Part shown: one piece after another, positions 1 through 40,989 of the stretch
Layout of the letters: every line of letters begins with the position of its first letter
Numbering within the stretch: the stretch's first letter is position 1
IMG/VR virus record: IMGVR_UViG_3300033388_002556
Coordinates: 1-40,989 of that record
Reading direction: 5' to 3' (one strand)
Origin: a virus
Length of the DNA: 40,989 bases
Made by a program: the position numbers and the translations under genes
The notes under the pieces: generated by a model
The model's input: the letters and a program-made list of their open reading frames with translations, nothing else
Databases searched by the model: none
What the model was told of the DNA's origin: nothing

Positions 1-157
1 CCGTCACTGGAATCATTTAAAATTAACAGAGTTTCAACTAGCTAATGCCGGTGTAAATTACCACTCCTTGATAATGGGAAAACCAGTTGTAGACTATTAC
101 GTCGACGATAAAGCAATCAGGCCAGACGAATTTCTAAAACTAGAGGTAAATTCATGA
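1..157 (+). CDS. C-terminal part of a HAD-like hydrolase (partial at window edge)
   Basis: An open frame enters from the left edge (codons from base 2) and stops at the TGA that overlaps the next ATG. The visible 51 residues end with MGKPVVDYYVDDKAI, which resembles the GKP...D.YIDD block near the C-terminus of small HAD-superfamily proteins found in sugar-nucleotide or polysaccharide gene sets. The N-terminal DxD motif is not in view. Read across the window ends as if circular, the frame stays open back to about 40901 and gives a plausible continuation, but without an ATG, GTG or TTG start. Its neighbour is a glycosyltransferase-like gene, which fits a sugar-related role. The family call rests on one short motif. 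Confidence 0.5.
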   Translation, partial: RHWNHLKLTEFQLANAGVNYHSLIMGKPVVDYYVDDKAIRPDEFLKLEVNS

Positions 158-768
158 TTCCAGTATACATCCTAATCCGCACAGCGGGCCGCCCCAAATT
201 TTTCGCTAAATGTATGGCCAGCATAAAAACCCAGACTTATCCAAACATAACTACGATTGTACATTCCGACAATCCCCGTGACAAATATGTCAAGGGCGAT
301 ATAATAGTAAAATCTCCCCGAAATATGTCTGCCGGCCGCGGATTTTTTAACCTATACTGTAATACTTTATTAAAAGCAATTCCCCCGGGGCCAGGCTGGT
401 ATCACTTTATAGATGACGACGACATCTATGCCAGTCCGGATGTTATAGAAAAATTTGTTAAAAATTCCCTGGAAACACATATAAATGTTGCCCGCGTCCA
501 GCGGTGGAGCGGCGCGATCTGGCCAAAAGCCTGGAAAGGCCAAAAGATTTTTCAAACGGAATGTTTTTTGCTGCATACTAAATATAAGAATTTAGGGAAA
601 TGGCCTTCTAAGAAAGGCGGAGATCATAGCTACACAAAACAAATTACTAAAAAATTACCAATTAACTGGATTGAAAATTTACTGGTTTGTAAAGCTCAAC
701 AGGGAAAAGGGCGGGGGCTCCGGCTAGATTTAGGCGTTTCGATGCCGCCGAAAAAGAGGAAAAAATAA
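154..768 (+). CDS. Glycosyltransferase-like (GT-A type) protein, copy 1
   Basis: The 204-residue product starts like a family 2 glycosyltransferase (PVYILIRTAGRP, then IKTQTYPNI and IVHSD) and has an acidic HFIDDDD motif near residue 85 suited to binding a metal and a nucleotide sugar. A conserved QITKKLPINWIENL block follows. It overlaps the upstream HAD-like frame by ATGA. A diverged paralogue lies at 21558-22370; the two align over about 190 residues, but this copy lacks the 80-residue C-terminal extension and ends in a basic PPKKRKK tail. It may modify a virion or host glycan; donor and acceptor are unknown. Confidence 0.7.
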   Translation: MIPVYILIRTAGRPKFFAKCMASIKTQTYPNITTIVHSDNPRDKYVKGDIIVKSPRNMSAGRGFFNLYCNTLLKAIPPGPGWYHFIDDDDIYASPDVIEKFVKNSLETHINVARVQRWSGAIWPKAWKGQKIFQTECFLLHTKYKNLGKWPSKKGGDHSYTKQITKKLPINWIENLLVCKAQQGKGRGLRLDLGVSMPPKKRKK

Positions 769-770
769 TT

Positions 771-1148
771 ATGGACTGGGAAAAAGCCGAAAAGCATTTA
801 AAAGAAATAAGACAAGCCTATACAGATATAGGAGCGGCTGGCTTAACGGGTCTCCAGTTATCTATAAATCCTTTACTCGTTAGGTTCGAACGGGGAGAAA
901 GAACAGAAAGCCTTTATGATGCAACGATACAATTATGGATTTGGGGGAAAAAAATGGAAGAAATCAAATATAATGTGTCAAAAACCGACATGGAAAAATT
1001 AAGAGATTTAATCTCTTCAATTCAATTCCCTAAAGTTTCTTTTAGTCAAAACTTATCAAATATGATGAAAGACGTAATAGAAGAAAATCAAGAAAAAGCG
1101 GGGGAAGCAATTACTATTATCAACAAATATTACGACGAGGATTACTAA
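771..1148 (+). CDS. Conserved phage protein of unknown function
   Basis: A 125-residue soluble protein. The first 55 residues (a helical segment with IRQAYTDIG, then INPLLVRFERGERTESLYD) match a pattern I recall from many short uncharacterised phage proteins. The second half, starting near the internal Met in KKMEEIKYN, is charged and helical, so this may be a fusion of two small proteins. It starts two bases after the stop of the glycosyltransferase-like gene and probably shares its transcript. No catalytic motif is visible. Confidence 0.65.
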   Translation: MDWEKAEKHLKEIRQAYTDIGAAGLTGLQLSINPLLVRFERGERTESLYDATIQLWIWGKKMEEIKYNVSKTDMEKLRDLISSIQFPKVSFSQNLSNMMKDVIEENQEKAGEAITIINKYYDEDY

Positions 1149-1153
1149 AAAAA

Positions 1154-1492
1154 ATGAAAACATATTTAATAAAAACTGAAATAGATGAGTGTAGAAAGTG
1201 TTACTATTTCACAAAAGATAAACCGCCGTGTCCGCCAAATTGTGACGGTTATACTTATAAGCAAATTTCCATACTTGACGCTATACAAATTAAACTAAAC
1301 AAGTTAAATAAATTACATGATTGTGAGTTTTATATAGAATTTTACCGCGATGGATCATGTTCTTTAAATAGAACAAAAACTTTAAATAAAAAACTTGATT
1401 TAACCGCCGATTTCTCAAATATCACAAATCTAATAGAAGAAATTGACAACTTGATAAAATGTGATGATAATGATATTTGGTGGTTTAAATGA
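1154..1492 (+). CDS. Small Cys-containing protein of unknown function
   Basis: A 112-residue protein with an N-terminal cysteine group (DECRKCYYF, then PPCPPNCDGY) that could bind zinc, followed by a region with little family signal. It begins five bases after the previous stop and its TGA overlaps the ATG at 1489, so it belongs to a tightly coupled early operon. I do not recognise the family. Confidence 0.6.
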   Translation: MKTYLIKTEIDECRKCYYFTKDKPPCPPNCDGYTYKQISILDAIQIKLNKLNKLHDCEFYIEFYRDGSCSLNRTKTLNKKLDLTADFSNITNLIEEIDNLIKCDDNDIWWFK

Positions 1493-1593
1493 AAATTGAT
1501 GTAAAATTTAAAGACATTATTGCTGAATTTATCACTTATCCAATTATGAAAATATTGATTAAAATCATGAATTTAATAGTGAGGAAAAAATGA
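1489..1593 (+). CDS. Very short protein linking two early genes by overlaps
   Basis: A 34-codon frame from the ATG overlapping the previous TGA to a TGA that overlaps the next ATG at 1590. The product is an amphipathic, lysine- and isoleucine-rich chain (IIAEFITYPIMKILIKIMNLI) that could touch a membrane. The double ATGA overlap is the main support; no homology is recognised, and it may serve mainly to couple translation. Confidence 0.5.
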   Translation: MKIDVKFKDIIAEFITYPIMKILIKIMNLIVRKK

Positions 1594-1877
1594 GTAATAT
1601 ATTAACATGCGTATATTGTGGGACGGCATACCCTGAGGGAACACCGCCTCATGGATCTAAAGTATTAACAGATCATATAAAAACATGTGAAAAACACCCC
1701 ATGCGAGATCTTGAATTAAAAATAACAAGATTAAAAAAAGCACTTTCTGATCTGGTCGGATCATCCGAAAAAAAAGAATTAGAACAAATGGAACTTTTAT
1801 TGAGAGCAACGCCGGGCATAGAACAAGATAAAATTGCCGCGATAAATGCAATTCATATGTTATTGGAAGACTTATAA
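1590..1877 (+). CDS. Zinc-finger/coiled-coil early protein
   Basis: A 95-residue protein. The N-terminus carries a C-x2-C motif (LTCVYCGTAYP) followed by GSKVLTDHIKTCEKHP, giving CCHC/H ligands for one zinc ion. From about residue 38 a charged helix suits a coiled coil. Similar small finger proteins recur in early operons of phages. It overlaps the exonuclease start by one base (TAATG at 1875-1879), so the two are probably co-translated. Its partner and target are unknown. Confidence 0.7.
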   Translation: MSNILTCVYCGTAYPEGTPPHGSKVLTDHIKTCEKHPMRDLELKITRLKKALSDLVGSSEKKELEQMELLLRATPGIEQDKIAAINAIHMLLEDL

Positions 1878-2914
1878 TGCCAACGCCCATAAATATCAGC
1901 GCATCCAGGGGCGCCGCAATCCTGGGCTTATCAAAATGGTCAACGCCGACAAAAGTATGGCTCCAAATCATGGAGGCCCGAAAGCCCGGATTTTGTGAAA
2001 AAAATAATTATGAATTCCCGGTATTTGTAGATAGTGCACAAATTCGTTGGGGGAAGGCGTTCGAAAGTGCAATAATTGATTTAGCAAGCAAAAAACAGAA
2101 TAGTGAAATAGTCAAAAGAGAAAAATTATGTTCACTCGGTGGATTTAATCCATTTATTACATGCCATATTGACGGAGAATACGATCCATTTTCTGCAAAT
2201 AAAATTTTACACGAAGGAAAAACAACCTCAATTTTCTACTACCGTGACAATTTCGGCGAACCCGGAACCGACAAGATCCCCGTGGAATATCAAATTCAAT
2301 GCCAGCATCAAATGATTTGTACAGGCGCGGAAAAAGTTATTTTGTCAGTTTTAGTTTTTCCCCGCAGGGTTGATGATTGGGACGCGATGGGATGGCGAAC
2401 ACATTTTGATGGTACGGAATATATACTGATAGATAATAAAAAAACAGTTATGGCAAATATAGTAATTGAACACCCTGAAAATTGGGCGCATACCCTCGAT
2501 CAAATGGGCTACTTCCATCAATACGAAATCCACGCAAATCCAGAATTACAAGCCCTCATGATTTCCAATTACAAAAAATTCTGGAAAAATAATATCCTTA
2601 AGAAAAATCCACCGCAGCCAAAAAATTATGACGATATCCGGGCCCTTGTTCGAAATCCTATCGGAACAATAATTGCTGACGAACACATGGAGCGTGTAGT
2701 CTCCGAATACAAAAATATAAAATCTGAAATAGGCGATTCCGGAACACTTGCGAAACGAATTGATCAGATAAAAGTTGATATATTAAAATTCATGGAGTCC
2801 GCCAGCTCAGTGGTTGACGACGATACCAAAGATAAATGGATTTTGCGAGATCGCGCAGGTAATAAAATTGCGAGTTATGGCAAGAATAAAAAAGGGAATA
2901 TGGTTTTTAGATGA
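1877..2914 (+). CDS. YqaJ-type recombination exonuclease
   Basis: The 345-residue protein has the YqaJ/lambda-exonuclease layout of the PD-(D/E)XK fold. SASRGAAILGLSKW lies near residues 8-21, RWGKAFESA supplies a glutamate at 63, CHIDGEYDP the metal aspartate at 99, and HEGKTT the E-x-K pair at 113-115. A Q-rich helix (EYQIQCQHQM) follows, as in the family. Such enzymes resect 5' strands of double-stranded ends for single-strand annealing or replication-coupled recombination. The product of 3071-4015 and the SSB-tail protein downstream are likely partners. The C-terminal 60 residues are basic and less conserved. Confidence 0.9.
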   Translation: MPTPINISASRGAAILGLSKWSTPTKVWLQIMEARKPGFCEKNNYEFPVFVDSAQIRWGKAFESAIIDLASKKQNSEIVKREKLCSLGGFNPFITCHIDGEYDPFSANKILHEGKTTSIFYYRDNFGEPGTDKIPVEYQIQCQHQMICTGAEKVILSVLVFPRRVDDWDAMGWRTHFDGTEYILIDNKKTVMANIVIEHPENWAHTLDQMGYFHQYEIHANPELQALMISNYKKFWKNNILKKNPPQPKNYDDIRALVRNPIGTIIADEHMERVVSEYKNIKSEIGDSGTLAKRIDQIKVDILKFMESASSVVDDDTKDKWILRDRAGNKIASYGKNKKGNMVFR

Positions 2915-3078
2915 AAACGCCTGGTAGTTCAAAGTGTCTGCAAAAAGAGTGTTTTAATATTGGCCATAAAAAACAGGACATTTATAGAACGGTAGAACAC
3001 CTATTTACCGGTAGGCAATGCAGGTTCAATTCCTGTCCAGACGAATTAAAAAAATTAAACGAGGTGACTAATGATTAA
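2911..3078 (+). CDS. Small Cys/His protein; overlaps tRNA-like sequence
   Basis: A 55-codon frame whose ATG overlaps the exonuclease stop and whose end overlaps the next gene by eight bases. It has C9, C14, H19, C37 and C42, spaced as a possible zinc site. Part of its DNA (about 2975-3043) carries tRNA-like D-loop and T-arm sequence (see findings), so coding could be secondary there. The tight overlaps favour translation. No homologue is recognised. Confidence 0.45.
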   Translation: MKTPGSSKCLQKECFNIGHKKQDIYRTVEHLFTGRQCRFNSCPDELKKLNEVTND

Positions 3079-4015
3079 AAACGGCTTAAATCCAAGATTT
3101 TCAGAAATAGGCAAAATTAAAATAGGCGGCAAAGGTGAAACACGTAAATCAAAAGACGGAAAAGTCTATCAACTTCCAGTAAGATTTGAACATTTTGTCG
3201 TCACAACCACGGAACGGGGACCCGACGGTAATTTTATAATCAATCAAGATATTATGAAAAAACTTGGCCCTGAGCCAAAAGAAATCTCGATCCGCCTTCC
3301 TTTTGACGATATTGACATGAATTTTTTTACATCGTTTCAATATTATCATGGAAAAAAACTCATATGTCACGGCGACGGAGAATACGCCAAAAGAATTGAT
3401 AAAAACGGGACTGAAAATAAAATCAATTGCAATCCAGACGAGTGCAAATTTTTACAAAACACAATCAACGAAGTAAATACAAACGAAAAATGCAAAGTAT
3501 CCGGAATTCTGTCTTGTCATATTCCGGCGTCCATGGAGGTCGGCGCCGTTCATAGATTCAGGACGCATTCTTTTCATTCTGTTTCCGGAATGCTGACATC
3601 GTTAAAATATTTTAAAAAAAATACAAACGGCATTTTGCAAGGACTCCCTCTAAAATTAAAATTTATCAAAAAAGCTACCCCGGAACATGGTAATGTAAAT
3701 ACGGTTGCAATTGTCTTGGATGGTGTTGAAATGTTAAAAATGAGAGAATTGGCATTTAACGAGTATAAAAACAGAACCGAACTCGGCATAAATATGAAGG
3801 AAATTGAAAATACTGCTATTGAAAGCGGATTTATGGTTGATACCGATGATCCCGCAGATGTCCAGGATGAATTTTACAACGATTCTCCGGTAATAGATAT
3901 AACTGAAAAACCAGATCCCGGAGTTGACGCCGAGGAAACAACGGAAAAATTAGAGAATGAGAAAAAAACTGACAATAGCGAAAATAAAGAAAAAGAGGAA
4001 GGGCATTTATTATGA
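3071..4015 (+). CDS. Gp3-like / recombination directionality factor-type metal-binding protein
   Basis: This 314-residue protein matches a phage family often named Gp3-like, after the phiC31 recombination directionality factor, or 'metal-binding protein'. Signs are FQYYHGKKLICHGDGEYA near residues 89-106, then a cysteine set (C120, C125, C141, C149) and an S-x-x-S-rich core (HRFRTHSFHSVSGML). The last 60 residues are acidic and disordered. With no integrase in view and an exonuclease and SSB-tail protein on either side, a role in DNA recombination or annealing is more likely here than integrase control. A ribosome site (GAGGTG) precedes the ATG. Confidence 0.65.
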   Translation: MIKNGLNPRFSEIGKIKIGGKGETRKSKDGKVYQLPVRFEHFVVTTTERGPDGNFIINQDIMKKLGPEPKEISIRLPFDDIDMNFFTSFQYYHGKKLICHGDGEYAKRIDKNGTENKINCNPDECKFLQNTINEVNTNEKCKVSGILSCHIPASMEVGAVHRFRTHSFHSVSGMLTSLKYFKKNTNGILQGLPLKLKFIKKATPEHGNVNTVAIVLDGVEMLKMRELAFNEYKNRTELGINMKEIENTAIESGFMVDTDDPADVQDEFYNDSPVIDITEKPDPGVDAEETTEKLENEKKTDNSENKEKEEGHLL

Positions 4016-4284
4016 AAAAAATCTATGATCTCGCAGTCCGGACCGGAGAATATACGAACGCTTCCGGAGAAACAAAAGGCCGCTACACAAATGTTGGGGC
4101 AATTATGCAAAAAGATGACGGCGGAAAAATGATATTCATGAACAGGACATTTAATCCCGCCGGTGTTCCAAATCCCGAAAATAGAGACAATATTATAATT
4201 TCTATGTTTGCGCCAAAGGATAAAACTGACACTCCGCCACCCCCGGAGGCGCCGCCGCCAGATGATAGTGACATACCATTTTAA
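4012..4284 (+). CDS. Small protein with an SSB-type C-terminal tail
   Basis: A 90-residue protein. Residues 1-70 look like one compact beta domain (DLAVRTGEYT, KGRYTNVGAIM, MFMNRTFNPAG-like strands). After a proline-rich linker it ends in DDSDIPF, matching the acidic D-D-D-I-P-F tip by which bacterial single-stranded DNA-binding proteins recruit repair and replication enzymes. It overlaps the upstream Gp3-like stop by ATGA. It probably coats single strands, or recruits host SSB partners, during phage replication. The tail is seen directly; the DNA-binding role is inferred. Confidence 0.65.
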   Translation: MKKIYDLAVRTGEYTNASGETKGRYTNVGAIMQKDDGGKMIFMNRTFNPAGVPNPENRDNIIISMFAPKDKTDTPPPPEAPPPDDSDIPF

Positions 4285-4336
4285 ATTTATAAATTTATTA
4301 TAAACCTTGCTTTAAATAAAAAACGGTGGCGGCCTT

Positions 4337-4654
4337 ATGAATGAAAAAAAAGCTTATATTCTAGCCTTAGATCTCTGGATCTGGCATTATGAAAACCCAC
4401 TTACAAATCACGAAGATTATCCATTATTTAAAGAATTAAAATTTTCCAGAATGCAAGGACAGTGCTCCATTTGGAATCATTTTGACAATTGCGAATCGTG
4501 CCCGATGAACATAGATCCCGATTATGGCGGCGGGTGTTTAGACATGATACGCCTAAAAGCAATAGCAATAAGACATCATAATACTACTCGCTACAAGCGA
4601 ATCTGTTCTATTTATATCAATGCGTTTAATAAAAAACTGGAATCGTTTTCATGA
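4337..4654 (+). CDS. Conserved small phage protein, unknown function
   Basis: A 105-residue protein rich in Trp, His and Cys (GQCSIWNHFDNCESCPMNID, then GGGCLDMI), with four cysteines that could bind a metal. A GGTGGCGGCC stretch stands before the ATG. Its stop overlaps the methyltransferase start (ATGA at 4651), so the two are likely co-translated. The 50 bases before it are AT-rich with no clear promoter. Function unknown. Confidence 0.6.
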   Translation: MNEKKAYILALDLWIWHYENPLTNHEDYPLFKELKFSRMQGQCSIWNHFDNCESCPMNIDPDYGGGCLDMIRLKAIAIRHHNTTRYKRICSIYINAFNKKLESFS

Positions 4655-5310
4655 AAATAGAGAAAAATAAAATATTGCTCGGTGACTGCATGGATTTAAT
4701 GGCCGAAATGCCTGATAATTATATTGATTTGGCTATAGTAGATTGTCCTTATGGGACAGGTTGGGACGGTGGCAACATAATAACAAATCCGAAAAGACCC
4801 TGTAGGGATTTTAGATTGAATAATCCTAAATATAAAAAAAAAGAATGGGATGTAAAACCGGATAAAAAATATTTTGATGAATTATTTAAGGTATCAAAAA
4901 ATCAAATAATATGGGGGGGAAATTATTTTATTGATTTTTTGGAATCAACTCCATGTTTTATTTTTTGGGATAAACGATATGAAAATCAAAAGTTTGCTGA
5001 TGGGGAATTAGCTTGGACTTCTTTTAAAACAGGAATAAAAAAATTTACACTTAGCAGCAAGGCAGAGACAAGAGGTGGATTATTGCGTATTCATCCAACT
5101 CAAAAACCGATTGCTCTTTACAGATGGATATTACAAAACTACGTAAAACCAGGCCAACTAATATTAGACACCCATTCCGGAAGCGGCTCCCTTGCCTGTG
5201 CGTGTCACCTAGAAAAATTTGATTTCATCGCCATTGAAAAAGATCCGGATTATCACAAGTCCAGCACAGAGAGATTTGAAACATTAAAGTCTCAAGGCGT
5301 TTTATTTTGA
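4651..5310 (+). CDS. DNA methyltransferase (N6-adenine/N4-cytosine, beta class), intact copy
   Basis: The 219-residue enzyme has the order motif IV, target region, motif I typical of the beta class. It opens with ILLGDCMDLMAEMPDNYIDL, the catalytic motif is DCPYG rather than the usual DPPY, IHPTQKP lies near residue 147, and the SAM-binding DTHSGSGSLACACH lies near 172. It may methylate phage DNA against host restriction or mark origins. A second, damaged copy lies at 39693-40217 with the usual DPPY. The stop overlaps the TTG start of the primase-helicase. The cysteine in DCPY may alter activity. Confidence 0.88.
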   Translation: MKIEKNKILLGDCMDLMAEMPDNYIDLAIVDCPYGTGWDGGNIITNPKRPCRDFRLNNPKYKKKEWDVKPDKKYFDELFKVSKNQIIWGGNYFIDFLESTPCFIFWDKRYENQKFADGELAWTSFKTGIKKFTLSSKAETRGGLLRIHPTQKPIALYRWILQNYVKPGQLILDTHSGSGSLACACHLEKFDFIAIEKDPDYHKSSTERFETLKSQGVLF

Positions 5311-8006
5311 AAAACATCCCGGAAAAACAAAAACTCCGTGAATTTCTTGAACGCCGTGGAATAGAAATTTTACCGAAAAACCCACCACTTTTGCGGTGTC
5401 CATCGCCCGATCATATGGATGAACACCCATCGGCGGTATTATATGAAAAAGACACACCCCGGGTGTATTGTCCTGTCTGCGATAAATCATGGACAGTGAT
5501 CGACGTGGCCGGAATGCTTGACGGTCTCACTGAATATAAAGACATGCTGCAGGCTGTCCGGGATACGCTTAATATTATTGAGCCTATCCCGTCCCAACCG
5601 GAAAAAAGTAAACCAAAAAACCAACCTCAAAAAAATTTCCTGCCCTTTCCTGTTGACAAAAAAGCCGATATTAACAGAGAAATAGAAAACATAATTTCAA
5701 AAAAAGAATGGGGCAAGCGGGTTGCGTCCTGGAAATATCATAATACAAAAAGCGAAGTCATCGCCCTTGACATCCGCTTTGAAGGCGGGGAAAAGAAAAA
5801 AGAAATTATCACATTTTGGTATGACGGAAAGCTAAAATGGTATCAAGCGCCGGTTTTTATATATAATTTACATAAATTAAATAATAATAATCTCCCTGTA
5901 ATTATTCACGAAGGGGCAAAATGCGCCGAAAAAGGGAATGTTTTACCAGATTTTATTCATTTGTCCTGGTCCGGAGGTTCTGGAAAAGCTCAAATGGCAG
6001 ATTGGTCAATATTAAAAGACAGAGAAGTTTTTATTTTGCCGGATGACGATCGACAAAAATATAGTATAAAACATCAAAAAGCCGGCCAGATAAAACCACA
6101 AAACGAACAACCCGGCTATAAAGCGGCCTTAAAAATACAACTTCAATTACCACAAGCAAAAATAATAAAACCTGTTGTAGAGGCCCGCAACATTAAGCCA
6201 GACGGGGCAGATATTGAAGAAATTTTAAAAATTATGTCTCCGGAACAATTAACCGCTTATATTTTAAACCCTAAAAACATTGAATTATCAGACGAGGAGC
6301 CGTCAAAACTTTCGAGTCACCTCGACGAAGCTAAAAGGCCGCCGCTTTTTCAGCATCCGGGCGACTCCTCGTCTGGCAATTCAATCCCGTTTAAAATACT
6401 CGGTATCGGTGACGACGATAAAGCCGCTTTTATAACTCAAGAGGGTAGATTTAAAAAATATTCTGTGGACACTTTGGTTAAACAAAAGTTGATTGTCATT
6501 GCAAGCCGGGATTATTGGTATACTGAATATAAAAATAGAGACGGAAAAATATCCTGGGACCGTGCAAGCGATGAAATGATCCGGATATCTCAAAACAGGG
6601 ATTTTAACGAATCGGATATCCGCGGCCGTGGGGCATGGCGCGATGGTGACAAATTCAGCTATCATGATGGAGTAAAAACAATAGGGGAATGGGATCCGAA
6701 AAAAATATATTTGCGATTGCCTCGAATAAATATCGGCATAAATGACGCCCCGGCAAGCCTCGAAATCACAGAACAAATAAAAGAAACTGTATTCCGATTG
6801 AGCTTTGAAACACCGGCGGACGCTGTTCGCTGCCTGTCCTGGTCGGTCCTGGCTCCCTTCTCCGGGGCCCTTAAGTATAGACCAGCCATGTTATTAACTG
6901 GAGCGTCCGGAACTGGAAAATCAGTTTTGCAATCATTGATAATAAAAAAATTATCTAATTTTCTATGGATTGATAGCACAGAATCGTCGGTTGCCGGCGT
7001 TCGTGGCCGCGTTCAAAAGGATAGTTGCGCTATATTTTTTGAAGAGGCAGAAAAAGACACGGAAAAGAAAAAAACAAATGTCAATAATATATATTCCCTT
7101 ATGAGGGCGAACTATACAGACGACGCCCCCGACACTTTAAAAGGCACGTCAGACGGAAAATTTGTAAATTATAAAATGAATAGTATGTTTGGATTTGCAA
7201 GCATAGATCCCAGCGTGGACAGCATCGCAGATGAAAACCGTATATTTAGAATCAATACGGTACACCCTACAAATGGAAATAATTGGAAATCAATAGAAAA
7301 GAAATTATTAAACCTATTGTCTGAAAAAAATTGCCGTGCAATTCGGGCCCTTACCTGGCAAAAATTAAAAATAATCCTGGCATTATCTGAGCGAATTGTC
7401 GACGCCATAAGGGGAAAAACTGGCCTGGACTACAGATCTAGTTTTGCGGACGCTATGCTAGCTAGTGCTTTTATGGTAATTTGGGCGGGAAACGACAACC
7501 CAACCGATAAACAAATTGAGAACATGCTTGATAAATATTATTCATATCAAGCCCCCGACGAACATAGAAATGAATCTATAGAATTGATTGACCGTTTAAT
7601 GGATGAAACTATTGAAATTTTACACGAACATACGAGGGAAAAAATAACAATAATGGAATGTCTTAATCGAATTTATTACGGATATATAAAAACCGGAATG
7701 GGGCAAAAAGAAATCCCCGAATCTGATATAATGCAATACAAGCTTCACGCCTCCAGATTCGGAATCCGTTTGGTTGACGATTCTAATCTGGCAATTGTAA
7801 ACAAACATCATTTAATCATGAAAATTATAAACCGGGGACCTGGTTATAATAAATTATTCAAACGACATTTTGGATTTATAGAGGGACAACGGAATGTCCA
7901 TTTCTACGACGGCGGGAAGCCAAAACGGTGTACAATTCTTAAAGGAATAATCCAGAAAAAAGAAAGTGATTTGACAGACGATGAAAAATTGGAAAGGTTA
8001 TTTTAA
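5307..8006 (+). CDS. Primase-helicase replication protein
   Basis: An 899-residue fusion. Residues 31-58 form a CHC2-type zinc finger (C31, H36, C55, C58). A TOPRIM-like region includes HEGAKCAEKG near 202 and ILPDDDR near 246. A P-loop ATPase has GASGTGKS at 532-539 and CAIFFEEAE (Walker B) at 574-582. It should prime and unwind DNA at the phage fork. The start is a TTG overlapping the methyltransferase TGA, with AAGGCG before it; no earlier start keeps the zinc finger without overrunning the upstream gene. Which helicase family it belongs to is unsure. Confidence 0.87.
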   Translation: MKNIPEKQKLREFLERRGIEILPKNPPLLRCPSPDHMDEHPSAVLYEKDTPRVYCPVCDKSWTVIDVAGMLDGLTEYKDMLQAVRDTLNIIEPIPSQPEKSKPKNQPQKNFLPFPVDKKADINREIENIISKKEWGKRVASWKYHNTKSEVIALDIRFEGGEKKKEIITFWYDGKLKWYQAPVFIYNLHKLNNNNLPVIIHEGAKCAEKGNVLPDFIHLSWSGGSGKAQMADWSILKDREVFILPDDDRQKYSIKHQKAGQIKPQNEQPGYKAALKIQLQLPQAKIIKPVVEARNIKPDGADIEEILKIMSPEQLTAYILNPKNIELSDEEPSKLSSHLDEAKRPPLFQHPGDSSSGNSIPFKILGIGDDDKAAFITQEGRFKKYSVDTLVKQKLIVIASRDYWYTEYKNRDGKISWDRASDEMIRISQNRDFNESDIRGRGAWRDGDKFSYHDGVKTIGEWDPKKIYLRLPRINIGINDAPASLEITEQIKETVFRLSFETPADAVRCLSWSVLAPFSGALKYRPAMLLTGASGTGKSVLQSLIIKKLSNFLWIDSTESSVAGVRGRVQKDSCAIFFEEAEKDTEKKKTNVNNIYSLMRANYTDDAPDTLKGTSDGKFVNYKMNSMFGFASIDPSVDSIADENRIFRINTVHPTNGNNWKSIEKKLLNLLSEKNCRAIRALTWQKLKIILALSERIVDAIRGKTGLDYRSSFADAMLASAFMVIWAGNDNPTDKQIENMLDKYYSYQAPDEHRNESIELIDRLMDETIEILHEHTREKITIMECLNRIYYGYIKTGMGQKEIPESDIMQYKLHASRFGIRLVDDSNLAIVNKHHLIMKIINRGPGYNKLFKRHFGFIEGQRNVHFYDGGKPKRCTILKGIIQKKESDLTDDEKLERLF

Positions 8007-8008
8007 TT

Positions 8009-8302
8009 ATGCCAATAAATTATAAAGATTATCCGGAAAATTGGAAGGAAATTTCTAAATATATTCGATTTGTAAGAGCAAAAAATAAATGTGAATTTTG
8101 TGGAGCCGAAAATTATAAGCCCCATCCGGTAACTGGATCAAAAGTGGTTTTGACTGTTGCTCATTTAGATCATATAAAAAAAAATGTAAACCCTGACAAC
8201 TTAAAAGCGCTCTGTCAAAGGTGCCATTTAAATTATGATAGAAAACGTCATCGATTAAATAGATGGAATAACAGAAATAAAAATCAAGGTTTATTATTTT
8301 AA
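8009..8302 (+). CDS. HNH endonuclease
   Basis: A 97-residue protein with a complete HNH domain: zinc ligands C28/C31 (CEFC) and C69/C72 (CQRCH), the catalytic VAHLDHI at 50-56, N64 in VNPDNLKAL, and a closing His. Free-standing HNH proteins in phages act as homing nucleases or as terminase partners. This one sits two bases behind the primase-helicase and far from terminase, so a replication or homing role is as likely as packaging. Confidence 0.85.
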   Translation: MPINYKDYPENWKEISKYIRFVRAKNKCEFCGAENYKPHPVTGSKVVLTVAHLDHIKKNVNPDNLKALCQRCHLNYDRKRHRLNRWNNRNKNQGLLF

Positions 8303-8318
8303 AAAAACGGAGGCCAAA

Positions 8319-8501
8319 ATGTCAGATTTTGAATGTATAAATGGTCACCTTGTCCCGGCTAGTAGTCTTAGGTGTCCAAAATGTGGATCGTTGATCGACA
8401 AAATGGATGGAATGAAAAAAAAAGAATTAGAAATTTATGAGGTGAGAACATGCCGAAAAGACCAGCAATCCGTTTCACGGTTGACCCGGAAAAAAAAATA
8501 G
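8319..8501 (+). CDS. Small zinc-ribbon protein
   Basis: A 60-residue protein with two cysteines in a C-x2-C knuckle (LRCPKCGSL) and an earlier C-x2-G-H (CINGHLV) that could complete the site. A good GGAGG precedes the ATG. Its end overlaps the next gene by 52 bases in another frame, so the basic tail may be a by-product of that overlap. Function unknown. Confidence 0.5.
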   Translation: MSDFECINGHLVPASSLRCPKCGSLIDKMDGMKKKELEIYEVRTCRKDQQSVSRLTRKKK

Positions 8502-8659
8502 AGGTCGAACATTATGCAAGAATAAAAGGATTTGATAATCCTTCTAATCTTGCTAGAATGGCCCTGTTTGTGTATATGAGAAAAAACCCGTTAAAAGGTA
8601 TTGAAGTAAATATAAGACCCGTCGGCGATACGGGCGCAGGGGCTAAGAAAGATTTATAA
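8450..8659 (+). CDS. Possible ribbon-helix-helix small DNA-binding protein
   Basis: A 69-residue protein: a short strand (AIRFTVDPE) followed by two helices (KIEVEHYARIKGF and PSNLARMALFVYMRK), the arrangement of ribbon-helix-helix regulators. A strong GAGGTGAGAAC stands before the ATG. It lies just upstream of the cytosine methyltransferase and could regulate early genes. The assignment rests on secondary-structure pattern only. Confidence 0.55.
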   Translation: MPKRPAIRFTVDPEKKIEVEHYARIKGFDNPSNLARMALFVYMRKNPLKGIEVNIRPVGDTGAGAKKDL

Positions 8660-8662
8660 TAT

Positions 8663-9451
8663 ATGTCAGATGTAAATTACATAGATTTATTTTCCGGAAT
8701 AGGGGGCTTTTCACTCGGCGCATATTGGGCCGGGATGAAATTCAAAAATCATTATTTTAGTGAAGTGGATAAATATTGTATAGAACTATATCAAAAAAGA
8801 TTTCCTGATGCAATACCGTTGGGAGATATTACAAAAATTAATACTGAGGAGTTGAAACGATATGGAAAAAATTGGATTATTACAGGCGGATTCCCATGTC
8901 AAGACATCTCAATCGCCGGAAAAGGGGCAGGAATTATCGGAAAAAGGTCTGGCCTTTGGTTTGAATATTGGAGAATTATTAGAGATTTACGACCACGATT
9001 CGCAATCATGGAAAATGTCGGGATGCTTGTTCATAGGGGATTACGCGAAGTCTTGGGAAGTCTTGCTGAAATCGGGTATAATGCAGAATGGACAACTTTT
9101 CGAGCTTGTCAAATTGGATTGCCCCATCAACGGGAAAGAGTGTGGATTGTTACCTACCCCGAACGCTCTGCAGGTAATAAGTCAATGGGCAAGCGCGGAA
9201 TATCTTTTAAAAAACAACGGTGTGCGGGATTCAGGGGTCAAAGTTGGGAGCAATTTGAGCTGGTTACTGAGCAAATGGCACCTTCAAAATGGCGGGTCAA
9301 GGGAGAAAATTATTCCAGACCCTTGCTTGTCAGAAACGATGATGGGTTACCCAATAGGATGGACCGACTTAAAGGACTCGGAAATGCAATTGTCCCTCAA
9401 ATAGCACAATTATTATTTGAACAAATAAAACCTTACTTACAGGAGGCTTAA
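8663..9451 (+). CDS. DNA (cytosine-5) methyltransferase
   Basis: A 262-residue enzyme with the ordered C5-methyltransferase motifs: I (DLFSGIGGFSLG, 8-19), IV (GGFPCQDIS with the catalytic Cys79), VI (MENVG, 116-120), VIII (QRERVWIV, 156-163) and X (RLKGLGNAIVPQ from 235). The target-recognition stretch between VIII and X is very short, about 70 residues. It probably protects phage DNA from host enzymes. A 180-codon frame lies wholly inside it in another register (8862-9404). Confidence 0.92.
   Translation: MSDVNYIDLFSGIGGFSLGAYWAGMKFKNHYFSEVDKYCIELYQKRFPDAIPLGDITKINTEELKRYGKNWIITGGFPCQDISIAGKGAGIIGKRSGLWFEYWRIIRDLRPRFAIMENVGMLVHRGLREVLGSLAEIGYNAEWTTFRACQIGLPHQRERVWIVTYPERSAGNKSMGKRGISFKKQRCAGFRGQSWEQFELVTEQMAPSKWRVKGENYSRPLLVRNDDGLPNRMDRLKGLGNAIVPQIAQLLFEQIKPYLQEA
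8862..9404 (+). CDS. Overlapping frame inside the Dcm gene, phage-family-like product
   Basis: This 180-codon frame lies in another register inside the cytosine methyltransferase gene. Its product reads SQSWKMSGCLF, LLKSGIMQNGQLFEL, GLLPTPNAL and finally MGYPIGWTDL...LSLK. That order resembles phage proteins I recall with SWKTSQ...SGMMRNG...LPTP...MGFPxGWTD blocks, which are found beside or joined to Dcm-type enzymes. GAGGAG lies ten bases before the ATG. Either it is a real overlapping gene that adds a target or accessory domain, or the pattern is imprinted by the conserved Dcm codons. Confidence 0.5.
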   Translation: MEKIGLLQADSHVKTSQSPEKGQELSEKGLAFGLNIGELLEIYDHDSQSWKMSGCLFIGDYAKSWEVLLKSGIMQNGQLFELVKLDCPINGKECGLLPTPNALQVISQWASAEYLLKNNGVRDSGVKVGSNLSWLLSKWHLQNGGSREKIIPDPCLSETMMGYPIGWTDLKDSEMQLSLK

Positions 9452-9452
9452 A

Positions 9453-9596
9453 ATGACACTATACGCTATTGATATAATTGTAACAATTATTTTAATAATT
9501 CTTATAATTCGCTTATGTTTTATTTTTCACACTCCAAAAAAAAGGGGTGGGGACGCTGTAAACACTATGACCGGGGAGATGAAGAAAAGAAAATGA
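9453..9596 (+). CDS. Small single-pass membrane protein
   Basis: A 47-codon frame with a strong AGGAGG site directly behind the Dcm stop. Residues 5-25 (AIDIIVTIILIILIIRLCFIF) form one transmembrane helix, followed by a basic, soluble tail. Its TGA overlaps the next ATG at 9593. It is the first of a run of very small membrane or Cys-rich proteins. Role unknown. Confidence 0.6.
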   Translation: MTLYAIDIIVTIILIILIIRLCFIFHTPKKRGGDAVNTMTGEMKKRK

Positions 9597-9733
9597 ATAA
9601 AAAAAATGAGAATACATTTATCAAATATTTAAAATCAAAGATTGGATTTGAATGGCGTGTTTTTCTGCGTGGGTTGTATGACAAAAGCTATAGGAACGCA
9701 AAAAAAAGAGGAAGTAAAAAAGATGAAAATTGA
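9593..9733 (+). CDS. Small basic protein of unknown function
   Basis: A 46-codon frame starting at the ATG that overlaps the previous TGA. The product is basic, with FEWRVFLRGLYDKSYRNAKKR in the middle, which could bind nucleic acid or a membrane face. The last 11 bases overlap the next gene. An in-frame earlier start at 9515 would overlap the membrane protein by 80 bases and is less likely. Confidence 0.45.
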   Translation: MNKKNENTFIKYLKSKIGFEWRVFLRGLYDKSYRNAKKRGSKKDEN

Positions 9734-9869
9734 AGATTTAAAATGTTGCGGGAATTGTGATTGTTTCAACCATGGCAAATATTGTTTTAAAGAAATAAAG
9801 ATTACACATTTTAATAAGTATTGTGACAAATGGAAATATGACGGACTAACACAGGAAGAAAGAAAATGA
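9723..9869 (+). CDS. Small Cys-rich (zinc-type) phage protein
   Basis: A 48-residue protein with CCGNCDCFNHGKYC and later KYCDKW: four to six cysteines and a tryptophan in the arrangement of small phage proteins of the 'CGNC..F...YC...C.KW' type. GAGG lies upstream. Its TGA overlaps the ATG of the following membrane peptide. Likely a one-zinc fold; function unknown. Confidence 0.6.
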   Translation: MKIEDLKCCGNCDCFNHGKYCFKEIKITHFNKYCDKWKYDGLTQEERK

Positions 9870-9958
9870 ATGAGCAATTAAGCAATTTTTTAACCTTTGC
9901 AATATTTATTTGTATATTTGGGATTATATTATATTTAGTTATTAAGGTTTTAAAATGA
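9866..9958 (+). CDS. 30-residue membrane peptide
   Basis: A 30-codon frame coupled by ATGA overlaps at both ends. After a short polar start (MNEQLSN) nearly all of it is one hydrophobic helix (FLTFAIFICIFGIILYLVI) ending in KVLK. Such peptides can act as lysis regulators, superinfection-exclusion peptides or toxins, but nothing in the sequence decides between these. Confidence 0.5.
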   Translation: MNEQLSNFLTFAIFICIFGIILYLVIKVLK

Positions 9959-10035
9959 TAGCACTTCCCTTAATCGCCGGTATTGGTTTTATAATATTTT
10001 TATTATGGGCTATAAAAATAATATGGAGGTCATGA
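9955..10035 (+). CDS. 26-residue membrane peptide
   Basis: A 26-codon frame starting at the ATG overlapping the previous TGA. The sequence is almost entirely hydrophobic (LPLIAGIGFIIFLLWAIKII) and ends WRS. Its last codons include the TGGAGGTCATGAG that serves as ribosome site for the next gene. Support is the overlap and composition; the peptide may matter less than the coupling. Confidence 0.42.
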   Translation: MIALPLIAGIGFIIFLLWAIKIIWRS

Positions 10036-10036
10036 G

Positions 10037-10189
10037 ATGAAAAATATTTTGAGATTTTTGGTTACTGACATGCAGGCTTTTTCTATTGATGTAATAATCT
10101 GGATTGCGCTGATCGGCTTCCTTGTAATAGAAGTTTTATGGATAATTGGTATCGCAAAAAGAATTTATAAATGGATGAAGGATGAATAA
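10037..10189 (+). CDS. Small membrane protein
   Basis: A 50-residue protein with a strong GGAGG site. A short amphipathic start (MKNILRFLVTDMQ) is followed by one long transmembrane helix (DVIIWIALIGFLVIEVLWII) and a basic tail (AKRIYKWMKDE). Its last eight bases overlap the helicase start at 10182. It is the fourth membrane protein in 740 bases. A holin-like role is possible but not shown. Confidence 0.55.
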   Translation: MKNILRFLVTDMQAFSIDVIIWIALIGFLVIEVLWIIGIAKRIYKWMKDE

Positions 10190-11786
10190 AATAGTAGGCC
10201 TCAGAGACTACCAATCAAAAATATATACCGACACTAAAAAAGCGGTTTTTAAAAACCGCTCCGCCTGCATTCAACTTGCAACCGGAGGCGGGAAAACCCC
10301 TGTAATGGCTTCAATGTGCGAATCTGTTTTTAATAAAAAAAAGCGGGCCTGGGTAATTGTTCCACGAAAAGAACTTATGGGACAAACGTCCAAGCATCTA
10401 ATAAAATGGGGTGTCCCCCATGGAGTGATCGATCCAAAGCATAATGAATCCAGGGCTTATCAAATTCATGTCGTAAGTAAAGACACGTTGATCCGTCGCT
10501 ATGAAAAAATAAAAAACTGGCCAGATTTATTATTTTTTGATGAATGTCATTTATATCTCGATAGGCAAAAAGAAATAATTTCACATTTGCCAATAACATC
10601 TAAAATATTGGGAATGACGGCCACGCCCGAGCGACTCGACGGGCGTGGATTATCCACGGAATCCGGGGGCCTTTATGATATATTGATAGAAGGTCCATCA
10701 ATTCCCTGGATGGTGGAACATAATTTTTTATCAGATTTAAAATATTTTTCCCCTCCCCTGGAAGGACTCGCCGATTTAAAACGCCGTGGAACAGATCTCG
10801 ACGAAGAACAGCTTGAAAATTTATTAAAACGGCGTAAAATTTATGGCGAAGTTGTCGGACATTATGAAAAATATGGAAAGGGAAAACCGGCCCTGGGGTT
10901 TTGTCGTTCCGTCAAAGCTGCATATGATATGGCCGAACGGTTCCAGGACAAAGGATTTAATTTCCATTGTATAGAAGGCAAAATGTCCGATAAAAAACGC
11001 CGGGATCTCATTGCGGCGCTTACTGCAGGGACTATTGACGGCTTGACAAATTGCGATATCGCCACATATGGACTTGACATTCCCCGTGTTGAATATGGTT
11101 TTTCCGTGCGCCCCACGCTGTCCAGGGCCCTTTATTTTCAAAAAATAGGTAGAATAATCAGACCGTTTCAAGATGAAATTACCGGATATAAAAAAGAATA
11201 TGCTTTATTTTTCGATCATGTTAATCTAGTCCTAGAACATCAAGAGGAGGACTATCCGGGGATCCCCCCTCATTATGTACCGGAAATAAACTGGAATTTT
11301 CACGGAACTGAAAGGAGAAAACGTAAGAAAAAACAAACTACTGTTAGATCTTGTCCATACCTAGATTTTTTATACTGCGAAAAGCCAACTTGTACAACAT
11401 GCGAACACAATCCAGATAAAACTATCACAGATGCCCGCAGGCCTATGGTAATTATTCCGACTGAATTAGAAGAAAAGATTAAACCGATCCCGCTGGCCAA
11501 CCGTCCCGAGCAAGAAAAAAGAGAGTTCCAAGATAGAATAAACGCGGCTGCAATGGATTATAAAATAAATATGTCCGCCGGCGCAGTCGGCGAGATGTTA
11601 AAAATAGCGGAGGAATGCGGCTATTCTATTTATTGGGTATATCATAGACTTACTGATCTATCACGCCACACAACAAATATTCCTTTACTCGCAGAAATAG
11701 CACGGCAGAAAAATTTCAAGCCCGGATGGGTATATTTCGCAAAGAAAAAAGTTAAATTGAATAACAAAAGGGAGGCAACGGCATGA
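10182..11786 (+). CDS. DEAD/DEAH-type superfamily 2 helicase
   Basis: A 534-residue helicase. Motif I is ATGGGKT at 33-39, motif II DECH at 120-123, motif III TATPERLDG near 146, with C-terminal lobe motifs (GFCRSVKAAYDMAERF, and QKIGRIIRP as motif VI). A Cys cluster (CPYLDFLYCEKPTCTTC) near 388-404 may bind zinc. It resembles the restriction-R/SSL2-like helicases of phages, which often occur with a VRR-NUC nuclease; such a nuclease lies 0.6 kb downstream on the other strand. It probably works in phage replication or recombination. Confidence 0.9.
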   Translation: MNKIVGLRDYQSKIYTDTKKAVFKNRSACIQLATGGGKTPVMASMCESVFNKKKRAWVIVPRKELMGQTSKHLIKWGVPHGVIDPKHNESRAYQIHVVSKDTLIRRYEKIKNWPDLLFFDECHLYLDRQKEIISHLPITSKILGMTATPERLDGRGLSTESGGLYDILIEGPSIPWMVEHNFLSDLKYFSPPLEGLADLKRRGTDLDEEQLENLLKRRKIYGEVVGHYEKYGKGKPALGFCRSVKAAYDMAERFQDKGFNFHCIEGKMSDKKRRDLIAALTAGTIDGLTNCDIATYGLDIPRVEYGFSVRPTLSRALYFQKIGRIIRPFQDEITGYKKEYALFFDHVNLVLEHQEEDYPGIPPHYVPEINWNFHGTERRKRKKKQTTVRSCPYLDFLYCEKPTCTTCEHNPDKTITDARRPMVIIPTELEEKIKPIPLANRPEQEKREFQDRINAAAMDYKINMSAGAVGEMLKIAEECGYSIYWVYHRLTDLSRHTTNIPLLAEIARQKNFKPGWVYFAKKKVKLNNKREATA

Positions 11787-12106
11787 TTAAACCGATATTA
11801 CATTTAAATTTAAAAAAGAAATGGTTTGATATGGTTTTATCCGGAGAAAAAAGAGAAGAGTACAGAGATATATCCGCATATTGGACTAGTATATTTTCAA
11901 GCCATATTTATATAAAAGGAACAAGCTATCATCCAACCGCTGTAATTATTTGCTTTTCGAATGGATATAGAAAAAATAGGAGACAATTTAAAATAAATTG
12001 TACTAGATTAAATGTCGGATGGGGAAAACAAGAATGGGGGGCAAGTCCAGAAAAACAATACTTTATTCTAAGTTTAGGTGAAATCATTCCGGAGGTAACA
12101 CCATGA
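11783..12106 (+). CDS. ASCH-like domain protein
   Basis: A 107-residue protein with LNLKKKWFDMVLSGEKREEYRDISAYW (split here by the helix end near residue 20), the W...I.SGEK..EYR hallmark of ASCH-fold proteins, and a later hydrophobic strand VIICFSNGYR. ASCH proteins bind RNA or modified nucleotides and are common in phages. It overlaps the helicase stop by ATGA and the next ATG in the same way. The substrate is unknown. Confidence 0.7.
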   Translation: MIKPILHLNLKKKWFDMVLSGEKREEYRDISAYWTSIFSSHIYIKGTSYHPTAVIICFSNGYRKNRRQFKINCTRLNVGWGKQEWGASPEKQYFILSLGEIIPEVTP

Positions 12107-12267
12107 ATCAACAACAAATAAAACGAATTCGCCGCATGATAAGCAAGCAAGAAGCCAAAATTAAGGCAAAAGGGTTGCTTGAATTTGTCGCATTTTGTAA
12201 TAAACATAGTTTTTGGGGACGGCTGCGGATCGCATATCGAATATTATTTAAAAAAATTAAGGTTTAA
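12103..12267 (+). CDS. Small basic protein
   Basis: A 54-codon frame with GGAGGTAACACC before its ATG and an ATGA overlap with the ASCH gene. The product is strongly basic (RIRRMISKQEAKIKAKG, then WGRLRIAYRILFKKIKV), so nucleic-acid binding is plausible. No family recognised. Confidence 0.55.
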   Translation: MNQQQIKRIRRMISKQEAKIKAKGLLEFVAFCNKHSFWGRLRIAYRILFKKIKV

Positions 12268-12275
12268 GGGAAAAA

Positions 12276-12449
12276 ATGAACGAAAAAAATCTTGATATAA
12301 ATTCAATAATAATGCAATTAAAATTATGTCAAAAATATTTACATAGCAGGGCTTATTTAAGCGCAGATAGGGAATTGAAATCAGTATTATTTCAACTTCA
12401 AAAAACTATGATTTCAACACCCGGAAATAACCGCCCATTCTTAAAATAA
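12276..12449 (+). CDS. Small protein at the end of the early operon
   Basis: A 57-codon frame with AAGGG upstream. It looks helical (SIIMQLKLCQKYLHSRAY, ELKSVLFQLQKTM). Its last 44 bases overlap, tail to tail, the end of the leftward VRR-NUC gene. No family recognised. Confidence 0.5.
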   Translation: MNEKNLDINSIIMQLKLCQKYLHSRAYLSADRELKSVLFQLQKTMISTPGNNRPFLK

Positions 12450-12753
12450 TTTCCTTAAATTTATTTTGCTTTGCTGATAATTTTCCGGTTGCCTTGACCT
12501 CTTCGCCTGTAAAAATTGCCATTCGCTGGCCAACCATATCGGAGGTTATTTCTATTTCAGTCCACCCGCAAAGGTCGGGCCAGCCTGTTGGGGCTGCGCG
12601 AAGCGGACGCGGATTTTTTAATATTAGCATGTTCCCGGTATGCTTAACAATTTTTCCAACCCAACCCATACCCGCATTGATACGGAACAACCGCTCATTT
12701 TCTTTAAGGTTTAATAATCGATCCTGTATTATGTCACGTTCTTTGTCGGCCAT
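12406..12753 (-). CDS. VRR-NUC domain nuclease
   Basis: A 115-residue protein with the compact VRR-NUC layout of the PD-(D/E)XK fold: E5 in KERDIIQDRLL, GWPD at 57-60, the E-x-K pair (EVK) at 85-87 and KQ near 95-96. These phage nucleases may resolve branched DNA. The open frame extends upstream to 12921, but those codons cover a promoter and the opposite-strand gene, so the ATG at 12753 is the real start. That ATG has no ribosome site and lies six bases behind a -10 box, suggesting a leaderless mRNA. It is the only leftward gene within the early region. Confidence 0.85.
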   Translation of the reverse strand: MADKERDIIQDRLLNLKENERLFRINAGMGWVGKIVKHTGNMLILKNPRPLRAAPTGWPDLCGWTEIEITSDMVGQRMAIFTGEEVKATGKLSAKQNKFKEIILRMGGYFRVLKS

Positions 12754-12759
12754 ACCATT

Positions 12760-12788
12760 AAAATATTTGATAAAAAAATCCCTGTCAA
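12760..12788 (-). promoter_or_regulatory. Sigma70-type promoter for the VRR-NUC gene
   Basis: On the minus strand TTGACA (12788-12783) and TATTTT (12765-12760) are separated by 17 bases. Six bases separate the -10 box from the ATG, so transcription would begin at or next to the start codon. Confidence 0.6.
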
Positions 12789-12800
12789 TTGAATTTTTTC

Positions 12801-12828
12801 TTGACAGAATAGTGTTTATATATATAAT
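12801..12828 (+). promoter_or_regulatory. Sigma70-type promoter for the small genes at 12860-13156
   Basis: TTGACA (12801-12806) and TATAAT (12823-12828), both consensus, are separated by 16 bases within an AT-alternating tract. A GGAGGG ribosome site and the ATG at 12860 follow. It is back to back with the leftward promoter. Confidence 0.75.
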
Positions 12829-12859
12829 GTATATATAATAAATAAATGGAGGGTAACCC

Positions 12860-13021
12860 ATGACAACATTTGTTTGCTCACTAAAAGAAACCGACGTCCA
12901 AAATAATACCGGAAAATTCAAAATCTATATACTAAAAAAATTTACTACCAATACCGGGGCTCGTGTTCTAATCAGAAATTACGGAGAAATAAAAAACGGT
13001 GTACTGAGGTTATTTAACTAA
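12860..13021 (+). CDS. Small protein from its own promoter
   Basis: A 53-residue protein with GGAGGG six bases before the ATG and a consensus promoter 32 bases upstream. The sequence (FKIYILKKF, ARVLIRNYGEIKNGVLRLF) looks like a small beta-rich fold. Being expressed from a strong unregulated-looking promoter, it may be made very early. It touches the next ATG (TAA then ATG). Function unknown. Confidence 0.65.
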   Translation: MTTFVCSLKETDVQNNTGKFKIYILKKFTTNTGARVLIRNYGEIKNGVLRLFN

Positions 13022-13156
13022 ATGCCAAAAATAAAAGAAATCGCCCCATTCACATATACATATAAATGTAAATGCGGCAAAGAAATCACATTATATACGG
13101 ACGAAAAGCCAAAACGATTGACTAAGTGTTTTGATTGTATAGATAAAGATAAATAA
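13022..13156 (+). CDS. Small zinc-ribbon protein
   Basis: A 44-residue protein directly behind the previous stop. It has YKCKCGKEITLY and TKCFDCID: a C-x-C and a C-x2-C pair, enough for one zinc ribbon. It ends three bases from the stop of the converging fibre gene. Probably a small regulator or inhibitor; no family recognised. Confidence 0.6.
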   Translation: MPKIKEIAPFTYTYKCKCGKEITLYTDEKPKRLTKCFDCIDKDK

Positions 13157-13159
13157 TAT

Positions 13160-13792
13160 TTAATCTATGTAACTAATTATCATCCAACCTCTATTATAGG
13201 AAGTAGAATCGTAATCAGTATCGTCAAATGTTTTTGAAGCATATCTTTGTAATCTCACATAAGTTGAATATACTATCCATGAGCCAGCCGCCCCCGTACC
13301 TGAATCAAAATTAAGGTTTATTGACCACGAATCCGTATCCTCCCTAATTAAAACAGCTACAGATCTTATTTTTGTATGAGTCAATCCGTGATTTACGTCT
13401 ACCGTTCCGGTTGAATCCATGTTCCAGTCTCCAATCGGAACAATTATTTTCCTTAAAATATCTCCGTTCACCTCTTCAATTCCAATACCCAATGATCCGT
13501 CGTCTGTTAATACACCATCTTTTATGGTAGTTCCATCAATGGTTACACCGGCCGATCCTGTTTTTTCATCTACCGTGTCGGCTTTTAAATCATTTATTAT
13601 GACTCCATTACTTCCCGTTTTTTCATTTATAACATCAACAGATAGCGTCAACCCGTTTGCCGCGAATAAAGCCGCAAAATTATCGTATAGCCTTTGAAAC
13701 TCCGCATTAAACAAACTTCCAAGCGCAGGCGTCCCGCTTGCCGGTGTTGCCCCATCCTTCCAAGTTCTAGTTTTTACTGGATTATAAGCCAT
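13160..13792 (-). CDS. Tail fibre/appendage protein at the end of the late operon
   Basis: A 210-residue protein. The N-terminus (MAYNPVKTRTWKDGATP) matches the attachment region of tail-associated proteins that follow the baseplate genes. The middle holds repeats of INEKTGSNGVII, VDEKTGSAGVTIDG and IKDG, seen in fibre and structural proteins. The C-terminal part is beta-rich with aromatic residues. Its place directly after the gp48-like protein matches the Mu fibre gene. It may hold the fibre or be the fibre itself. Confidence 0.7.
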   Translation of the reverse strand: MAYNPVKTRTWKDGATPASGTPALGSLFNAEFQRLYDNFAALFAANGLTLSVDVINEKTGSNGVIINDLKADTVDEKTGSAGVTIDGTTIKDGVLTDDGSLGIGIEEVNGDILRKIIVPIGDWNMDSTGTVDVNHGLTHTKIRSVAVLIREDTDSWSINLNFDSGTGAAGSWIVYSTYVRLQRYASKTFDDTDYDSTSYNRGWMIISYID

Positions 13793-14526
13793 TATAAAAC
13801 CTCCCGTGCGTGTCCATTTAAATAATATGTTCCATCAAGCCACCTGGTCCCATCTAGATATGCCGTATAATCATCGACATAAGCACACCATGAATGAAGT
13901 GGCTTGTATTGTAATACTAAATTTTTAAAAGTTTTCCGTTGTTCGTCTGGTATGCCTGCAGGATCAATAGAAATTATTCCATATTCCGGATCAATAATTG
14001 CCGGCCCTCCAATGAAAAAAAACAAAGACCAATAACCGGAATTTGTCGGTATATCATATTCAAATCTTAAATTTGGATTGTTAATAATTAATTCCCCCGT
14101 AAAAGTTGCCGGGTTAACAATCAATAAAGGATCAATTGCCGGATCATTTGGATATACATAAACAAAAAAACCAGCATCCCGCAGTCGCGTTTGTAATGTA
14201 TCATAAGCCCCGGAATTCGTTTTTCTATACTTAAAAACTTTTAATATTGCACGCCTTTCCGCTTCCGTTGATCCATCAACAGGGACAACCCCATAATCTT
14301 TTTCCAAATCTGATAAAACACTTGTCGTGTCTGGATCTCTAATATTCGCTAAACTATTCAAGTCAGATTTTACAGCGTCACTATTATCGCCGATCCCGTC
14401 AAGCAAATGATCATAGTCACTTTCCGGTGCCGGCTCCCATGCGTTCCCGTCTGGCAATAATTCATTTATAATATTTCTGCTTAAATTAGACATACGATGT
14501 ACTTCCATATTTTCCAAGTTCGTCAT
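13792..14526 (-). CDS. Mu gp48-like baseplate/tail protein
   Basis: A 244-residue protein with NIINELLPDGNAWEP near residue 18 and the helical DLNSLANIRDPDTTS block of the gp48 (YmfQ-like) family, which in Mu follows the baseplate J-like protein. It overlaps the J-like gene by 41 bases; a start at the later Met (MSNLSRN) would remove most of this. It should link the baseplate wedge to the fibres. The C-terminus ends with two short DGTRWLDGTYYLNG repeats. Confidence 0.8.
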   Translation of the reverse strand: MTNLENMEVHRMSNLSRNIINELLPDGNAWEPAPESDYDHLLDGIGDNSDAVKSDLNSLANIRDPDTTSVLSDLEKDYGVVPVDGSTEAERRAILKVFKYRKTNSGAYDTLQTRLRDAGFFVYVYPNDPAIDPLLIVNPATFTGELIINNPNLRFEYDIPTNSGYWSLFFFIGGPAIIDPEYGIISIDPAGIPDEQRKTFKNLVLQYKPLHSWCAYVDDYTAYLDGTRWLDGTYYLNGHAREVL

Positions 14527-15664
14527 TACCTAAAGTATAGGGATCTGTCTCCGGTACTCCGGCCGCAAGCCCAAAAGCAATAGACGTGGCGGAAGCTCCG
14601 TAACTACTGAGCACATCTTGAACTACTTCCGCGATTGTCAATTCAGTTACTATATTATTTTTTTCCTGTGCAACGTCTATTCCATAAAGAAATGGCCTTA
14701 TGGATAAAAAATAAGTTGTGGATGCCGCATCAATGGCGGCCTTGCAAGCTGTTTCGTTTTCGGCGGTTACGTCGAACTCGGTAATAATAATATAAAAAGT
14801 TGTTCTAGTTATAGATTTTACAAAAAGAGTTTCATCTGTAAGGCCTAAAGGTGCCCTTGATTTTCCTGTATTTGGATCAATATTTATTTCGTCTCTTACG
14901 TCATCCAGCAAGGATTGAGGAGCGATCCCATCGGGATCAATATCCGTATTCGCTTCGACATAAACAGTTCTATCTCCAGGAAAAGAAGTCCCTTCACTTG
15001 CCGGTCTACCTGAATATGGAAAACCACGTCTCGCACCTTCTACAGCCTCAGTCCATATTTTATGATCCGTTGCATTGGCTCCGCCAGTAATTGCGCGCTG
15101 TGCGAAAAGAACACGCGGTCTGTAATCTGCGTCAGTTTCTTTGTTTACTCCAAGCTGAATAGTATCTGTCACGGTTGCGACTGTCTCGGCTCCGGCGATC
15201 TGGGATGATATTGATAAAGTTTCTCCGTTGTCAAGATTTCCAATGGTCCCTGGGTCCGTACATCTCAAATCTAAAACCGCGACGCCTGCGGCTGCCGTGA
15301 CATTCGCCTCCGGCTTATATCTCAATCCGTTGGAATCTCCTGTAAATATTGTTGTTGAGGGAATAACTGTCCCGTTCGTTGCCGGTAATTCAGCTTCGAT
15401 GATTGCGGATTGATCTTGTTTCCTGGGAGTGTCATTGTCGAGCCCTATTTTATCAAGACCGTCCCCGGTTGCGGTTAGTGCCAAGTTTTGCAAGACTGCA
15501 TCGGCGGAAAATTTATATAATCCAATATCAAGGCCGGCCTCAACGACTGCCAATATTTTCAGAAATGCTTTGTCGCTATCTGGGGAATCTTGATTCAATG
15601 CGGATTCAAGGCGCGCCAAGTGAGCATTAAATAATTCCACTACTGTAGGTATATTATAAGACAT
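14486..15664 (-). CDS. Baseplate J-like wedge protein (Mu gp47 type)
   Basis: A 392-residue protein with the baseplate-J layout: a helical start, the DNDTPRKQ.SAIIEAELPATNGTVIPS-type segment after residue 77, a strand-rich middle (GTIGNLDNGETLSI) and KETDADYRPRVLFAQRAITGGAN near 196. In Mu-type baseplates this protein forms the wedge ring around the spike. It lies between the gp46-like and gp48-like genes as in Mu. Its start overlaps the gp46-like end by 11 bases. Confidence 0.9.
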   Translation of the reverse strand: MSYNIPTVVELFNAHLARLESALNQDSPDSDKAFLKILAVVEAGLDIGLYKFSADAVLQNLALTATGDGLDKIGLDNDTPRKQDQSAIIEAELPATNGTVIPSTTIFTGDSNGLRYKPEANVTAAAGVAVLDLRCTDPGTIGNLDNGETLSISSQIAGAETVATVTDTIQLGVNKETDADYRPRVLFAQRAITGGANATDHKIWTEAVEGARRGFPYSGRPASEGTSFPGDRTVYVEANTDIDPDGIAPQSLLDDVRDEINIDPNTGKSRAPLGLTDETLFVKSITRTTFYIIITEFDVTAENETACKAAIDAASTTYFLSIRPFLYGIDVAQEKNNIVTELTIAEVVQDVLSSYGASATSIAFGLAAGVPETDPYTLGNDELGKYGSTSYV

Positions 15665-16115
15665 CTGTAAACCTCTCGTGCGCTGGATTTTGTGCTTGCT
15701 GAATCCAATTTAATCCATTTTTAATAAATAGCAATTCTGTTATATCTTTACTAGGCGGCGTTGTCAATATTGATATTTTTATAAAATCATTACTCGGATT
15801 TGTTACATTTATATCAATACTTTTTGCAAGTCCTGAATCCTTCATCGATTTTAATGCAGTTCTAGCCGCATCGGTATAATCATTTATCGTCTGTATGTCA
15901 ATAATGGTTCGTATTTCTTCAAAATCAGATCCGATTTTTTGATTAACATTTTCAAAAAGAATATTCCCCCACCATCCCTTTTTTGTAAAAAGAGAAATTA
16001 TTTGATAATTTTCCAGCCCTTGATCCATAACAGGTTGACCGCCATTAAAATCCATAGTCGCCCCGGACGGCGTTAATTTTATTGCTGGATCTCCCTGAAA
16101 TCTATCAAAAGCCAT
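15654..16115 (-). CDS. Mu gp46/gp25-like baseplate wedge protein
   Basis: A 153-residue protein with GGQPVMDQGLENYQIISLFTKKGWWGN-type start (residues 25-52) and a helical/strand core around EEIRTIIDIQTINDYT, typical of the small wedge protein that sits between the spike and the J-like protein in Mu-type tails. Neighbours on both sides match the Mu gene order. Confidence 0.78.
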   Translation of the reverse strand: MAFDRFQGDPAIKLTPSGATMDFNGGQPVMDQGLENYQIISLFTKKGWWGNILFENVNQKIGSDFEEIRTIIDIQTINDYTDAARTALKSMKDSGLAKSIDINVTNPSNDFIKISILTTPPSKDITELLFIKNGLNWIQQAQNPAHERFTDVL

Positions 16116-16636
16116 TATGGTAATTTAACCTCGTCAACTTTTGCGCCAGTAATGTCGGCAACTGTCTGCGGCAATGGTGTCGCCGTTGGAATTGATGATC
16201 CTGGACCTGGTAGATATGCATGGGTATGTGAATTATAATCAGCTTTCAATTTATCAAACTCAGTTTTTAACGTATTAAATCTAACCGCAAAATCAGAATT
16301 CCCATTCAAATCCAATACGCCATCGCCATTAAATTTAACCCGCGCTTTTTTCGTTGTCGCCGGGCTATCTGTACTATAAATTTCTTTTTCGCCTGGGTCT
16401 ACTTCCGACGCTAAGTCATCACTAACAGCAACCGCAATCATATAATTATTTTCGTTAATTACATCAATAACATATACCCGACATTCATCCGCCGGATTTT
16501 CATCTTGACCAGATTGTGCGATAAGCTCAACAGTCCGCATGTCTCCGTCAGTCAATTCCACCTGGAGGACAACACGATCTTTGTCTCCGTCTCTATTTTT
16601 GCCGATGACACGGCCTTTTATTATTCCCAGATCCAC
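16115..16636 (-). CDS. Baseplate spike protein (Mu gp45 type)
   Basis: A 173-residue protein. The first half looks like an OB fold (IIKGRVIGKNRDGDKDRVVLQVEL). It is followed by a SPATTKKARVKFNGDGVLDLNG strand segment and a C-terminal PGSSIPTATPLPQ tail resembling the metal-binding tip region of gp45-type spikes; an SHTHAYLPG motif supplies histidines. It would form the trimer that pierces the outer membrane. It overlaps the hub gene by 16 bases. Confidence 0.8.
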   Translation of the reverse strand: MDLGIIKGRVIGKNRDGDKDRVVLQVELTDGDMRTVELIAQSGQDENPADECRVYVIDVINENNYMIAVAVSDDLASEVDPGEKEIYSTDSPATTKKARVKFNGDGVLDLNGNSDFAVRFNTLKTEFDKLKADYNSHTHAYLPGPGSSIPTATPLPQTVADITGAKVDEVKLP

Positions 16637-17850
16637 GGCTCTACAATCTCCCCCGTAGTAAATACCGTCGGCGGTTTCAAATCTAAATTTGCCGATATTC
16701 CATTATTTTCAAAAATAAATTCTACTTTAACAATTAAAAATGTAAAGCCATTTTCTCCAATCACTGGATTTATAATTGTGACTGTTGTGTTTGCCTCCCA
16801 TAACTTCCCGTTCGGCGCATACCATGTATCTATAGAAAACGGCAAAGTCATTGCATCCGCTGCGCTTTTATTTTTTCTCCAGTCTGCCGCACTTAAAGCC
16901 TCGCCGGGTAGATTATTACTTCCATTAAATGTTAAAACTCTAGGCGTTAAAACTTTGTCGTCGGCTGCCATACTTGCCGATCCGGTTTTACTAGATCTCG
17001 AAGAGGAGGCCAGCGATCTATACTGAGTAAAACGATCCCTCCCTTTATAGCTTGCTGAATAAGATCCGGCAATCGGATTTTCGATTGTAATAGTTCCAAC
17101 CGGTTCGGCTTCGGTGTTTGCCTTCGTGATTAACAAATCTCCATATTTTGTGCAGGATAAAAGCAGTCCTTTTTGAGCTGCTAATTTTTGCAAATGATTA
17201 AATATTTTATCCGTTTGTTTTCCAGATACCCTTGAAAATTTTTCCTCTTCTCTAATTATTTTCGTACCCGTGACTTTGTACGTGCCTTTTGTCTCGACTG
17301 TTTTATAATCTGCATTTATAAATAATGCCTCATTTAATATTTTGGTTGCAACCAAATCAGTCGCCATTTGTTTCCGGGTTTTCACAAAAGTCCCTGTTTT
17401 TATCCTACGTTCTGTCAATAGGTTTACTCCGTCTCCAATTACCACATCGATCCCAAAAGGCTGGCATTGCTGAATACATCTATCTGTCAATGAAATATTA
17501 TTCGCTTCAAAGGGAGGCATTAAAGTTGAATCAATTATGTCGGCTGTTTTTGTAAATATTTCAAAGTCTTTTGATATTCCATTCCCATCCATTTTTTGTG
17601 TTATATTATATAATAGCCCTGTAGCTTGTAATTCACCGCCCAAATATATGGCGCATTCCGAATAACTAAAAGGGGAAGTAATTCGATCAATCTTGTCGTC
17701 AAGTCCGGGCTCCCATGGCATGGAAATTGTAATCGCATCGGCGCCGGTGTCCATGGTCCGCATGAGCCGCCCGTTTTCAATCACAATTTCGCGATCTTCT
17801 ATTATGAGAGTAAAATCATTCTGGTCCTTTCCAAATAAATTTTCAAGCAT
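16621..17850 (-). CDS. Baseplate hub protein (Mu gp44/P type)
   Basis: A 409-residue protein with the early strand pattern FTLIIEDREIVIENGRLMRT, MPWEPGLDDKI near 46, and later GSYSASYKGRDRFTQYRS of gpP-type hubs, which carry the spike and close the tube. Location between the circularisation-type protein and the spike agrees. It overlaps the upstream gene by eight bases. Confidence 0.85.
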   Translation of the reverse strand: MLENLFGKDQNDFTLIIEDREIVIENGRLMRTMDTGADAITISMPWEPGLDDKIDRITSPFSYSECAIYLGGELQATGLLYNITQKMDGNGISKDFEIFTKTADIIDSTLMPPFEANNISLTDRCIQQCQPFGIDVVIGDGVNLLTERRIKTGTFVKTRKQMATDLVATKILNEALFINADYKTVETKGTYKVTGTKIIREEEKFSRVSGKQTDKIFNHLQKLAAQKGLLLSCTKYGDLLITKANTEAEPVGTITIENPIAGSYSASYKGRDRFTQYRSLASSSRSSKTGSASMAADDKVLTPRVLTFNGSNNLPGEALSAADWRKNKSAADAMTLPFSIDTWYAPNGKLWEANTTVTIINPVIGENGFTFLIVKVEFIFENNGISANLDLKPPTVFTTGEIVEPWIWE

Positions 17851-19114
17851 AAATCACAACCTCGCGGCCTGCAGGCAGCGTTAATATATCATTCCCGCTC
17901 AATTCATTCGAGGACAAAAATAAATCATAATAAAAATCAGATTCTCCAAGCGATCCATATTCCGTCACGGCAATCTCAAGCGGAGACCGTTCTCTTTTTA
18001 GAATAAATCTTTTTTCTATTTTTAAATTATAAAATTGTGTTATTAAATATTTCAACACTAATGTATACAGATTTATCAATGATGTATAAGTTTGTGTTTC
18101 GGAAAAATATTGAAAATCAATGTCAAGATCTGAAAAATTATCTTGAACCTCGTCAAGTGCAGCTATCGAATTATTAAAAATATCTGTTAAGTTTTCAATG
18201 GCGCTAATTATTTGAGTTCTGGTTGTAAAAATTGAAGTTGCAACAATTTGAGCTATTGCGATTAGCATTATTGTTACATTGAATTCTTGCGCTACTATTG
18301 CATTATAGTCGTCTGGGGTTGTGGCGTCCGGCGTCAATGTAAATATTTCAGTATTTAGATCTGAATATGATGTAAATCTTTGATTAAAATCCTCTGAAAT
18401 ATTTACAGGAGACGTTCCCGTGTCTACTAAAGCATTGCCCATATCTCCGGTGTCTGAGCTATCAACACTATATGCGGCGATTGCATCATCAAGCGCCTTT
18501 CTTGCTGACAAATATGAATCTTCGACAAGTGCATTCGTCGCAACTAATTCGCCGAGAACTTTGTCCATGAACCCAGCAACTTTATTTATCGTATTGATGG
18601 CTGACTGGACTGCCGAATATAAATCAGCCCGCAATTGAGCCAACACCAAAAGAGCGTCATCAATTGCATTCAACGCGGACGATAAAATTGAGGCCGCCAA
18701 TTCATCCGGAGAAATCAACCTGGTACTATTTGCCGGCAATATCCATTCCGTTTGAAATTCCGTATAATTACCATTATCTACCGGGCTCATTATTTCGCGA
18801 GCCGAAATCAATTGTAATATCAAGGGCCCTTTTACTGGGTGTATTACTTCCCATTGTCCGGACTCAGAATCAAGCGCATTAAAAAAATCCTCGGCCTCGC
18901 TGTTATGGAATATACCCTCAAAATAAACATTAAGCGGATATCTGACAGACTTGCTTTCCAAGTCCTGTACAATAGTTCCTTTGAATTTTGGAGAATCGAA
19001 TAGGCCTAATTTTTTCTCAACACTCCGTTCGTTATTTCTCCATAAAGCCGTGAATATATTAAACTGAGGAGAAGTAAATCTTATTTCTTCTTTTAGTTCA
19101 TTTTCCCAGCTCAT
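17843..19114 (-). CDS. DNA circularisation/tail protein (Mu gpN type)
   Basis: A 423-residue protein. The N-terminus matches the 'DNA circulation' domain: MSWENELKEEIRFTSPQF, then KLGLFDSPKFKGTIVQDLE and YPLNVYFEG. Long helices fill the middle and the C-terminus has ERSPLEIAVTEYGSLGESD and ILTLPAGREVVIY. In Mu-like phages this protein belongs to the tail tip or baseplate. It overlaps the tape-measure stop by four bases. Confidence 0.85.
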   Translation of the reverse strand: MSWENELKEEIRFTSPQFNIFTALWRNNERSVEKKLGLFDSPKFKGTIVQDLESKSVRYPLNVYFEGIFHNSEAEDFFNALDSESGQWEVIHPVKGPLILQLISAREIMSPVDNGNYTEFQTEWILPANSTRLISPDELAASILSSALNAIDDALLVLAQLRADLYSAVQSAINTINKVAGFMDKVLGELVATNALVEDSYLSARKALDDAIAAYSVDSSDTGDMGNALVDTGTSPVNISEDFNQRFTSYSDLNTEIFTLTPDATTPDDYNAIVAQEFNVTIMLIAIAQIVATSIFTTRTQIISAIENLTDIFNNSIAALDEVQDNFSDLDIDFQYFSETQTYTSLINLYTLVLKYLITQFYNLKIEKRFILKRERSPLEIAVTEYGSLGESDFYYDLFLSSNELSGNDILTLPAGREVVIYA

Positions 19115-20727
19115 GCATTTGCCCCCACTACATTCATGTTAATCGGATTTGCGCCCTTGACTTTTGAATTTGCGGTTGTACCTTGAGGTGCATTATTTAT
19201 ATTGATGTTTCCATCAAGCTGGACTTTCTGGCCTGCGCCCCTGTTCGGAGCTAATGGATTTGTTGCCCCAACCGCAGAATTTGCCGAATCTTGTAACTGT
19301 TGGGCTTTTTGCGCTAAGTCAGCAAATTGATCCCCTACAAGTGGAAGGCTTGACGCCAATTGTAATAGTTTTATTATTCCGGTTACAACTGAATTGATGG
19401 GGAACATCAAAGCCGTCATGATCATGCCCCCTACCGTGGATAGATATCCCGGTACAACTGCAGCAAAATTAGCAATTGATTCAACAACTAGATCCCAGTT
19501 ACGGGCTATCAAGATCGGAATTGTAATAAATGGCAAAAATATTGCCGCTACCGTTGCAAATATTGGGTTATCAAAAATTGCCGTCCATTCCATAAATTTT
19601 CTTTTTACTAAATCCCAATTTCTATAGAGTAAAATTCCGACCGTAATTAAGGCCGTGATTGCAAGCACTACAAGCCCGATCGGGTTTGCATTAAGCGCGG
19701 CATTCCAAAGCCATTGTTTTATAGTTGCGGCTGTGATGAATTGACGCATCATCCAAAGATATTTAATCCAGCCTATCGCGATGATCGCACCTTGCCACGC
19801 GGCCACGGAAATCAATGCGACCTTCCAGGCTATAAAACCAATAATAATTGGAGGCAATATTTTTACTATCAATTTCAATCCGGTTCCAAGTGTATCAGTA
19901 TCAATTGATCGTACCGCAGTATTTAATATTTTAAATCCATCAATTAAAGCCGGTAATATTTTTGTAGCTATTTCGGCAAGAAATTGATCGAACCGAACGC
20001 CAAGAACTCTTTTTTGATTTGCGAAACTTGTAGAAAGCGTTTTATTGAAATCGCCTTGAGCATCTTTAGAATTTGACATGATAAAATTATACCTTAACAT
20101 AACTTGCTCGGCCTGCGACATACTTTTCCAACTTTTTGTTATTCCTTTTGATAATGCAAATGCGCTTAAATTTGCAATCGTCATGTTAAATCCAAGTTCC
20201 CGTAATGGCTGGGTTGTGCCGGTAACAACAGACTGCATTTTTTCAAAAACTTGTTCGGGTTGCATATTTCTAAAAGATGCATAGTCTCCGGCCAGACCTA
20301 CAAGATCGGTTGTCATTTTCACCAATTGGTCACCGGCAATCCCTGAACTTTTCGCCATTGATCCCAATGTCCCGGTAAACTCTTTTGCTTGCAATTCCGA
20401 TAAACCAAATTTTTCGATAGCTGTTTTTGCAAAATTATTTATGACAGACGCGCCCTTTGTAAAAGTAACATCAACAACATTTTGAACCTCGGTCAAATCC
20501 GATGCAAGTTCAATTGCATTGGCTCCAATTCTAGCAAGCAAAGCCCCGCCAAAAAGAGGGAGCATTCCTTTCAATGAGGTCATCATCCGGCTAGCGCCCT
20601 TATCTGCCTTTAAAAATCCTTTCTGCGCCCGCTGCCCAAATTTATCAACATTTTTTCCCATACGGTTAAATGCAGGGCTCAATTTGTCTTTTGCTGAAAA
20701 AGCTGTCCTTACTGCAAAATCTGGCAT
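19111..20727 (-). CDS. Tail tape measure protein
   Basis: A 538-residue protein. The start (FAVRTAFSAKDKLSPAFNRMGKNVDKF) and the ELASDLTEVQNVVDVTF block near 75 are typical of tape measures of Mu-type tails. Several hydrophobic segments lie in the middle (about residues 290-430), suited to membrane insertion at DNA entry. Gly/Asn-rich tail. At about 540 residues the tail should be short to medium. It starts one base behind the frameshift extension of the chaperone. Confidence 0.88.
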   Translation of the reverse strand: MPDFAVRTAFSAKDKLSPAFNRMGKNVDKFGQRAQKGFLKADKGASRMMTSLKGMLPLFGGALLARIGANAIELASDLTEVQNVVDVTFTKGASVINNFAKTAIEKFGLSELQAKEFTGTLGSMAKSSGIAGDQLVKMTTDLVGLAGDYASFRNMQPEQVFEKMQSVVTGTTQPLRELGFNMTIANLSAFALSKGITKSWKSMSQAEQVMLRYNFIMSNSKDAQGDFNKTLSTSFANQKRVLGVRFDQFLAEIATKILPALIDGFKILNTAVRSIDTDTLGTGLKLIVKILPPIIIGFIAWKVALISVAAWQGAIIAIGWIKYLWMMRQFITAATIKQWLWNAALNANPIGLVVLAITALITVGILLYRNWDLVKRKFMEWTAIFDNPIFATVAAIFLPFITIPILIARNWDLVVESIANFAAVVPGYLSTVGGMIMTALMFPINSVVTGIIKLLQLASSLPLVGDQFADLAQKAQQLQDSANSAVGATNPLAPNRGAGQKVQLDGNININNAPQGTTANSKVKGANPINMNVVGANA

Positions 20728-21308
20728 TTATTTTTTCCCTTTTATTGCATCAGCTTGTTTTTGATCTTCTTTTACCATAAGTTCATGCCACTCGTTCCAT
20801 TCTCTTAGTTCTGCAAATCTCAATTTTTTTATCTCTGATATTTGCTGGCCGCGAAAAAATAGGTGTCCCATCCATTGCCATGCACGGCCTACACTGATAA
20901 AAAAATGAGTCCTAGTACCTCCGCGAGAGAAAGATCAACACCTTTTAATTGTTTTATTGCACCTTCGCCAAGTCCCGAAAGACTCCCCATCAATGCATGA
21001 GCTTTTTGATTTAAAGCGTTAAGATCTTTCCCGTCCATTGCGGCCTTCGCAATTCCATCAATCTCACGATATGTAATTTTTTCACCATTAGATCGTAATG
21101 TCTGAATTACCTTGATCCCTTCCTCAGTTTTTATTTCGAGCCTTTCAAGACGAACGGCTTTGATCAATCTGTCATAACCTTGCATAATAGCTTTTTTGAG
21201 ATCCTTGTCTTCGATTTCTTCAATATCAATTTCGTAATAATCAAACATTTTTTGTAATTCATTTCCGGCATTTTTTTTAGTAAGTTTATATTCTTTTTTT
21301 GGTAGCAT
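20728..21308 (-). CDS. Tail assembly chaperone with -1 frameshifted longer product
   Basis: The zero frame (21308-20889) encodes a 139-residue helical protein (MLPKKEYKLTKKNAGNELQ) ending EVLGLIFLSV. A U UUU UUA heptamer at 20904-20898 lets ribosomes slip back one base just before the stop. The -1 frame then runs on as FISVGRAWQWMGHLFFRG and KLRFAELREWNEWHELMVKE to a TAA at 20730-20728, adding about 57 residues (193 in all). A short and a long chaperone ahead of the tape measure is a hallmark of long-tailed phages. Position between tube and tape measure agrees with Mu gp41. Confidence 0.82.
20898..20904 (-). other. Programmed -1 frameshift slippery site
   Basis: The minus strand reads T TTT TTA in the zero frame, an X XXY YYZ heptamer, 7 bases before the zero-frame stop at 20891-20889. 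The -1 frame stays open up to the tape-measure start. Confidence 0.75.
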
Positions 21309-21310
21309 GA

Positions 21311-21333
21311 TTTGTTACTCCTGTTTTTATTTA
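21311..21333 (-). repeat. 23-base linker repeat, copy after the Acb2-like gene
   Basis: Identical to 21538-21560. On the minus strand it begins with the TAA stop of the Acb2-like gene, contains AGGAG and ends just before the ATG of the tail chaperone. Confidence 0.85.
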
Positions 21334-21537
21334 TTCATTTCTTGCAATTGACGCATTTGCCCAGAATACAGCCTCTTCTATTTTTGTTATTGCAATAGAT
21401 TTTTCTCTTGAATCGCAACAAGTTAGATCTATTTCTTCGGCCAAAACTCTGGCTACACCTCTAATCTTTTCGTATTTTTTTGACTGTCCTTCTTTCGGCG
21501 CATGGTATGTAAATCTACTTGTTAAATCTTCTATCAT
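21331..21537 (-). CDS. acb2: Acb2/Tad1-hairpin-like anti-CBASS cyclic-nucleotide sponge
   Basis: A 68-residue helical protein with RFTYHAPKEGQSKKYEKIR at 8-26 and SREKSIAITKIEEAVFWANASIARN from 43. This is the signature I know from the Acb2 family: a helical hairpin that forms hexamers and binds cyclic di- and trinucleotides, which blocks CBASS signalling. It is not a structural gene, although it lies between tail genes. An AGGAG site is carried in a 23-base linker that also occurs after it. The call is by recalled motif; nucleotide binding is not shown. Confidence 0.78.
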   Translation of the reverse strand: MIEDLTSRFTYHAPKEGQSKKYEKIRGVARVLAEEIDLTCCDSREKSIAITKIEEAVFWANASIARNE

Positions 21538-21560
21538 TTTGTTACTCCTGTTTTTATTTA
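21538..21560 (-). repeat. 23-base linker repeat, copy before the Acb2-like gene
   Basis: Identical to 21311-21333. It begins with the TAA stop of the glycosyltransferase-like gene, contains AGGAG and ends just before the ATG of the Acb2-like gene. The pair frames that gene exactly. Confidence 0.85.
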
Positions 21561-22370
21561 AAATGTATATATTTGTCTCGGCGGTGCGGCGTCCTTGTAT
21601 GTTCCAAAATTCGTAATTTTCGCAACTCCTATTTTCTCCAGCTCCATGGCATTCTTATATGTCATTTTTTTAATTTCCCCTTGAGAAATCCAATTTGCTC
21701 GCGGTCCCCTTTTATGTCTAGAAAATCCAAGCACAAAAACTTTTTCATCAGGCTTAAATATTTTTAAAATAGTTGCCCTTTTTCCGCCCTTGTCAAGTTT
21801 TTTTCCGTGTCCCTTTCCTTCCTGGGCCGTGCATATTAAAAGATTTTCAATCCAGTTTATTGGTAATTTTTTAGTTATCTGTTTACTATAATGATGGTCT
21901 CCGCCTCGATTGCCCCACCATTTCGCTTTTAACTTGTGATCGGCATGAAGAAAAAAACATTCCGTTTGATAACTTTTTTGCGATCCCCAATGGCGAGGCC
22001 AAATTGTTTTATTCCATCTTTGTACGCGGGCGACATTTATATGATCCCGTAATGAATTTTTTACTAATTTTTCTATTACATCCGGGGCTGCATAACCGTC
22101 GTCATCGTCAATAAAATGATACCAGCCAGGCCCCGGGGGAATTGCCCTCAATAATCTATTGTTATAAAGATTGTAAGTCCCATTTCCATAATCCGGACCG
22201 AAAATAGTCCCGTTAATAACTATGTCCCCGGTAACATACTCGTCGCGCGGGTCGTCACTATGCACGATGGTGACTATGTTTTTATACGTTTGATTTTTGA
22301 TAGTTTCCATCATATCGGCAAAAAATAACGGCCTGTTTGATGTGCGAATGAGTATGTATACCGGGTCCAT
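21558..22370 (-). CDS. Glycosyltransferase-like protein, copy 2 (within the tail operon)
   Basis: A 270-residue paralogue of 154-768, sharing PVYILIRT, IKNQTYKNI, the HFIDDDD motif near residue 85, HINVARVQRW and QITKKLPINWIENL. It has an extra C-terminal segment (about residues 195-270) with EKVFVLGFSRHKRGPRANW and ISQGEIKKMTYKNAMELEKIGVAKI. That part resembles the small 'GE...A..L...GVA' accessory domains of virion proteins, so it could tether the enzyme to the tail or target it. It lies between tube and chaperone, where Mu-type phages have no such gene. Confidence 0.68.
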   Translation of the reverse strand: MDPVYILIRTSNRPLFFADMMETIKNQTYKNIVTIVHSDDPRDEYVTGDIVINGTIFGPDYGNGTYNLYNNRLLRAIPPGPGWYHFIDDDDGYAAPDVIEKLVKNSLRDHINVARVQRWNKTIWPRHWGSQKSYQTECFFLHADHKLKAKWWGNRGGDHHYSKQITKKLPINWIENLLICTAQEGKGHGKKLDKGGKRATILKIFKPDEKVFVLGFSRHKRGPRANWISQGEIKKMTYKNAMELEKIGVAKITNFGTYKDAAPPRQIYTF

Positions 22371-22382
22371 AATCTCCTTTTA

Positions 22383-22775
22383 TTAAGGCAAGAACGGCGT
22401 CCATGCATCTTTAGTTTTTGCGGGAATAATCATCAATGTTGATTTTCCCTCTTCACTTTCATAATTTTCAAAATTGATTTGACCAGTCGTTTTGTAAATC
22501 GAACCGTCTGCAAATTCTGCGGAAATTGTTGTATCCGCAATTGAATCCGAAACGCTTTTTAACGCTTCGACCTCCGCGGTAGTGGTTATCAATGTCACGC
22601 TTTCCATCGTTGGAACGCGCCGGGTCATCTTAATCATGGTTTTTCCAGATGTTGGAATCCCTTCTTTTTCAAATTCCGACCGATTAAACGTGATATTTGT
22701 ATCTGCTGCCACATCATAAGTCACTCCACCAATTACCATTTTCCTAAGTGTTCCTGAATTCGGCATATTATTCAC
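22383..22775 (-). CDS. Tail tube protein (Mu gpM type)
   Basis: A 130-residue protein with GTLRKMVIGGVTYDVAADTNITFNRSEFEKEG-type N-terminus and MTRRVPTMESVTLITT near 49, matching tube proteins of Mu-type contractile tails. It follows the sheath gene and overlaps it by eight bases. It would polymerise around the tape measure. Confidence 0.9.
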   Translation of the reverse strand: MNNMPNSGTLRKMVIGGVTYDVAADTNITFNRSEFEKEGIPTSGKTMIKMTRRVPTMESVTLITTTAEVEALKSVSDSIADTTISAEFADGSIYKTTGQINFENYESEEGKSTLMIIPAKTKDAWTPFLP

Positions 22776-24333
22776 CTCCCAAAAGAATTGCTATTGAAGT
22801 GTCAAAAGTTATTACGGTGTTATAAATACCGCCTTCACCGGATAGTATTATCGGGAATTCCATATCAAATCCCGTAAGACCCGCACGAAGAGTAACTTTG
22901 TCACCTTGCTGCAATTCTGACTTTGTATAGCTTGAATTATAAAGCCATGCATTTCCCGCAAATACTTCGGCAAGTGCGACAAGATCGTCAAGTACAGCGT
23001 CAATATCGCGAGCCTTTAATCTACTATTGATATTTGATACATTTGTCGTATCTTCTACAATAGAAATACCCTTCCATTTAGATCTTTCAAAATTTGCCCT
23101 GAAATTATAAAGCACATTCTGGAGTATTGAAATATTTCGCATCGCCCTATAGCCGTTTGACTCGGGGGCCACATCGGTAGGCCTATAAAATGTAATAACA
23201 TTTTGTACTGTCAAAATATTATTTTTTGCAAAAGTAGTACCGACGCCGCCTTTGACTGCTTGATCTCTATTGTCATAATCGTTTGTCCAACGATCCGCTA
23301 TATCGCCAACAAAAACACCGTCAAGGGTTTTGTCAATATATCCCTCTTCGGCCCTATTTGAATTTATAACGCCCATTATGCCAAGTGTCTGGGCTGCGAT
23401 TTCCTGTGGATGATTCGGAGAATCAGGAGCGCAAATTTTGCCGTTTGTTCTGTCGTCTCTTCTTAAGCCTGCAAAGATTAACGCCCCGGCAAGACCAGCG
23501 CTTCCGGATGTAACGTCGCCAATAAGCGAACGAAACGGTCTAGCAATTTCTTTTTTATAGTTTCCTATAAAAGTATTGCCGACTCCGTTATATGTGCTAA
23601 TCGCGTTAAGGGTTGCGGTGTCTGCGCCATATCCATGAATAAGATTTGTAAAATTCTTTTCGTTTTGTCCGTCTCCGGTGCCGAGTGCGTCAAGTGCATC
23701 CTGTATGTCTGGGATTCCGGTTCCGCCTGCCATTATCGTTATGACCGCAACCACGCCAGTCGGCAGCTCTTCGCCTGCATTCAAACTAAACACAAGAGAA
23801 ATAAAATTTCCATAAGTTCCGCCCGATTTGCTTGTTATAGTAATTACTCCAAGCAAGTTGACAGCTTCAATTGACAAATCGTCATCGTCATTTATCGCGT
23901 CTGCCAAAGCCTCACCAATTTCGTCGGCGGTGTCCCCTGCGGCCACGGCGATCGCTGTTCTATCTCCAGCGGAATAAAATGCCAATGTCCCGGCTTGCAC
24001 TCCAGCGCTACCCGACAAATCAACTTCTCCCTCAGCTTGATCCGGATCCGATCCGCCTTCAAGTTGCGGAACAATCCAGGTTTCTACATTTCCCGGCTTA
24101 AATGCTGCCCTCGCTAATCGATGCAACATAAAACCATATCCAGTTTTTCCGGCTACATCCGCGGCAGAAAAAACCCTAATCGGCACCTCGGCAACAATAG
24201 ACGTAAAAGTGTCCTCGTCAAACGTGCCGATTATTACATTTTTTTGTGGTACTACTTGGGCAGAAACGGCGAATTGCTGATTTTCAACAGAAACCAGATT
24301 CCCGGCTGCTAGTGAACTCGGTGTTACTGTCAT
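22768..24333 (-). CDS. Tail sheath protein (Mu gpL type)
   Basis: A 521-residue protein. The start (PSSLAAGNLVSVENQQ), the IGTFDEDTFTSIVAEVPIRVFS segment and the C-terminal DKVTLRAGLTGFDMEFPIILSG block fit Mu-type sheaths, with an inserted strand-rich middle domain (about residues 100-200). With tube, spike and J-like genes it shows that the tail is contractile. Confidence 0.9.
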   Translation of the reverse strand: MTVTPSSLAAGNLVSVENQQFAVSAQVVPQKNVIIGTFDEDTFTSIVAEVPIRVFSAADVAGKTGYGFMLHRLARAAFKPGNVETWIVPQLEGGSDPDQAEGEVDLSGSAGVQAGTLAFYSAGDRTAIAVAAGDTADEIGEALADAINDDDDLSIEAVNLLGVITITSKSGGTYGNFISLVFSLNAGEELPTGVVAVITIMAGGTGIPDIQDALDALGTGDGQNEKNFTNLIHGYGADTATLNAISTYNGVGNTFIGNYKKEIARPFRSLIGDVTSGSAGLAGALIFAGLRRDDRTNGKICAPDSPNHPQEIAAQTLGIMGVINSNRAEEGYIDKTLDGVFVGDIADRWTNDYDNRDQAVKGGVGTTFAKNNILTVQNVITFYRPTDVAPESNGYRAMRNISILQNVLYNFRANFERSKWKGISIVEDTTNVSNINSRLKARDIDAVLDDLVALAEVFAGNAWLYNSSYTKSELQQGDKVTLRAGLTGFDMEFPIILSGEGGIYNTVITFDTSIAILLGGE

Positions 24334-24345
24334 ATATAAAACCTC

Positions 24346-24981
24346 CTAATTTTCATTTTCTGTCAAAACTCCAGTGCCCTCGGTATCGCCGACGGGTACG
24401 CCTGAATCAAATGCAACTTCATCGGGCTCGCTTCCGACTTCTCCGGGAACTGATTCTTGAGCCCTGCAAGTATATTTCATATTTGCGGTTTTCAAAACAA
24501 GATCGCCGCTTTCAATTATTGTGTCCTTTTGAATTCTATCAACCCACGGTTTCGAAATTTCGCCTTTTGTTAATTTAAGCCCCTCATTTCTAGCATCCAT
24601 GAGAATTTGATAAACTGCGTCAATCAAAACATCAATGAGTTTATCCGCCATTTCTTTGGCTTCCCTCATTGACGAAATTGCAATTGCTTTTTGTTTCGCG
24701 GTAGCCGTGGAAGATTCCAGAATAGACAGATCTCCCAGTGCTGCCGCACTCGCAGACATGTCGATTTGGAATGTCATATCGTGCGATTTCGGTCCACGTT
24801 GACGGCCAGACATTTTAGGAAAATCGCCGCCGCTATAATAGACTTGAACTTCTCTCTCGTGGAAAGTCAATTCATCGGTTGATTTTGATTGTCCTTGATA
24901 TCCAATTACTCGAAATGTTCCGTCGGAACTATCGCCTAAAATTTTAACGATTTGATCTTTCACTGTCCTAAATAACATCAT
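24346..24981 (-). CDS. Probable tail terminator/completion protein
   Basis: A 211-residue protein directly upstream of the sheath gene, where neck or terminator proteins lie. It begins with a helix and strands (FRTVKDQIVKILGDS, FRVIGYQGQS) and ends acidic and disordered. It overlaps the preceding gene by ATGA-type contact. The function is inferred from place, not from a clear motif. Confidence 0.55.
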   Translation of the reverse strand: MMLFRTVKDQIVKILGDSSDGTFRVIGYQGQSKSTDELTFHEREVQVYYSGGDFPKMSGRQRGPKSHDMTFQIDMSASAAALGDLSILESSTATAKQKAIAISSMREAKEMADKLIDVLIDAVYQILMDARNEGLKLTKGEISKPWVDRIQKDTIIESGDLVLKTANMKYTCRAQESVPGEVGSEPDEVAFDSGVPVGDTEGTGVLTENEN

Positions 24982-25397
24982 GTTATATTTGCCGATCCCG
25001 TTTCGTTATCAATCTTTTGTGGATAAATTCTTATAAATCCGATATCGGTTCCATGTTCCTTTGATCGTGTAGGCGTGAAAACAAAAGTAATTTTCTCCGC
25101 ATCCGCTACCGGCGAAATCGGCATTTTAATTAACCATTTTTCTCCGTTGGCCGGAACGCGATCAAGACTTGAAATCCTTAAGCTAACAACCGGTTGATTT
25201 ACAATTGCCATTTCTCCAGTTATAGGGCTTTCCCTTTCCGTAAAATAAAGAATCTGGCCGCCCAATAATTCAGTCGGATCATTCTTGCTGTAAATCTGTG
25301 CGACTCCGTCCGGACTTGTAAGCTCAACAGGGAGTTTCCATTCCGATTCTAGACTTTCATATAAATCCTTTTCTATCACAGTCCGCAGGTTTTCCAT
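24978..25397 (-). CDS. Probable head-tail connector
   Basis: A 139-residue beta-rich protein (LLGGQILYFTERESPITGEMA, VSLRISSLDRVPANGEKWLIKMP) placed between capsid and tail genes. In length and position it suits a stopper or joining protein of the lambda gpFII type. No signature motif is decisive. Confidence 0.55.
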   Translation of the reverse strand: MENLRTVIEKDLYESLESEWKLPVELTSPDGVAQIYSKNDPTELLGGQILYFTERESPITGEMAIVNQPVVSLRISSLDRVPANGEKWLIKMPISPVADAEKITFVFTPTRSKEHGTDIGFIRIYPQKIDNETGSANIT

Positions 25398-25553
25398 TTA
25401 TAAACCAGATCTCTTTTTTGATTTATATGATCGTTTTTTCGGCTTTACTTCATCAATTTCTTTTTCTAAAATTACATATGGCGGAAGCGCTTCGCCTTCG
25501 ATAAGTCGACGACTACCGATATATACAATTTTACCCTTCGGGACTTTATGCAT
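25398..25553 (-). CDS. Small basic protein in the connector block
   Basis: A 51-codon frame whose ATG overlaps the end of the preceding gene and whose TAA touches the next ATG (25397). It reads VPKGKIVYIGSRRLIEGEALP followed by a very basic tail (KPKKRSYKSKKRSGL). The first part resembles short 'K..G..Y.G...I..G' accessory domains. Support is the exact fit between neighbours. Confidence 0.6.
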   Translation of the reverse strand: MHKVPKGKIVYIGSRRLIEGEALPPYVILEKEIDEVKPKKRSYKSKKRSGL

Positions 25554-25773
25554 CGTCTACAACCTCCGATTTTGCCTTTGCCTTTGGTTTATCTTTAATT
25601 TTAATTTGCTTTTCAACCTCGGCAACTTCTTTTTCTACAACTTCTAATTGCTTAAGACTTTTAAAAAGCTCAATCCTTTTTTCGGAAAGGGCATCGGCGG
25701 GTATAATATCGCCCGCCTTGAATAGCTCTTTCCCTACTTTTAAAACAGATTTTTCATCAATCCATTTTATCAT
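25546..25773 (-). CDS. Small accessory virion-type protein
   Basis: A 75-residue protein: a short beta part (VGKELFKAGDIIPADALSEKRI) like the small accessory domains found beside capsid genes, then a highly charged coiled-coil tail (VEKEVAEVEKQIKIKDKPKAKAK). It lies directly behind the major capsid gene with overlapping ends. Head-completion or decoration roles are possible. Confidence 0.6.
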   Translation of the reverse strand: MIKWIDEKSVLKVGKELFKAGDIIPADALSEKRIELFKSLKQLEVVEKEVAEVEKQIKIKDKPKAKAKSEVVDDA

Positions 25774-26990
25774 GAGTCATCTTCTCCGACAAGTCCCGCA
25801 AAAGTAACAAAAGCATCGGTCATAGTTGTCGCGTATATCGGCGCGGATTGAGTTCGTACCGTAATTTTTTTATCATCTTCTGATTTATACGCATCGCTAT
25901 AAAACATAGCTGGGCTAATTACCGATCCAAGATTTTTTACATTTGGAGGCATGGGCGTAGCCATCATATTAAACCCGAACATTTCCGCATACCATGCAGC
26001 TTTTTGGCTATCAACAGGAAGTAATTCAGGCGGACCAAAATATCGATCACAACGGGCCCCGTAATATGCCAAAAATCCAGCACCCTCGGGCATATATTTT
26101 TGGGCGGCTCCGGCATTGTCTGTATAGACGTCAATATAAGTAAATAGCCAAAGTTCATAACCCTTTGGAGTCCTAAGCCTACCTCTAGGAATTGCACCGG
26201 AAGCGACAAGCGGGGCAAGCGCAGGGGGAACTGGGTTATTTGTACTTACTTCGATTAGTTCAAATCGTCTATTGTCTGCAAGCGCCTCAACGGTAGCATC
26301 TTTAATAAATGCGTCCATTGCCTCGCCGCCAAGAAATAGCACGTTGGGCGTAACATGTCCATCCTGTCTGATTAACTCACAGCCCTCATCAACATCGCCA
26401 AGAATATCGGCGTTTGCTCCGTTCCAAGCATTCGCTACTGTAATTATATGAGTTGCGCTTCTCCGAAAATTATAAATCAAATCCGTGTTCGCGGTTCCCA
26501 AAATTGCAGGCATTTGGCCAGTCAAAAGAGAATGTCCGGCCAAAACTTCAAATAGTCTGACGTATCTGCGAATATGTTCGAGGTGGTGTTCCCTGGCTAA
26601 AAGGCGCATTCTATCAAGTCTACTTCGATTTGCATATGGATTTTCGCCAGCCACACGAGACAATATTTGATCGGCTGTGATATCCCCCATTTCTTCGCCA
26701 AGCGGATAAACTCTACTAAATGAGCTAAAATTCTGAGTATCCGTATTTTTTTGTAAATCCCCTATATGACGCGAATTAGTTCCGCGCTGTATAAGTCCAG
26801 CGATCCTTTCATTCCCGCGCATAATGTCAATTTCAACTACTTTTGCATCGGGACTATATAAAGATCGCGATCCGTGTTCTGGCCTTCCGAAAAAAGATTG
26901 CCATACTGACGAAACGCCTATAATTTCTTTTTCGTCGAACATCTCAACCATAAAACGGCTAAATTGATCAACTGCAAGTGGTGTTGCCAT
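25770..26990 (-). CDS. Major capsid protein (lambda gpE type)
   Basis: A 406-residue protein. The RHIGDLQKNTDTQNFSSFSR segment near residue 73, the EHHLEHIRRYVRLFEVLAGHSL helix region and GYELWLFTYIDVYTDNAG near 285 fit the gpE-like capsid family of the HK97 fold. The order protease, decoration protein, capsid agrees with lambda C-D-E. CTCC-type (GGAGG) ribosome site lies upstream, behind an RNA hairpin at 27022-27050. Confidence 0.9.
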   Translation of the reverse strand: MATPLAVDQFSRFMVEMFDEKEIIGVSSVWQSFFGRPEHGSRSLYSPDAKVVEIDIMRGNERIAGLIQRGTNSRHIGDLQKNTDTQNFSSFSRVYPLGEEMGDITADQILSRVAGENPYANRSRLDRMRLLAREHHLEHIRRYVRLFEVLAGHSLLTGQMPAILGTANTDLIYNFRRSATHIITVANAWNGANADILGDVDEGCELIRQDGHVTPNVLFLGGEAMDAFIKDATVEALADNRRFELIEVSTNNPVPPALAPLVASGAIPRGRLRTPKGYELWLFTYIDVYTDNAGAAQKYMPEGAGFLAYYGARCDRYFGPPELLPVDSQKAAWYAEMFGFNMMATPMPPNVKNLGSVISPAMFYSDAYKSEDDKKITVRTQSAPIYATTMTDAFVTFAGLVGEDDS

Positions 26991-27021
26991 GTTGTTTTTC
27001 CTCCTAAGATTATTTTAAATA

Positions 27022-27050
27022 ATTGCCGATATGATTTTTATACCGGCAAT
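27022..27050 (-). terminator. Hairpin in the leader of the capsid gene
   Basis: An 11-base-pair stem (27022-27032 with 27040-27050, one G-U pair) around a seven-base loop, between the decoration and capsid genes. The tail downstream on the minus strand is AU-rich (TATTTAAAAT) but not a clean U run, so it may be a weak terminator or an mRNA-stabilising or processing hairpin that raises capsid expression. Confidence 0.5.
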
Positions 27051-27069
27051 TTATATTTTGAATTATTAT

Positions 27070-27519
27070 TTAATTTTCTTGCTCTGAAATATCGACCGTA
27101 TCTTCAATAAAAATTCCAACATTTGCCAGACATGCTCTTGTCGTCCTGGCCTCAATATTTGCCGGATTGACTATACTGTCTTGATCCAAAGTGTCCTCGT
27201 CAAAAACCAAAAGTTCTTGATCAACTGTACAGCAACCGCCTACAAGGATTTCAACATCCTCAATGTCGCCAGCCACAAGATCCGCCGCCAAAATATCGTC
27301 GCCCAAATATATGCCACGCGGAACGGATTCGCCCTCAGTGTCTACAAGAGATATAAAAGGAACCCAGTTTTGATTTGTTGCATTAAATGCCATAACGGTA
27401 TTTTGCAATAAATCCACAGTCCTGCCCACATCCTGGGCGATTATACCGTTTTCCACATAAGTCGATCCTGACTTAATAAACGGAACGGTTACATTATTCA
27501 GTCTTGCTTGTACTGCCAT
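27070..27519 (-). CDS. Head decoration protein (lambda gpD type)
   Basis: A 149-residue beta-rich protein between protease and capsid genes, with a typical gpD-like central part (PRGIYLGDDILAADLVAGDIEDV) and an acidic C-terminus. It would cap three-fold sites of the expanded shell. It ends 20 bases before the hairpin. Confidence 0.78.
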   Translation of the reverse strand: MAVQARLNNVTVPFIKSGSTYVENGIIAQDVGRTVDLLQNTVMAFNATNQNWVPFISLVDTEGESVPRGIYLGDDILAADLVAGDIEDVEILVGGCCTVDQELLVFDEDTLDQDSIVNPANIEARTTRACLANVGIFIEDTVDISEQEN

Positions 27520-27521
27520 GA

Positions 27522-27938
27522 TTAGACCTCCATTCCAACAACTGATTTTGTACGCGCTATTTCTGCGTTAAAATCAGCATCGTTTTTAATAACACCGTCT
27601 TGAGTTACAACAGGTGTTTGATCTCCGGGAGTGGCTCCGACCTTTTTGGTTTCGCCGACTGCAAGATCTGATTTTTGGGCTTCTTTTAAGGCGTCAAAAG
27701 CCGACGCTGTAGTCTGGAGCGATTCCGCCGTCTTGTTACCCTTAAGAACATCAATTGCAATGGCCTTAACGGTTGCCGGATAATCTGCGTCAGGAGCGAG
27801 ATAAACCGCTGCTGCATTCATTTTGGTTTGCATTATTTCCGTTGCTGAAGTTGCCCCCGCGTCAAATTGGTTTGTGAGCATAGTATCAAGCTCAATTTTC
27901 GCGGCGGGGTTTTCTGTCAAGAATTGTGCTAAATTCAT
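27522..27938 (-). CDS. Nested scaffold protein from an internal start
   Basis: An in-frame ATG at 27938 (residue 246 of the protease) has GGAGGT seven bases upstream, an ideal ribosome site within coding sequence. The product would have 138 residues (MNLAQFLTENPAAKIEL...), helical and then disordered, as expected for a Nu3-type scaffold. Lambda makes its scaffold in the same way from the 3' part of gene C. Confidence 0.72.
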   Translation of the reverse strand: MNLAQFLTENPAAKIELDTMLTNQFDAGATSATEIMQTKMNAAAVYLAPDADYPATVKAIAIDVLKGNKTAESLQTTASAFDALKEAQKSDLAVGETKKVGATPGDQTPVVTQDGVIKNDADFNAEIARTKSVVGMEV

Positions 27939-28673
27939 GATTGAGACCTCCGTATTATTATTTTCCCGCTGTGCGGGGGTTTGTGCATTATTATTGTTTT
28001 GCTCACCTTCCCGGGATCCGGAATGTGAACTATTATTTTCCGGCTTAATCATTGCTGCAATTTTTTGAACATCTATTTGATTTTCCGGATCATTTCGTTT
28101 TTCTGATAAATTTAAAAATGTCGTTTTTGCCAAAGCAACGGCATCAGATTTATTTTTTTTCCCATCTTTAGAGGGGACCATCTCGTCAACAAAGCCGGCC
28201 TCGACTATTTCGTCACCGAAAAACCAACTTTCACTATCCATCATTTCGCGAATTTCATTAATTTTCTTTTTTGTCTTTTTGGTATAGGCCTTCCCGATTA
28301 TATTAGTAAGTCCCTCCAGGACATCCGCAAAGGTTCGCATCTCTCTGTAGTCTCCAGAAGTTCCGCCCCATGCGTTATGAATCATAAAAACCGCATTGTC
28401 CTCGGCAAGTACAAGATCGAAAGCTGGATTCATTGCTATATAGGAAGCCATGGAGGCGGCCATTCCTTTTATCGTTGCCATTATCTGGGATTTCGGATGG
28501 TCACGCTTATAGTCTCGGAACATGTTAAAAATCTCAATTCCGCTCATGACTCCACCGCCGGGACTTGCTATATGTATGTCCAAATCCTCGCCATTGGCTC
28601 GATCTAGTTGCTCCCTTATTTCATCCGGATAGATGTCCCATCCAATCTCGCCTGACAATACAATTTTTATCAT
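27522..28673 (-). CDS. Head maturation protease (ClpP-like) fused to scaffold
   Basis: From the ATG at 28673 the protein has 383 residues. The first 170 are ClpP-like: IHIASPGGG near 34-41, GMAASMAS with Ser74 as nucleophile, and MIHNAW with His99. A Q/N-rich linker leads to a helical scaffold (from about 246). The open frame continues 13 codons upstream to a GTG at 28712, but that part lies in a terminator hairpin, and GGAG stands seven bases before the 28673 ATG, which decides the start. The layout equals lambda C with Nu3 nested in it. Confidence 0.88.
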   Translation of the reverse strand: MIKIVLSGEIGWDIYPDEIREQLDRANGEDLDIHIASPGGGVMSGIEIFNMFRDYKRDHPKSQIMATIKGMAASMASYIAMNPAFDLVLAEDNAVFMIHNAWGGTSGDYREMRTFADVLEGLTNIIGKAYTKKTKKKINEIREMMDSESWFFGDEIVEAGFVDEMVPSKDGKKNKSDAVALAKTTFLNLSEKRNDPENQIDVQKIAAMIKPENNSSHSGSREGEQNNNNAQTPAQRENNNTEVSIMNLAQFLTENPAAKIELDTMLTNQFDAGATSATEIMQTKMNAAAVYLAPDADYPATVKAIAIDVLKGNKTAESLQTTASAFDALKEAQKSDLAVGETKKVGATPGDQTPVVTQDGVIKNDADFNAEIARTKSVVGMEV

Positions 28674-28682
28674 AATTTTCTC

Positions 28683-28719
28683 CATAAAAAAAGCCCGTAC
28701 CTTTATCGGCACGGGCTTT
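28683..28719 (-). terminator. Intrinsic terminator before the protease gene
   Basis: On the minus strand AAAGCCCGT (28719-28711) pairs fully with ACGGGCTTT (28698-28690), followed by a run of U. This is a strong rho-independent terminator ten bases upstream of the protease start. Confidence 0.82.
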
Positions 28720-28759
28720 CAATAATCTCATTTTTTAAGGATTAAAAGAATCCGTTTTA

Positions 28760-28787
28760 TTAACAATTGTTAATAATTATGTTAACA
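28760..28787. promoter_or_regulatory. Palindromic TTAACA repeats, possible operator/promoter
   Basis: TTAACAATTGTTAA (28760-28773) is a perfect 14-base palindrome; GTTAAC follows at 28781-28786. On the minus strand TTAACA and TAATAA spaced by 17 bases overlap it and could be a weak promoter. It could control the capsid block downstream. Confidence 0.35.
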
Positions 28788-28864
28788 ATATATTTCTTAA
28801 TTAAAAAACAATCCCTTTTCCTTTGGCTACCACTAAAGCCTATGGGGATGCATAGTTTTACCTC

Positions 28865-28990
28865 TTACAACAATACTTTTCTAGTTATTTGCTTAATACC
28901 TCGGACTCCACCTTGATTAAAATTTATTTCAAGGGTGCCTGTAAACTTTTCACTAATCAATTTTTTTAATATTTCTACTAATTTATACAT
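28865..28990 (-). CDS. Small DUF2292-like protein
   Basis: A 41-residue protein: one helix (YKLVEILKKLISEKF) and two strands (GTLEINFNQGGVRGIKQITRKVLL). The F.G.L.I.F..G...I pattern recurs in tiny phage proteins similar to the DUF2292 group. The ribosome site is weak. The next 145 bases up to the terminator hold no further gene, only the palindromic repeats and a short G+C-rich stretch at 28822-28858. Confidence 0.5.
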   Translation of the reverse strand: MYKLVEILKKLISEKFTGTLEINFNQGGVRGIKQITRKVLL

Positions 28991-29033
28991 AATATTTTAA
29001 TCCGTCAAGTCAAAAACAATAACGAACCGCCTT

Positions 29034-29237
29034 TCATTTCTTTACTTCCAAATTTATTTTTGACTTAGAATTACAATTTACATCTTTGTAGCTGCATGAA
29101 TTGTCTTTTAATACGACAAGTGCGAGTAAACCAATAAGCCCTAATGTCAACATAGTCCTGGTCCATACCTTTTTAGATGTAAAAAAACTTTTTATTTTAT
29201 CTATTCTAGTATTTTCGTTAATATGTTTTTTTTTCAA
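29034..29237 (-). CDS. Small single-pass membrane protein of the lysis region
   Basis: A 67-residue protein with a basic N-terminus (RIDKIKSFFTSKKVWTR), one transmembrane helix (TMLTLGLIGLLALVVL) and a short outer tail with two cysteines (SCSYKDVNC). Its start overlaps the ParB-like stop. It may assist lysis, for example as a spanin-like or regulator protein; no lipobox is clear. Confidence 0.6.
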   Translation of the reverse strand: MKKKHINENTRIDKIKSFFTSKKVWTRTMLTLGLIGLLALVVLKDNSCSYKDVNCNSKSKINLEVKK

Positions 29238-29560
29238 ATTTTCACACCGCTCCTTTCTATTAAATCAAAATCAAGGATTTTTGTTTTAATTATTTTTCTT
29301 TGTTCTAAAATTGCCTTCGCTAATCTGTGATTTCCATCAATTAGAATAAAATTTTTGTCTAATAAGATCGGGAGAGTTTTGTCTAAATCAATTTTCATAA
29401 TTTTTTCTAAATGATAAATAAAATTTGATAATGATTTCACTTCCCAATAAAAAGGTATTTCAATTTTTATATCTTCAATTTTGACATCTTGAATAGGTAA
29501 ATTTTTAATACAATTATCAATAAATTTTTGAGAATATTTTATATTATTTTTGATATACAT
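29234..29560 (-). CDS. ParB/sulfiredoxin-fold domain protein
   Basis: A 108-residue protein whose C-terminal half carries ILLDKNFILIDGNHRLAKAILEQ, the D-G-N-H-R box of ParB-N/sulfiredoxin-like domains, which bind nucleotides or act as nucleases. It has no DNA-binding helix-turn-helix. It stands alone between the peptidase and membrane protein genes, so it is probably an accessory gene, not a partition factor. Confidence 0.65.
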   Translation of the reverse strand: MYIKNNIKYSQKFIDNCIKNLPIQDVKIEDIKIEIPFYWEVKSLSNFIYHLEKIMKIDLDKTLPILLDKNFILIDGNHRLAKAILEQRKIIKTKILDFDLIERSGVKI

Positions 29561-29561
29561 A

Positions 29562-30095
29562 TCATATTTCTATACTCCAGCATCGGCCATAAATTTTTTC
29601 GCTTAAAACTCTGGCCTCGGAATATTGAACTTTATAACCAGATTTCCGATTCCTATATTTAACCCTCATTATCCTATTCCCCGCAGGATCGTTAAAAATA
29701 AATGTGTCGTCACCTTCATAACCTACCATAAGCTGATAATGTCCCGACTTGTGATAAAATATAATATTACCTTTGTCAATCTCGTCGCGCATTGATTGAA
29801 GTTCTTTTCTAGTTACCTTTCTAGGTTTGGGATAGGCTAGTTTTGTTATCTCTTTGCAATGATATCCTTTTTTCACGAGGTAAGCTATTAAATTCTCTTC
29901 CCACTGGAATTTATCATTCTTGCCGTGCTGAATAAATATATTTTGCAATACTTCGTCAGGATGTTCGCCGGTTATCATTGAAACACAAGTTACACCGCAT
30001 GTCCTATATTTTTCATTTTTTTTAGTTTTTGGATCATCGGTAACGTCAAAATACTGATTCCAATATTTTTTAGTATAATTAACTTTTCTAATCAT
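29562..30095 (-). CDS. C39-like papain-fold cysteine peptidase, possible endolysin
   Basis: A 177-residue protein with the C39-like triad: Q14, C33 (YRTCGVTC), H119 (KSGHYQLMVGYE) and D136 (FNDPAGN). It is one domain without a signal peptide. Located after the receptor-binding genes and directly behind a holin-like gene, it is the best endolysin candidate in the window, acting on peptide cross-links. Other roles for phage C39-fold proteins, such as protein processing, cannot be excluded. Confidence 0.68.
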   Translation of the reverse strand: MIRKVNYTKKYWNQYFDVTDDPKTKKNEKYRTCGVTCVSMITGEHPDEVLQNIFIQHGKNDKFQWEENLIAYLVKKGYHCKEITKLAYPKPRKVTRKELQSMRDEIDKGNIIFYHKSGHYQLMVGYEGDDTFIFNDPAGNRIMRVKYRNRKSGYKVQYSEARVLSEKIYGRCWSIEI

Positions 30096-30299
30096 TTATT
30101 TTTCTCCATGTCCGTGATTTGTTTCACATTTGCCAATAAGTTCATGTAATTTATTTCCTGTTTCCTCAACTTTGTTCCAAATTCGAACAATAAAGAAGAA
30201 AACCAAAGTACACACGCCGAAAATAAGAACCCCGATACAACTAATAAGCCAGCCCAAAACAGTAAGCGCCTCCGCAGTGACAAGATTGTTTCCTTGCAC
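30096..30299 (-). CDS. Holin-like membrane protein
   Basis: A 67-residue protein from a GTG start: residues 10-41 are hydrophobic (ALTVLGWLISCIGVLIF, then GVCTLVFFFIV), followed by a charged helix (NKVEETGNKLHELIGKC) and NHGHGEK. GGAGG lies nine bases upstream. A second frame in the same DNA (30328-30092, 78 codons) is also hydrophobic and also fits the next gene by overlap; I prefer this one because the tail resembles that of small phage membrane proteins. Being next to the C39-like peptidase, it is a holin candidate. Confidence 0.55.
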   Translation of the reverse strand: MQGNNLVTAEALTVLGWLISCIGVLIFGVCTLVFFFIVRIWNKVEETGNKLHELIGKCETNHGHGEK

Positions 30300-30320
30300 A
30301 TTTCCACCCCTCCAATATTT

Positions 30321-30623
30321 TTACACATCCATTATTTTTAGTTCAAAAGGTCCATAAATATCTTTGTCGAAACATTGTACCCAGTATCTATATGAGGCGG
30401 ATTCTGCAAAATCTCCGTCCGCTACGTTGTAATAGGCAATATTATCAGATTTTGATCCGATGAATTCTTTTTCCGTTCCATCGGTATCCAAGTATAAAAT
30501 TTTTACATCGCCGGTAACATCCACGGGATCACCATTTTCGTCAATAACTTCCACGCCAATTTTATAATTATATTCTCCGAGATTTCTTACTGCTATTCCC
30601 AACGGTTTCGCGATCAATTCCAT
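30321..30623 (-). CDS. Ig-like virion-associated protein, unknown
   Basis: A 100-residue beta-rich protein (NYKIGVEVIDENGDPVDVTGD, YRYWVQCFDKDIYGPFELKIM) that looks like a single Ig-type domain. It touches the repeat-containing fibre gene by one base and belongs to the receptor-binding module. Probably an accessory of the fibre. Confidence 0.6.
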   Translation of the reverse strand: MELIAKPLGIAVRNLGEYNYKIGVEVIDENGDPVDVTGDVKILYLDTDGTEKEFIGSKSDNIAYYNVADGDFAESASYRYWVQCFDKDIYGPFELKIMDV

Positions 30624-31354
30624 TATGCCCCTTCCCGTGTGACAATATTCAATTCATCCTGTTTTATAACTTCCAGCAAAATATCTCCTTTTTTTGTGAC
30701 GGTAAAAAATGTAACATTATCAAACTCATCCACGCCGACAAAAGTTAAATCCCCGCTTCCCTCAAAAGCAATTTCACCGGCTGCGGCTAAAACTTTAATA
30801 GAATTTAGAAAAGCGTCTCCACTTATGCCCATTTCGCCGGTTGCACTCAATCCGATCGGCCCTCGCAAATTTGCCGTGCCTTCAATTGCAATTTCGCCGG
30901 TAGCGGACATGCTTATTATTGCTAATATTGCGGCGCCCCCTTCAAAAGCAATTTCACCGGCGGCAACCATGTTTTTTAATGCCGTTAAATCAGCCGCTCC
31001 CTCAAAAGCAATTTCACCGGCGGCAACCATGTTTTTTAATGCCGTTAAATCGGCCGCTCCCTCAAAAGCAATTTCACCGGCGGCAACCATGTTTTTTAAT
31101 GCCGTTAAATCGGCGTCCCCTTCAAAAGCAATTTCGCCAGTCCCGACCATATTGTTTAATGCCGTTAAATCGGCCGCCCCCTCAAAAGCAATTTCACCGG
31201 TCGCGGACATGTCATAAACAATCCCGCCGCCAAAAAGAAATTGATCCTCAATATTTCCGAAATGCCATTGAATATCTGCCTCAACTTGATCCGATCCTGT
31301 TCCGGTTTCGCTTACTATATTGCCCTTGTCCCAATGTGGATCATTTTTTGCCAT
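30623..31354 (-). CDS. Repeat-containing fibre-like protein
   Basis: A 243-residue protein whose middle consists of 20-residue repeats with the core GEIAFEGAADLTALKNMVAA: five near-identical and several diverged units. N- and C-terminal parts are unique (HWDKGNIVSETGTGSDQVEA; VTFFTVTKKGDILLEVIKQ). Such beta-strand repeats build elongated fibre shafts. It lies between the tailspike-like protein and an Ig-like protein. Confidence 0.68.
   Translation of the reverse strand: MAKNDPHWDKGNIVSETGTGSDQVEADIQWHFGNIEDQFLFGGGIVYDMSATGEIAFEGAADLTALNNMVGTGEIAFEGDADLTALKNMVAAGEIAFEGAADLTALKNMVAAGEIAFEGAADLTALKNMVAAGEIAFEGGAAILAIISMSATGEIAIEGTANLRGPIGLSATGEMGISGDAFLNSIKVLAAAGEIAFEGSGDLTFVGVDEFDNVTFFTVTKKGDILLEVIKQDELNIVTREGA
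30940..31210 (-). repeat. Tandem 60-base repeats
   Basis: Four to five almost identical 60-base units in phase with the reading frame, each encoding one 20-residue repeat. Two neighbouring units differ by one base only, so recent expansion is likely. Confidence 0.9.
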
Positions 31355-32925
31355 TATGAAAATGCCTTCGCCGGTTCAACAAAAATATTTCCGGCCGCAG
31401 AATATAATCGCATATAAGCGGAAAGAAAAACTTTCCCAGCGACTGCCGGCGTAAATGTCGCGGTCAATGCGATCCATGCATCCGCGTCCACCGCGTCTAA
31501 AATATCTATTTGCGCCGATAATAATTCTGTATATGTATACTCACTTGTATCGTCGTAACTGGACAAATATTTTGCTTTTATCCAAATATTATCTTGTGCT
31601 GTTACGTCGTTTAAAGTTACCCCGGTATCATTATAGATATATACTGTTATTGTGTGCTCAACCGCCGTAAGGTCGTAAGCATTCCCCAATGGGACCTCGA
31701 TTGCAAAATCTTCGGTTGGAACTAGATTTACATTCGGGATAACCTTAAGAACGTAATCACTTGTTTTTTTATTTGGGTTTTCGCCGGCAACCGCAACCCG
31801 TTCGAAATATCCGCCTACATAATATGTTCGCTGTTCACTTAAAATTTTTCCGTAATTTTCAAACGTCAATTTAGTATTTGGAGAATAGGACAAGCTACCA
31901 AAAACCACGGTGCCGTTTGATCCTCCGAGCTTGACGTCATTGCTATCAATTTTCATTTCATGCACGACGTTAATATCGGCGTCTCCATTCGCATTTTCAA
32001 CGCCTAAATTGATATTATCCATATATCCAAAGCCGGCGCTATCTGCAAAAATACCATTATCGCCACAATTATGGATCGCGCCGTCGATTAAATCAAAAGT
32101 AACCCCATCATTTAAAACGATCCCGCGTTGCGATGCCCCTGCGCCAGATCCTTCAATTACAAATCTTTTTAACTTAAAATTTGAGGATCTTGCGTAAAAA
32201 ATAGGCGAGTTGTTGGCATTTTGAGTAAACAAACATCCTTCAAAAAGAAGTTCTTTTGAAAAATATATTTGTATTATTCCATTTGCATCAGCACTATCTA
32301 AAAACTCAATATTATTATGTGTGAAATAACTTTTCGCATTATTGAAATATAGATCAAAATTCTGGTCATTAAAATCGATCTGGGGCGCCGAATCGTCGTC
32401 GGCCTCCCAATTTGCCTTTTTTATGGTGTCCGCCGAATCGTCATATGCGGTCCAGGCGGCAATCACGGGATCGGCCTGTATTGTGCTAGCCCCGTCAAGC
32501 AAGGTAACAGTCGTTCCAGCATATTCTCTGTCGATAATAAAAGTATTTCCATCAATTACATCTGTAATGAGATATCTTTCTCCGTCCGGAGCGTCAATAT
32601 ATCTTGCAAGATGCCTACCCTTTGTTATAGTTGCAGGCAATACAATGTCTACGGTTGTCGATCCATTTGTCCAAGTTGCAGAAGTAATTGAAAAAGCTAC
32701 CCGGTGTAATCCAGCAATCCGAATCGGATTTGTAATAGTTCCGGTATAGGCGACCGCAATATCAGATCCAGGAGTCTCTGAATGAGTACGACGAATTATA
32801 ATATCGTCACCAGCGGCCAATCCGCCGGACTCATAAGCGTGTTCTAAAGTTGCCCATGTAAGATCAAGAGTTAATCCGCTGCTTAAATCACTTCCGTCGG
32901 CACTTGATACAAGATAAGTTGGCAT
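31354..32925 (-). CDS. Right-handed beta-helix tailspike-like protein
   Basis: A 523-residue protein. Residues 1-60 (TYLVSSADGSDLSSGLTLDLTWATLEHAYESG) and the following short strand rungs (YFTHNNIEFLDSADANGI, LLFEGCLFTQNANNSP) are typical of parallel beta-helix proteins of the pectate-lyase type. A beta-sandwich-like C-terminus (TVYIYNDTGVTLNDV) could bind carbohydrate. It would bind or cut a surface polysaccharide of the host. Confidence 0.75.
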   Translation of the reverse strand: MPTYLVSSADGSDLSSGLTLDLTWATLEHAYESGGLAAGDDIIIRRTHSETPGSDIAVAYTGTITNPIRIAGLHRVAFSITSATWTNGSTTVDIVLPATITKGRHLARYIDAPDGERYLITDVIDGNTFIIDREYAGTTVTLLDGASTIQADPVIAAWTAYDDSADTIKKANWEADDDSAPQIDFNDQNFDLYFNNAKSYFTHNNIEFLDSADANGIIQIYFSKELLFEGCLFTQNANNSPIFYARSSNFKLKRFVIEGSGAGASQRGIVLNDGVTFDLIDGAIHNCGDNGIFADSAGFGYMDNINLGVENANGDADINVVHEMKIDSNDVKLGGSNGTVVFGSLSYSPNTKLTFENYGKILSEQRTYYVGGYFERVAVAGENPNKKTSDYVLKVIPNVNLVPTEDFAIEVPLGNAYDLTAVEHTITVYIYNDTGVTLNDVTAQDNIWIKAKYLSSYDDTSEYTYTELLSAQIDILDAVDADAWIALTATFTPAVAGKVFLSAYMRLYSAAGNIFVEPAKAFS

Positions 32926-33239
32926 TATTTTTCAACCTCAATAGAAATACCAGCTTTTAAGTTTTCATAATCTTCTTTTGTAATTTCGGTGTTTGTTTCA
33001 AAATACTTTTCGATATCCAAAATAACATCCACTTCGGTTTTTATTCCTAGTTCATCAATATCGTCTTGAATATTTGAAATAGCTTTTTCCATTCTGGAAG
33101 TAAATTCCGATTCTATTTCTGATTGATCAGAAAAAACAAATGTTCTTGTATGGACATAAGCCAAATCATCAAAAAAATCTACTGGTATTTCAATACCGTG
33201 CTTTGTTGTAATTTCATTTATTTTTTTATATGTTATCAT
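32925..33239 (-). CDS. Small helical protein of the fibre module
   Basis: A 104-residue, acidic, mostly helical protein (SEIESEFTSRMEKAISNIQDD, EKYFETNTEITKEDYENLK). It overlaps the tailspike start by one base. Such a place and shape would suit an assembly helper of the fibre or spike, but no homologue is recognised. Confidence 0.55.
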   Translation of the reverse strand: MITYKKINEITTKHGIEIPVDFFDDLAYVHTRTFVFSDQSEIESEFTSRMEKAISNIQDDIDELGIKTEVDVILDIEKYFETNTEITKEDYENLKAGISIEVEK

Positions 33240-33262
33240 AATTTTTAAATAAAAAAATTTAC

Positions 33263-33661
33263 TTATCCATCCGCGCTGGCGATCACGTCCCAGTCTAGTT
33301 CATTATCAATAAATCTTAACTGGTCACCTGTTAGCGCTGTCCGGGCCGTGTCCAGAGCCGTCCAGAATAACATATTTCCGCCGGAAATCGCGTCAAATAC
33401 TCCGACATGAGTTACCGCTGACCAATCGCCAGTCGCAACCGGGAAGGTAATCACTCCGTCGTTTTCTGTTTTCCTGGCTGCCGCGGTTTCCCATGCAGCA
33501 TGAGCAATCCGCGCATAACTGCCCCCGGAAAGCTCAGATCCTCCGCCCGCGTCTGTTGGGGCGGATGAATACAAGCCGATATATAATGTCGGGGGAGAAT
33601 ATGCACCATTACCGAAAAGATGATCTAAAATTTCATTTGCTAAAATTGTTGACATTCCCAT
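33263..33661 (-). CDS. Conserved tail-fibre-associated protein
   Basis: A 132-residue protein: ILANEILDHLFGNGAYSPPTLYIGLYSSAPT at the start, then GSYARIAHAAW, VTHVGVFDAISGGNMLFW and GDQLRF. This series is found in small phage proteins ('LYVGLFTSAPT...Y.R..', gp80-like) that lie beside fibre genes. It probably forms part of the fibre base. Confidence 0.75.
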   Translation of the reverse strand: MGMSTILANEILDHLFGNGAYSPPTLYIGLYSSAPTDAGGGSELSGGSYARIAHAAWETAAARKTENDGVITFPVATGDWSAVTHVGVFDAISGGNMLFWTALDTARTALTGDQLRFIDNELDWDVIASADG

Positions 33662-33674
33662 AATTTAACCTCCG

Positions 33675-34232
33675 TTATTCAGGATATTCATGTAAGCCCA
33701 ATTGTACGTATATTTCTGCCAAGTTTGAAACATTTTTACACTTCATCCAGACTTTATCAATGCCGCAATTTATTCTCTTCACCTTAGTATCAATAGGATC
33801 TCCCGATATATTTGATCCAACCCCTGAAGGCGTAACCGGAAAGGTAGAATATTGTTTTGCTGTCTCAGCTTCGCCAACCGTACCCGATCCCCAAATTATT
33901 CTTAAATAATATTCGGAATCAGTATCGACCTCAACGACTTCGATTTTATGTGGATCAAATTTAATCATTCCGGCGTCAACTGGCGTATCGGTTGAATTTA
34001 ATATTAAAACTTCACTTCCAAAATCATTATTGCCGGAAACCAAAGTATACGGGACAAGGCTGTCCTCGACTGCCCCATTCCCGAACCATATTTCACGGTT
34101 ATGAAAATGTCTATCAATTACTTCGATTTCATTGTAATTTCTATCAACTTTTCCATTTATAATATCAATTTTGCCGTCGATAATTTCAATATTATCATTT
34201 ATTAAATTTAATGCCCCACCCGGTCCGATCAT
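33675..34232 (-). CDS. Putative fibre/virion protein
   Basis: A 185-residue protein. A coiled-coil start (ALNLINDNIEIIDGKIDIINGKVD) suits a trimer, and a beta-rich C-terminal domain follows (VEVVDTDSEYYLRIIWGSGT, KVKRINCGIDKVWMKCKNV). It begins with IGPGG, like the neighbour at 34238-34672 (IGPGE). Role in the fibre network is inferred from its place. Confidence 0.6.
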   Translation of the reverse strand: MIGPGGALNLINDNIEIIDGKIDIINGKVDRNYNEIEVIDRHFHNREIWFGNGAVEDSLVPYTLVSGNNDFGSEVLILNSTDTPVDAGMIKFDPHKIEVVEVDTDSEYYLRIIWGSGTVGEAETAKQYSTFPVTPSGVGSNISGDPIDTKVKRINCGIDKVWMKCKNVSNLAEIYVQLGLHEYPE

Positions 34233-34237
34233 CTATT

Positions 34238-34672
34238 TTATCTCCACAATGTCATATTTAAGGTTTGAACGCTTATAATTGTGTTGGCCTGATCGCTTTT
34301 CACATAAACGTCAAATTCATTATTGCAATTTGCCTCAATCAATGCTGTAATCGAAATATTACTCGTCTTTGATGGTGAAACAAAACTATGAGGGGTCTGG
34401 GCCTCCGTAATAAGTTCCCCGTTTCTAAATAAACCATATGTTATAGTACAAGCCTTGTTCACTTGTACGTCAGATGTTCCATTAAAAAGAAAAATTATAC
34501 CATTGCATCCATTCCATTTTATTTTATTTTCCGCTATGGAAAACCCTATTGTCTCGCCGTCTTCAAAATTCCCGCCTATTTTATAATATGTGTCTGCTAA
34601 TATACATGTTGTATCTGTTGGAGCCATTATCCGCAATTGACCGCAAGCTCTTATTTCTCCGGGTCCTATCAT
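34238..34672 (-). CDS. Putative beta-rich virion protein
   Basis: A 144-residue beta-rich protein (RIMAPTDTTCILADTYYKIGG, WNGCNGIIFLFNGTSDVQ, NISITALIEANCNNEFDVYVK) resembling jelly-roll domains of head fibres or fibre tips. It follows the previous gene with one base overlap. No family assigned. Confidence 0.58.
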   Translation of the reverse strand: MIGPGEIRACGQLRIMAPTDTTCILADTYYKIGGNFEDGETIGFSIAENKIKWNGCNGIIFLFNGTSDVQVNKACTITYGLFRNGELITEAQTPHSFVSPSKTSNISITALIEANCNNEFDVYVKSDQANTIISVQTLNMTLWR

Positions 34673-34944
34673 TACGGAACGTCTACCCTAATCCTTCCAT
34701 TGGTCCCAACTGCCATGATGTAAACATCAATTCCGGCGGCCGCTGCAATTTGTTCTGAATTTCCATTTAAAAACATTTCAACACCTTCACTCGAATCGGT
34801 CGGGGGTGTTCCGCCTGTCATCCTGTAAGTTTCAAGGTACTTATTGGGGTTTGTGCTGAATCGTTTAATGCTGCCCGCGGTAACATTTGTTGCAACTTTT
34901 TCCCATGCATTGACTGCCAAAGTTTTCATCGCTGGATTTGCCAT
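34672..34944 (-). CDS. Small conserved structural-type protein
   Basis: A 90-residue protein from the ATG at 34944, two bases behind the portal stop, with GGAG nine bases upstream; an earlier ATG at 34962 lies within the portal end. It has the ...TYRMTGGTPP...EGVEMF...IDVYIMAVG...RVDV pattern of small proteins found next to fibre genes. Probably an adaptor or head-fibre protein. Confidence 0.6.
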   Translation of the reverse strand: MANPAMKTLAVNAWEKVATNVTAGSIKRFSTNPNKYLETYRMTGGTPPTDSSEGVEMFLNGNSEQIAAAAGIDVYIMAVGTNGRIRVDVP

Positions 34945-34945
34945 A

Positions 34946-36580
34946 TTATTCATCTCCGTCATTGTTATTATTTTCTGGTTCCTGCATTATTGGGGCCCTT
35001 GGCCATGGTGGTGTCGGTAATTCCTCGTATTGCCTGGCCAGTTTCGCACGATTTGCCTTTCCGGAAGATCCGTTTAAATTCCTTGCAACGTCATCAAGAT
35101 CCTGGGCTCCAAGTTCAACATATTTTTCATCAGCTGCGGCTGTTTTAAGTGGATCAATGTTCGGCATTGGAGCGCCTGCCCATTCCGCGCAAAGCCACGC
35201 TGTTCTTATTCTAGGATCCGACCATCCTGGAGCCGTTATTCTGTTCGCTGCGATTTCTTCGCTCAACCACATTTCGTAAACTGGATTATTAAAATCCGCG
35301 TTCATTTCTTCGCGCCATATTTGAGCCACGCGCCAAAATAAGATTAAAGATGCCCTGGACGCGCTATAATTTGCATTAAATTTCATTAAAAGAACTTCAA
35401 CCGGCATTCCGCTGGAAGCCGACAAATAAGAGACAAACGAATCAACAAACATATCAAAATTTGCTGACGGGGAAGTGTCTTTTAAATAATTTAGCTTATC
35501 GCCTCTTTTAAGATTAAAAACGCCTACTCCGCCGGGCTCGTTTATTGTCGCTTCGGGTAATGCTGTATAATTTATTTTAGGATCGCTTATCGCGTTATTT
35601 GATTCTTGCGTCTGGCCTTCCGGCGGTTTTCCCGTTGTTCCATATTCCTTTAACGGTCCCGCGATTCTACCCTCAAGTGGATTTGACGCGTCTTGCTCTT
35701 CATTTTCAACTGCCATTGTTAAGGATGATTGCGAAATTGCCTTTTTAATAGTAGATTGTGTAAAATCGGTTAAATTCTCAAATTCTTGCAAAGCATGAGT
35801 CAAGCGGGAGAATCCACGGGATTGGCCCGCATATTCCGGGTTGAATCCATGGATCATCATTATTCTGCCGGATTTTGCACCTATTGCCGGGACTGTCTTA
35901 AAATCATATGTTCCGGTATCTTTTTTAAAATACCATATTTTATATCCTGTTTCCCGGCCGGAATCATTTTTTATAATTCCGTCATAGTCTCCGGGATATT
36001 GATAATATGTAGATGTATAAGAATATCCACGGATCTGATTCGGATCAACAAAATCTATTTGCAACGGATTGATTAAATCTTTTTCACGCCTATAGTAGAA
36101 ACGTGTAAATATATCATTGTCGCGTTGTTGGAAAACTTCATATAATCTTTGATTTTGATAAAATGTATTTACCCGGGAATTATGAGATTTTTTTGATTTT
36201 GCCCATAAGTGAAAGCTTTCCGCAACTTTTTCCGCCCACTCCTCGGCCTGTTCCGGCGTAATTCCTATTATAGAAGATATTGGAGTTGGTTTTAATTTTA
36301 ATCCTATATCAACAACGGTATCGGCGAATCTGTCAACCATCGATTTCGCAACGGTTGAATCATACATTGCATCGCGAACCTGTTGTCTGATTGCAAAATG
36401 ATCATGTATTACTATGGGGGCGCCCCGGCTCATTCCGGCTGGAAATTTTGAGCCCGATCCGTAATCCTGCCCAAAACTATAATTTGCAGAAACTCCGTTC
36501 CCCGCCGGCATATTTATTGTTATATTTTTTTCAGGTCGAATTATAGACTTTATTTTGCCAAATATATTTTTTAATAACAT
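34946..36580 (-). CDS. Portal protein (lambda gpB type)
   Basis: A 544-residue protein. RQQVRDAMYDSTVAKSMVDRF near residue 65, QRDNDIFTRFYYRRE and IRGYSYTSTYYQYPGDYDGI fit lambda-type portals; the GMPVEVLLMKFNANYSASRASLILFW block (about 410-435) is the most conserved family segment. An acidic Asn-rich tail ends it. It forms the 12-mer DNA entry ring. Unlike in lambda, the protease gene is not next to it but 6.3 kb downstream. Confidence 0.92.
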   Translation of the reverse strand: MLLKNIFGKIKSIIRPEKNITINMPAGNGVSANYSFGQDYGSGSKFPAGMSRGAPIVIHDHFAIRQQVRDAMYDSTVAKSMVDRFADTVVDIGLKLKPTPISSIIGITPEQAEEWAEKVAESFHLWAKSKKSHNSRVNTFYQNQRLYEVFQQRDNDIFTRFYYRREKDLINPLQIDFVDPNQIRGYSYTSTYYQYPGDYDGIIKNDSGRETGYKIWYFKKDTGTYDFKTVPAIGAKSGRIMMIHGFNPEYAGQSRGFSRLTHALQEFENLTDFTQSTIKKAISQSSLTMAVENEEQDASNPLEGRIAGPLKEYGTTGKPPEGQTQESNNAISDPKINYTALPEATINEPGGVGVFNLKRGDKLNYLKDTSPSANFDMFVDSFVSYLSASSGMPVEVLLMKFNANYSASRASLILFWRVAQIWREEMNADFNNPVYEMWLSEEIAANRITAPGWSDPRIRTAWLCAEWAGAPMPNIDPLKTAAADEKYVELGAQDLDDVARNLNGSSGKANRAKLARQYEELPTPPWPRAPIMQEPENNNNDGDE

Positions 36581-36858
36581 GATGGACGCTTCCTTCTCAA
36601 TCGAATTGTTACAAGCCCCGTGCCATAAAGATCATTTATGAGACTGCGTTCTTTTGCCTCAAGTTGATCAATATTGTCCTGTATTTCCTTAAGAGTTCGG
36701 CGGGTAGTTCGCTGTTTTCCTTCTCCGGAGTCAAACTCATATGACTGGGCCCCGGTTGCGGACATTTCTAATTGTACGGCATATAAGGCGTCAAGTGCGG
36801 CCTGTGCTGCGGCCAAAGATTTTTGTATTCTAGTACGTCGAGTTGATATATATCCCAT
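36571..36858 (-). CDS. gpW-like head-tail connector
   Basis: A 95-residue protein with two helices rich in Ala, Gln and Arg (RIQKSLAAAQAALDALYAV, LKEIQDNIDQLEAKERSLI) and a central RTTRRTLKEIQ, as in small gpW-like proteins between terminase and portal. It overlaps the portal start by 10 bases. There is no clear ribosome site; a TTGACT hexamer at 36893-36888 has no good -10 partner. Confidence 0.65.
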   Translation of the reverse strand: MGYISTRRTRIQKSLAAAQAALDALYAVQLEMSATGAQSYEFDSGEGKQRTTRRTLKEIQDNIDQLEAKERSLINDLYGTGLVTIRLRRKRPSCY

Positions 36859-36894
36859 GCGTCACATGAGACATAAAATAATGTAAAAGTCAAG

Positions 36895-36932
36895 AAAAAA
36901 AATACTCATGCGTGTAATTATTACACATGAGT
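36895..36932 (-). terminator. Intrinsic terminator closing the small operon
   Basis: On the minus strand ACTCATG-TGTAAT pairs with ATTACA-CG-CATGAGT (a 13-base-pair stem with a two-base bulge), followed by eight U. It stands 23 bases behind the stop of the 59-residue protein. Confidence 0.78.
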
Positions 36933-36955
36933 ATAGTTATACATAAAGGAGAATC

Positions 36956-37135
36956 TTAAAAAATTGGCTTAAAACTACTACACGATTTTGGCTTTTTTAT
37001 TTTTGGTATATATCCACAATTATTATTTTTAATTAGAATTTTTCCACATTCTTTGTAATTACAAATAATATCACTTTTTGAATTTTTATTTAATCCAATT
37101 TTTATAAATAAATAATCACATTTATTGCAATTCAT
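36956..37135 (-). CDS. Small Cys-rich protein
   Basis: A 59-codon frame: NCNKCDYLF, IICNYKECGKIL, NNCGYIPKI and SCSSF give seven cysteines, likely a zinc ribbon. It lies six bases behind the 37-residue protein and just before the terminator. Not recognised. Confidence 0.55.
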   Translation of the reverse strand: MNCNKCDYLFIKIGLNKNSKSDIICNYKECGKILIKNNNCGYIPKIKKPKSCSSFKPIF

Positions 37136-37141
37136 TATTAC

Positions 37142-37255
37142 TTACTGTTGAATATATTTGCAATCAAATAAACAACATTCTGAATCTTTTAAATCCGTGT
37201 CTTTACAATTTTTACATCTAGATCTTTCATGAGGTAGTATTTTTTTTATATTCAT
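37142..37255 (-). CDS. 37-residue Cys-rich protein
   Basis: A 37-codon frame with an AAGGAAGG ribosome site. CKNCKD, then ECCLFDCKY provide five cysteines for a zinc or disulfide fold. It belongs to the small operon read from the promoter at 37652-37680. Function unknown. Between it and the 95-residue gene (37256-37330) lies a short C-rich hairpin only. Confidence 0.55.
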   Translation of the reverse strand: MNIKKILPHERSRCKNCKDTDLKDSECCLFDCKYIQQ

Positions 37256-37330
37256 TATTAAACCTTCCTTTTTCTATATGTTCCAGCATCGTTGGCGCCA
37301 TCCCTCCAGAGAGGGGAAGCGTCAAAGATG

Positions 37331-37618
37331 TTAGTGAGATGTACTAACGTAATATCCTCGGTTTCCACTATTATTTTTATACCAAGTTATTTTTTGAATT
37401 TGTCTATTATTAATCGTTTTTCCAGAAAGTTCACAAATTTCATTTCTATAAATTTTGTCTTTAAATTCTCTATAATAACGACCAAAAACTCCTACCGTCC
37501 TGATCCCGATATATTTTGATTTTAAAACCGGATCTGTTTCTGGGTCATATCCGATTAAATTCATTGCATTATCAGCTATTTTGTTTAATTTTTTTTGATT
37601 GTTTGTTGTTGTTTTCAT
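37331..37618 (-). CDS. First protein of the small accessory operon
   Basis: A 95-residue basic protein (KKLNKIADNAMNLIGYDPE, VGVFGRYYREFKDKIYRN, ITWYKNNSGNRGYYV). A strong AGGAG ribosome site and a sigma70-type promoter lie just upstream. It interrupts the terminase-to-portal gene order, and I see no structural role for it. An accessory function against the host or competing phages is possible. Confidence 0.58.
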   Translation of the reverse strand: MKTTTNNQKKLNKIADNAMNLIGYDPETDPVLKSKYIGIRTVGVFGRYYREFKDKIYRNEICELSGKTINNRQIQKITWYKNNSGNRGYYVSTSH

Positions 37619-37651
37619 TTTTTTTCTCCTTTACTTAATCTTTATATATAT

Positions 37652-37680
37652 AATATATATATAAAGTATATATAAGTCAA
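37652..37680 (-). promoter_or_regulatory. Promoter of the small accessory operon
   Basis: On the minus strand TTGACT (37680-37675) is followed after 17 bases by TATATT (37657-37652), or after 19 by TATTAT, within a long alternating AT tract like that of the promoter at 12801-12828. Confidence 0.62.
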
Positions 37681-37698
37681 GCATTTTTTTAAAAAAAT

Positions 37699-39660
37699 TC
37701 ACTTTTTTTTATTTAAATCACGCCTCGCTGTCTGGCGTTCCATAATTTCCAAAACTGTCTTATGGGTAATTTTTTGTATCTCGTCAGGCCTCATTTTATT
37801 CTGTTTTGCCCATGAACGATAATTTAAAACCTCGCTATCAAGGAACGCGTCCGCAGCACATAAACCGTAAGTCCTACAATCAAGGGATTCGTTCCGTCGA
37901 CCGGTTGGGTTGTGGAAGCTACCATCTCGGCGCCTTTCCTCAGATGTTAGCATCTCGAAATAATGCTCGTCATAATCCCACGGAAAATCACAAAATCCGG
38001 GGCGCTGCGGTTCCACTTCCTGACGGGGAATTTTTAAATTGTGATAAATCTGAGTTTTATAATAATTCGTCGAAACTTCGTATAATGTGGAATCTTCATT
38101 TAATTTTTGAGCCCGGTACCGTCTAAAATTTCCGGATGTTATCTCGTCGCCCTTTTCCTTTTTTCTGGTTTTCAATGCCGAAAACCCCTTTGACGGAAAT
38201 GTATTTTGCCAGCGGTTACAAAATCTATATACTATGTCGGCAACTTTTCCAGATCCACTGTCTATAAAAATTAAACTTATTGAAAATCCCATTCCATCAT
38301 CCCGGAAATATGTCAATTCAGACTCCAGGGCATACGTATTTAGATCTTCCCATGCCCCGGAATAGGGATCTAAAACATTACCTTTAAATACTAAGTAATT
38401 TATACTCCAGGTCTTATAGCCGGCCCCAATTCCTAAAATTTCCATTTCAAGGCGAGCCGGATTATTTTCATTTGATTCTGATCCTTCCTGGACATCCACG
38501 GCGGCGACTAAATACAAAACTCCGTTTGGTATCTGGTCCCGTTTATATTTCCCTCTATTTTCCCGGACTTTTTCGGCTGCGGGCCTGGTTCCGGATTCCC
38601 GGTGAGGTTTTCCCATTTTTAAGTTATCATGAGCCTGTTTTTTAAGAGGACTCTTTTTAGATTCTTCATATGATATAACCATATCATACCATGACAATAG
38701 CGGACTATACAATCCATTCAAATTAAATGATGCAATAAAATCGTATTCCGGAATAGCGTTTTTTCTCCATTCTCCACCGTTAAGCATTTTATTTTTTGAT
38801 GATTCTTTTATTTCGCGCTGGCAAGTTTGTGACTCGCAGACATAAACAATCGATTTTCGTAATATTCGGCCCTTACTATATTTCCAATGCAATCCATGGC
38901 CACGCCCATGAGAAAAGTCTAATAACTGCATATGTCCACAATATGGACACGGTACATAAAATAACCGCTGATCGCCCTCAAGGAATAACTGAAAAATCAA
39001 GCTGGCGTCCTCGGTTGTGGGCGTACTCATTGCTAAAATTTTTGACTGCGATCCCCATGCCTGGGTCCTGGCTTTTATCATGTCCCAGACAGATCCTTCG
39101 TCGCCAAGCTGCAAGCGCCAGCGATCTACCTCGTCGGGCAATACGATCCGTTTTGTTTCGCTTGCAAGTTGCGCCGGACTGAGCGAGCTCGCTATATCTA
39201 TATTTCCTCCAGGGAATAGTTTACTATATGAAGTATTACCCGTTTTTCTGGACGTTCGGCTTTCCACTTCGGTTTTAAATTTTACACCCGCGGCGGCTGC
39301 CCTGGGAACGATCCGACGTTCAAGCCATTTAATAGCGGCGGTTTCATTACTGGATATATATAATATTTCGCTCGGGACCTGGGTAATATAATACATACTT
39401 GTCAATTCGGCCAACGTTGATTTTCCGGTCTGTGCTGGAAACATGCAACGGATTTCCATAGTTGGATTATCGGGACTTAATAATTTTAATGGCTCTGTAA
39501 GATAAGGCGCAGTTTTCCGGCTGTATTTCTGTCCGCGGTAAGGTCCGGATGGAATTATGGTTGTCTCGGCATATTCCAGGATTGACGGGTTTCTTTTCCG
39601 TGTTGGGAGGTTGGTATATAAATCAATTAAAAATTCACGGGTGGGGTTATAGTTTGGCAT
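37699..39660 (-). CDS. terL: Terminase large subunit (lambda gpA type)
   Basis: A 653-residue packaging motor. Walker A is PAQTGKST at 75-82, Walker B IVLPDEVDRW at 171-180, and MSTPTTEDASLI follows as coupling motif. A Cys-x2-Cys pair (VPCPYCGHM) lies near 238. The nuclease part has LVAAVDVQEG and IFIDSGSGKVADIVY, and the WDYDEHYFEMLTSEE block near the end is typical of the GpA family. It would cut at cos-type sites and pump DNA through the portal. Confidence 0.95.
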   Translation of the reverse strand: MPNYNPTREFLIDLYTNLPTRKRNPSILEYAETTIIPSGPYRGQKYSRKTAPYLTEPLKLLSPDNPTMEIRCMFPAQTGKSTLAELTSMYYITQVPSEILYISSNETAAIKWLERRIVPRAAAAGVKFKTEVESRTSRKTGNTSYSKLFPGGNIDIASSLSPAQLASETKRIVLPDEVDRWRLQLGDEGSVWDMIKARTQAWGSQSKILAMSTPTTEDASLIFQLFLEGDQRLFYVPCPYCGHMQLLDFSHGRGHGLHWKYSKGRILRKSIVYVCESQTCQREIKESSKNKMLNGGEWRKNAIPEYDFIASFNLNGLYSPLLSWYDMVISYEESKKSPLKKQAHDNLKMGKPHRESGTRPAAEKVRENRGKYKRDQIPNGVLYLVAAVDVQEGSESNENNPARLEMEILGIGAGYKTWSINYLVFKGNVLDPYSGAWEDLNTYALESELTYFRDDGMGFSISLIFIDSGSGKVADIVYRFCNRWQNTFPSKGFSALKTRKKEKGDEITSGNFRRYRAQKLNEDSTLYEVSTNYYKTQIYHNLKIPRQEVEPQRPGFCDFPWDYDEHYFEMLTSEERRRDGSFHNPTGRRNESLDCRTYGLCAADAFLDSEVLNYRSWAKQNKMRPDEIQKITHKTVLEIMERQTARRDLNKKK

Positions 39661-39692
39661 ATCAAAATAAAACGCCTTGAGACTTTAATGTT

Positions 39693-40217
39693 TCAAATCT
39701 CTCTGTGCTGGACTTGTGATAATCCGGGTTTTGCGTAGTTTTGTAAAATCCATCTGTAAAGTTTTATCGGTTTTTGAGTGGGATGAATGCGTTTTTCTCT
39801 TTTTTCATCCTCTATAAAAGCTCCGCTCCATAACTGTTTATATATTCTTGTTGTCCCTTTAATTGAACAATAGGCACATTCCCCATCAGCGCGAGGGCTT
39901 TTCCCCGTCTTTTTGTCCCAGACAATTAGTTGTGAAAATGTTGGTAACCATTTATTAAAATATTGCATCCCCCAAATTATTTGATTTTTACTAATTCTAA
40001 ATAATTCATCAAAATATATTTCGTCTGGAACAAAATCCCATTTTTCAATCATCTCAGAAGTTTTATATGTATTATCTTTATATCCAAACTTATTACCAAA
40101 ACTGTTAAAGATCCCATAAGGCGGATCAACAATAGCCAAATCGATATAATTATCAGGCATTTCGGCCATTAAATCCATGCAGTCACCGAGTAATATTTTA
40201 TTTTTCTCTATTTTCAC
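39693..40217 (-). pseudogene. Truncated second copy of the DNA methyltransferase
   Basis: From a GTG overlapping the terS stop (GTGA), the first 34 residues nearly equal those of the intact enzyme at 4651-5310, with the usual DPPYG motif. The frame shifts after NYAKPG and stops: about 90 bases that encode the SAM-binding DTHSGSGS segment in the intact copy are missing. The following 60 bases again match the 3' end of the intact copy, out of frame. Without motif I it cannot be a working methyltransferase of the normal type; it could still bind DNA. Confidence 0.82.
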
Positions 40218-40906
40218 AGTTTGGGCTCATACTTTTTAATAGCTTTGATTATATTTTTCTTTGTGTTATCTATCAACCCTAACACCATGGATGTAAATTT
40301 ATCGATATGTTTCGGCGTGACTTCCTTATCGTCAAGGATTTTCTGGCCGACCTCTTTTATAAACAGAGCGGCTGATCTTTCTATGTTACTATTAAGCCTT
40401 TCAATATACCTAAACAACCCATCTTCGATAAATTCGCGGGGAAGGTAATTTTTTTCAAGTATCTCAACATGAATTTGTTTTTTTTGCATCTCGGCAATTT
40501 TAGTTTGTACATTTATATCAAACAAAGAAAGTCCAAATTCTTTTTTTATTAAATCGCTTATCTCTTCGGCTTTTGGCAACTTCTCTGACTTGCTTTTATT
40601 TTTTGATAATTCCTTCGCCGACTTCTTTGACGGACTCTTTGATTTCGTTATTTTTTTTGACAACTTCTTTGACGACTTCTTTGATTTTGTTATTTTCTTC
40701 GCCGACTTCTCTTCTTTTTTTTTTGCGGCCTCACGTTGACGGGAACTGATTTTTATATAGGCCTTTACGTCTTGACTGTCAAGGTCAACAAATTTTCGTT
40801 TTCCTTTTAGCTCAAAGGGGATCACGCCCTCGGCTAAAGATTTAAAGACTGCCTGCTTGGAAATTCCGATTTGTCTGGCTAATTCTGTGGGGGAAATTAA
40901 ATTCAT
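40214..40906 (-). CDS. terS: Terminase small subunit (Nu1-like)
   Basis: A 230-residue protein. Residues 1-50 form a winged helix-turn-helix (LISPTELARQIGISKQAVFKSL, then GKRKFVDLDSQDVKAYI), as in Nu1. A lysine/serine-rich linker of repeated KKSSKK and KSPSKKSAKE units (about 65-115) follows, then a helical C-terminus for large-subunit or oligomer contacts. It is the first gene of the late operon. The ATG has no ribosome site and follows a -10 box by six bases. Confidence 0.83.
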   Translation of the reverse strand: MNLISPTELARQIGISKQAVFKSLAEGVIPFELKGKRKFVDLDSQDVKAYIKISSRQREAAKKKEEKSAKKITKSKKSSKKLSKKITKSKSPSKKSAKELSKNKSKSEKLPKAEEISDLIKKEFGLSLFDINVQTKIAEMQKKQIHVEILEKNYLPREFIEDGLFRYIERLNSNIERSAALFIKEVGQKILDDKEVTPKHIDKFTSMVLGLIDNTKKNIIKAIKKYEPKL

Positions 40907-40912
40907 GATTCA

Positions 40913-40941
40913 ATTCTAAAAAATCATTTTGAAAAAGTCAA
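40913..40941 (-). promoter_or_regulatory. Sigma70-type promoter of the late operon
   Basis: On the minus strand TTGACT (40941-40936) and TAGAAT (40918-40913) are spaced by 17 bases. The -10 box is six bases before the terS ATG, as for the VRR-NUC gene. Confidence 0.62.
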
Positions 40942-40989
40942 CCTTAAAACGACCAGCGAGTCAAGAAAATCCGGGGGTCGCGATTATTG

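Follow-up and report, generated by a model that had tools for sequence, protein, structure and literature searches.

The window analyzed here, a 40,989-nucleotide stretch of viral DNA (IMG/VR record IMGVR_UViG_3300033388_002556), contains a locus that we assign, with a probability of about 84%, to a C5-cytosine DNA methyltransferase formed as an α/β heterodimer from overlapping reading frames and probably acting as an orphan. Computational analysis shows that both frames are coding, that α lacks a target-recognition domain (TRD) and motif IX, that motif IX is located in β, and that the TRD region is constrained in the β frame among relatives. The β subunit very probably supplies the DNA-recognition part that is missing from the enzyme.

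The α frame encodes a C5-methyltransferase protein lacking a TRD and motif IX

The features of the α frame are as follows.

8663–9451, plus strand: α subunit, C5-cytosine methyltransferase with motifs I–VIII and X, 262 amino acids (PF00145, M.HhaI match, AlphaFold)
8690–8710, plus strand: α motif I (FSGIGGF), read from the sequence; F10 and G12 are invariant in α alignment A3
8891–8911, plus strand: α motif IV with the catalytic PCQ (FPCQDIS); P78 and C79 are invariant, and F77, Q80 and S83 are at least 90% conserved
9011–9019, plus strand: α motif VI (ENV); E117 and N118 are invariant
9128–9145, plus strand: α motif VIII (QRERVW); R157 and R159 are invariant
9212–9367, plus strand: α residues 184–235, low-confidence linker (pLDDT about 43) over which the β frame reads TRD and motif IX
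9374–9400, plus strand: α motif X (GLGNAIVPQ), which shares its DNA with the C-terminal end of β; G240 and N241 are invariant

The α protein has the hallmarks of a C5-cytosine methyltransferase, i.e., the PF00145 domain and the PCQ, ENV, QxRxR and AdoMet motifs. The PF00145 match (E = 1.8e-47) covers the first half only and reaches position 168 of the 324 positions in the profile, and the match of α residues 3–165 to M.HhaI residues 11–171 likewise ends after motif VIII. Between motifs VIII and X, α contains neither a recognizable TRD nor motif IX, and it therefore departs from the canonical single-chain Dcm/HhaI enzymes, which hold both in the same chain; at 262 residues it is also shorter than M.HhaI (327 residues). 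An earlier reading of the locus from sequence only had described motifs VI to X of the Dcm frame as intact, which is correct for motifs VI, VIII and X but not for motif IX, which sits in the nested frame; motifs I and IV of the Dcm frame are intact too.

An AlphaFold model of α, built on a 60-sequence alignment, has pLDDT values above 90 for 152 residues, with most of the motif I–VIII domain and of the motif X end above this value, and superimposes on M.HhaI (PDB code 2uyc) end to end over 197 residues (2.4 Å, Z 23.4). The predicted fold resembles that of M.HhaI, with residues 184–235 as its single disordered segment.

A nested +1 frame encodes β

The β features lie entirely within the Dcm-like α open reading frame (ORF) of 262 codons.

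8846–8851, plus strand: candidate Shine–Dalgarno (SD) sequence of β, GAGGAG, 10 nt 5′ of the ATG
8862–9404, plus strand: β subunit, nested ORF of 180 amino acids that holds the TRD region and motif IX (open frame beginning with M, relatives in tblastn, phrog_1008, wobble evidence)
9156–9317, plus strand: β TRD region, residues 99–152, variable after TP at β 99–100, with pLDDT 71–85 at about 101–170 and β-frame wobble in relatives
9318–9371, plus strand: β motif IX (DPCLSETMMGYPIGWTDL); P154, E158, M161, G162, P164 and T168 are at least 90% conserved

The nested 180-codon frame is real and coding. It runs from ATG to TAG in the +1 register relative to α, and upstream it is closed by a TGA at 8853–8855, so that the frame is open from 8856, 6 nt before the ATG. 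Synonymous shuffles of the α gene of the window carry a mean of 8.3 stops in the β frame, and not one of the 300 shuffled genes keeps it open, which places the openness of β above chance. The frame, its own GAGGAG-preceded start and all five of the peptide blocks quoted in the sequence-only reading were recovered. The start region with its purine-rich SD is common to the window and loci L003, L087 and L090, the start being the same in the first three and displaced by one codon in L090; in the class of L098 and L102, β starts at an ATG with GAGG, 48 codons before motif VIII. Across 152 loci, an SD with ATG for β is present in 56, a moderate excess over the 32 expected. In a gamma-proteobacterial group (L145–L165, about 3994–5020), almost the entire α gene is spanned by an open β frame, and the β ATG lies a few bases 3′ of the α start codon.

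Motif IX of β includes MMGYPIGWTDL. PHROG 1008, labelled 'DNA methyltransferase', matches the β of the window with E = 2.3e-8 and all 72 of the 72 aligned β sequences, and it appears therefore to be equivalent to the β family; phrog_1008 has no matches in 14 control genomes, though ten of these carry PF00145 enzymes. The PHROG label is silent on a nested subunit without catalytic motifs. No family for β was found in Pfam or NCBIfam, and a β profile retrieved nothing from the PDB sequences. Modeled alone with AlphaFold, β reaches a mean pLDDT of 61.8, with about 50 in the N-terminal half, and the model has no fold match in the PDB. Because of this low confidence and missing match, the TRD is identified by its position, by motif IX and by evolutionary evidence rather than by its fold. 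The suggestion that the nested product serves as an outside TRD fits these observations but is incomplete, since the product carries motif IX as well.

The nested arrangement is widespread in phages

A tblastn search with β matched 21 phage records, 19 of them over at least 80% of the β length. The β query also retrieved 80 loci from IMG/VR, and an independent search with the α protein yielded 49 loci. Among all loci fetched, 154 full loci combine α motifs I–VIII and X with a +1 β ORF containing motif IX, and this nested set includes loci found by the α query only. Loci found by the β query are a biased sample with respect to openness; the α-query set and the wobble data presented below are independent of that bias. 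In annotated collections, the hosts comprise Bacteroides, Porphyromonas, Vibrio, Pseudomonas, Acinetobacter, Microcystis, Mycobacterium and Salmonella. A second branch is present in Enterobacteriaceae genomes, and its β matches 222 phage records. The nested arrangement is thus found in hundreds of phages, and the description of the locus as a rare case of two long conserved proteins from the same DNA has to be abandoned.

In the records examined, annotation over the nested stretch is mostly limited to α (e.g., L082, L136, L137, L139, L142 and L143). In Mycobacterium phage Llama and close relatives (L083, 2501–3260), α is divided into two annotated ORFs, gp74 and gp75, unlike in phage SG4. The window itself contains two more DNA methyltransferase ORFs, at 4651–5310 (plus strand) and 39693–40217 (minus strand), both assigned to phrog_67 and the latter situated between the genes for the small and large terminase subunits; this contractile-tailed phage consequently has at least three methyltransferase loci.

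Constraint on the two frames before and after motif VIII

In the +1 arrangement, position 1 of the α codon is the wobble position of β. Divergence at 4-fold sites was compared in close pairs with 70–98% α identity. For α it is 0.21–0.32 well upstream, 0.07–0.11 over the 60 codons leading up to motif VIII, and 0.02–0.045 between codons +15 and +60 past this motif, a segment over which the β-frame value is 0.28–0.31. Both frames are therefore restrained before motif VIII, and after it mainly β, which means that the earlier view of both registers being under constraint holds for the first region and only in part for the second. Among 65 disjoint pairs, position 1 changes more than position 3 after motif VIII in 51 and the reverse is seen in 9 (p = 3e-8). 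In the region preceding the overlap the balance is the opposite, with position 1 the faster in 5 disjoint pairs and position 3 in 34. The nearest relatives of the window are too diverged (57–62% α identity) to give a clear wobble signal for the window itself, positions 1 and 3 being about equal after motif VIII.

As canonical controls, E. coli K-12 dcm and 13 Kluyvera C5-methyltransferase genes show no wobble switch after motif VIII: the values for positions 1, 2 and 3 are 0.14, 0.09 and 0.50, position 3 being fastest. Each of these genes carries 7–29 stops in the +1 register. In TRD-less phage genes, no β-frame stop occurs in the 48 codons leading up to motif VIII, with 336 expected, or in codons 0 to +34 after it, with 116 expected. 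Stops in this register of dcm homologues had been put forward as a test of the nested reading, which comes through it, the canonical genes having stops and the TRD-less phage genes none.

Openness of the β frame upstream of motif VIII does not by itself prove the nested reading, since close relatives of the single-chain type share it. In L130, L132, L138 and L140, there are no +1 stops opposite motifs VI–VIII, fewer than synonymous shuffles predict, so that openness opposite these motifs is weak evidence when taken alone; these four loci may have inherited it from an ancestor of the nested kind.

Motif IX relocates between frames

Motif IX is in β in most loci and in α in one monophyletic group of about 13 loci (L097, L098, L099, L101, L102, L105, L106, L109, L114, L116, L122, L125 and L128), which is derived within the nested family and in which the TRD region is still under nested-frame constraint. 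The peptide LNPxFVExMMGYPIGWT is read in the α frame in L098 and in the β frame elsewhere. Residues 236–280 of L098 α align without gaps to M.HhaI 270–314, which spans motifs IX–X; the score is weak by itself, with order and register both right. In Streptomyces phage Sebastisaurus (L084), α stops after motif VIII and the β chain consists of TRD, IX and X. Within this L084 locus (2299–3352), the β frame is open from 2456, and gene 35 is annotated only from 2768. Such changes would require no more than small insertions or deletions, located between TRD and IX or between IX and X. Since motif IX switches frame while the motif set stays complete, we argue that both proteins form one enzyme.

Alternative explanations

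A programmed +1 frameshift near motif VIII, yielding a fusion of α with TRD and IX and perhaps followed by a second shift back to motif X, would account for the switch of the constrained frame at about motif VIII, and two shifts would restore the order TRD–IX–X. We consider this quite unlikely, however, because the β frame is restrained and free of stops already 45–60 codons before motif VIII, because the window, L003, L087 and L090 share an ATG with SD and the L098/L102 class opens with an ATG and GAGG at codon −48, and because the two shifts would have to be of opposite direction. Very unlikely, too, is that β, though genuine, has a function of its own, for example in anti-restriction or regulation, and that α is an enzyme that is degenerate or works alone. 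This would agree with the missing match of β to a known fold; on the other hand, β contains the very motif that is absent from α, motif IX moves between the two frames within one clade, and the β of L084 carries motif X in addition.

That the nested frame is an untranslated shadow, with the Dcm motifs forcing similar +1 peptides, explains part of the similarity: SGIMQNG and LLPTP sit opposite conserved α residues, HMM matches are found opposite motifs VI–VIII in single-chain relatives, and synonymous shuffles keep some of the score (mean 5 bits, mean of per-locus maxima 22 bits). The real scores, however, have a mean of 41 bits and lie above every shuffle in 78 of 79 loci. That hits to the product might be no more than shadow frames of dcm had been named as grounds for refutation, but the remainder of the similarity is no such shadow: after motif VIII, α residues vary while β-frame wobble shows coding, the TRD and motif IX are absent from α, and canonical dcm genes are interrupted by stops in this register. 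We regard a mere shadow as extremely improbable.

Model of a two-subunit enzyme

In the heterodimer model, α, read in the Dcm frame, would form the catalytic and AdoMet-binding domain, with motifs I–VIII and X joined by the disordered linker. The β subunit would initiate at the internal ATG at 8862, its overprinted N-terminal part overlapping α motifs VI–VIII, and would contribute the TRD and motif IX, and the heterodimer of the two chains would correspond to a complete single-chain enzyme of the M.HhaI kind. The window genes that were examined include no restriction enzyme, which makes an orphan enzyme probable; it would probably methylate the phage DNA and so protect it against host restriction. 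Independent initiation, the heterodimer, its activity, its target sequence and the anti-restriction role are parts of the model that we infer.

Relation to known methyltransferases

The architecture of the window locus, compared by reported motif layout, is of the M.EcoHK31I type and as such already known. The window has a second ORF nested in another frame; for M.EcoHK31I, Lee, Kam and Shaw reportedly found in 1995 that the gene of its small subunit likewise lies within that of the large subunit, in a different reading frame. M.EcoHK31I (YGGCCR) resembles the window in having motifs I–VIII and X in the large subunit and IX in the small one; it is bacterial with a known target, whereas the window locus belongs to a phage. 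The larger M.EcoHK31I subunit also has the predicted TRD, and the smaller one only motif IX (PMC3404938), whereas in the relatives of the window the TRD region is under nested-frame constraint and α is disordered there. Because β is constrained and α disordered after motif VIII, we claim the same type of architecture, but not the same domain assignment. M.AquI (CYCGRG) is naturally split beyond motif VIII, with part of the variable region and motifs IX and X in the small subunit (PMC3404938); the window locus is split likewise but keeps motif X in α, and gp34/gp35 of Sebastisaurus come nearer to the AquI pattern. Compared with the single-chain enzymes M.HhaI and M.HaeIII, whose catalytic domain resembles α, the window locus has TRD and motif IX on a second polypeptide.

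A limited literature search found no paper on nested phage C5-methyltransferases, which is weak evidence of novelty; within that literature, three points look new: the phage-wide spread, the placing of the TRD in the nested frame on evolutionary grounds, and the movement of motif IX between frames. The nested phage class as such is well supported. More tentatively, and in our estimate doubtful as a whole, these loci may represent a large class of phage C5-methyltransferases that has mostly escaped annotation and has a nested, overprinted specificity subunit, in which motif IX, and in some cases X, has been moved by small insertions and deletions, and in which the subunit may be a separate specificity module able to evolve or pair independently; independent pairing of the nested subunit with catalytic subunits is speculation.

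The overlap on the same strand extends over 180 to about 300 codons, both proteins are conserved, and phages infecting a wide variety of hosts have it. As annotation usually keeps one frame, the specificity half is missing from many records, and assays of α alone could wrongly call such enzymes inactive. Furthermore, the results suggest looking for the TRD of M.EcoHK31I-like enzymes in the small subunit. Comparison of the canonical, split and nested versions of this one enzyme makes the origin and the cost of overlapping genes testable.

What the first reader, a model, noticed from the sequence alone, without database searches (positions are those of the whole stretch)
21311..21560. Acb2-like anti-CBASS gene framed by two identical 23-base linkers
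The 68-residue product carries the RFTYH...SREKS...EEAVFWANASIARN signature I know from the Acb2/Tad1-hairpin family of cyclic-nucleotide sponges. On both sides of the gene the same 23 bases occur (21311-21333 and 21538-21560). Each copy holds the stop of the gene before, an AGGAG ribosome site and the spacer to the next ATG. The gene can thus enter or leave as one stop-RBS-gene unit by recombination between repeats, without disturbing the tail operon. Being a late-operon gene, its product would appear late unless another promoter exists, which is odd for an inhibitor of an immune signal.
Basis: partly seen in the sequence, partly recalled or inferred. Interest (0 to 1): 0.8.

Follow-up and report, generated by a model that had tools for sequence, protein, structure and literature searches.

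The report
Acb2-family gene inserted between repeated linkers
A phage carries, in its tail-building operon, a small recently gained gene for a protein of the Acb2 family, which soaks up the alarm nucleotides of bacterial immunity, and the short signal between neighbouring genes is duplicated exactly on both sides of it, a likely scar of how the gene came in.

Summary
An intact 68-residue gene lies at 21331-21537 (minus strand) between two identical 23-base linkers, the only copies in the window. The product is a confident member of the Acb2/Tad1-hairpin family (PF24729, 71 bits against a cut-off of 27; T4 Acb2 scores the same). The predicted fold has T4 Vs.4/Acb2 with cGAMP as its best PDB match, and the ligand-stacking tyrosine is kept.

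In 19 related records the glycosyltransferase-like gene and the tail chaperone follow each other with no acb2; in 16 deeper ones tube and chaperone are neighbours. The gene is therefore a recent gain, though no relative carries this linker sequence. The same kind of scar occurs at acb2 in other phages (repeats of at least 10 nt in 7 of 31 environmental loci; 0 of 15 isolate phages). For one of them natural empty alleles show a single copy and no gene.

The late-operon position is not odd: other family members lie among terminase, portal or tail genes. Verdict: new member of a known family, with a good example of small-gene insertion. Sponge activity is untested.

The parts
21331..21537 (-). 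acb2-family gene, 68 aa (Acb2/Tad1 hairpin, PF24729)
   Evidence: PF24729 71.4 bits, cut-off 27; phrog_1454 2e-24; AlphaFold2 pLDDT 90.6; top Foldseek match T4 Vs.4 + cGAMP
21538..21560 (-). upstream 23-bp linker copy: stop of the glycosyltransferase-like gene, AGGAG site, spacer that abuts the acb2 ATG
21311..21333 (-). downstream 23-bp linker copy: stop codon of acb2, AGGAG site, spacer ending 2 nt before the chaperone ATG
21558..22370 (-). gene before: glycosyltransferase-2-like protein (270 aa), older cargo between tail tube and chaperone genes
   Evidence: PF00535 below cut-off, E 5e-4; present in 19 related records with both flanks readable, absent in 16 deeper ones
20889..21308 (-). gene after: tail assembly chaperone (phrog_4648) with conserved -1 frameshift site at its end
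   Evidence: chaperone role inferred from position before the tape measure gene and the frameshift
22383..22775 (-). tail tube gene
   Evidence: phrog_4699 tail tube protein
22768..24333 (-). tail sheath-like gene used to find relatives
   Evidence: 61-77% identity and same gene order in relatives; sheath function inferred from position before the tube gene
19111..20727 (-). tape measure gene
   Evidence: phrog_1535, phrog_8462

Best explanation
acb2 is a recently acquired accessory gene (moron) of the late tail operon. Shown: it lies between a glycosyltransferase-like gene and the tail chaperone gene that are direct neighbours in relatives, and a 23-bp stop-RBS linker is present on both sides of it. 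Each copy ends one gene and starts translation of the next, so the operon stays readable, and one crossover between the copies could remove the gene cleanly (inferred). The most likely route of entry is short-homology or template-switch recombination in the intercistronic linker, which leaves a junction duplication; this is inferred from the empty and filled alleles of another phage. The product most likely assembles, as Acb2 does, into an oligomer of helical hairpins that binds cyclic di- and/or trinucleotides and so starves CBASS-type effectors (inferred from family and residues). It is probably made from the late mRNA together with virion proteins, when capsid-dependent CBASS sensing would matter (inferred).
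For: Profile 71.4 bits, the same score as T4 Acb2. All invariant columns of 31 homologues are kept in the window protein. Y11 aligns with T4 Y8 and PaP2 Y11, R26 with PaP2 K26 and T4 K23; T4 Y8A is reported to disrupt cyclic dinucleotide binding (PMC12657218). Predicted fold: short N-terminal helix plus two antiparallel helices; best PDB matches are T4 Vs.4 with cGAMP, then Tad1. 19 related records have glycosyltransferase-chaperone without acb2, 16 deeper ones tube-chaperone; no PF24729 in 19 whole records of relatives (9, 10), while T4 and PaP2 ring. Linker duplication at acb2 elsewhere: at least 10 nt in 7 of 31 loci against 6 of 213 small ORFs. Natural empty alleles in one lineage, both L018 flanks aligning across a single copy.
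Against: No binding or anti-CBASS assay. The close 68-residue group has, as far as I know, no tested member; the nearest solved relative by sequence is 'Acb2 homolog 43' (28 bits). T4 F82, which stacks on the ligand, is Ala here, but PaP2 Acb2 also has Ala there. Foldseek E 0.2 and VIA Z 6.7 are not decisive alone for a helical hairpin. Linker duplication is absent at acb2 in 13 isolate phages, T4 and PaP2. No relative carries this 23-mer, so the insertion steps here are inferred. The comparison of repeat lengths was made after seeing the pattern.
Confidence: 0.75

Rival explanations
1. The identical linkers were kept or copied by selection (an efficient coupled stop-RBS signal) or by gene conversion between neighbouring linkers, and are not an insertion scar.
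For: Both copies are functional-looking translation signals; spacer lengths differ only by 2 nt.
Against: No other linker of the operon resembles them; relatives' glycosyltransferase-chaperone linkers differ freely. In other phages the duplicated junctions are not always RBS signals: a terminator-like hairpin in L020, the end of a coding region in L018.
Confidence: 0.15
2. The gene was inserted by a mobile element or homing-type cut that makes a target-site duplication of fixed length.
For: Direct repeats at both ends of the insert; one empty site with a single copy.
Against: Repeat lengths range from 10 to 23 nt between lineages; no nuclease or transposase gene lies next to acb2 in the window; the insert in the window is only the 204-bp coding part.
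Confidence: 0.1
3. The protein has the hairpin fold but another role, for instance binding another nucleotide signal (cADPR isomers) or a structural or tail-assembly role, given its place in the tail operon.
For: Tad1, which binds gcADPR, shares the hairpin; the gene lies beside the chaperone and tube genes; the group is untested.
Against: Relatives keep the same tail module without it; homologues lie among DNA-metabolism genes in many phages; Y11 and a basic residue at 26 are kept; the Tad1 beta-sheet domain is absent (68 aa).
Confidence: 0.15

Closest known systems
Acb2 (Vs.4) of phage T4, PDB 7uq2, and Acb2 of Pseudomonas phages PaP2/PaMx33, PDB 8h2x/8h2j
   Same: PF24729 at equal score; fold of one short and two long helices; Tyr at the stacking position and a basic residue at the PaP2 K26 position
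   Different: Shorter (68 against 88-93 aa) because the loop between the long helices lacks about 20 residues; K26 is Arg; T4 F82 is Ala (also Ala in PaP2); sits in a tail operon
phrog_1454 / 'putative phosphomannomutase' small proteins of Paenibacillus, Gordonia and Mycobacterium phages
   Same: Closest homologues among isolate phages, 37-58% identical over most of the length, same RFTYH...SREKS...WANASIARN-type motif
   Different: Mostly in early, DNA-metabolism or accessory regions; no linker duplication
'Acb2 homolog 43' (PDB 9ptq)
   Same: Nearest solved sequence (E 1.5e-5 with the family profile)
   Different: Only 28 bits; lacks the WANASIAR end
Tad1 (Thoeris anti-defence 1)
   Same: Shares the C-terminal helical hairpin
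   Different: Tad1 has an additional N-terminal beta-sheet domain; none here
Mobile promoter-terminator cassettes of T4-type phages (titles cited: Arbiol 2010, Comeau 2014)
   Same: Repeated short intergenic sequences that let small genes shuffle between phages (as I know that work; the papers are not held)
   Different: Here the repeat is a stop-RBS linker with no promoter or stem-loop and occurs only twice in the window

Membership tests
Acb2 (PF24729 Acb2/Tad1 hairpin) | Profile match over the curated cut-off | tested here: met
   71.4 bits against 27, profile positions 1-58 of 58; T4 Acb2 71.4
[quoted passage not shown]
   H2-8, H18-39, H44-66, pLDDT 90.6; T4 Vs.4 is the best of 350,542 chains, TM 0.71 on the query, E 0.2; 8h2x 60 residues at 2.7 A, Z 6.4
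Acb2 (PF24729 Acb2/Tad1 hairpin) | Tyrosine needed for cyclic dinucleotide binding (T4 Y8) | tested here: met
   Y11 aligned with T4 Y8 and PaP2 Y11; role of Y8 from PMC12657218
Acb2 (PF24729 Acb2/Tad1 hairpin) | Basic residue at the PaP2/PaMx33 K26 position (role from own knowledge) | tested here: inconclusive
   R26, invariant in 31 homologues, aligned with PaP2 K26 and T4 K23; whether Arg does the same is unknown
Acb2 of T4 (not family-wide) | Second aromatic stacking residue of T4 (F82) | tested here: not met
   A65 here, but PaP2 Acb2 also has Ala, so this is a feature of T4 and does not define the family
Acb2 (PF24729 Acb2/Tad1 hairpin) | Homo-hexamer | not testable with these tools
   Only single chains could be modelled
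Acb2 (PF24729 Acb2/Tad1 hairpin) | Binds cyclic di-/trinucleotides and blocks CBASS | not testable with these tools
   Needs binding and plaque assays
Tad1 | N-terminal beta-sheet domain before the hairpin | tested here: not met
   68 aa, all-helical model
T4-type mobile promoter/terminator cassettes | Repeated linker carries a promoter and/or stem-loop | tested here: not met
   No excess of promoter-like sites (12 found, 8.7 +/- 3.1 expected); linker does not fold (z 0.87 and -0.62)

The most novel reading that the evidence does not exclude
Small counter-defence genes such as acb2 spread between unrelated phages by a common transposase-free route: recombination in the intercistronic stop-RBS (or terminator) linker that duplicates the junction, so that any small ORF becomes a self-contained linker-gene unit that can be gained and lost without harming even an essential late operon.
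Probability: 0.3. Interest if true: 0.6.

Novelty: new member of a known kind. Interest (0 to 1): 0.4.

Why it matters
It extends the Acb2 sponge family to an uncultured contractile-tailed phage group and to the tail operon. The linker duplication, with natural empty and filled alleles in a second phage lineage, makes the old question of how morons enter phage operons directly testable by comparing alleles. Nucleotide signalling may also be a defence of this phage's host (relatives of the tail module occur in MAGs of bacterium SM23_31 and a Zixiibacteriota bacterium), but the host was not identified.

Tried and rejected
A chance repeat was rejected (longest simulated direct repeat 20 nt). The linker as a common motif of this phage or group was rejected. 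The only exact matches to the 21-mer elsewhere (L051, L052) look like coding sequence of unrelated contigs and were set aside as chance. A promoter or terminator inside the linker was not found. Relatives were searched for the 23-mer or an allele with one copy: none. No close homologue of acb2 shares the window's flanks. L005 against L011 was examined as an empty-site pair, but both carry acb2, so it tells nothing about insertion; a last scan found no further relatives of L005. PADLOC and NCBIfam hold no matching model. The pattern of flanking repeats was tested in a second set (13 isolate phages, T4, PaP2) and did not recur there (0 of 15); with this set added it is 7 of 46 against 6 of 213 small ORFs (Fisher p 0.003). 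This is a lead, not a law.

Full report
Observation. The ORF at 21331-21537 on the minus strand encodes 68 residues. The 23 bases at 21311-21333 and 21538-21560 are identical and have no third copy even with three mismatches. In 100 first-order Markov simulations the longest direct repeat was 20 nt. On the coding strand each copy reads TAAATAAAAACAGGAGTAACAAA, with the stop codon of the previous gene, AGGAG and the spacer. What lies between the copies is exactly the sense codons of acb2; its stop codon is part of the downstream copy.

What the gene is. Pfam PF24729 (Acb2/Tad1 hairpin) matches over its whole length with 71.4 bits against a cut-off of 27, the same score as Vs.4/Acb2 of T4; PHROG 1454 matches at 2e-24. 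Homologues were found in 46 IMG/VR contigs and 322 phage records, the best about 66% identical. In an alignment of 31 sequences all invariant columns (F9, H12, R26, V57, W59, A60, N61, I64) are intact in the window protein. Aligned with T4 and PaP2 Acb2, Y11 falls on T4 Y8 and PaP2 Y11, and R26 on PaP2 K26. T4 Y8A is reported to disrupt cyclic dinucleotide binding (PMC12657218). The second stacking residue of T4, F82, is Ala here and also in PaP2 Acb2. AlphaFold2 gives a short helix and a long hairpin at pLDDT 90.6. Among 350,542 PDB chains the two best Foldseek matches are T4 Vs.4 with cGAMP, followed by Tad1. The scores are modest, as expected for a helical hairpin (Z 6.7 and 6.4 for the two Acb2 structures), so family membership rests mainly on the profile and the residues.

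Where it sits. The window holds a phage with a tail module of the contractile type (sheath-like and tube genes). Terminase, portal, head protease, major head protein, tail tube, tape measure and baseplate genes run leftwards from 41 kb to 13 kb, and recombination and replication genes run rightwards from 1 to 12 kb. acb2 lies between a glycosyltransferase-2-like gene and the tail chaperone gene. The scan for promoters gave no excess over chance, so expression from the late mRNA is the simplest reading. This is not odd for the family. Homologues lie between terminase and portal in Streptomyces phage GiJojo, after portal in Gordonia phage Schomber, upstream of a tail gene and the tape measure gene in L020 and L017, and near terminase or portal-like genes in L029 and L027. 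Many others sit among DNA-metabolism genes. CBASS escape mutations in the major capsid gene are reported (PMC10419184), so a late-made sponge is not pointless; this last step is inference.

Gain in this lineage. Relatives were found with the chaperone and the sheath-like protein. In 19 records with both flanks readable (L048, L049, L050, L053, L054, L055, L056, L058, L067, L070, L071, L073, L077, L078, L079, L081, L093, L101, L127; L070 and L073 look identical here and may be one lineage) the glycosyltransferase-like gene is followed by the chaperone, within 25 nt or overlapping in all but L054, without acb2. L054 carries a different 55-residue membrane-like ORF in the same slot. In 16 deeper relatives (L057, L084-L088, L090-L092, L094, L096, L098-L100, L103, L128) tube and chaperone are direct neighbours. 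PF24729 is absent from the whole records of 19 relatives (9, 10); the same search rings for T4 and PaP2. Most are fragments, so absence elsewhere in those genomes is not proven, but absence from the slot is seen directly. The simplest reading is that the slot first received the glycosyltransferase-like gene and acb2 is a later, lineage-specific gain. None of the relatives has the 23-mer, so the original single-linker allele of this phage was not found.

The same scar elsewhere. When the 40 bases before and after acb2 were compared in 31 environmental loci, a direct repeat of 10 or more bases was present in seven: window 23, L020 19, L018 13, L005 13, L017 11, L004 10, L021 10. Among other ORFs of the same loci it was 11 of 573, or 6 of 213 small ORFs with a ribosome site. 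In the window, L005, L017, L018, L020 and L021 no other linker of the locus matched as well. In the window, L004 and L005 the repeat is a stop-RBS linker; in L020 it is part of an intrinsic-terminator-like hairpin found on both sides; in L018 it spans the end and stop of the upstream gene. A second set (13 isolate phages, T4 and PaP2) showed none; with it the contrast is 7 of 46 against 6 of 213 (Fisher p 0.003). The threshold was chosen after seeing the data, and L017 and L020 are related.

An empty allele. For L018, relatives (L150-L155) whose Sak4 gene and downstream gene are 86-94% identical have the upstream and downstream genes but no acb2 in the slot nor elsewhere in the records. Both flanks of L018 align across one single copy of the repeat region in the examined alleles L150, L151 and L155, AACCAAAAGTAAATAACA, against AACCAAAGATAAC on both sides of acb2 in L018. 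In a third group, L134 and L135 lack the acb2 that L020 and L017 carry between the same two tail genes. Repeat lengths vary from 10 to 23, which speaks against a transposase with fixed target duplication and for short-homology or template-switch recombination. The window phage encodes a RecE-like exonuclease and L018 a Sak4-like annealing protein, which could help; that is inference.

Verdict. The finding is real and well read. The gene is a new member of the Acb2 hairpin family with probable sponge function (untested), gained recently as a moron in a tail operon. The linker duplication is a good example of how such genes may enter; a general route is a plausible but unproven extension.

Noticed in passing
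20889-20905 and 20728-20905 (-), also L048-L056, L067: Conserved ATTTTTTTATC-like slippery run at the end of the tail chaperone gene; the -1 frame stays open for about 50 codons up to the tape measure gene, a lambda G/GT-like programmed frameshift.
   Followed up: partly
4651-5310 (+) and 39693-40217 (-): Two DNA methyltransferase genes in opposite orientation share exact inverted repeats of 66, 47 and 25 bp (5245-5310/39662-39727; 4678-4724/40144-40190; 4652-4676/40192-40216); recombination between them could invert most of the genome or swap alleles.
   Followed up: no
154-768 (+) and 21558-22370 (-): A second glycosyltransferase-2-like gene, 64% identical to the one beside acb2 but C-terminally shorter, lies at the left end of the window.
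   Followed up: no
30623-31354 (-): Protein with repeated 60-bp units (AAGEIAFEGAADLTALKNMV), exact DNA repeats up to 62 bp.
   Followed up: no
L054:5832-5999: A different 55-residue membrane-like ORF occupies the same glycosyltransferase-chaperone slot in a relative, so the slot takes varied cargo.
   Followed up: partly
L007:7525-7725, L015:7795-7968: Other small ORFs with 14-15 nt direct repeats at both ends, suggesting that linker duplication is not special to acb2.
   Followed up: no
L131, L132 and many Paenibacillus phage records: Acb2-hairpin homologues are annotated as 'putative phosphomannomutase', apparently a propagated misannotation.
   Followed up: no
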